The translations under genes were made by a program, and so were the position numbers. Shown here piece by piece: positions 1 to 40,058 of a DNA stretch of 40,058 nt; position 1 is the first letter of the stretch, and every line of letters begins with the position of its first letter. Origin of the DNA: Bacteroidales bacterium (lineage in GTDB: Bacteria; Bacteroidota; Bacteroidia; Bacteroidales; JAFGXI01); assembly GCA_027064025.1 (NCBI GenBank), contig JAMOQL010000192.1, positions 1 through 40,058 of the forward strand, read 5' to 3'. The notes beneath the pieces were generated by a model, which searched no databases, was not told the origin of the DNA, and saw only the letters and a program-made list of their open reading frames with translations.

Positions 1-1567
1 AACTCATGCCTTTAATAGCTCCTACAAATTGCCAATACACTTCTGGAGAATATGGATTACCAAAATTTAAACAGTTTGTAATTGCCGAAGGTTCAGCTCC
101 CGAACAAACTAAATTACGTGAGGCCTCAGAAACAGCAATTTGTGTTCCTACTTCGGGGTCGGCATGCACATATCTAGGGTTACAATCTACAGTCATTGCC
201 AAAGAACGTTCGGTTCCTTTAATATTAATAATTCCCGCATCTGAAGGTGAATTGGTAGTCATATTGTTGGTTCTAACCATAGTATCGTATTGTTCGATAA
301 CCCAACGTTTCGAAGCAATATTAGGATGTGATATTAATCGTTTAGCTACTGCTTTTAAATCTTTAGGCTCTGGCACATCATCAATATCGAATTTTTTATA
401 TTCTTTATAATAAGCAGGTTCTGTATATTCTCTATCATAAATTGGAGCTCCTCCACCTAATACGAGAGACTCTGCAGGCACTTCTGCTACTTTCTCGCCA
501 TTCCAGTAAAAATGTAGCATATCTTCATCAATAACTTCTCCTATCTCTACACAGTTCAAATCCCATTTATCGAAAATAGCTTGAATATCGGCTTCTCTAC
601 CTTTTTTACCTACAACCAACATTCGCTCTTGTGATTCTGAAAGAAGAATTTCCCAAGGTTCCATATTTTGCTGGCGAAGAGGTACCTTATCAAGATGAAT
701 AATCATTCCTGAATTTCCTTTCTCCGACATTTCTGATGTTGAACAGATAATTCCAGCAGCACCCATATCTTGCATACCAATAATAGCATCAATAGTATTT
801 AATTCTAGTGTTGCCTCTAATAATAATTTTTCTTGAAATGGGTCTCCAACTTGAATAGAAGGAATATCATCTGCCGAATTTTCTGTAATATCGGCCGAAG
901 CAAAAGTTGCTCCATGAATTCCGTCTTTTCCAGTAGATGAACCTACAATAAATACAGGATTACCTGCACCTTCCGATAAAGCAGAAATCATTTCTTCTTT
1001 CTTCATTAAGCCAACCGACATTGCATTAACTAATGGATTGGTATTGAAACTATTGTCAAAATAAACTTCCCCTCCTAATACAGGTACACCAAACGAATTA
1101 CCGTAATGTGAAATTCCTTTTACAACACCTTTAATTTGCCACTTGGTTCTATCTAGTGATAAATCGCCAAAGCGTAATGAATTAAGCTGTGCAACAGGTC
1201 TTGCTCCCATTGTAAAAATATCTCTATTAATTCCTCCGACTCCAGTTGCTGCTCCTTGAAAAGGTTCAACAGCACATGGATGATTGTGTGATTCTATCTT
1301 AAAAGCACAAGCAACGCCCTCGCCAACATCAACCAAACCAGCATTTTCTTCACCAGCTTCGACCATAATATTCTTACCATCTCTAGGTAAAGTCTTTAAC
1401 CACTTTATAGAATTCTTGTAAGAGGCGTGTTCCGACCACATTACCGAGTAGATACTCAATTCTATAAAATTAGGCTCACGACCTAAATTCTTTTTGATTA
1501 AATCAAACTCCTCAGGAAGTAATCCTAATTCTTTAGCTGTCTGCAAGTTGACTTCTTTATTGGACAT
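1..1567 (-). CDS. purL: Phosphoribosylformylglycinamidine synthase subunit PurL (3' part runs off the left edge)
   Basis: Not in the ORF track because it is truncated. The reverse strand from ATG at 1567 reads MSNKEVNLQTAKELGLLPEEFDLIKKNLGREPNFIELSIYSVMWSEHASYKNS..., then ACAFKIESHNHPCAVEPFQGAATGVGGINRDIFTMGARPVAQLNSLRFG, characteristic of PurL. Confidence 0.95.
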   Translation of the reverse strand, partial: MSNKEVNLQTAKELGLLPEEFDLIKKNLGREPNFIELSIYSVMWSEHASYKNSIKWLKTLPRDGKNIMVEAGEENAGLVDVGEGVACAFKIESHNHPCAVEPFQGAATGVGGINRDIFTMGARPVAQLNSLRFGDLSLDRTKWQIKGVVKGISHYGNSFGVPVLGGEVYFDNSFNTNPLVNAMSVGLMKKEEMISALSEGAGNPVFIVGSSTGKDGIHGATFASADITENSADDIPSIQVGDPFQEKLLLEATLELNTIDAIIGMQDMGAAGIICSTSEMSEKGNSGMIIHLDKVPLRQQNMEPWEILLSESQERMLVVGKKGREADIQAIFDKWDLNCVEIGEVIDEDMLHFYWNGEKVAEVPAESLVLGGGAPIYDREYTEPAYYKEYKKFDIDDVPEPKDLKAVAKRLISHPNIASKRWVIEQYDTMVRTNNMTTNSPSDAGIINIKGTERSLAMTVDCNPRYVHADPEVGTQIAVSEASRNLVCSGAEPSAITNCLNFGNPYSPEVYWQFVGAIKGMS

Positions 1568-1698
1568 CTTATTTTATTTTTTATTTTAAGTATCAAAGAT
1601 AAATTTAATTCGTGAATATCTGAAGAATTCGATATTGAAAATTAAATTAATAATTAACATTTATATTCTTAAAAACAAATATCTATTCACCAACCACA

Positions 1699-1728
1699 CA
1701 AAAAAGCCTTTACATCTAGCAAAGGCTT
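1699..1728 (-). terminator. Intrinsic terminator downstream of cysN
   Basis: Perfect stem AAGCCTTT/AAAGGCTT (1704-1711 / 1721-1728) followed on the minus strand by a T-run. Confidence 0.8.
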
Positions 1729-1841
1729 CAAAAATATTTTCCGAAGGCTAATTAATCTCAATGAGATTGAATAGCCAATTTTTAACAATCAATAACTTTA
1801 TTAATCAATGTATGCTTTAGAATTATTTATTTCTAATAAAA

Positions 1842-3143
1842 TTAAATAATCATTCCTGCAGCAATTGTTTCGTTAGTTGCTTCGTCAATTAAAATAACAC
1901 TTCCTGTTATTCTATTTCTTCGATAAGAATCAAAAAACAAAGCCTTTGTGGTACGAATCTTAACACGAGCAATATCGTTCATCTTAACTTCTTTGTTCTC
2001 CATATCTTTTTCTAAAGTATTAACATCGATTTTACTAACTACTTCTTGAACCATACAACGAACATCAGCACTGGTGTGCTTAACAGCGTATTTTCCTCTA
2101 ATTTGTAGTGGCTTTTCATTGAACCAGCATATCATCATATCTATATCCTGACTGACTTGTGGCATGGCGTTTTTCTTTACAATCATATCACCACGAGAAA
2201 TATCAATTTCGTCTTCTAAAAGTAAGGACACCGATTGGGGAGGAAATGCTTTTTCTAACTCATCTCCAAAATTAACAATCGATTTTACTTTCGACTCAAA
2301 ACCCGATGGCAAAATTACAACCTCGTCCCCTTTCTGAAATACGCCACCTGCTACACGACCTGCATAAGCTCTGTAATCAGGGTATTCTTTTGTCTGAGGA
2401 CGAACGACATACTGAACAGGAAAACGACCGTCCATAAAGTTATTGTCGCTACCAATATGAATATTTTCTAACAAATACATTAGGGTTGGACCTTCGTACC
2501 AATTCATTACTTCCGAACGTTCTACAACATTATCGCCTTTAAGCGCAGAGATAGGAACAAAACGAATATCTTGCACGTCTAATTTAGAAGAAATAGCTTC
2601 GAATTGATGTTGAATATCATCGTAAACTTTTTGATCGTAATCAACTAAATCCATTTTATTAATACAGATAATTACGTGAGGAATCTGCAAAAGAGAGGCA
2701 ATATAAGAATGTCGTAAAGTTTGTTCTATCACTCCTTTACGAGCGTCAATCAGAATTAAAGCAACATTAGCTGTAGATGCTCCTGTTACCATATTTCTTG
2801 TATACTGCGTATGTCCAGGTGTGTCTGCAATAATAAACTTTCGTTTAGGTGTTGCAAAGTAACGATAAGCTACATCAATCGTTATTCCTTGTTCTCGCTC
2901 GGCTCGTAAGCCATCGGTTAATAACGCTAAATTCACATCCCCATCACCTATCTTTTTACTAGCCTCTTCGACCGCTTCGAGTTGATCTTCGAAAATAGCT
3001 TTACTATCGTATAATAAACGTCCAATAAGAGTTGATTTACCATCGTCTACAGAACCTGCAGTTGTAAATCGAAGCAACTCCATATCTAAGTAACCTTTTG
3101 TCACTTCGTTATTATGTCTATTATCTATATCTTGTTTTGTCAT
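1842..3143 (-). CDS. cysN: Sulfate adenylyltransferase subunit 1 (GTPase)
   Basis: GTPase motifs GSVDDGKSTLIGRLLYDSK, DTPGHTQYTRNMVTGAS, NKMDLVDY. Start chosen at internal MTKQDIDNRHN (3143) rather than the ORF-track start at 3197. Confidence 0.95.
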   Translation of the reverse strand: MTKQDIDNRHNNEVTKGYLDMELLRFTTAGSVDDGKSTLIGRLLYDSKAIFEDQLEAVEEASKKIGDGDVNLALLTDGLRAEREQGITIDVAYRYFATPKRKFIIADTPGHTQYTRNMVTGASTANVALILIDARKGVIEQTLRHSYIASLLQIPHVIICINKMDLVDYDQKVYDDIQHQFEAISSKLDVQDIRFVPISALKGDNVVERSEVMNWYEGPTLMYLLENIHIGSDNNFMDGRFPVQYVVRPQTKEYPDYRAYAGRVAGGVFQKGDEVVILPSGFESKVKSIVNFGDELEKAFPPQSVSLLLEDEIDISRGDMIVKKNAMPQVSQDIDMMICWFNEKPLQIRGKYAVKHTSADVRCMVQEVVSKIDVNTLEKDMENKEVKMNDIARVKIRTTKALFFDSYRRNRITGSVILIDEATNETIAAGMII

Positions 3144-3227
3144 TTTTGTAATCTTAATAATAAATTCTAAAAAACAATGGCACTGTAAATTTGCCATATT
3201 GATTTATAATAAAAAGCATCAACGATG

Positions 3228-4133
3228 CTAAAAATAACCTTCTTTTTTACGGTCTTCCATTGCTGCTTCGGAGCGCTTATCATCTGCTCTTCCTCCCCTC
3301 TCGGTTTCTCTTGCGGCGGCTACCTCATCAATAATATCTTCCAATTTATCAGCTCTAGACATTACTGCTCCTGTACAAGTCATATCGCCAATGGTTCTAA
3401 AACGAACTATTTTCTTTTCCCAAGACTCTCCTTCTTTTAGAGTTACAAAAGGGTTTTTTGCTAAAAGAGCTCCATCTCGTAAAACAACTTCCCTTTCGTG
3501 AGTAAAATATAAATTAGGAATTTTAATGTCTTCTAAATAAATATATTGCCAAACATCCATCTCCGTCCAATTACTAATAGGGAAAACTCTAAAATGTTCA
3601 CCTAAATCTTTCTTGCCATTAAAAATATTCCATAATTCTGGTCTCTGATTTTTAGGATCCCACTGACCGAACTCATCTCTATGCGAAAAGAAACGTTCTT
3701 TGGCTCTTGCCTTTTCCTCGTCTCTACGACCGCCACCCATTGCGGCATCGTACTTTTCTTCTTCTAAAGCATCTAAGAGTGTTGTGGTTTGTGCTCTATT
3801 ACGACTAGGATTAGGCCCTTTTTCTTCAGAAACTCTACCTTTATCGATAGAATCTTGAACATATTTAACCACCAAATCAATACCTAACTCCTTAGCTAAG
3901 GAATCTCTAAACTCTACAGTTTCGTCAAAATTATGTCCTGTATCGATGTGCATAATAGGGAAAGGAATCTTTGCTGGCCAAAAAGCTTTTCGAGCTAAAT
4001 GCAACATAATGATTGAATCTTTTCCTCCCGAAAATAGTAAAACTGGTTTTTCGAACTGAGCAGCAACCTCACGAATTACGTACATAGATTCTGCCTCTAA
4101 TTCTCTTAAATGATTAATGTTAAAGTTTTCCAT
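3228..4133 (-). CDS. cysD: Sulfate adenylyltransferase subunit 2
   Basis: LLFSGGKDSIIMLHLARKAF PP-loop, GGRRDEEKARAKER; adjacent to cysN and cysC. Confidence 0.97.
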   Translation of the reverse strand: MENFNINHLRELEAESMYVIREVAAQFEKPVLLFSGGKDSIIMLHLARKAFWPAKIPFPIMHIDTGHNFDETVEFRDSLAKELGIDLVVKYVQDSIDKGRVSEEKGPNPSRNRAQTTTLLDALEEEKYDAAMGGGRRDEEKARAKERFFSHRDEFGQWDPKNQRPELWNIFNGKKDLGEHFRVFPISNWTEMDVWQYIYLEDIKIPNLYFTHEREVVLRDGALLAKNPFVTLKEGESWEKKIVRFRTIGDMTCTGAVMSRADKLEDIIDEVAAARETERGGRADDKRSEAAMEDRKKEGYF

Positions 4134-4142
4134 ATTTATGGT

Positions 4143-4760
4143 TTATTTTTTTTCTACCTGATAATTAATTATTGGTAAAATATTTTTTAAAATTTCTTCT
4201 ACAGATTCTTGTATTGATAGAAGCTCTGTATCTACGATCAATTGGCATTTATTAGGTTCATCGAAAGGGGCCGAAATACCTGTAAAATCTTTTATTTCTC
4301 CACGCCTTGCTTTAACATACAAACCTTTTACATCTCTTTTCTCACAAGCTTCTACTGAGGCTTTTATGTATATTTCATAATAATTTTCTTCACCAATAAT
4401 CAAGCGAGCTAAATCTCTAACATCATTTGTTGGACTAACAAATGAGTTAATTGTAACTATTCCACAATTTAAAAATAATTTAGAGACTTCTGCTATTCGT
4501 CTAATGTTTTCAAGCCTATCGGCATCGGAAAAGCCTAAATTATTATTAATTCCTGATCGAATATTATCACCATCTAATAATTGTGTTAATATTCCTTTTT
4601 GATGTAGTCGCTTTTCAAGCTCTATAGCAATTGTCGATTTTCCAGAGCCCGACAAACCTGTCAACCAAATGACTTTGGCTGTTTGATTCAAAAAGGCTTC
4701 TTTATCTTTTAAAGATAAGGTTCTATCAAATATCGGATGTATATTGTCTTGTTTCAACAT
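4143..4760 (-). CDS. cysC: Adenylylsulfate kinase
   Basis: P-loop WLTGLSGSGKSTIAIELE, LDGDNIRSGINNNLGFSDADRLENIRRIAEVSKL; adjacent to cysDN. Confidence 0.97.
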   Translation of the reverse strand: MLKQDNIHPIFDRTLSLKDKEAFLNQTAKVIWLTGLSGSGKSTIAIELEKRLHQKGILTQLLDGDNIRSGINNNLGFSDADRLENIRRIAEVSKLFLNCGIVTINSFVSPTNDVRDLARLIIGEENYYEIYIKASVEACEKRDVKGLYVKARRGEIKDFTGISAPFDEPNKCQLIVDTELLSIQESVEEILKNILPIINYQVEKK

Positions 4761-4788
4761 TCAAAAAATACTATTCAAAATAGATTTG

Positions 4789-4796
4789 CAAAGGTA
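4789..4796 (-). promoter_or_regulatory. Candidate Bacteroidetes -7 element (TAnnTTTG) upstream of cysC
   Basis: TACCTTTG on the minus strand about 30 nt upstream of the cysC ATG; no clear -33 TTTG. Confidence 0.4.
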
Positions 4797-4937
4797 ATAA
4801 AAACTCTGCTAGTTGAATTACAGATAACAAAAAAGTCTTCCCCAATTTACAATCAACACTACAAGGATTAAACGGATTTACATAATTTAATATCTCCATC
4901 AACGAATCACATCAACGAACGCCATCTGTTAATTGTT

Positions 4938-6254
4938 TTAAAATACGATATTAGTATCAAAGTTTTCTAAATAATCCGATACCCTTTTAAGGAACATTCC
5001 TCCCAAAGCACCGTCCACAACCCTATGATCATAAGCTAAAGACAACATCATTTTATGCCTAATTCCAATCGTATCACCTTCCGTGGTTTCTATTACAGCT
5101 GGTTTCTTTACGATAGCACCAATAGCTAATATAGCTACATTGGGCTGATTAATAATTGGCGTTCCTGCAATATTCCCAAAAGAGCCTAAATTAGTTATCG
5201 TTATGGTTGATCCCTGAATCTCGTCAGGCTGTAGTTTATTAATACGTGAACGATGCGCTAGATCATTAATTTTTTTGGCTAAACCTACTAAATTCTTTTC
5301 ATCAGCATTTTTTATTACAGGAACAATTAAATTACCAGAAGGTAAAGCCGCCGCCATACCTATATTAATATTTTTCTTTTTAATAATATTGTTACCATCA
5401 ACCGAAACATTTATCATAGGAAAATCTTTAATCGCTTTTACCATTGCTTCAATAATTATTGGCATAAAAGTCAACTTTTCGCCTTCCTTTTCTAAAAAAG
5501 CCGCCTTATTTTTATTTCTCCAATTTACAATTGTTGTTAAATCTGATTCGACAAAAGAAGTTACGTGAGGAGCTGTTTGAACTGATTTCACCATATGTTC
5601 AGCAATTAGCTTACGCATTCTATCCATTTCAATAACCTCATCGCCCATCGGTAAAATTGCATTAGATACGACTTGTATAACTTCTGTTTTTTGCTCTTTA
5701 ATTTCAGAAATATTAATAGCTTTTTGATTTCTATTTTTCAAGAAATTCAACATATCCTCTTTTGTTACCCTATTATTTAACCCAGTTCCTTTAATTCGAT
5801 TTATTTCGGAAAGCGAAACATTATCTTCCTTAATCATATTTTTCACCAAAGGAGATAAAAAAGAATTAGATGGTCTAAGCTCATCAAAATCTATTTGCTC
5901 TACATTCTGTTTATCCAAAGAAAAATCTTTATCGACCTCTATTTCCTCAACAACGGCCCCCATCGGAGCAAGATTAGCATCAAGATCCTCATATTTTTCT
6001 TCTATATCCTCTCCTACAATTTCTAGAACAGCTACTTTTTGCCCAATCTTTACAACATCTCCTTCTTCAACAAGGATATCAACTATTATCCCATTAGCTG
6101 GAGCAGGAATTTCCGAATCAACTTTATCCGTTGCTATCTCTAAAATAGAATCATCCTCTTCAATTTCGTCTCCTTTTTTAGCTAATACTTGTGTAATAGT
6201 TGCCTCAATTATACCTTCGCCCATCGTAGGTAATAAAATATCTATTAATGCCAT
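4938..6254 (-). CDS. Dihydrolipoamide acyltransferase (E2 component of a 2-oxoacid dehydrogenase complex)
   Basis: N-terminal lipoyl domain (EIATDKVDSEIPAPANG), E3-binding domain (SFLSPLVKNMIKEDNVSLSEINRIKGTGLNNRVTKEDML), catalytic YDHRVVDGALGG. Confidence 0.93.
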   Translation of the reverse strand: MALIDILLPTMGEGIIEATITQVLAKKGDEIEEDDSILEIATDKVDSEIPAPANGIIVDILVEEGDVVKIGQKVAVLEIVGEDIEEKYEDLDANLAPMGAVVEEIEVDKDFSLDKQNVEQIDFDELRPSNSFLSPLVKNMIKEDNVSLSEINRIKGTGLNNRVTKEDMLNFLKNRNQKAINISEIKEQKTEVIQVVSNAILPMGDEVIEMDRMRKLIAEHMVKSVQTAPHVTSFVESDLTTIVNWRNKNKAAFLEKEGEKLTFMPIIIEAMVKAIKDFPMINVSVDGNNIIKKKNINIGMAAALPSGNLIVPVIKNADEKNLVGLAKKINDLAHRSRINKLQPDEIQGSTITITNLGSFGNIAGTPIINQPNVAILAIGAIVKKPAVIETTEGDTIGIRHKMMLSLAYDHRVVDGALGGMFLKRVSDYLENFDTNIVF

Positions 6255-6614
6255 GTGTTATTTTTATTTAGTCTAAATAGGCAGCAAAAATATAAGATTT
6301 TTTTTTAATAAAAGAACCCTCCACAAACTATTTTTAGTTATCGACTAAATAAAACATACTAATATTTTAAAGACTCAATATCCTATAATACAGAACCTAC
6401 GAGGAATAATCAAGGATTAAATTTATTAACTCAACACGAGCATTCAGAAATTAAATATCTCGAAAAGAATTAAATAAACATCTCAATACTTAATTTAAGA
6501 AAAACAAATCAATTTTATGGTATACAACATATATTAGTAATTTAGAAGCGAAAACCCGAAAAAAAACAAAGCTTTTTACTATATTTGAAATCAAAATATC
6601 AAGCAACTATTTTT

Positions 6615-7925
6615 ATGATTAATCAACCTATTTTTATTGCAATTGTTATTATTGCAGCAAGTATTTTTACGTATTCTATTAGAAATATTTTCCTAAATAT
6701 TAATTTCCTCAAAAAAGCATACCCCGTTAAGGATTGGGGGAAACGAATAAAATTGCTTTTTAATATTGGATTTGGACAGAGCAAAATACTAAGGTTCCCT
6801 TTAATAGGATTCTTACATGCTTTAGTTTTTTGGGGATTCTTAGCCATTCTTTTTGGCTCTGCGGAAATGCTAATCGATGGTTTATTTGGGATAGAAAAAT
6901 CACTAGACTTCCTAGGTCCTCTACATCATTTTTTTATTATTAGTGGCGATATAGCGGGTTTGGTTATCTTCATATTAATATTAGTTTTCTTATTCAGACG
7001 TTTTTTCCTCAATATAAAAAGATTCACAGGAATAGAAATGACTCATAAAGCACATAAAGATGCCAGTTTTGCTCTTTTACTAATTTTATTCTTAATGGTA
7101 TCTTTATTAGGCATGAATATGGGTTACCTTAAACTGCATCCCAACGAAAGTGCATATTATCCTGCAAGTGCTCTACTAGCCCAGTTTATACTGCCTGAAT
7201 CTGGAAATTTTGAACATTTATACATTATTAATTGGTGGACACATATTACCCTTATTTTCTTTTTTGCCAATTACTTACCATACTCCAAACATTTTCATGT
7301 TTTTATGTCACTCCCAAATGTATTCTTTAGTAAGCTAACTCCACTTACACAAATGAGCAACATGGAAAGAGTAACCGAAGAGGTTAAATTAATGATGGAT
7401 CCTAATGCAGCCTATACAGAAGTTTCTACCGAAAATGAAGTTATTGAACGTTTTGGGATGAAAGACATTGAAGACGGGACATGGAAACACTACATTGATT
7501 CGCTGACCTGTACTCAATGTGGAAGATGCACCTCTGTTTGCCCCGCCAACTTAACAGGCAAACTTTTATCACCAAGAAAGCTTTTAATTGACTTCCGAAG
7601 TCGTATGAATGCAAAATCGCCAGGCTTAAGAAAAGATATTAATTTCACCGACAACAAATCACTTTTAGATAACTCTATAAGTAGAGAAGAAATATGGGCT
7701 TGTACAACCTGTAACGCTTGTACCCAAGAGTGTCCTGTAAACATCGACCATCCATCAATAATTTTAGAAATGCGAAGGTATTTATTTATGGAAGAATCCG
7801 CAGCACCAACAGCACTAAACAATATGTCTACCAATATAGAAAACAATGGGGCGCCTTGGCAATATCCTCCTACAGAACGACTAAATTGGGCCAACGATTT
7901 ATTTATCAACAAAGAAAAAGCATAA
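6615..7925 (+). CDS. Membrane-bound (Fe-S) protein, NarI-like TM domain plus HdrC-like 4Fe-4S dicluster
   Basis: Several N-terminal hydrophobic helices; two clusters CTQCGRCTSVCP and CTTCNACTQECP. ATG at 6615 preferred over the upstream TTG at 6585. Confidence 0.85.
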   Translation: MINQPIFIAIVIIAASIFTYSIRNIFLNINFLKKAYPVKDWGKRIKLLFNIGFGQSKILRFPLIGFLHALVFWGFLAILFGSAEMLIDGLFGIEKSLDFLGPLHHFFIISGDIAGLVIFILILVFLFRRFFLNIKRFTGIEMTHKAHKDASFALLLILFLMVSLLGMNMGYLKLHPNESAYYPASALLAQFILPESGNFEHLYIINWWTHITLIFFFANYLPYSKHFHVFMSLPNVFFSKLTPLTQMSNMERVTEEVKLMMDPNAAYTEVSTENEVIERFGMKDIEDGTWKHYIDSLTCTQCGRCTSVCPANLTGKLLSPRKLLIDFRSRMNAKSPGLRKDINFTDNKSLLDNSISREEIWACTTCNACTQECPVNIDHPSIILEMRRYLFMEESAAPTALNNMSTNIENNGAPWQYPPTERLNWANDLFINKEKA

Positions 7926-7931
7926 TTTATA

Positions 7932-8729
7932 ATGAACGAAAAAAGACAAATTAAAGTTAGGACTTTTGCCGAACTAGCCTCTGAAAACAAAACTGCCGAA
8001 TACTTATTTTGGGTAGGTTCTGCAGGTAGTTTCGATGACAGGGCTAAAAAGATAACACGTGATTTTGTTAAAATATTAGAATCGGCTAAAGTAGATTATG
8101 CAGTATTAGGAGAAGAAGAAACAGACAGTGGAGATTCTGCTAGAAGAGCTGGAAATGAATTTTTGTTTCAGATGCAGGCCATGCAAAATATCGAAATTAT
8201 TAAAGCTTATAATATTAAAAAAATTATCACTTGTGACCCACATGATTTTAACACATTAAAAAACGAATACCCAGATTATGATGGACATTTTGAGGTATAT
8301 CATCATACCAAATTTATTGAAACCTTAATTAAGGAAAATAAAATCACCATTAATCCATCAAAATACCAGAACAAAAGAATAACTTACCACGACCCTTGTT
8401 ACTTAGGTCGAGGAAATAAAATATACGATGCTCCTAGAAATGTAATTAAAAAAACAAACTGCTCGCTTATAGAAATGACAAGAAACAGAAGTAGAGCTCT
8501 TTGTTGTGGTGCTGGAGGAGCACAAATGTTTAAAGAACCTGAAAAAGGAGAAATGGAAGTGTTTGAATTAAGAACAATGGACGCTTTAGATGTTAATCCA
8601 GAAATAATAATTACAGCTTGTCCATTCTGCATGACAATGCTCACCGATGGAGTAAAATTAAAAGAAAAAGAAGAAGAAATAAAGATCCTTGATATTGCTG
8701 AATTAATTGCAAAAGCTAACAATTTGTAA
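7932..8729 (+). CDS. HdrB/CCG-domain (Fe-S)-binding protein
   Basis: YHDPCYLGRGNKIYDAPR...ALCCGAGGAQMF (CCG domain) and ITACPFCMTML; paired with the upstream HdrC-like gene. Confidence 0.85.
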   Translation: MNEKRQIKVRTFAELASENKTAEYLFWVGSAGSFDDRAKKITRDFVKILESAKVDYAVLGEEETDSGDSARRAGNEFLFQMQAMQNIEIIKAYNIKKIITCDPHDFNTLKNEYPDYDGHFEVYHHTKFIETLIKENKITINPSKYQNKRITYHDPCYLGRGNKIYDAPRNVIKKTNCSLIEMTRNRSRALCCGAGGAQMFKEPEKGEMEVFELRTMDALDVNPEIIITACPFCMTMLTDGVKLKEKEEEIKILDIAELIAKANNL

Positions 8730-8928
8730 ATCAATTTTTTACACATACTGCACTGATTATCAAGCGATTAGAAAAGATTATTTTTTTTATTTTGTAAAAC
8801 ACTGATACAGTATAGTATATCGGATTATTGAAAAAAACAATAGCAAAATGATTTTTTTTTAAACTTTTTTTTTGACATCTTGCAGAGGATTTTGAAAAGA
8901 AAACTAATACCTAGAATACAATTTATCA

Positions 8929-10353
8929 ATGACAAATAACATTACAGACATATGGAATAAGTGCCTTGCTGTCATTAAGGATAATGTTCACGACGTAAGT
9001 TTCAATACGTTTTTCGAACCTATAATCCCTATTGAATTAAAAGATCAAGTCCTTACCATACAGGTTCCTAGCGCTTTCGTGTACGAATATTTAGAGGAAA
9101 ACTATATAGATCTGTTACGTAAAACTATTAGAAAAGAGATTGGAACTGAAGCCAAACTTGAATATAGCGTTGTCATGCAAAATGAGTCTCTTAATGGTCA
9201 AGAGTCTATTACAATGAAAATGCCTGGTAAAGATAACGCCAAAGTTTCCAATAAACCGGTTAACTTACCTATAGAAAAGAAAAATATAAATCCTTTTGTA
9301 ATTCCAGGGATCAAAAAATTACATATTGATCCTCAATTAAATGAGATTTATTCTTTTGATAATTTCATAGAAGGCAACTGCAACAGGCTAGCACGTGCAG
9401 CAGGTTATGCAATTGCGACAAGCCAAGCAGGATCTAGTGCATTTAACCCTTTATTTATTTATGGAGGTTCGGGATTAGGAAAAACGCATTTAGCTCAAGC
9501 TATTGGAATTGAAATAAAAAAGAAATTTCCACAAAAAACAGTATTATACGTTACTGCACATAAATTCCAGACTCAATACACCGATGCAGAACTTAATGGT
9601 AATAGAAATGACTTCATTAATTTTTATCAGATTATAGATGTTCTTATCATTGATGATGTTCATGAATTTGCAGGGAAAGAAGGAACTCAAAATGTATTCT
9701 TTCAAATTTTCAACCATTTACACCAATCAGGAAAACAGTTGATTATAACTTCCGACAAACCACCTATCGAAATGCAAGGTCTTGAACAAAGACTACTATC
9801 AAGATTCAAATGGGGATTAGCAGCAGACATACAGATACCCGATTTCGAAACTAGAGTAAAAATACTTAAGCACAAGATTTATAACAGTGGTATAGAACTA
9901 AGTGATGAAATAGTTGAGTATATTGCATCTCACCTAACCACTACCATTCGAGATTTAGAAGGTGCAATGGTCTCTTTACTAGCACAATCTACACTTAATA
10001 AAAAAGAAATAACATTAGAACTTGCAAAACAAATTGTAGACAAATTTGTAAAAAACACAAAACGAGAAATTTCTATCGACTACATTCAAAAAGTCGTTTG
10101 CGATTACTTTGACATGCAAGTTGAAGTACTTAGATCAAAAACTAGAAAAAGAGAAATTGTTCAGGCAAGGCAAATAGCTATGTACTTTGCAAAAACAATG
10201 ACCAAAACTTCTTTAACTAGCATTGGGTCTCAAATTGGAGGAAAAGATCATGCAACAGTTCTCCATTCATGCAAAACTGTTAATAACTTAATAGAAACCG
10301 ATAAACGTTTTAGAGTTTACATCGACGAAATTGAAAAGAAATTAAAATTATAA
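8929..10353 (+). CDS. dnaA: Chromosomal replication initiator DnaA
   Basis: FIYGGSGLGKTHLAQAIG Walker A, VLIIDDVHEFAGKEGTQ Walker B, C-terminal IGSQIGGKDHATVLHSCKTV DNA-binding signature. Confidence 0.98.
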   Translation: MTNNITDIWNKCLAVIKDNVHDVSFNTFFEPIIPIELKDQVLTIQVPSAFVYEYLEENYIDLLRKTIRKEIGTEAKLEYSVVMQNESLNGQESITMKMPGKDNAKVSNKPVNLPIEKKNINPFVIPGIKKLHIDPQLNEIYSFDNFIEGNCNRLARAAGYAIATSQAGSSAFNPLFIYGGSGLGKTHLAQAIGIEIKKKFPQKTVLYVTAHKFQTQYTDAELNGNRNDFINFYQIIDVLIIDDVHEFAGKEGTQNVFFQIFNHLHQSGKQLIITSDKPPIEMQGLEQRLLSRFKWGLAADIQIPDFETRVKILKHKIYNSGIELSDEIVEYIASHLTTTIRDLEGAMVSLLAQSTLNKKEITLELAKQIVDKFVKNTKREISIDYIQKVVCDYFDMQVEVLRSKTRKREIVQARQIAMYFAKTMTKTSLTSIGSQIGGKDHATVLHSCKTVNNLIETDKRFRVYIDEIEKKLKL

Positions 10354-10380
10354 ATATTGATTTATAAATTCAATGATTCT

Positions 10381-10416
10381 AGCAGGTTTCTTTCATGGAA
10401 GAGTCCTGCTTTTTTA
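10381..10416 (+). terminator. Intrinsic terminator downstream of dnaA
   Basis: AGCAGG..TCTTT..GAAGA..CCTGCT stem (10381-10386 / 10405-10410) followed by a T-run. Confidence 0.85.
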
Positions 10417-10425
10417 TAATAAATT

Positions 10426-11286
10426 ATGGTATATATATTACTTAGTATATTGTTCTTTACAGGAATTTTTCTTGTATTTAAAATTATTGGAAAGAAAGAT
10501 CTTTCTGTAATTAATATTATCGTAATTAATTATTTTGTAGCAGCACTTTTAGGGAATGTGCAATCACAAGTCAATCCGATTCAAGCCTTACATGAAGATT
10601 GGCTATATATGTCCATTATTATTGGATTATTATATTTTATATTTTTTATTGTTATAGGTATTAGCACCAAACTTGTAGGTCTATCCGTAACTACTGTAGC
10701 TAGTAAAATGAGTGTTGTAATACCTATAGTATTTTCAATAATTTACTTCAACGAAAGCTTATCTATATTTAAAATATCTGGAATTATCTTAGCATTAACG
10801 GGCGTTATATTAACAGTCTATAAAAAGCCTGAAAAAAATAGGAAAGTAAAACTTTCGGAATTTCTAATCCCTTTACTATTATTTATTGGAATGGGAGTAA
10901 CTGATATGTTAACCAAAATTGCTCAAGACAAATACCTTAATCCAAATAATATTGCATTATTTAATTCTAGCTTATTCTATATCGCATTTCTTATCAGCTT
11001 AATTTACGTATTAGGTCTTCGTAAACAAAAAGAGTTTTTTAAACAAAGCACTCTCTTCTACGGAATTATTCTCGGGACTGTCAATTATTACGGTGTATAT
11101 TTTTTCCTCAAAGCATTAGATTCAAAAATATTTGACAGTTCTGTAATTTTTGGGATAAATAATGTGAGTATTGTAATATTGTCTGTATTTTTGGGTTTTG
11201 TTATCTTTAAAGAAAAAACAAATAAAATTAATATTATTGGAATAGCAAGTGCAATAACTGCAATTGTGTTCCTTAGTATTTCTTAA
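10426..11286 (+). CDS. EamA/DMT-family transporter
   Basis: About 10 hydrophobic helices in two repeats; SIIYFNESLSIFKISGIILALTGVILTVYKK and GFVIFKEKTNKINIIGIASAITAIVFLS. Confidence 0.8.
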   Translation: MVYILLSILFFTGIFLVFKIIGKKDLSVINIIVINYFVAALLGNVQSQVNPIQALHEDWLYMSIIIGLLYFIFFIVIGISTKLVGLSVTTVASKMSVVIPIVFSIIYFNESLSIFKISGIILALTGVILTVYKKPEKNRKVKLSEFLIPLLLFIGMGVTDMLTKIAQDKYLNPNNIALFNSSLFYIAFLISLIYVLGLRKQKEFFKQSTLFYGIILGTVNYYGVYFFLKALDSKIFDSSVIFGINNVSIVILSVFLGFVIFKEKTNKINIIGIASAITAIVFLSIS

Positions 11287-11897
11287 TGGTAGAGATTAAA
11301 GACAAATACAAAACCATTGCTCAACAGAGCGAAGGCCTTTACAAAGAAAAAGGCAGTAAATTCTTATCCTTTGCATTTCCTATTACTTCCGAAAAACAAA
11401 TCAAAGAAATTCAGCAAGAATTACGAAAAAAATACTACGATGCTAGACATCATGTTTTTGCATGGAAACTTGGTATACAAGACAATAATTATAGATCTAG
11501 CGATGATGGAGAACCATCTAATTCGTCAGGTCCACCAGTCTTAGGACAAATTCGTTCGTATGAACTTAGCGATATATTAATTGTTGTTATTAGATATTTT
11601 GGAGGCACCAAATTAGGAATTCCTGGTTTAATTCATGCATATAAAACGGCCGCTGCAGAAGCAATAGAAAATAATAAAATAATTAATAAAATAATCACAC
11701 ACACTTATAAAATTAGTTTTGCATACGAAGATATGAATTTAGTAATGCGGAAACTAAAAGAACAAAATATTGAACAACAAAATCAAGAATTTGACTTAAA
11801 ATGCAGCCTAGAAATTAATATTAGGCTTTCCGATTGCGAAAAGACAGAGAATATTTTTAAAAAGATACCAAACATTAATATTGAACAAATCTCATAA
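11286..11897 (+). CDS. YigZ/IMPACT family (UPF0029) protein
   Basis: KGSKFLSFAFPI, ARHHVFAWKLG, SSDDGEPSNSSGPPVLGQIRSYELSDILIVVIRYFGGTKLGIPGLIHAYKTAA; TAATG overlap with the upstream gene. Confidence 0.9.
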   Translation: MVEIKDKYKTIAQQSEGLYKEKGSKFLSFAFPITSEKQIKEIQQELRKKYYDARHHVFAWKLGIQDNNYRSSDDGEPSNSSGPPVLGQIRSYELSDILIVVIRYFGGTKLGIPGLIHAYKTAAAEAIENNKIINKIITHTYKISFAYEDMNLVMRKLKEQNIEQQNQEFDLKCSLEINIRLSDCEKTENIFKKIPNINIEQIS

Positions 11898-11912
11898 TCA
11901 ACATTATCTCTC

Positions 11913-12818
11913 ATGAAAAATAGAAGTTTAGTTTCCATCAACGATTACACAAAAGAAGATTATTTGAAGATAATCAAAAAAACAGCTGAATTCGAAAAAA
12001 AACCTGTTCAAAAGATTTTAGAGGGAAAAATTATTGCCACTCTATTCTTCGAACCATCGACAAGAACTCGACTAAGTTTCGAATCCGCAGTCAACAAATT
12101 AGGAGGTAGAATAATTGGATTTACCGACGCCGCCTCTTCAAGTGTAAAAAAAGGAGAAAGTCTGAAAGACACTATCAAAACAGTTGCTAATTATAGCGAT
12201 TTAATTGTTATGAGACACCCCGTAGAAGGTAGTGCAAGATATGCAAGCGAAGTTTCTAATGTACCTATTATTAATGCAGGAGATGGTGCAAATCAGCATC
12301 CAACCCAAACACTTCTCGATTTATATTCTATATACAAAACTCAAGGCACACTCGAAAATCTAAATATTTTTTTAGTTGGTGATTTAAAATATGGAAGAAC
12401 CATCCATTCTCTTATAATGGCCATGTCACACTTTAATCCAACTTTTAACTTTATTTCACCAGAATTTCTAAAGATGCCAAAGGAATACAAACTATTTTTA
12501 GACTCTAAAGGTATCAAATATTACGAACACGAAGATTTTACAGAATACATAAAAGAAGCCGACATTATTTATATGACTCGAGTACAAAAAGAACGATTTT
12601 CTGACCCAATAGAATACGAAAAAGTTAAAAATGTATATATATTAAGAAACGAAATGCTAAATAACTCTAAAGAAAATCTCAAAGTTCTACATCCACTTCC
12701 AAGAGTGAATGAGATAAATGATGATGTTGATAACAACCCAAAAGCCTATTATTTTGAGCAAGCATTAAATGGAGTCTACACTCGCCAAGCTATTATTTCG
12801 ACCATCTTAGATTTATAA
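11913..12818 (+). CDS. pyrB: Aspartate carbamoyltransferase catalytic subunit
   Basis: [37 protein letters not shown]. Confidence 0.97.
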
Positions 12819-12842
12819 TATAAATACAAAAAAAATAAAATC

Positions 12843-13307
12843 ATGAACAGCGATAAAAAAGAATTACGCGTAAACGCTATTAAAAACGGAACCGTTATCG
12901 ACCATATACCTGCCGAAGATTTATTTAAAGTTATTAAAATCTTGGGACTACAAAATATTAAAAATACAATGACCCTAGGAAATAACTTAGAAAGTAAAAC
13001 CCATGGACATAAAGGAATTATTAAAATATCTGAATTGTTTTTTAAAGATGATGATATTAACAGAATTGCACTTGCAGCACCACATGCAAAACTAAATATA
13101 ATAAAAGATTATAACGTTGTAGAAAAACGACAAGTCAAAGTTCCTGACTCTGTAGTAGGTATTGCAAAATGTGTCAATCCTAAATGCATTACTAATTTTG
13201 AAGATAATGTCACCCCTATATTTACAGTTATTGATAAAGAAAATATCACTTTAAAATGTCACTACTGCGAGAAAATTACAAATAAAGAAAATCTTAGACT
13301 TCAGTAA
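12843..13307 (+). CDS. pyrI: Aspartate carbamoyltransferase regulatory subunit
   Basis: AIKNGTVIDHIPAEDLFKVIKIL; Zn site CVNPKC...CHYC; follows pyrB. Confidence 0.96.
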   Translation: MNSDKKELRVNAIKNGTVIDHIPAEDLFKVIKILGLQNIKNTMTLGNNLESKTHGHKGIIKISELFFKDDDINRIALAAPHAKLNIIKDYNVVEKRQVKVPDSVVGIAKCVNPKCITNFEDNVTPIFTVIDKENITLKCHYCEKITNKENLRLQ

Positions 13308-13327
13308 TCTTAATTATTAATTTACAT

Positions 13328-13372
13328 AAATAGCGCTTAGATTATTAATTAATCCAAGTGCTATTTTCTTTT
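13328..13372 (+). terminator. Intrinsic terminator downstream of pyrBI
   Basis: AATAGCGCTTAGATT / AATCCAAGTGCTATT imperfect stem followed by T-rich sequence. Confidence 0.6.
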
Positions 13373-13376
13373 ATAT

Positions 13377-14585
13377 CTACAAGAATTTAATAATATATTT
13401 AGCTATTTTTTTATCCTCAAACTTAAGTGCTCTAATATTAGAAACTTCTTGATCCGTTGCATTTTCGAAAATCCCTCGCAGTTCTTTTAATTCTCCATTT
13501 TTTTCCCACTCCACTTTCCCTTGGATTACACCATTTTTATAAAAAGATACTTTCTTAAGAGTCCCATTATCATGCCACCAAAAATTATTACCTTCTAATC
13601 TCCCATTCTTATAGGTATTTTTAATTCTCAAATCACCATTTTTATACCACGACACCCATAAACCTTCTTTTTGTCCTTTGTTAAAAAAAACAATCATCCG
13701 TTTCTTATTATTCTGGTACCAATACTCCCATTTATTATCTTTTTTTCCCTTAAATACCTCTCCTCTTAATCCCTTTTGACCAGTCTGAAAATAGCCATAA
13801 ACCTTTCCTGTATAGGCACTATCTGCTTGAGGCAAATAATAAATTCTATTTCGTTTTTCTAATTGACTGATATTAATTCCATTTGCGAAAGTCTTATCTA
13901 AAATCTCTTGGAAATACCTAATTATCAACAACTTATACTCATCGTCGTATAAAATATCTTTTACCTTAGAGTTTTCTATCTTAAAAGTAACTGTAATATT
14001 ATTATTATCAGGACAATACCCACATCTAAAAAACTTCATTAATATCTTAGTATCTCCTTCTAAACCGGGTATACTAATCTTTTTCCACATATAAGAATTG
14101 TGATTTTTTCGTCCTTTACCTAAACGATCATTTAAAAGAATAAGAAAATTAGACACATTGTCAATATCTTTAGATACAAAAGTAAGTAAAAAATCTTTCT
14201 CGTTTTTATTAGTAGATGTCCAATAAAGCGCCTCAATATAATCATAACAAAAAGCGACTACCTCATCTAATAAAAACATAGAATCTTGAAGAAAAACCAT
14301 AAGATTGGTATCAGGATATATCGAATTAATAGATATTCTTTGCTCTCGATAACCAATAGCAGAAATAACCAAAGTATCATTTAACAAGGAATCAGGAATA
14401 AACAATTCGAACGTACCATCTGTCATAGACGCCGTACCAATTATAGACGAATCTATATAAACATTGGCCAAAGAAATAGCCGATTTAGATAAATCCTCCT
14501 GCACCTCGCCGCTCAATTTATAATTCTGAGCGAACAAAGATGACGAAATAAACAATAATAATAAAATTAGTATCTTAGGCATCAT
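13377..14585 (-). CDS. Secreted protein with carboxypeptidase-regulatory-like domain and C-terminal MORN/YwqK-like repeats
   Basis: Signal peptide MMPKILILLLLFISSSLFAQ (start moved to 14585); SGEVQEDLSKSAISLANVYI...; repeats WYKNGDLRIKNTYKNGRLEGNNFWWHDNGTLKKVSFYKNG. Confidence 0.75.
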   Translation of the reverse strand: MMPKILILLLLFISSSLFAQNYKLSGEVQEDLSKSAISLANVYIDSSIIGTASMTDGTFELFIPDSLLNDTLVISAIGYREQRISINSIYPDTNLMVFLQDSMFLLDEVVAFCYDYIEALYWTSTNKNEKDFLLTFVSKDIDNVSNFLILLNDRLGKGRKNHNSYMWKKISIPGLEGDTKILMKFFRCGYCPDNNNITVTFKIENSKVKDILYDDEYKLLIIRYFQEILDKTFANGINISQLEKRNRIYYLPQADSAYTGKVYGYFQTGQKGLRGEVFKGKKDNKWEYWYQNNKKRMIVFFNKGQKEGLWVSWYKNGDLRIKNTYKNGRLEGNNFWWHDNGTLKKVSFYKNGVIQGKVEWEKNGELKELRGIFENATDQEVSNIRALKFEDKKIAKYIIKFL

Positions 14586-14788
14586 GACAAAAGTAGAAAA
14601 AATGTTGAAATTGCTTGATTTATTGCTAAATAAATAACGAAAAGGATAAAATCTAATTACAAATGAGCTAATTTTCAACTTTCGATACTTTAAAAGCAAT
14701 TTTTTTGATAAAACAGAAGTCAAAAAAAACGAAAATAACTATCTTGTATCACTTTATTAACATATGTGAGATTGTTAAAACATAATAC

Positions 14789-16276
14789 ATGAAAAAAATA
14801 CTGATTGCCAATAGAGGAGAGATTGCATTGCGCATTATGAGAACAATTAGAGAGATGGGATTAAAATCTGTCGCTGTTTTTTCAGAAGCCGACAGAAATG
14901 CTCCATTTGTAAAATATGCAGACGAATCTGTTTGTATTGGGCCTCCAGCCTCAAACGAATCCTACTTAAGACAAGATAAAATAATTGAAGTTTGTAAAAA
15001 ACTTAATGTTGATGGAATTCATCCTGGTTACGGCTTTTTATCGGAAAATGCCAATTTCGCTAGACTTGTTAAGCAAGAAGGACTAACATTAATAGGTCCT
15101 TCGCCAGAAGCAATGGAAATAATGGGTGATAAATTGTCGGCCAAGGCTGCAGTTAAAAGTTATAAAATACCCATGGTTCCAGGTACAGATGAAGCCATAA
15201 CAGACATACCTGAAGCCAAAAAAATAGCTCAAAAGATAGGCTACCCAATCCTTATTAAAGCTTCTGCTGGTGGCGGAGGAAAAGGAATGCGAATTGTCGA
15301 AGAAGAGAAAGATTTCGAAGAACAAATGCAATTAGCTATTAATGAAGCAGTTTCTGCTTTTGGAAATGGAGCCGTATTTATTGAGCGTTATGTCGGTTCG
15401 CCACGCCATATAGAGATTCAGATTATGGCTGATATGCACGGGAATATTGTCCCTCTTTTCGAAAGAGAATGTTCAATTCAACGTAGACATCAGAAAGTTA
15501 TAGAAGAAGCTCCATCGTCGATACTAACTCCCCAAATGCGAAAAGAAATGGGAGAAAAAGCTTGCGATGTTGCCAGAGCTTGTAATTATTATGGCGCAGG
15601 AACTGTTGAATTTTTATTAGACGAAAATCTAAACTTCTTCTTCCTAGAAATGAACACTCGCCTTCAGGTAGAACATCCCGTAACCGAATTAATCTCAGGA
15701 ATAGATTTAGTTAAGGAACAAATTAGAGTTGCAGAAGGTGAAAAACTTTCATTCAGCCAAAAGGATATTAAAATAAATGGCCACGCCGTAGAAGTTAGAG
15801 TATACGCAGAAGATCCAACAAATAATTTTTTACCAGATATAGGAACTCTCAAAACCTACAAGCCCCCTATCGGGCTAGGGGTTCGTGTTGATGATGGATT
15901 CGAAGAAGGCATGCCAATTCCAATTTATTATGATCCTATGATTTCTAAATTAATTACCCACGGAAAAAATAGAGACGAAGCTATTGAACGAATGATTCGT
16001 GCTATCGACGATTATAAAATTACAGGAATAGAAACAACTTTGCCGTTTTGTAAATTTGTAATGCAACACGAAGCTTTTACTAGTGGAAATTTTGATACTC
16101 ACTTTGTTAAAGATCATTTCTCACCTGAAAAATTAGAAACTCATCTTCCTAAAGAAACTTTAGAGTTAGCAGCTATTATGTCTTCAGTTTTTACTCAACA
16201 AAAAAAGAACGAACATATTTCTAATAATAAAACAATTAATCAACACAATAATTGGAGAGTTAACAGGAGCAAATAA
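14789..16276 (+). CDS. accC: Biotin carboxylase subunit (acetyl/propionyl-CoA carboxylase type)
   Basis: KKILIANRGEIALRIMRT, GGGGKGMRIV, FLEMNTRLQVEHPVTE. Confidence 0.93.
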   Translation: MKKILIANRGEIALRIMRTIREMGLKSVAVFSEADRNAPFVKYADESVCIGPPASNESYLRQDKIIEVCKKLNVDGIHPGYGFLSENANFARLVKQEGLTLIGPSPEAMEIMGDKLSAKAAVKSYKIPMVPGTDEAITDIPEAKKIAQKIGYPILIKASAGGGGKGMRIVEEEKDFEEQMQLAINEAVSAFGNGAVFIERYVGSPRHIEIQIMADMHGNIVPLFERECSIQRRHQKVIEEAPSSILTPQMRKEMGEKACDVARACNYYGAGTVEFLLDENLNFFFLEMNTRLQVEHPVTELISGIDLVKEQIRVAEGEKLSFSQKDIKINGHAVEVRVYAEDPTNNFLPDIGTLKTYKPPIGLGVRVDDGFEEGMPIPIYYDPMISKLITHGKNRDEAIERMIRAIDDYKITGIETTLPFCKFVMQHEAFTSGNFDTHFVKDHFSPEKLETHLPKETLELAAIMSSVFTQQKKNEHISNNKTINQHNNWRVNRSK

Positions 16277-16305
16277 TTGCGTTTCCTTTAGAAATAGCAA
16301 TCTTT

Positions 16306-16436
16306 ATAGACGCTTAATCACGTTCGGAATAATTAATCTCCCGATGCTGCGCATCGAATAATAAATTAGTCCTTTTCATTCCTTGTAGCCTCTGCCTCTA
16401 GGATATTGATAATAAAGGTTAAGCGTCTATTTTTTT
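16306..16436 (+). ncRNA. Candidate structured ncRNA (unclassified; 6S-like topology is possible)
   Basis: 12-bp closing stem ATAGACGCTTAA (16306-16317) / TTAAGCGTCTAT (16419-16430) followed by TTTTTTT. It encloses a long hairpin: GGAAT/ATTCC, AATT/AATT, CGATGC-TGC-GCATCG. No ORF in the interval. Confidence 0.45.
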
Positions 16437-16464
16437 GGTACATTTATTGCAAAGAAAAAAGAAT

Positions 16465-17097
16465 ATGCTTTTGGGTAAAAAAAATATTCACAAAATATTA
16501 GCTTCTAGAAACCACCTAATTATTTTTTTAACAGGTTTTCTCACTATTTGGGCTTCAACGAATAGCTATGCACAAAATCATAAATCTTCTGTTGCCGACT
16601 TAATTGTTATTAATGGCGATACCATGTCGCATTTCGATTTACCCGAAATAATTGTAATTCCAGCCTACCCTTTTACTTCAAAAAAACAAAAAAGGCGATA
16701 TGGACGATTAGCTAAAAAACTTAAAAAAGTTTATCCATATGCAAAAATGGCCAACGATGCATTAAAAAAAATAACTTTAGAAGTAGACAGTATTGATGAT
16801 AAACGTATTGCAAAAAAATATATAAAACAAGTTGACAAAGAACTACAGGCTAGATATGGAAAAGAACTAAAAAAGCTAACCATTTCGGAAGGTCGTTTAT
16901 TAATAAAACTAATTGACAGAGAAACAGGAAGCACTTCTTATGAATTAGTAAAAGAATTAAGAGGATCTTTTTCTGCTTTTATGTGGCAATCTTTAGCTAG
17001 ACTGTTTGGTGAAAATCTAAAAGTCAATTATAATCCAAAAGAAGAAGATAAAATGATTGAACATATTGTTCTATTAATAGAAAATAATCAATTATAA
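16465..17097 (+). CDS. DUF4294-like protein
   Basis: INGDTMSHFDLPEIIVIPAYPFTSKKQKRRYGRLAKKLKKVYPYAKMANDALKKI resembles the Bacteroidetes DUF4294 family. ATG at 16465 preferred over TTG at 16435. Confidence 0.75.
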   Translation: MLLGKKNIHKILASRNHLIIFLTGFLTIWASTNSYAQNHKSSVADLIVINGDTMSHFDLPEIIVIPAYPFTSKKQKRRYGRLAKKLKKVYPYAKMANDALKKITLEVDSIDDKRIAKKYIKQVDKELQARYGKELKKLTISEGRLLIKLIDRETGSTSYELVKELRGSFSAFMWQSLARLFGENLKVNYNPKEEDKMIEHIVLLIENNQL

Positions 17098-17147
17098 ATT
17101 GTTTTATTAGTCGGCATAATTTGTATTTTTGATAAAAATATTAAACA

Positions 17148-17864
17148 ATGATTAAAAGACTAAGACTTAGAGGAAAATTTAAAGGATACTTTTTTATTTT
17201 ATCTCTCCACCATATTTTTTCGGCTAAGATTTTCTCATTCCTAGGACATTTGTCGGGTCTATCAAAATGGATTTCTAAACATAAGGACATCCCATATAGT
17301 GATTTCTATTCGCATAAATTCGACTATCACAAACGATTAGGAATGTTTAATTATTTAATAGAACATGAAAAATTAGGAGAGGCCATAGATTACTTAGAAT
17401 TTGGAGTTTCTACAGGAAATTCGTTTAGATGGTGGATTGAAAATAACAAAGATAACAATTCACGTTTTTTTGGTTTTGACACCTTTACTGGATTACCAGA
17501 AGCGTGGGGCCCTTTTGCTCAAGGCTCTATGGGGAATAACAATGAAGCACCCCAAATTGAAGATAATAGACATCAATTCTTCCAAGGATTATTTCAACAA
17601 ACACTAATTCCATTTTTAAAAAATTACGAACCTAAAAACCCAAGGGTCATCCATATGGATGCTGATTTATACACCGCAACACTATATGTTTTGACTACAA
17701 TTGCACCCTACCTTCAAAAAGGTGATATTATTCTATTCGACGAATTTAATGTGCCTTGCCATGAATATAAGGCATTCACAGAATGGACAGAATCTTTCTA
17801 TATTGACTACGAAGTACTTGGAGCAGTAAATAATTATTACCAAGTTGCCGTTAGGATACTCTAA
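17148..17864 (+). CDS. TylF/MycF-like class I SAM-dependent methyltransferase
   Basis: YLEFGVSTGNSFRWW, FFGFDTFTGLPEAWGPFAQGSM, VIHMDADLYTATLYVL, DIILFDEF. Confidence 0.75.
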   Translation: MIKRLRLRGKFKGYFFILSLHHIFSAKIFSFLGHLSGLSKWISKHKDIPYSDFYSHKFDYHKRLGMFNYLIEHEKLGEAIDYLEFGVSTGNSFRWWIENNKDNNSRFFGFDTFTGLPEAWGPFAQGSMGNNNEAPQIEDNRHQFFQGLFQQTLIPFLKNYEPKNPRVIHMDADLYTATLYVLTTIAPYLQKGDIILFDEFNVPCHEYKAFTEWTESFYIDYEVLGAVNNYYQVAVRIL

Positions 17865-17873
17865 CTTTTCTAT

Positions 17874-18932
17874 TTATTTTTTTATTCTTATTGAAATTTT
17901 CCGGTCTGAGCCTTCCATTAGATTTGAAATTAATCTTGTACTAGGAAAATATTCAAAAATTATTTTCATAAATACAGTAATTGGAATCGACAGTATTAAA
18001 CCTGGAATACCCCAAATATAACCCCAAAACATAAGCATTACTAAAATAGTGATTATGTTTATCGAAAAAGTTTTACCCATAAATATGGGTTCCAGAATAC
18101 CTCCCATCAATACTTGAACAAAAGTAATTGATAGAATAAAAAATAGTAAAGTTCCTGTTGGATCCAATTCCACCAATGAGAATAAGGATAATAAAACAAC
18201 CGATATTACAGATCCAATCATCTGTACAAAGTTAATAGCAAAAGCAAACAAGCCCCAAAAAATCGGAAAACTAACATCAAAAAATAAACAAGCCAATGTA
18301 AAGCCAATACCTGTAAACAAGCTTATTATAAATTTCACCATTACAAATCTTAAAATATCTTTTTCGATATTTCTAAATATTTTTACAGAAGAATATTTTA
18401 TTTTGAAAATGGTATTATTCATAAGGTTCTCAAAATTAAAAGATTCCGAAAGCAAAAGCACAAGAAAAAACAAAGTCATTAAACTCATAGAAACAGTATT
18501 ACTAACCATATCTATACCTGTACCAAGCTGCCCTATTGTTTGATCGTTATGAAACGCATAGCTTATTATTTTATCAATTTCTAGATTTTCGATTCCTAAA
18601 AAATTCTGTATATTAATAATTAAGCTCGAAATCTTTAACTCCGCTTTTTCGACAAAACCACTATTTGCCATTAATATCTCGTTAGACGATATCCTAATCA
18701 ACCTACCTATCAGAAATAGTCCTGCAACAATAATCGAAATAACGATAGAAACACTGACCAACTTAGGTACTTTTCTTTTTTTTAGCCATCTCAATAGAGG
18801 AAGAAACAATAAAGAAATAAACATAGAAGCTACCAATGGAATAAAAATAAATGATAATATCTTAAGCAAATAAAAAATAATTGGAATAACAATTATTAAT
18901 AAAAGTGAATTTGTTGTTTTTAAATCTTTCAT
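17874..18932 (-). CDS. AI-2E family transporter
   Basis: About 8 hydrophobic helices; C-terminal GGILEPIFMGKTFSINIITILVMLMFWGYIWGIPGLILSIPI is typical of the AI-2E transporter family. Confidence 0.85.
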   Translation of the reverse strand: MKDLKTTNSLLLIIVIPIIFYLLKILSFIFIPLVASMFISLLFLPLLRWLKKRKVPKLVSVSIVISIIVAGLFLIGRLIRISSNEILMANSGFVEKAELKISSLIINIQNFLGIENLEIDKIISYAFHNDQTIGQLGTGIDMVSNTVSMSLMTLFFLVLLLSESFNFENLMNNTIFKIKYSSVKIFRNIEKDILRFVMVKFIISLFTGIGFTLACLFFDVSFPIFWGLFAFAINFVQMIGSVISVVLLSLFSLVELDPTGTLLFFILSITFVQVLMGGILEPIFMGKTFSINIITILVMLMFWGYIWGIPGLILSIPITVFMKIIFEYFPSTRLISNLMEGSDRKISIRIKK

Positions 18933-19080
18933 GTTTCCAATTTAGAATCAGCATTAATAATATACAAATCTAATATAAAAAAACTTTGATTTTCAACTTG
19001 TAACTAATTTTAGCAAAAAGGTAGTAAATTGGCATTGAATTTGTTAATCTTTGTTAAATCACAAATAAAAAAATAAAATT

Positions 19081-19680
19081 ATGAAATCAATACTTCCTTT
19101 TCTATTAATTATTGTACTTACATTTTCTTCTTGCATTAAAGAAGGTCCTAGAGGACCTCAAGGTTATCCAGGCGAAGATGGACAAGATGTTTCAAGCGCA
19201 AAGCTTTACTACTTCGATATGCCAATTAGTAATTATGCCAAAGAACGATATTACGAAGATAATACACAATATTATAATGATGCATGGGTGGCATATGGAT
19301 ACATCGATGGACTTGTTATTCAAGAAACAGACATGGTCATGGTATATATGCACCAAACAACTGACGGCGGTCCCGACAATTATTTTCAAGCTTTGCCATA
19401 CAACGATTATTTCGATAATTCAAGCGACTTCAATCATTATTCGTACGGTATTATGGATAATAATGGGGATTTATTTTTTTCTATTAGGAGAAATGATGGT
19501 TCAGCTCCTTTCAACAATATGAATGCAGATTTCAACATAGAATATAACGTATATATTATGCACGGTACAAAAAATAAAAAAGCAGAAATTCCTTCTTATA
19601 TCAATATTGAAAACGAAAACGACCTCAAAGAATACTTAAATATATCAGAAGCAGAAAAAATTAATATTATGGCTCGGTAA
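19081..19680 (+). CDS. Lipoprotein with a short collagen-like (GXY) segment
   Basis: Lipobox LTFSSC, then GPRGPQGYPGEDGQD (5 Gly-X-Y triplets), then a unique domain. Confidence 0.6.
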   Translation: MKSILPFLLIIVLTFSSCIKEGPRGPQGYPGEDGQDVSSAKLYYFDMPISNYAKERYYEDNTQYYNDAWVAYGYIDGLVIQETDMVMVYMHQTTDGGPDNYFQALPYNDYFDNSSDFNHYSYGIMDNNGDLFFSIRRNDGSAPFNNMNADFNIEYNVYIMHGTKNKKAEIPSYINIENENDLKEYLNISEAEKINIMAR

Positions 19681-19702
19681 ATATAAACTACATTAACTTT
19701 GT

Positions 19703-19731
19703 AAGCTCTCATATTTTGGAGGGCTTTTTTA
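19703..19731 (+). terminator. Intrinsic terminator
   Basis: AAGCTCTC (19703-19710) / GAGGGCTT (19719-19726) with a G-U pair, then T-run. Confidence 0.75.
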
Positions 19732-19748
19732 ATTAAAATTATTTTGTT

Positions 19749-20702
19749 ATGAAGAAAAAATTACGAATTGTATTTATGGGAACTCCAGATTTTGCTGTTG
19801 CAAATCTTAAAGCCTTAATCGATGACCAACAAAATATTATAGGCGTAATAACTGCCCCTGATAAACCAGCAGGGAGAGGAAAAAAAATTCAACAATCTGC
19901 AATAAAGAGATATGCAGTCGAACAAAACTTAAATATTCTTCAACCAACAAATTTAAAAGATGAAAATTTCTTATTAGATTTAAAAAATCTAAATGCTGAT
20001 TTACAAATTGTAGTTGCTTTTAGAATGCTCCCCGAAAAAGTTTGGGATATGCCTGAACTAGGGACGTTTAACTTACACGCTTCACTCCTTCCTCAATACA
20101 GAGGTGCTGCTCCAATCAATTGGGCTATCATTAATGGCGAAAAAGCAACAGGGGTAACAACTTTCTTTTTGCAGCACGAGATTGACACAGGCAATATTAT
20201 CTTTCAAGAAAAAGTTCAGATTACTGATGATATGGATGCTGAAGATTTGCACGATCAATTAATGGACTTGGGGGCTAAATTAGTAGTCGAAACCGTTCAC
20301 CAAATCGAAAATACCAATATCATAACAAAGCCTCAGAAAAACTTTAATAAAAATGATCTAAAGGCGGCTCCAAAAATTTTTAAAGCTGATTGTAAAATTA
20401 ATTGGGACCAATCTATAGTAACTATCCATAACCATATACGTGGATTAAGTCCATACCCAACAGCTTGGACTCGACTAAATAATAAATCACTAAAAATATT
20501 TAAAGGCAAAAAAGAGTTAATCCATCATTCAAACAAAATAGGAACAATTGTTACAGATCATAAAACCTTCTTAAAAATCACTGTAAAAGAAGGCTACTAT
20601 AGTCTATTAGAATTACAGCTAGAAGGTAAAAAAAGAATGAACATCGAGAATTTTCTAAGAGGCTTTCAAAATCAGAAAGACATAAAATTTGTACTCGAAT
20701 AA
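19749..20702 (+). CDS. fmt: Methionyl-tRNA formyltransferase
   Basis: RIVFMGTPDFAVANLKAL, TAPDKPAGRGKKI, NLHASLLPQYRGAAPINWAIINGE. Confidence 0.97.
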   Translation: MKKKLRIVFMGTPDFAVANLKALIDDQQNIIGVITAPDKPAGRGKKIQQSAIKRYAVEQNLNILQPTNLKDENFLLDLKNLNADLQIVVAFRMLPEKVWDMPELGTFNLHASLLPQYRGAAPINWAIINGEKATGVTTFFLQHEIDTGNIIFQEKVQITDDMDAEDLHDQLMDLGAKLVVETVHQIENTNIITKPQKNFNKNDLKAAPKIFKADCKINWDQSIVTIHNHIRGLSPYPTAWTRLNNKSLKIFKGKKELIHHSNKIGTIVTDHKTFLKITVKEGYYSLLELQLEGKKRMNIENFLRGFQNQKDIKFVLE

Positions 20703-20705
20703 GAC

Positions 20706-21953
20706 CTATTTTTTTTCAAAAAACAAATCTTCTTTAAGCATCTGGATTCTATTCTTTACTCTTTCAAATTCTCTTGTCTTTGGAAAATCCTTGCGCATCG
20801 ACAAACGCTTATAATATTCTAAAGCCAACGATTTCTGACCATCTTTATCATATTTATTAGCAATACTAAAAAGAAGATATGTATCGGAAGAGTGTAAATA
20901 AAATTGTTTAATCACCTTATCCATTTTATTCTTTTCGCCTGTTTCAAAATATAGATTCGCAAGTTGGCGGTAAATACTTGCCAAAACTAAATGATCGGGC
21001 TGTAACAATTCGATTGATTTATTTAAATAATAACTTGCTTTTTTAGAATCCCCTAATTTCTGAAAAGTTGCTCCTAAATATTCTGCATATAAATAATTTG
21101 TAGAATCAATTTGGTATAATTCCGACAAAACATCTAAAGCCTTCTGTGGCTGTCGCATTTGAAAATAACACACTCCTATTTTATACCTAATATTTAAATC
21201 CGATTGTTTTGCATCAACTAGCTGTTGGTAATCATTTTGAGCTCTAAAATAATGACCTTTTCTATAATTGATATTAGCACGCTCTTCAATTATTTTTAAA
21301 TTTCTAGGCTCATACCCCAATGCTTTATTGATAAAAAATAATGCTGAATCATGCTTCATATACGCAGAATATATCTTCCCTTTCCACCGCCAAGCATCCA
21401 CATAAGTAGAATCTAATTCTAATGTATTATTTAGAAAAAATATAGCTGTATCATATTGTTTCAACTTTGTATTATAGTAAGCCATTTTATAATTCAGGAA
21501 GATATTTAGCGAATCCTCCATATACATGATATGAACAAGTTTCAACGCCTCAAAGTAATTCTTCTTACTTTTATAAATTTGCTCTAAAAGGAGCATATAT
21601 TTAGAATTTGACTTATCTGTTTTTAACAGATTTTTTAATAAATTTACAGACTCATTGGATCTCCCATATTTATAAAAATATTCAGCTTTTAAATAAGTTA
21701 ATTCTACTAATGGAGGATGTGATTTTTCATATTCTTCAATAATTCGAATAGCAGATCGATAATCTCCAATCGTTTTATAAGCATAGCTTATATACCTAAT
21801 ATCGGATAAGTCAGATTGTTCTATAAAGTTTTCTTGTTGCGAGAATTCAATAATTCTTTTATAATCTGAATTGACAAAGAAAAACTTCAGGCTATCAGTT
21901 TGAGCAAATAAATAATTAGAAGAAAGGATTAATAATAAAAATATTTTTTTCAT
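20706..21953 (-). CDS. Secreted tetratricopeptide-repeat protein
   Basis: Signal peptide MKKIFLLLILSSNYLFAQ and multiple TPR-like units (e.g. AWRWKGKIYSAYMKHDSALFFINKALGYEP). Confidence 0.8.
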   Translation of the reverse strand: MKKIFLLLILSSNYLFAQTDSLKFFFVNSDYKRIIEFSQQENFIEQSDLSDIRYISYAYKTIGDYRSAIRIIEEYEKSHPPLVELTYLKAEYFYKYGRSNESVNLLKNLLKTDKSNSKYMLLLEQIYKSKKNYFEALKLVHIMYMEDSLNIFLNYKMAYYNTKLKQYDTAIFFLNNTLELDSTYVDAWRWKGKIYSAYMKHDSALFFINKALGYEPRNLKIIEERANINYRKGHYFRAQNDYQQLVDAKQSDLNIRYKIGVCYFQMRQPQKALDVLSELYQIDSTNYLYAEYLGATFQKLGDSKKASYYLNKSIELLQPDHLVLASIYRQLANLYFETGEKNKMDKVIKQFYLHSSDTYLLFSIANKYDKDGQKSLALEYYKRLSMRKDFPKTREFERVKNRIQMLKEDLFFEKK

Positions 21954-21994
21954 AGTTAAGTTTTATAAACCAAAAACGCTAACTAACAAAAATC

Positions 21995-23848
21995 TTACCA
22001 TCTTCCATCAGTAACCATATATCCATCTCTTCGAACAGTCATTATATTCTCAAAAGAATCGTCTACTTTATTAACATTAATTAAATAAAGCGATTTAACA
22101 ATTCTATTTGCAACAGCTTCGGCAGTTAAAACATCTTCTTGATTAATTTGCTGACGAGCCATAAATATCTGTTTAGAATTCAACTGCTCAGTCATTCCTG
22201 TTTGTACAATTCCAGGCATATAATACACCATTCGTAAATCTTTCGAAAAAGCTTCCCAAGAAGCACTTGCTGCAAAACCGTGCAGACTTCTTTTAGCAGA
22301 AACATAAGCCGATGACCCAGAAAATTGTGCATCTTCGGCAGCAGATCCGACAAAAATAACTGTTTCTTTTAGGTTTTCGAATAAAGACTGATAAATGTAT
22401 ACTGGTGTGGAAAAATTAAGCTGTGTTACTTGTTTAAGATCTTCAGATTTCACATCTAAAGCAGAACTCAAAGCGCCACTAACCCCAGATGCAATAATTA
22501 GATAATCTAATGTAGGGTATTTATTCTTAACATCTTTGACAAAAGATTCAACACTTTTTTTATCTGATAAATCTGCATAAAAAGATTTCAAAGATGAAAC
22601 TGTTTTTTTTAAATCACTTAATTTATTCTTATTTCGATATTGAACCAGAATATTTGCACCTAGTTGGTCGAGCTTTTTAACAATTGCAGAGCCTAAGCCA
22701 CCTGTAGCCCCCAATACTAAGACGTTTTTATTTATTAATTCCTGACTAGATTTAGGGACTAACTTTTCTTTTTGTGGAACAATGTATGTAAATGATCCAT
22801 ATTTCCCTCCAACACCAGCTGTAGAACTTAAGATTTTCATACCTTCTTTTAATCTATCTTCTTTATTTAACAAAGATAAAGAAAGCAAAACAGTAGAGCC
22901 AGATACATTTCCAAACTGTTTTTGAGCCTCTAAATACATTTTGTCTAAAGGCAATTCTAATTTGTTTGCCGCATCAATCAAAATAGCATTTCCTGTTTGG
23001 TGTGGTACTGCCAAATCTATATCGGAAACCTTCCAATTGGTTTTTGAGAGGATATTATTCGACGATTTAACAATATTATCGATAGCTCTATCTTTAATAA
23101 TACTTTCCCCCATATAAAGATTCCACGACTTGTCAACACCTACAAAATCTATCATTTTTAAGTCTTGAAAATTTTCAACAGCTAATAAGCCCTCATTTTC
23201 CTCTCCGTCAACCTTACTAAGAATAATAGCGCCTGCCCCATCTCCAAAAGTTACAAAAGAAACAAATTTAGACTTTTCGGTCAAAAAGCTAGTCATAGTT
23301 TCGGTATGTGAAACCAAAACGTGCTTGGCATCTGAGTGAACTTGCAAATACTCTAAAGCTCTCTCCAAATGCAAGTTAAAACCTGAACAACCAGAGGTCA
23401 AAGAAAAAGCTGGTGCTAAATTATTTTTATCTACAAAATACGTTTTAATAGTTGCTGCTATTCCAGGGGCTTGTTCATGTGGCGATACCGTTGATACAAA
23501 CCAAGCATCTATTTCCGATGGTTTGATATTACAATCTTTAAAAGCATCGTCGACTGCTCTAACAGCCAATTCTGTAGACGTTTCTGTTCGTAAATTATTT
23601 TTCTTTCTTGGAGGAAATGGCACAACGGTCTGCCTAAGCTCGAAGCCCATTTTATACTTTGCAAAGTAATCAAACGGAGAAACCCCTTCATGCGTTTCCA
23701 AAAATTTCTGATAATTCTTACTAGATAAAACTTTATCTTGATCGAATCCTCTTAAAAATCCCGATTGTGTTGCATTAAAAATATCTTGGTTACTAACCTT
23801 ATATTTACCTGCTGCATGTCCTATTCCTGAGAAAATATAATTTATCAT
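21995..23848 (-). CDS. Fusion: 3-oxoacyl-ACP synthase III (FabH-like) plus short-chain dehydrogenase/reductase (FabG-like)
   Basis: N-terminal half has Cys (SLTSGCSGFNLHLERALEYL), His (LAVPHQTGNAILID) and Asn (FGNVSGST). C-terminal half has Rossmann VLGATGGLGSAI and SDR catalytic YVSAKRSLHGF. One continuous 617-aa ORF. Confidence 0.88.
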   Translation of the reverse strand: MINYIFSGIGHAAGKYKVSNQDIFNATQSGFLRGFDQDKVLSSKNYQKFLETHEGVSPFDYFAKYKMGFELRQTVVPFPPRKKNNLRTETSTELAVRAVDDAFKDCNIKPSEIDAWFVSTVSPHEQAPGIAATIKTYFVDKNNLAPAFSLTSGCSGFNLHLERALEYLQVHSDAKHVLVSHTETMTSFLTEKSKFVSFVTFGDGAGAIILSKVDGEENEGLLAVENFQDLKMIDFVGVDKSWNLYMGESIIKDRAIDNIVKSSNNILSKTNWKVSDIDLAVPHQTGNAILIDAANKLELPLDKMYLEAQKQFGNVSGSTVLLSLSLLNKEDRLKEGMKILSSTAGVGGKYGSFTYIVPQKEKLVPKSSQELINKNVLVLGATGGLGSAIVKKLDQLGANILVQYRNKNKLSDLKKTVSSLKSFYADLSDKKSVESFVKDVKNKYPTLDYLIIASGVSGALSSALDVKSEDLKQVTQLNFSTPVYIYQSLFENLKETVIFVGSAAEDAQFSGSSAYVSAKRSLHGFAASASWEAFSKDLRMVYYMPGIVQTGMTEQLNSKQIFMARQQINQEDVLTAEAVANRIVKSLYLINVNKVDDSFENIMTVRRDGYMVTDGRW

Positions 23849-23878
23849 TTTACAATTTTTCTTTATGACTCCAATTTG

Positions 23879-24982
23879 TTATTCGATACCAATAATGGCT
23901 TTTGTTCTCGAATCTATTTTCAGTTTAGATGATTTCAGAAGGTCTATTGGCAAATACGAAATCTGTCCAAACTGAGATAGAGCGGTTTTAGTTTCAAAAA
24001 TATTTACACCATTAGATTCAATAGAAAGCTTCACTATCTTGGGAATTCTATACGGTAAGAAACTAACTTTCTTTTTAATTTTTGATGAAAAATCAAGCCC
24101 TGATGAATCATTTAATGGTTCTAAAATTAGTTCAACAGCTTCGCCTTGAGATAAAAGAGATTCATCAATTATTCCTTTTTGTTTATCGAATTTAAACAAT
24201 AGATATTTTTCAAAGTTCCTAGGCCATACCGAAACCATTATTGTTTTATTTTCCTCTACAGTTCTTCCCATAAATAGTTCCAAATAATATTGCTCCTTTT
24301 TATCCAATTCTGCAATCATAAACCGAATATCTCCTTTTTCAGTGGAATTATCGTTAAGACCTGCTATCAGTCTGAATTTTCGTTTACGAATTTTTTGTAA
24401 AGTTTTAGCAGCATCTTTAGCCATTTCTTCAGCATTCTTATTTCTAACAACAATATTTACAATCGGAATCCGTTTACTAACACTATCTATCGTAACTTCT
24501 TTATACGATGTTTTTTTATCTTCAATAATTAATTTTTTCAAACTTAATTCGTTAAAATATGGAAGAATATTCTCTGCTTTAGAATAATTTTCGAGAATAG
24601 GATAGTTCATTCCATCCAAATTATTTTCTGATAATAAAGCTATATTTTCGGGTAATATCTTATTAATTGCACCGCTCAATAAGTAAGTTTGATTGGTATC
24701 TGAAACAGCTGATAAATTGATTTTAACATTTGAAATTCTCCAAGTTTCTTTTTCATTTATTTGTATAGGATCAACTTCTAAATAGGTTTTGGCATAAGCG
24801 GAATAGGGACCGGGGATAAAGGTTGTTTTATTTAATTCAAATTGAATATCAACCTGATTTTCTGTTAATTGATACAGAAGCGAATTAGATTTGATTTTTT
24901 CCACATCTTCAATCTTTTGTATCTTCAAAGATGAACAAGACCAAAAAAAACTGACAATTATTAATAAGGATACAATTCTCAT
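23879..24982 (-). CDS. DUF4831-like lipoprotein
   Basis: Lipobox FFWSCSS; central LYQLTENQVDIQFELNKTTFIPGPYSAYAKTYLEV resembles the Bacteroidetes DUF4831 family. Confidence 0.65.
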   Translation of the reverse strand: MRIVSLLIIVSFFWSCSSLKIQKIEDVEKIKSNSLLYQLTENQVDIQFELNKTTFIPGPYSAYAKTYLEVDPIQINEKETWRISNVKINLSAVSDTNQTYLLSGAINKILPENIALLSENNLDGMNYPILENYSKAENILPYFNELSLKKLIIEDKKTSYKEVTIDSVSKRIPIVNIVVRNKNAEEMAKDAAKTLQKIRKRKFRLIAGLNDNSTEKGDIRFMIAELDKKEQYYLELFMGRTVEENKTIMVSVWPRNFEKYLLFKFDKQKGIIDESLLSQGEAVELILEPLNDSSGLDFSSKIKKKVSFLPYRIPKIVKLSIESNGVNIFETKTALSQFGQISYLPIDLLKSSKLKIDSRTKAIIGIE

Positions 24983-25000
24983 ATTATTAAAATAAAATTA

Positions 25001-26110
25001 TTATACAACTTTAATCAACTTTTCTTTATCGTTTTGAGCCTCCATCACCCCAATTTCATAGAATGGATGCTCGATTCTTTTCATATAATCGACCACTTCT
25101 TGTGAATTTTGCGAATTAACAGCAACCAGTAATCCACCACTTGTTTGAGCATCACAGAGCACATACTTCTGCATATCTGTAATATCGCAAATCTGAGCTT
25201 TATACGATTTGAAATTTTTAAACAATCCACCAGGGAAAGTCTTCATTTCTATATATTTATCAAGCCCCTCAATACATGGAACTTTATCAAAATCGATTAC
25301 AGCATTTAGCTCGCTAGCCTCGCAAATCTCTATTAAATGACCTACCAATCCAAACCCTGTAACATCGGTAATTGTTGTTACAGCATCGAAATTTGATAAT
25401 TCTTGCCCTACTTTATTTAAAGTAGACATCCATTTAATATTGGCTTGTCTATGTTTTTCTTCAATCTTTCCTTGTTTCTCGGCGGTAGCCAAAATTCCAA
25501 TTCCAAGAGGTTTGGTTAAAAATAATTTATCTCCTGCTTTTGCTCCAGAATTTTCTTTAACTTTATTAGTGTCTATAACTCCTGTAACAGCCAAACCGAA
25601 AACGGGATCGCCAATCTCGATACTATGGCCACCAGAAAGAGCAATCCCTGCTTCGTCGCATACTGCACGAGCACCTTCAATCACTTTCCGAGCGACTTCC
25701 AGAGGTAATTTACTTACTGGCCATCCTAAAACAGCTAAAGCCATAATTGGTTTACCTCCCATAGCGTATATATCGCTAATTGCATTAACCGAAGCTATGC
25801 GACCAAAATCATATGGATCATCTACAATTGGTGTAAAAAAGTCAGTGGTGCTAATAATTGATTTGCCATCGCCGAGGTCAAATACAGCAGCATCGTCTCT
25901 TTTATCATTACCTACCAATAAATTTTTCTGTGCCGAATAAGTAATATCCGATTCTAGTATGGTAGCTAAATCTTTAGGCGAGATCTTGCAACCTCAACCA
26001 GCTCCGGGGCTAAATTGTGTGAGCTTTGGAATATTTTGTGTATCTTCTGGCACAGGAATCGAACAATTCTCATCCACAGATTCCTCAACCTTAATATTAT
26101 TTATTTTCAT
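25001..26110 (-). CDS. selD: Selenide, water dikinase SelD, probable selenoprotein with in-frame UGA (Sec) at codon 39
   Basis: The ORF track shows only 25001-25918. Reading upstream in the same frame from ATG at 26110 gives [77 protein letters not shown]. UGA (25994-25996) sits at the catalytic Cys/Sec position of the (C/U)GCK motif. Confidence 0.93.
25961..25993 (-). promoter_or_regulatory. Candidate bacterial SECIS hairpin immediately 3' of the selD UGA
   Basis: GGT-T-GC-A-AGATCT-CGCCTAA-AGATTT-A-GC-T-ACC: GGT/ACC, GC/GC and AGATCT/AGATTT pair symmetrically, with G as the second nucleotide of the apical loop. Confidence 0.65.
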
Positions 26111-26168
26111 CTACCTAAATTTATTCGTATTTTAATATATTATTCAGCATCCAAACTATGCCATGAAA

Positions 26169-27188
26169 TTAGTTTTCAAATTCTAATATTTTCTTTGCAT
26201 TTTCTTTTGGGTTATCAAATTTCAAGTCCAATTCTTTTATCGATTTAATATTCCGTTTCGATAAACCATGCGCATAAGCCTTATCGTAAAAAGTTAAGCT
26301 TATATCAACTGCCGTTGCCATTTCTCCGTTTTCAACAGACTCAATCGCCATTTGAGTTTCTTTTGGACCAAGACGTTTTTTAATCCTATTTAAATGATAT
26401 ATTAATATTTCTTTATCGGCAAAGGTATAATCTTTTACCAATCTTTTTATGCGTTCTTCTTTCGATATATTTATTTTTAAAACAGGTGCTTTTCTCATCT
26501 GCTTAAAGAATTCATCTGGAATAAAATTCTTACCTATAGGTTTACTTTCGTCTTCAACCCAAATTCGTTTCGCCAAATCTAGTTTTGAGAAAGCTAAATG
26601 TAAATTATTCTCAAATTGTTCTGTTGAATTTTGTTCTTTTTCGCCTATTGCTCCAAAAGCGGAACCTTTATGATGTGCAATACCTTCTAAATCAATAATC
26701 TGTTCACCCTTCTTCTTAATTTCTTTAAGAATATCTGTTTTACCACTTCCTGTACTCCCACTCAAAATTACTAATTTTGCTTTTGAGCTTAATTCGCTTT
26801 TGGCATATCTACGATAAGCTTTATAACCACCACGTAACAGTTGACATTCAACACCTACTCTTTCGAATAACCAAGCCATACTTTCACTCCGCATACCTCC
26901 ACGCCAGCAGTGCACTAAAAGTTTACCATTTTTCGCATGTTTCAAAGCTAATTCAGCTGTTTCTCTCATTTTAGATCCTATCTTATCAAGACCTATAAGC
27001 ATCGCCTTTTGTTTACCCTGCTTTTTATAAGCCGTTCCAACTTCGGCTCGTTCATCGTTGGTAAACAGAGGAATATTAATAGCTCCAGGAATATGCGCCT
27101 GAGCATATTCTCCTGGGGAACGAACATCGATAATAGGAATTTCTTTCCCTTGTTCCAAGAAAGATTTTGTTGTTATTTTCTTTGCCAA
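26169..27188 (-). CDS. mnmH: tRNA 2-selenouridine synthase
   Basis: Rhodanese domain with LLVHCWRGGMRSESMAWLFERVG, then P-loop ILSGSTGSGKTDILKEI; adjacent to selD. Confidence 0.95.
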   Translation of the reverse strand: MAKKITTKSFLEQGKEIPIIDVRSPGEYAQAHIPGAINIPLFTNDERAEVGTAYKKQGKQKAMLIGLDKIGSKMRETAELALKHAKNGKLLVHCWRGGMRSESMAWLFERVGVECQLLRGGYKAYRRYAKSELSSKAKLVILSGSTGSGKTDILKEIKKKGEQIIDLEGIAHHKGSAFGAIGEKEQNSTEQFENNLHLAFSKLDLAKRIWVEDESKPIGKNFIPDEFFKQMRKAPVLKINISKEERIKRLVKDYTFADKEILIYHLNRIKKRLGPKETQMAIESVENGEMATAVDISLTFYDKAYAHGLSKRNIKSIKELDLKFDNPKENAKKILEFEN

Positions 27189-27265
27189 AATAATTTTTTA
27201 TGCAAAAATAACTATTTATTGAATAACAAAGTCTAAAAATATTGGGTTAAGCAAAATTTAAAGAG

Positions 27266-28534
27266 TTATTTTCCTAAAAGGCGAAACATATTCTGTTTAT
27301 ATGCTTCTACTCCTGGCTGATTAAAAGGATTTACACCTAAAATATATCCACTTATGGCACAAGATATTTCGTAAAAATAAATAAGTTGTCCTATTGTTTC
27401 AACATCTAGCTGTACTAATTCTATCTGTAAAACAGGAACACCGCCGTTATAATGAGCTTCTATGGTTCCTTGTTCAGCTTTGCTATTAATGTAATGCAGA
27501 TTCTTACCTGTCAAATAATTGAGTTTATCATAATTTTCTTCTGAATTATTGACTTGTAAAGGAGTTTCGTTATTTTCAAAACGAATAAAAGTTTCAAATA
27601 AATTTCGTTGTCCTTCTTGCACATATTGTCCCAAAGAATGTAAATCGGTTGTAATATTCATGGAAATAGGGAAAATACCTTTATGTTCTTTGCCCTCACT
27701 TTCACCAAATAATTGTTTCCACCATTCCGAAAAAGCATTCCATTTTGGTTTTGAATACACCATAATTTCATTCGAAAAACCTTTTCGATACAATAAATTT
27801 CTATACACAGCATAAATTATTGCAGGATTATTCAGCTCCTCCTTCTGTAATTCAATAACTTGCAATTTTGCAGCATCTATTATTTTCTTAATATCTATTC
27901 CCGCTACCGCTAGGGGGAGCAAACCCACAGGCGTTAAAACTGAATAACGTCCACCCACATTGTCTGGAACAACAAAAGTTTCAAGCTGATATGCATTAGC
28001 TAGTTCTTTTAACGCTCCTTTTTCTTTATCAGTTATCGCAACTACCTTATCCTTAAGATTTGAATTCCCATTCTTTTCGATGAGTTTATTTAACAACAAG
28101 CGAAATGCTAAAGCAGGTTCTAGGGTCGTTCCCGATTTTGAAATAACAATAATTCCAAAGTCTTTGTCGCTGAGATACGATAAAAGCTCATTAATATAAC
28201 CTTCATCTAAATTTTGACCAGCAAAAAGGACTTCGGTGCTTTGCTTCTTAAAATAAGGTTTAAACAAATCTATTATAGCTTTCGAGCCCAAATAAGAGCC
28301 TCCAATACCAACGACAACGACGGTCTCACACTTTTTTAATACTTCTGAGACACTAACTATTTTATTAATTTCTTGATTAGAAATACGATTTGGTAAATCC
28401 ATCCAACCCAAAAAATCATTCCCTTTTCCTGATTTGTTTTTTAACTGAGACAAAGCTTGCATGGCTTCCTCCAAACAAATATCAAAATCTGTTTTATTAA
28501 TGAATGGTTCTGCAAATTGTGTATTAATTTTCAT
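27266..28534 (-). CDS. pgi: Glucose-6-phosphate isomerase
   Basis: VVVGIGGSYLGSKAIIDLF, VISKSGTTLEPALAFRLL, GGRYSVLTPVGLLPLAVAGID, NPFNQPGVEAYK. Confidence 0.96.
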   Translation of the reverse strand: MKINTQFAEPFINKTDFDICLEEAMQALSQLKNKSGKGNDFLGWMDLPNRISNQEINKIVSVSEVLKKCETVVVVGIGGSYLGSKAIIDLFKPYFKKQSTEVLFAGQNLDEGYINELLSYLSDKDFGIIVISKSGTTLEPALAFRLLLNKLIEKNGNSNLKDKVVAITDKEKGALKELANAYQLETFVVPDNVGGRYSVLTPVGLLPLAVAGIDIKKIIDAAKLQVIELQKEELNNPAIIYAVYRNLLYRKGFSNEIMVYSKPKWNAFSEWWKQLFGESEGKEHKGIFPISMNITTDLHSLGQYVQEGQRNLFETFIRFENNETPLQVNNSEENYDKLNYLTGKNLHYINSKAEQGTIEAHYNGGVPVLQIELVQLDVETIGQLIYFYEISCAISGYILGVNPFNQPGVEAYKQNMFRLLGK

Positions 28535-28610
28535 AATGAAATTGATTTAATATTCAGATTTTTTAATAATTTCTGATACGTAAAATTACTTAAAAAGTTA
28601 AGAGTTAAAT

Positions 28611-28631
28611 AAAAAAACATCCTATTGGATG
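28611..28631 (-). terminator. Intrinsic terminator downstream of rho
   Basis: CATCC-AATA-GGATG stem on the minus strand (28631-28618) followed by TTTTTTT. Confidence 0.75.
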
Positions 28632-28660
28632 CTTTAAAAAATATCTATGTATTATTTCGA

Positions 28661-30424
28661 TTAACCCCTATCCATAGTATTGATAAACTCCTCGTTATCA
28701 ATCGTTCTCGGCAAACGAGTTCGCATAAACTCCATTGCTTCTATAGGATTCATATCAGACAAGAATTTCCTCATTATCCAAAGTCTACTTATCATACCTT
28801 CAGGCAATAATAAGTCTTCACGACGTGTACTAGATGCTGTAATATCTATTGCAGGATACATTCTTTTATTAGATATTTTACGATCTAATTGAAGCTCCAT
28901 ATTACCTGTTCCTTTAAATTCTTCGAAAATTACCTCATCCATTTTAGAACCGGTTTCTGTTAATGCTGTTGCAATAATCGAAAGAGATCCTCCTCCCTCA
29001 ATGTTTCTGGCTGCTCCAAAGAAACGCTTTGGCTTTTGAAGCGCATTGGCATCAACTCCTCCTGATAAAACTTTACCTGATGATGGCGCAACAGTATTGT
29101 ATGCTCTAGCTAAACGTGTAATTGAATCTAAGAGAATTACAACATCGTGTCCACTTTCTACTAATCGCTTCGATTTTTCTAATACAATATTAGCTACTTT
29201 TACGTGTCTGTCAGCAGGCTCGTCGAAAGTAGACGCAATTACTTCTGCATTTACATTCCTTGCCATTTCAGTAACCTCTTCAGGACGTTCATCAATTAAC
29301 AAAATAATTAAATAAACTTCGGGATGGTTCGCTGCAATTGCATTAGCTATTTCTTGTAAAAGAATTGTTTTACCCGTCTTTGGTTGAGCTACAATTAATC
29401 CACGTTGACCTTTCCCTATTGGCGCAACTAAATCGACTAACCGAGTTGTTAAACTTGCTTTTCCGTTTCCTGTGATATTAAATTTATCGTCTGGGAAAAG
29501 GGGTGTTAAATGTTCGAAAGGAACTCTATCTCTAACAGCTTCTGGTGACCGTCCATTAATAGACGATATTTTAATTAATGGGAAAAATTTTTCGCCTTCT
29601 TTTGGCGGACGAATAGTACCTGTAATAGTATCTCCAGAACGTAAACCAAATAGTTTAATCTGCGATTGAGAAACATAAACATCGTCAGGAGAATTTAAAT
29701 AATTATAATCCGACGAACGCATAAACCCATATCCATCTTGAATTATTTCTAATACTCCTGTTGTTTCGACAATTCCTTTAAATTCAATTTGTGGTTTAGC
29801 TTGTCTATTATTAGAATTATTGGGGTTATTGGGGTTTCTTTTATCGTTATTATTCTGCCTTGGATTAGGACGATTATTATTCTTATTATCTCTATTTTGT
29901 GGAGAAAATGGTTTGTTTTGGCTCACCTGTTTTACAGGTCCTCTGCTTCCTTTTGTTTCAGTTATTGATTCTGTTGTTGTCTTGATTTTACTTTTAACAG
30001 AGGGGGATGTTTGTTCCACTTTATCTTGAGATTTCTTTCCCTCTACTTTTGCTGTTATGTGTTCTTTAGCAGTTTTTGGAGAAACAGAGCCATTTTCTTT
30101 TATTATTTTATTTTCAGGCTTTACCTCAATAGAATTTTTTTCTTTAGAAACAGGGACTATAACAGAGACTTTTTTTTCTGTTGGCAACACTCTGTCCCCT
30201 TTTACATAAGGCGATTTATGTTCTTGTTTCACCCTTGTTCTAGGTCTCTTTTCTTTCGGAGGCTTAACTTGTTCTTTTTTTGCTTCAACTTCTGCTTGTT
30301 TATCTAAAATAGCAAAAATTAATTCTTGTTTACGAAATGATTCTATTCGCTTTACGCCTAAATCTTTAGCTACTACACGAATATCAGCAAGAAGCTTCGC
30401 TTCTAATACTTCTTTTTTATACAT
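28661..30424 (-). CDS. rho: Transcription termination factor Rho with extended low-complexity N-terminal region
   Basis: [52 protein letters not shown]; Asn/Lys/Arg-rich insert [31 protein letters not shown]. Confidence 0.97.
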
Positions 30425-30549
30425 AAAAAAGTTTGGATTGATTATTTAATAAATTTCTTTTGTGAATTTTGATTTTTTTAATTCTGTGTTTAGAATTGTG
30501 TTACAATAATAAAAAGAAACTTCTACTCTACAAAGAAAAAAGTTGTTTT

Positions 30550-30963
30550 TTACAACATTGCCAACAATTGATTGATTAAATTATAGTTTTTGTTTTTAAT
30601 ATACTTGCTATCAATTTGAGAAATATAAAGTATTTCATCTTTAGTTTCAAAAGACTTAACAATATCTACAACAGAATAATCCTGATCTTCAACAATAACA
30701 ATATATTCAAAAGTCTTTAATTTAGGAAAAACAAATTGTCCATCACACAATCGATTTTGAACAAGAAGCACCTTTGTTTCATCTAATATATCACCAAAAA
30801 CAGAAAGTTCAGGTTCTACATTTTCTGTATTTAATAAATTAGTTTCTATGCTAAAAAAATCATTTATTAAAAAGCATAACTGATAGTCTTTCAGAATTGT
30901 ATTAATCCCAAACAGATAAAATTCTTTTTCCTTTTTTATTTCTATATTTAACTTTTTAACCAA
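30550..30963 (-). CDS. IPExxxVDY-family-like protein
   Basis: KKEKEFYLFGINTILKDYQLCFLINDFFSIETNL...VQNRLCDGQFVFPKLKTFEYIVIV resembles the Bacteroidetes IPExxxVDY family. Start re-assigned to TTG at 30963 because the ORF-track start lies inside a terminator hairpin. Confidence 0.55.
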   Translation of the reverse strand: MVKKLNIEIKKEKEFYLFGINTILKDYQLCFLINDFFSIETNLLNTENVEPELSVFGDILDETKVLLVQNRLCDGQFVFPKLKTFEYIVIVEDQDYSVVDIVKSFETKDEILYISQIDSKYIKNKNYNLINQLLAML

Positions 30964-30969
30964 AATCTG

Positions 30970-31007
30970 TAAATAATAAAAGCCACCTACTCTATTGTAG
31001 ACGGCTT
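30970..31007 (-). terminator. Intrinsic terminator downstream of ahcY
   Basis: AAGCC-GT-CTAC-AATAGA-GTAG-GT-GGCTT on the minus strand followed by TTATTATTT. Confidence 0.7.
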
Positions 31008-31034
31008 GCAATATAAGAATTATTTTCTAATCTC

Positions 31035-32447
31035 TTAGTATCTGTAATGATCTGCTTTATAAGGTCCTGTTTTAGATATTCCTAAATAAGCAGCTTGTTC
31101 ATCAGTTAATTTAGTCAATTTAACCCCTACATGTTCCAAGTGCAAACGAGCTACTTCTTCGTCCAAATGTTTTGGCAAACGGAATACACCTACTTCCATT
31201 TCTTTTTTCCAGAGTTCTATTTGTGCTAAAGTTTGATTAGTGAACGAATTACTCATCACAAAAGAAGGATGCCCTGTGGCATTCCCAAGATTCACTAATC
31301 GACCTTCTGATAATAATATTATTGAATGTCCGTCAGGGAAGAAGTATTGATCTACTTGATCTTTAATATTTTCTTTTCTTACGCCGTCAATAGACTGCAT
31401 ATCGGCAACTTGTATCTCATTGTCGAAGTGTCCTATATTACAAACGATAGCCTTATCGTTCATATCTACCATATGTTGAGCTGTTATGACGTCTTTATTC
31501 CCTGTAGTTGTCACAAAAATATTACCTTCTTTAACAGCTTCTTCCATTGTTGTTACCTCGAAACCTTCCATTGAAGCTTGTAGCGCACAAATAGGATCTA
31601 TTTCTGTAACTAATACTCTAGCACCGTAACTTTTCATAGAGTGTGCAGAACCTTTTCCAACATCACCATAACCTGCTACAACAACAACTTTACCAGCAAT
31701 CATAATATCAGTTCCTCTTTTAATACCATCGGCTAAAGATTCACGACATCCATACAAGTTATCAAACTTAGATTTTGTTACAGAATCGTTTACATTAATA
31801 GCAGGGAATAATAATTTTCCTTTTTCATGCATTTGATATAATCGATGAACACCAGTGGTTGTTTCTTCTGAAACTCCAACAATGTTTTTTGCTATCGAAG
31901 ACCATTTTGTTGGATTTTCTTCAATAGATTTCTTTAAACGGAGAGCTAATTCTCTTTCGTCTTCTGCTTTGGCATTTAAATCTAAAATTGATTTATCCTT
32001 TTCTGCTTCATATCCTAAATGAACCATTCCAGAAGCATCAGACCCGTCGTCAACAATCATATCTGGCCCTGAACCATCTGGCCAAGTTAAAGCCATTTCC
32101 GTACACCACCAGTATTCTTCAAGACTCTCCCCTTTCCACGCAAAAACAGGAACGCCTCCTGTTGCAATAGCCGCAGCGGCATGATCTTGTGTAGAAAAAA
32201 TATTACAAGATGCCCAACGTACATCAGCACCCAATGCAGTTAATGTTTCGATTAAAACAGCTGTTTGTATAGTCATATGCAAAGAACCCATAATTTTGGC
32301 TCCTTTTAAAGGTTTTGATTCTCCGTACTTTTTGCGAAGCATCATTAATCCTGGCATTTCAGCTTCAGCAAGAATAATTTCTTTTCTACCAAAATCATTT
32401 AGGCTCATGTCTTTTACCTTATAAGGCAATGTTAAATCTAATTCCAT
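31035..32447 (-). CDS. ahcY: Adenosylhomocysteinase
   Basis: [66 protein letters not shown]-terminal KADHYRY. Confidence 0.98.
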
Positions 32448-32586
32448 CTATTTTGTTTCTTTAATTTTTACATATTCATTAAAATACAAAGATTAATTAT
32501 TAAGCATAACCAATCTTTCCCAATTTGCAAAAGTAAGTATAGTAATTGAAATATTTGAATATATTGTAAAAAATGATAAGTTTTAG

Positions 32587-32617
32587 TTGTTGTAGAACAT
32601 AATAAAAGTTATTTTTG
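32587..32617 (+). promoter_or_regulatory. Candidate Bacteroidetes-type promoter for hppA
   Basis: TTG (32587-32592 contains TTGTTG) followed about 17-20 nt later by TATTTTTG (32610-32617), matching TAnnTTTG. Confidence 0.45.
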
Positions 32618-32713
32618 CAAGCACAAATCATAATAAAAAAAACGTAAGTCGCTAAAATTTAAGCAAATGAGTGACTTTATTACTCACAAACTTAGTATCA
32701 ATTAAAAAAAATT

Positions 32714-35356
32714 ATGGACAGTATTATTTATTTATTACCCCTAGCGGGAGTTGTCGGAATCTTATTTATGTTGGTTAAATCATCATGGGTCAAGAAACAA
32801 GACGAAGGTAATGAGAAAATGAGTATCATTGCCAAAAACATTGCTGATGGAGCAATGGCATTTTTGAAGGCTGAATATAAAGTGCTTTCTGTTTTTGTAG
32901 TTGCAGTTGCAATCCTCCTAATTTTTAAAGGAAACTCCGAAGCTAATTCAAGTGCTTTTGTTGGTTTATCTTTTGTGGTTGGAGCATTAATGTCAGCTCT
33001 AGCTGGTTTTATTGGAATGCGTATTGCAACCAAAGCCAATGTAAGAACAACTCATGCAGCCCGAACATCTCTAAATAAAGCTTTAGAAGTCGCTTTCTCT
33101 GGTGGAGCAGTAATGGGATTAGGTGTTGTTTCTTTAGGAGTAATTGGACTTTCTGTTCTTTTTATTTTATACAGTAATATGTATGATGTAAATACTACTG
33201 ACGGATTAACAACAATTTTAAATATTATCTCAGGTTTCTCGTTAGGAGCATCTTCTATTGCACTTTTTGCTCGTGTTGGTGGTGGTATTTATACCAAAGC
33301 AGCCGATGTTGGAGCTGACCTTGTAGGAAAAGTAGAAGCTGGTATTCCAGAAGATCATCCTTTAAACCCTGCTACTATTGCAGATAATGTTGGTGACAAT
33401 GTTGGTGATGTTGCGGGTATGGGTGCTGACCTTTTTGAATCTTTTGTAGGTTCTATTATTGCAACGATGGTTCTTGGGGCTGTATTCTTTAACATTCCTG
33501 AATTTGCATCATACAAATTGGGAGCTGTTATTTTACCATTAGCTCTTGCTGCAGCAGGTATTATAGTTTCTGTTTTTGGTACTTTCTTCGTTAAAGTAAA
33601 AGAAGGAGGGAATCCTCAAACAGCTCTAAATATTGGAGAATTCCTTTCGGCTGGTATTATGATTGTTGTTTCTTATTTTATGATTAATGCTTTTTTACCT
33701 GAAACTTGGAATTATAATGGAACAACATTTACTTCTTTAGGGGTATTTATTGCAACTATTGTTGGTTTAATAGCAGGTTTAGGTGTTGGTAAAATTACCG
33801 AGTATTATACAGGAACAGGAACAAAACCTGTTATGAGTATCGTAAAACAGTCTATTACAGGTCCTGCAACAAACATAATTGCCGGATTAGGTGTTGGTAT
33901 GATGTCAACAGCTATCCCAATTTTATTAATTGCAGCTGCTATTATCTTATCATTCCACTTTGCTGGTTTGTATGGTATTGCAATTGCTGCTGTTGGTATG
34001 TTAGCAAACACGGGTATTCAGTTAGCAGTTGATGCTTACGGCCCTATTTCTGATAACGCTGGTGGAATTGCTGAAATGGCAGAGTTACCTCATGAGGTTA
34101 GAGAAAGAACAGATAAATTAGATGCTGTTGGAAATACAACTGCTGCTATTGGAAAAGGTTTTGCGATTGCTTCAGCAGCCTTAACGGCCTTAGCTTTATT
34201 CTCTGCTTTTATGCAACAGGCTCATATCGATTCTATTGATATTGCTAAATCGACTGTAATGGCTGGTTTATTTGTTGGAGGAATGTTACCATTTGTATTC
34301 TCTGCACTTTCTATGAATGCTGTAGGTCGTGCCGCAATGGCAATGATTGAGGAAGTTCGTCGTCAGTTTAGAGATATTCCTGCTTTAAAAGATGCTTTAG
34401 AAGTTATGCGTAAATATGATTCAGATATGTCTAAAGCTACTCCAGAAGATAGAGAAATTTTTGATAAGGCTGATGGTGTTGCGGAATATGATAAATGCGT
34501 AGCTATTTCTACAAAAGCCTCTATTAAAGAGATGGTTTTACCGGGTTTGTTAGCTATTATTACTCCAGTTGCCATTGGTTTCTTAGGTGGCCCAGAAATG
34601 TTAGGTGGCTTATTAGCTGGTGTAACAGTCACTGGTGTATTAATGGCTATTTTCCAATCTAATGCAGGTGGTGCATGGGATAATGCTAAGAAAACTGTAG
34701 AAGAAGGTTTTGAACACGATGGTGTTAAATATGGAAAAGGTTCTGAAGTTCATAAGGCTGCCGTAGTTGGTGATACTGTTGGCGATCCTTTTAAAGATAC
34801 TTCTGGTCCTTCATTAAATATTTTACTTAAATTAATGTCTGTAGTAGCTTTAGTTATTGCTCCTACTTTATACCAAATTTGGGGTTCTGATACTGAAGCA
34901 GCTATTAATACTAAAGCAACAGTAGAAAATATTGATGTTACTCCAGAAACCTCCGTTTCTGTTGTAAATGGGAAGGTTGAAGCTGTAGTTACAGAAGAAG
35001 TTAAGAATTTAATTGTAAACAGAGAAGTAATGACAATTAAAGACCCTGCAAATCCTACTGATTTTGAATTGACACATACCCCAGAAATTACTTTCGGAGA
35101 TGTGAATAACGAAGGATTGGTTGAAGTATTTGTAAAAATTGGTTCTAAAGGTCATATTCATCCTAATACAAAAGATCATTGGATTGACATTGTTTCTATC
35201 TATGCAGGAGGTTTAGTAAGCTCTGAAAGATATACAAATAATAACAATACAGAATTTGGTCCATATTTTGTAAAAATTAAAAAAGGTGATATAGTAAAAG
35301 TAGCAGTAGGCTGTAATCTTCATGGATTCTGGTCTAACGAAGCCACTTATGAGTAA
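32714..35356 (+). CDS. hppA: K+-dependent-type membrane-bound ion-translocating pyrophosphatase with C-terminal superoxide reductase-like (desulfoferrodoxin Fe-binding) domain
   Basis: M-PPase motifs [87 protein letters not shown]-terminal extension [11 protein letters not shown]...[21 protein letters not shown]...[11 protein letters not shown] matches the SOR His4-Cys site. Confidence 0.95.
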
Positions 35357-35379
35357 TCTACTATTCTAAAGAGTTTATG

Positions 35380-35414
35380 ATGCTGCCTACAATAATTAGG
35401 CAGCATTTTTTTTT
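35380..35414 (+). terminator. Intrinsic terminator downstream of hppA
   Basis: Perfect 10-bp stem ATGCTGCCTA / TAGGCAGCAT (35380-35389 / 35397-35406) followed by a T-run. Confidence 0.92.
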
Positions 35415-35444
35415 GCATATATTTGAATAATTAAAGTATCTTTG
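35412..35444 (+). promoter_or_regulatory. Bacteroidetes-type promoter for the TonB receptor operon
   Basis: TTTG (35412-35415), 21 nt, TATCTTTG (35437-35444), matching TTTG-N19-21-TAnnTTTG. Confidence 0.6.
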
Positions 35445-35453
35445 TACTGAAAT

Positions 35454-35553
35454 AAAACCGAGTCTAAATATTCTAAGGTTTTGCTACGAATATAAGACCG
35501 ACAGGGTTTACTTGGAAACAAGTTCGCCTCCCGATTCTCATAATGTTATGAGA
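35454..35553 (+). promoter_or_regulatory. Structured, pseudoknot-capable 5' UTR (candidate riboswitch or cis-regulatory RNA) upstream of the TonB receptor
   Basis: Complementary segments: AAAACC 35454-35459 with GGTTTT 35477-35482; GTCT 35462-35465 with AGAC 35495-35498; ATATTC 35468-35473 with GAATAT 35488-35493; GAAA-tetraloop hairpin ACTTG/CAAGT 35510-35523; hairpin TCTCATA/TATGAGA 35536-35553 just before the RBS. Confidence 0.5.
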
Positions 35554-35569
35554 TGAATTGGAAAGGAAA

Positions 35570-37834
35570 ATGAAAAAAACAATTGTATTAATTTGGGAAG
35601 TCCTACTCTTTATGGGCTCAACAGCACAATCTCTACAGGGAGTTGTAGAAAGTGCTGATGGAGAAAAACTATCATTTGTAAATGTGATTTTATCAGAACA
35701 AAATCGCTCAACAATTACAAATTCTGATGGTTTCTTTAAATTTCAAGAACTTAAAGCTGGAACATTTCATCTACAAATTTCTTTTGTTGGCAGGGCTACA
35801 ATTGAAAAAGAAATTGAACTTAAAGAAGATGAAATGCTAAATCTGGGCATATTAAAGATGCAAAATGCCCAATTCAAAACTGAGGAAGTCATTATTACAG
35901 CTACCAGAACAGCTCGCCCTCTCAATACCATTCCTGCATCCATAGAATACTTATCGGCAAAAGAACTACAAGCATTACCGATCCAAAAAATAGACGAAAG
36001 CTTAAAATACACATCAGGAATTTTTGTAGATCGTCAATTTGGAATTTTCGGAAAATCTGTAGTAACAATGCGTGGTGTCGTAAGTTCTGAACCAGGAAGA
36101 CAACTTACTTTAATAGATGGAATACCTATTAATAAATCTGATGGTGGTGGTGTAAATTGGAATAGAATTATTAATTCCGACATACAACATATCGAAGTAG
36201 TAAAAGGGCCTAGTTCGTCAATTTATGGGAGTAATTCTATGGGAGGAACCATTAATTTAATAACAAAAAGACCCAACAATAAAGTTTTATCAGGAACAGC
36301 AAAAACTTATTATGGCACCTACAATACATTCGGAGGCGAATTTTCGTTGATGGAAAAATTTTCGGATGAAAGCTCAGGTTTCTATTATGCAATTTCAGCA
36401 AAAGCATTACAAAGCAATGGATATAATACTGTGCCAGATAGCATTAGAGAAGGTTTCGACACCTTGGTATTTGTTCAAGAACAAGCGGCAAACGCTAGAA
36501 TTGGATATTTATTCTCAGATAATACTTTTTTAGAATTAGAATATAATTATTATAACGATCATAGAGGACAGGGCACAAGAATACAACTAAAGGATGGGAC
36601 GACTGCAGATTACGACACGCATTTTATTAAATCTAAATACAAAACACAGTTAGGGCAATTCGATATAGATATTAATGCTTTTTACCAACTAGAACAATAT
36701 CTTCGAACCATCGAGAAGATAAAAAAAGGGAATTACACTCTTATTAATGTACACTCAGACAGAGCCGATTACGGACTTTTAACATCGCTTAGCAGAACTT
36801 TTAATAAAAACAAAATTAGTTTAGGAGCTGATATACGAAATGGTTCTGTTTATGGTGTAGATGAATACCAAACTAGTACCGACAAAATCATTAACAAAGG
36901 CAAAATTAATCATCTAAATATATACTTACAAGATGAACTTAATATTAGTGGAAAATTAAAAAGTATAGGCTCTATACACTTTACCTACGTTAATTTTCAC
37001 GATGGTGCATTTTTAATAGAAGATGCTACTGGAATAAACGACTTTATGGTTAATGACATAGGAAACTTAGATGATAAATCGTGGAATGGATGGACACCCA
37101 GCATATCGTTGCAATACAATATTACCAAGCTGTTCAATATCTATACTGTTGCATCAAGCGGTTTTAGGACTGCTTCTTTAGACGATTTAACACGAACTGG
37201 GTTTATTAATATTGGATACAAAAAAGCCAATCCTTATCTTACCCCAGAAACCATTAATAATATTGAAATAGGAAGCCGGTATTCTTATAAGAAACTTTTA
37301 ACCACCGTTAATATTTATTATTCGCAAGGTTCTGACTTTATGTATTATGTTGCAACAGGAGAAAGCCTGTTTGGAGGCCGAAAAAAAATCTATCAAAAAG
37401 AAAACATTTCTAAAGTTGAGATATATGGAACTGAGTTATCAGCTCAATACAATTTAAAGCCATGGTTGAGTTTCAAGACTAATTATACTTACAACCATTC
37501 CAAAATAAAGAAATTTGAAGGCCGTTCTAATTTGGAAAATAAAACATTAACTTATAGCCCAAAAAACACCATTAATTTCACAACCATAGTTTCAAATAAA
37601 AAATGGTCATCATCGCTAAACGTACACTGGCAAGATCAAATCTTTTTAGATGAAGAAAATACTTTTTCTATTGATGCTCTAGTGGGATTAGATATTCGGT
37701 TAGCATATCAATTCTATAAAGGGTTCGGAACTGGATTAAACATACAAAATATTCTAGATGAACAACATATGGTTAGCTCAGATCAAGTTTCGTTGGGTCG
37801 GTTTATCACTTTTGAATTAAACTATAAATTTTAG
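35570..37834 (+). CDS. TonB-dependent outer-membrane receptor with N-terminal carboxypeptidase-regulatory-like domain
   Basis: Plug domain ...IDESLKYTSGIFVDRQFGIFGKSVVTMRGVVSSEPGRQLTLIDGIPINKSDGGG...VVKGPSSSIYGSNSMGGTINLITKRP; C-terminal beta-strand ending FITFELNYKF. ATG at 35570 preceded by AAAGGA. Confidence 0.93.
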   Translation: MKKTIVLIWEVLLFMGSTAQSLQGVVESADGEKLSFVNVILSEQNRSTITNSDGFFKFQELKAGTFHLQISFVGRATIEKEIELKEDEMLNLGILKMQNAQFKTEEVIITATRTARPLNTIPASIEYLSAKELQALPIQKIDESLKYTSGIFVDRQFGIFGKSVVTMRGVVSSEPGRQLTLIDGIPINKSDGGGVNWNRIINSDIQHIEVVKGPSSSIYGSNSMGGTINLITKRPNNKVLSGTAKTYYGTYNTFGGEFSLMEKFSDESSGFYYAISAKALQSNGYNTVPDSIREGFDTLVFVQEQAANARIGYLFSDNTFLELEYNYYNDHRGQGTRIQLKDGTTADYDTHFIKSKYKTQLGQFDIDINAFYQLEQYLRTIEKIKKGNYTLINVHSDRADYGLLTSLSRTFNKNKISLGADIRNGSVYGVDEYQTSTDKIINKGKINHLNIYLQDELNISGKLKSIGSIHFTYVNFHDGAFLIEDATGINDFMVNDIGNLDDKSWNGWTPSISLQYNITKLFNIYTVASSGFRTASLDDLTRTGFINIGYKKANPYLTPETINNIEIGSRYSYKKLLTTVNIYYSQGSDFMYYVATGESLFGGRKKIYQKENISKVEIYGTELSAQYNLKPWLSFKTNYTYNHSKIKKFEGRSNLENKTLTYSPKNTINFTTIVSNKKWSSSLNVHWQDQIFLDEENTFSIDALVGLDIRLAYQFYKGFGTGLNIQNILDEQHMVSSDQVSLGRFITFELNYKF

Positions 37835-37860
37835 CACTAAGATGCTTATAATAATACAAA

Positions 37861-39051
37861 ATGAATAAAGACATTTGGACAAAAGCAGCAGTAGTTGGAA
37901 GCCTTTGGGCATCGGTTGAAATTATTATGGGGAGTTTTTTTCATAACTTACAACTCCCCTTTGCAGGAACACTATTAGCTGTTTTCACCGTTACATTTGT
38001 TATTTCCATACTTCAAATCTGGCCAGAAAGAGGATTAATTTGGAGAGCAGGAATTATTGCCGCACTTATGAAATCTATTTCGCCATCAGCAGTTATTTTA
38101 GGCCCAATGACGGGGATATTTTTTGAAGCCTTTTTATTAGAATTTTTTATTTTCCTTTTAGGAAGAAATATCATTTCATATATTATCGCAGGAATGATGG
38201 CTGTTCTAAGTGCCTTGTTTCACAAACTAATTACACTGCTTATTATTTACGGTTGGGATGTCGTAGCTATTCTATCTAATGTCTATAAATTTGCAATGAA
38301 ACAATTAAGTTTTACCCATGTTAATCCGATGGATGCTATTTGGATATTAATCTCCATCTATCTTATTTTAGGAACTTTTTCTGCTTTAATCGGGTTTAAA
38401 ATTGGCAAAAAGGCACTTGAACAAAAAGAAAAGCAACAAGCTATTGCGGAATTCGATATCTCTACTGCAGATTCATTTTTCTCAATCTCTAAAGAACAAA
38501 AATTCTCAATTTATTTACTGGCTTTCAATATATTTTTGGTTACAGCAAATTTATTTGTGATTAATAAATGGGGGCTTTATTGGGGGTTAGGGACGTCCAC
38601 CCTATTTCTTATATATAATTTAGTCCGATACAAAAATTCGGCACGACAATTTAAACGCCCCGCCTTATGGCTTCAGCTAGCAACATTAACCATTCTGGCG
38701 TCTCTATTTTATGTAGATAATTCAAAAATAGTATATTTTTCATCAAAAGGTATTTTTGTTGGTTTAGAAATGACTTTACGAGCTATTGTTATCGTTCTCG
38801 GGTTTTCTTCGATAAGTGTAGAATTAAGAAACCCTATTATCAGAACCCTTTTGAACAAAAATGGATTTTCGCAATTATACAATGCTCTAGGGCTCGCTTT
38901 TTCAGCCTTACCCGCAATAATGTCTGACGTTACCAAACCAAAACAAATGTTCAAAAAACCTTTTAAAACCATAGTCGATATCATTTTATATACCGATAGT
39001 TTATACCTTGCCTTTATTAATTCTACAACTCTAAAAGATGGCAAAAGTTAA
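37861..39051 (+). CDS. Integral membrane protein, ECF-transporter-like (possible S-component plus T-component fusion)
   Basis: N-terminal S-component-like membrane segment (VVGSLWASVEIIMGSFFHNLQLPFAGTLLA...). C-terminal EcfT-like region (GIFVGLEMTLRAIVIVLGFSSISVELRNPIIRTLL...LGLAFSALPAIM). Between the TonB receptor and an NTPase. Confidence 0.55.
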   Translation: MNKDIWTKAAVVGSLWASVEIIMGSFFHNLQLPFAGTLLAVFTVTFVISILQIWPERGLIWRAGIIAALMKSISPSAVILGPMTGIFFEAFLLEFFIFLLGRNIISYIIAGMMAVLSALFHKLITLLIIYGWDVVAILSNVYKFAMKQLSFTHVNPMDAIWILISIYLILGTFSALIGFKIGKKALEQKEKQQAIAEFDISTADSFFSISKEQKFSIYLLAFNIFLVTANLFVINKWGLYWGLGTSTLFLIYNLVRYKNSARQFKRPALWLQLATLTILASLFYVDNSKIVYFSSKGIFVGLEMTLRAIVIVLGFSSISVELRNPIIRTLLNKNGFSQLYNALGLAFSALPAIMSDVTKPKQMFKKPFKTIVDIILYTDSLYLAFINSTTLKDGKS

Positions 39052-39514
39052 AATCATTACAGGCAAAAGACATTCTGGGAAAACCACTTTTTTATTAAAT
39101 CATATAAAAGAACTAAGAAATAGTAATATTACCGTTGCAGGAATTGTCGCAATCGGAACATTTAAAAATGACATTCGGAATAGTTTTATGATTAAAGATA
39201 TTTCGACTGAACTAGAAAAACTATTTATGACTAGAACTCAGTTGCCAAATGCCGAACAAATTGGTAGATTCTACATTAATAATACAACTTATCATTGGGG
39301 TTTAGAGATTTTAGAAAAATCAATTTGTTCCGATATTAAAACTATTGTTATTGATGAAATTGGAATTCTTGAACTAAAAAGAAAAGGTTGGCACTCCCCT
39401 TTATTACAAGCTCTACAAACAGACAAGAATATAATAATTACTATTAGAAATAAATTCATTAATGACATTGTCCAATTCTTTAATATTGACAATTATGAAA
39501 TAATAACTTTATAA
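39038..39514 (+). CDS. THEP1/NTPase_1-like P-loop nucleoside-triphosphatase
   Basis: Walker A KIITGKRHSGKTTFLLNHI, Walker B TIVIDEIGILELKRKGW; overlaps the preceding gene by 14 nt. Confidence 0.7.
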   Translation: MAKVKIITGKRHSGKTTFLLNHIKELRNSNITVAGIVAIGTFKNDIRNSFMIKDISTELEKLFMTRTQLPNAEQIGRFYINNTTYHWGLEILEKSICSDIKTIVIDEIGILELKRKGWHSPLLQALQTDKNIIITIRNKFINDIVQFFNIDNYEIITL

Positions 39515-39610
39515 AAAACTATTGTAAAATCTTTAATTATTAAACCTATATATTAGGTAATATTATGTGGTTTTAGTTAATTTGCAAACTATTATAAAAA
39601 CACGCATAAG

Positions 39611-40058
39611 ATGATATTACTAGACGCCCCATATGTATCTGATTTACTTAAAGATACAATCAAAAAAAACAACTATAAAGTTGTTAAAACTGAAAGTTCA
39701 GAAAAAATAGCCAATGAGCTAAAAGATTTTTTCTTAAATTCAAAAGAATCTGTCTCCAACTATAATAATTCACCACTAATTTATAGTAATACAGAAAACT
39801 CTTTGAATTGGATAAATAAAAATTTATCTAACACAAAACTACCTGGTCAAATTCAATATTTTAAGAATAAAGCTAAGTTCCGAGAAATTTTAAAAGATTT
39901 ATATCCCGATTTTAAATTCCAAAAATTTGAGCTTAACGAATTAATCAACTTAAATCCTGAAAAAGTTAAATATCCTTCAATTATTAAGCCTGCAGTCGGT
40001 TTTTTTAGCATGGGTATATATATAGTTGAAAGTCCTACAGAGTTTTCAGACGCTATTA
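39611..40058 (+). CDS. ATP-grasp domain protein (truncated by the right edge)
   Basis: Not in the ORF track. ATG at 39611 opens MILLDAPYVSDLLKDTIKKNNYKVVKTESSEKIANELKDFF...LPGQIQYFKNKAKFREILKDLYPDFKFQKFELNELINLNPEKVKYPSIIKPAVGFFSMGIYIVESPTEFSDAI. Confidence 0.65.
   Translation, partial: MILLDAPYVSDLLKDTIKKNNYKVVKTESSEKIANELKDFFLNSKESVSNYNNSPLIYSNTENSLNWINKNLSNTKLPGQIQYFKNKAKFREILKDLYPDFKFQKFELNELINLNPEKVKYPSIIKPAVGFFSMGIYIVESPTEFSDAI

Follow-up and report, generated by a model that had tools for sequence, protein, structure and literature searches.

A membrane pyrophosphatase carrying a C-terminal superoxide reductase-family domain in Bacteroidales

The fused gene and its surroundings

The window (the whole 40,058-nucleotide stretch of Bacteroidales DNA analyzed here) contains a forward-strand open reading frame that starts with ATG, has no internal stops, and encodes 880 residues, in which a membrane pyrophosphatase (M-PPase) runs on in frame into a superoxide reductase (SOR)-like tail, as the original prediction had proposed. 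The features of the gene, with the evidence for each, are:

32714–35356, + strand: fused gene, membrane pyrophosphatase with C-terminal exported-SOR domain (880 residues and stop); open reading frame and Pfam
32750–34858, + strand: membrane pyrophosphatase core (H_PPase, residues 13–715); profile and motif alignment
34802–34885, + strand: TM16, the last transmembrane helix, predicted to run from the cytoplasmic catalytic site to the outside; model helix 678–724 and position of the catalytic motif
34886–35011, + strand: predicted flexible linker, residues 725–766; low model confidence
35063–35338, + strand: superoxide reductase (Desulfoferrodox) domain, residues 784–875; Pfam, AlphaFold2 model, and Foldseek
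35072–35074, + strand: Thr787, where the other aligned exported SORs have Lys; alignment of 52 sequences
35075–35077, + strand: predicted iron ligand His788; alignment with the family and PDB SORs
35159–35161, + strand: predicted iron ligand His816; alignment with the family and PDB SORs
35177–35179, + strand: predicted iron ligand His822; alignment with the family and PDB SORs
35312–35314, + strand: predicted iron ligand Cys867; alignment with the family and PDB SORs
35321–35323, + strand: predicted iron ligand His870, Asp in the homologue from genome G005; alignment with the family
35379–35407, + strand: intrinsic terminator 3′ of the fused gene, 11-bp stem and T run; strong

Pfam H_PPase matches residues 13–715 of the fused protein with 884.9 bits, and Pfam Desulfoferrodox (PF01880) matches residues 784–875 with 46.7 bits in the same whole-protein scan. 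Searched alone, the tail scores 51.3 bits against PF01880 (E 1.8e-13; curated cut-off 22.2), bearing out the proposed SOR-family membership; it also matches TIGR00332 (desulfoferrodoxin ferrous-iron domain) at E 3e-11, under the curated cut-off of that model, and, by phmmer, the Pyrococcus SOR 2hvb at E 6e-6. A PDB search with a profile of 52 relatives returned 16 distinct SOR sequences.

The fused gene is flanked by a divergent S-adenosylhomocysteinase gene on one side and a TonB receptor gene on the other, and, given this arrangement and the strong terminator, it looks monocistronic. Directly 5′ of the TonB-dependent receptor gene (35558–37834) lies a molybdenum/tungsten cofactor riboswitch (RF01055, 35446–35580, 44.4 bits), which suggests that this receptor is tied to Mo/W or Moco supply. 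Elsewhere in the window, a single open reading frame (21995–23848, − strand) joins a ketoacyl-ACP synthase III region to a C-terminal short-chain dehydrogenase region.

Fold and iron ligands of the C-terminal domain

The AlphaFold2 model of the tail, built with the 52 relatives, is a β-sandwich with pLDDT mostly >90 within the domain, and the top 26 PDB matches to it in Foldseek are all SORs (probability 1.00); the next match, SoxYZ, is distant and far weaker. Together, the profile, PDB, and fold matches rule out a chance occurrence of the SOR motif. The ligand set of four His and one Cys anticipated by the original prediction (His788, His816, His822, Cys867, and His870) is complete and correctly spaced in the alignment.

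A Glu-Lys pair immediately before the first His is absent from the window domain, and had been thought to be replaced by Leu-Thr. This holds for the lysine, which is Thr787 in the window domain and in no other of the 52 aligned sequences (ELTH versus ELKH or E-x-K-H in relatives); the glutamate, however, is not lost, but is displaced by one residue in every member of the exported-SOR family, whose motif is E-x-K-H. The missing Glu-Lys does not disqualify the domain from SOR membership, since natural SORs without the Lys (4bk8) or without the Glu (Nanoarchaeum equitans) exist. The wild-type SOR of Ignicoccus hospitalis (4bk8) has Thr24 where most SORs have Lys, like Thr787 of the window domain, and its T24K mutant is 4brj; the N. 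equitans enzyme reduces superoxide without the conserved Glu, according to the title of a paper cited in PMC9916283. Both neelaredoxins (1Fe-SOR; 4bk8 and 6gq8) share their fold and ligand set with the window domain, but are soluble stand-alone archaeal enzymes, whereas the window domain is the C-terminal module of a membrane pump. Judged by sequence and model, the tail is an SOR homologue with a predicted SOR fold and a putative superoxide reductase activity.

Distribution, history, and constraint

A survey of homologues located the fusion in four genomes, all MAGs, of the window’s Bacteroidales family (the window’s own, G001, G004, and G005). The same type of junction in four genomes from different assemblies rules out an assembly or sequencing artefact. 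No SOR-pump fusion was found outside the family in sampled searches of the order (295 genomes), class (395), and phylum (395), nor among the 80 best-matching loci of a scan of ~85,000 species genomes, for which two short motifs were the query and 15 weaker matches were left out. A widespread fusion is therefore rejected, all cases in the sampled searches lying within this one family.

A separate signal-less SOR, presumed cytosolic, is encoded by all six genomes of the family. The fusion genomes have this copy and the fused copy only, without a stand-alone exported SOR; G003 has a pump (91% identical) with a plain tail plus a stand-alone lipoprotein SOR, and no pump was detected in G002. The window’s genome also encodes a second pump (contig C203), 86% identical, that ends in a Thr-rich tail without an SOR domain. 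In the SOR tree, all four fused domains group together in a single clade (87/83; recovered in 89% of bootstrap trees) nested in the stand-alone exported SORs. In the pump tree, the fused pumps do not form one clade, and a single gain traced on that tree is rejected. Loss, exchange between paralogues, or repeated gain may lie behind the scattered fused pumps, with the first two likely, given the grouping of the G005 pump with the unfused paralogue of the window’s genome.

The stand-alone relatives occur, mostly in MAGs, in Bacteroidales and Saprospiraceae (Bacteroidota), Chlorobiota, and Campylobacterota. By pattern matching (rather than a signal predictor), an export signal is present in each of the 47 examined: 42 have Tat signals and five a lipobox without a twin arginine. 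These five comprise the G003 copy together with the group sister to the fused clade, a placement which implies that the fused lineage had already left the Tat route and fits Sec export behind a membrane protein. The stand-alone relatives, mostly twin-arginine proteins, resemble the TAT-SOR class (SORGOdb, PMC3116461), and the window domain shares with that class a single SOR centre-II domain and predicted periplasmic export. It differs from the class in its displaced Glu, its Thr in place of Lys, and its attachment to the end of a polytopic pump: the fused protein has no N-terminal twin-arginine signal, the criterion for TAT-SORs, and the domain comes after TM16.

It is very unlikely that the Fe(His)4Cys site serves some other role at the cell surface, for example in metal binding or in the chemistry of sulfur or NO, across the exported family and its fused members. 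The occurrence of the family mostly in MAGs from sulfur-cycling members of the Campylobacterota and Bacteroidota, the displacement of the canonical Glu throughout the family, and the weak fold similarity to SoxYZ would be consistent with such a role, but the core ligand motifs match SORs, the SoxYZ matches fall far below the SOR matches, and no conserved neighbor linked to redox or sulfur metabolism was found beside the stand-alone exported SOR genes.

The fused domains have long branches in the SOR tree and are 47–52% identical in pairwise comparison, versus 79–85% for the cytosolic SORs and 80–91% for the pumps in these genomes, which points to weak constraint or a shifted function. In the G005 domain, the last His ligand is replaced by Asp (CSKDG where others have CNLHG) and the second His is no longer followed by Pro (HP to HK); its SOR activity is doubtful on account of these two losses. 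Taken with the missing catalytic Lys of the window domain, such divergence between close relatives could indicate that the domain has been degenerating since fusion and persists, with little or no activity, as neutral sequence added to a tail that was already extended. We consider this unlikely: all five ligands are retained in three of the four fused copies, the frame is open in four lineages, and residues at positions near-invariant in the stand-alone family are retained 90 of 96 times across the fused copies, compared with 42% over the alignment columns as a whole.

Pump topology, C-terminal modules, and role of the domain

In the pump core, the catalytic motifs DNVGDNVGD and [14 protein letters not shown] are intact (aligned with 4a01/6afz). 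The GNTTAA motif with Ala12.46 indicates K+ dependence, and Glu at 6.53 with Gly at 6.57 is the Na+-type arrangement (residue meanings from PMC6882861 and PMC10897367). The score against NF001955 (sodium-translocating pyrophosphatase) is 1200.7, with a cut-off of 1059. By these sequence features, the window pump is an intact K+-dependent, Na+-type M-PPase. The Thermotoga maritima enzyme (4av3), an M-PPase of the NF001955 type, has the same complete core with Ala12.46 and Glu6.53; in contrast, the window pump has ~155 extra residues past TM16, the SOR domain included.

In M-PPases, the catalytic motif at the start of TM16 is cytoplasmic. Because TM16 of the window pump begins at this motif and no helix follows, the tail beyond it should face outside, and the export signals of all 47 stand-alone relatives are evidence for a periplasmic location that does not depend on pump topology. 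On the strength of the single helix beyond the catalytic motif, these relatives, and the retention of the fusion across four genomes, the tail is predicted to face outward, in agreement with the original prediction. Residues 726–766 have pLDDT < 50 in the full-length model, so that the ~40-residue linker is predicted to be disordered and flexible.

Close homologues of the pump within the order end in acidic or Thr-rich tails of roughly 40–90 residues, and the 903-codon pump frame of G149 (contig C139) has a C-terminal YceI domain (PF04264, 122 bits). A class-wide search found frames of 850–950 residues in many pumps. Among 89 pump C-termini from Bacteroidia genomes (a best-match list plus three picked for length, making proportions approximate), eight end ≤10 residues past TM16, the tail is short in 40 and Cys-rich in 21, and the remaining 20 bear long modules, which Pfam assigns to YceI (15), OmpA (three), and FKBP_N plus FKBP_C (two). 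The Cys-rich tails often contain the repeat KCDMxKCxxMTxEECAxxCDxxxC (nine loci); those scanned had no Pfam match and are possibly a metal or thiol module. An OmpA-like C-terminal extension with no known role has been described on the M-PPase of Paucibacter (Burkholderiales) and its relatives (PMC11210485, PeerJ 2024). This enzyme, like the window pump, has an extra domain past the last helix, but the domain and the phylum are different, and that paper does not mention SOR, YceI, FKBP, or Cys-rich modules. It is the sole precedent for any such module that we found in the open-access literature, where nothing relevant to an SOR- or YceI-pyrophosphatase fusion was found; the SOR-pump architecture was likewise not known to the original prediction as a described one. 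What is new here is that the C-termini of Bacteroidia pyrophosphatases are a port for different periplasmic modules.

The original prediction had further suggested that superoxide or redox chemistry at the domain might be linked to ion pumping, a link that the evidence does not support. In one version of it the domain would be a redox, superoxide, or NO sensor that regulates PPi-driven pumping via TM16. The domain is attached straight after TM16, the bearer of catalytic and ion-gate residues, and its fast evolution and absent Lys would suit a non-catalytic role. We nevertheless regard a sensor as improbable, given the disorder predicted for the linker, the unchanged residues of the pump core, the 86% identical pump without the domain, and the unrelated modules or plain acidic tails that close homologues bear at the same place.

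Instead, the locus probably encodes a normal PPi-driven, Na+-type pump extended by an exported-SOR domain, for which the pump is a membrane anchor without coupling; we hold this reading with moderate confidence. We prefer an anchor to redox-pumping coupling in view of the flexible linker, the lipid anchors of the nearest stand-alone relatives, and the unrelated modules that occupy this position in other pumps. The reading starts from the homology, ligand set, and predicted fold of the tail, the single clade of fused domains, and the exported stand-alone relatives. The exported-SOR domain would have been joined to the outward C-terminus of the pump once within this Bacteroidales family. With TM16 leaving the membrane on the periplasmic side, the flexible linker would carry the domain, which would load iron in the periplasm and there reduce superoxide to peroxide, with electrons from a periplasmic donor, possibly sulfide or thiols in sulfidic habitats. 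The pump would act as an abundant inner-membrane anchor in place of the lipid anchor of an ancestral lipoprotein SOR, and the two activities would be mechanically uncoupled. Such a swap of anchors is supported by the unfused pump and lipoprotein SOR of G003, compared with the fused copy only in the fusion genomes; the fast divergence, the ligand loss in G005, the loss of Lys in the window domain, and the scattered fused pumps count against the reading as a whole.

More tentatively, the pump C-terminus in Bacteroidota may be an open port to which modules (SOR, YceI, OmpA, FKBP chaperone, and Cys-rich) have repeatedly been added, giving a multifunctional envelope-stress platform, with the window module an active SOR that shields the periplasmic side of the inner membrane.

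Fused genes of this kind are usually annotated as sodium-translocating pyrophosphatase only, and the open-access papers covered by our searches are silent on the C-terminal periplasmic modules that Bacteroidia pumps often carry, beyond the OmpA-like case. An ion pump whose outer face apparently carries an antioxidant iron site bears on the roles of M-PPases besides pumping, and on the handling of extracytoplasmic superoxide by anaerobes of sulfidic, intermittently oxic habitats.
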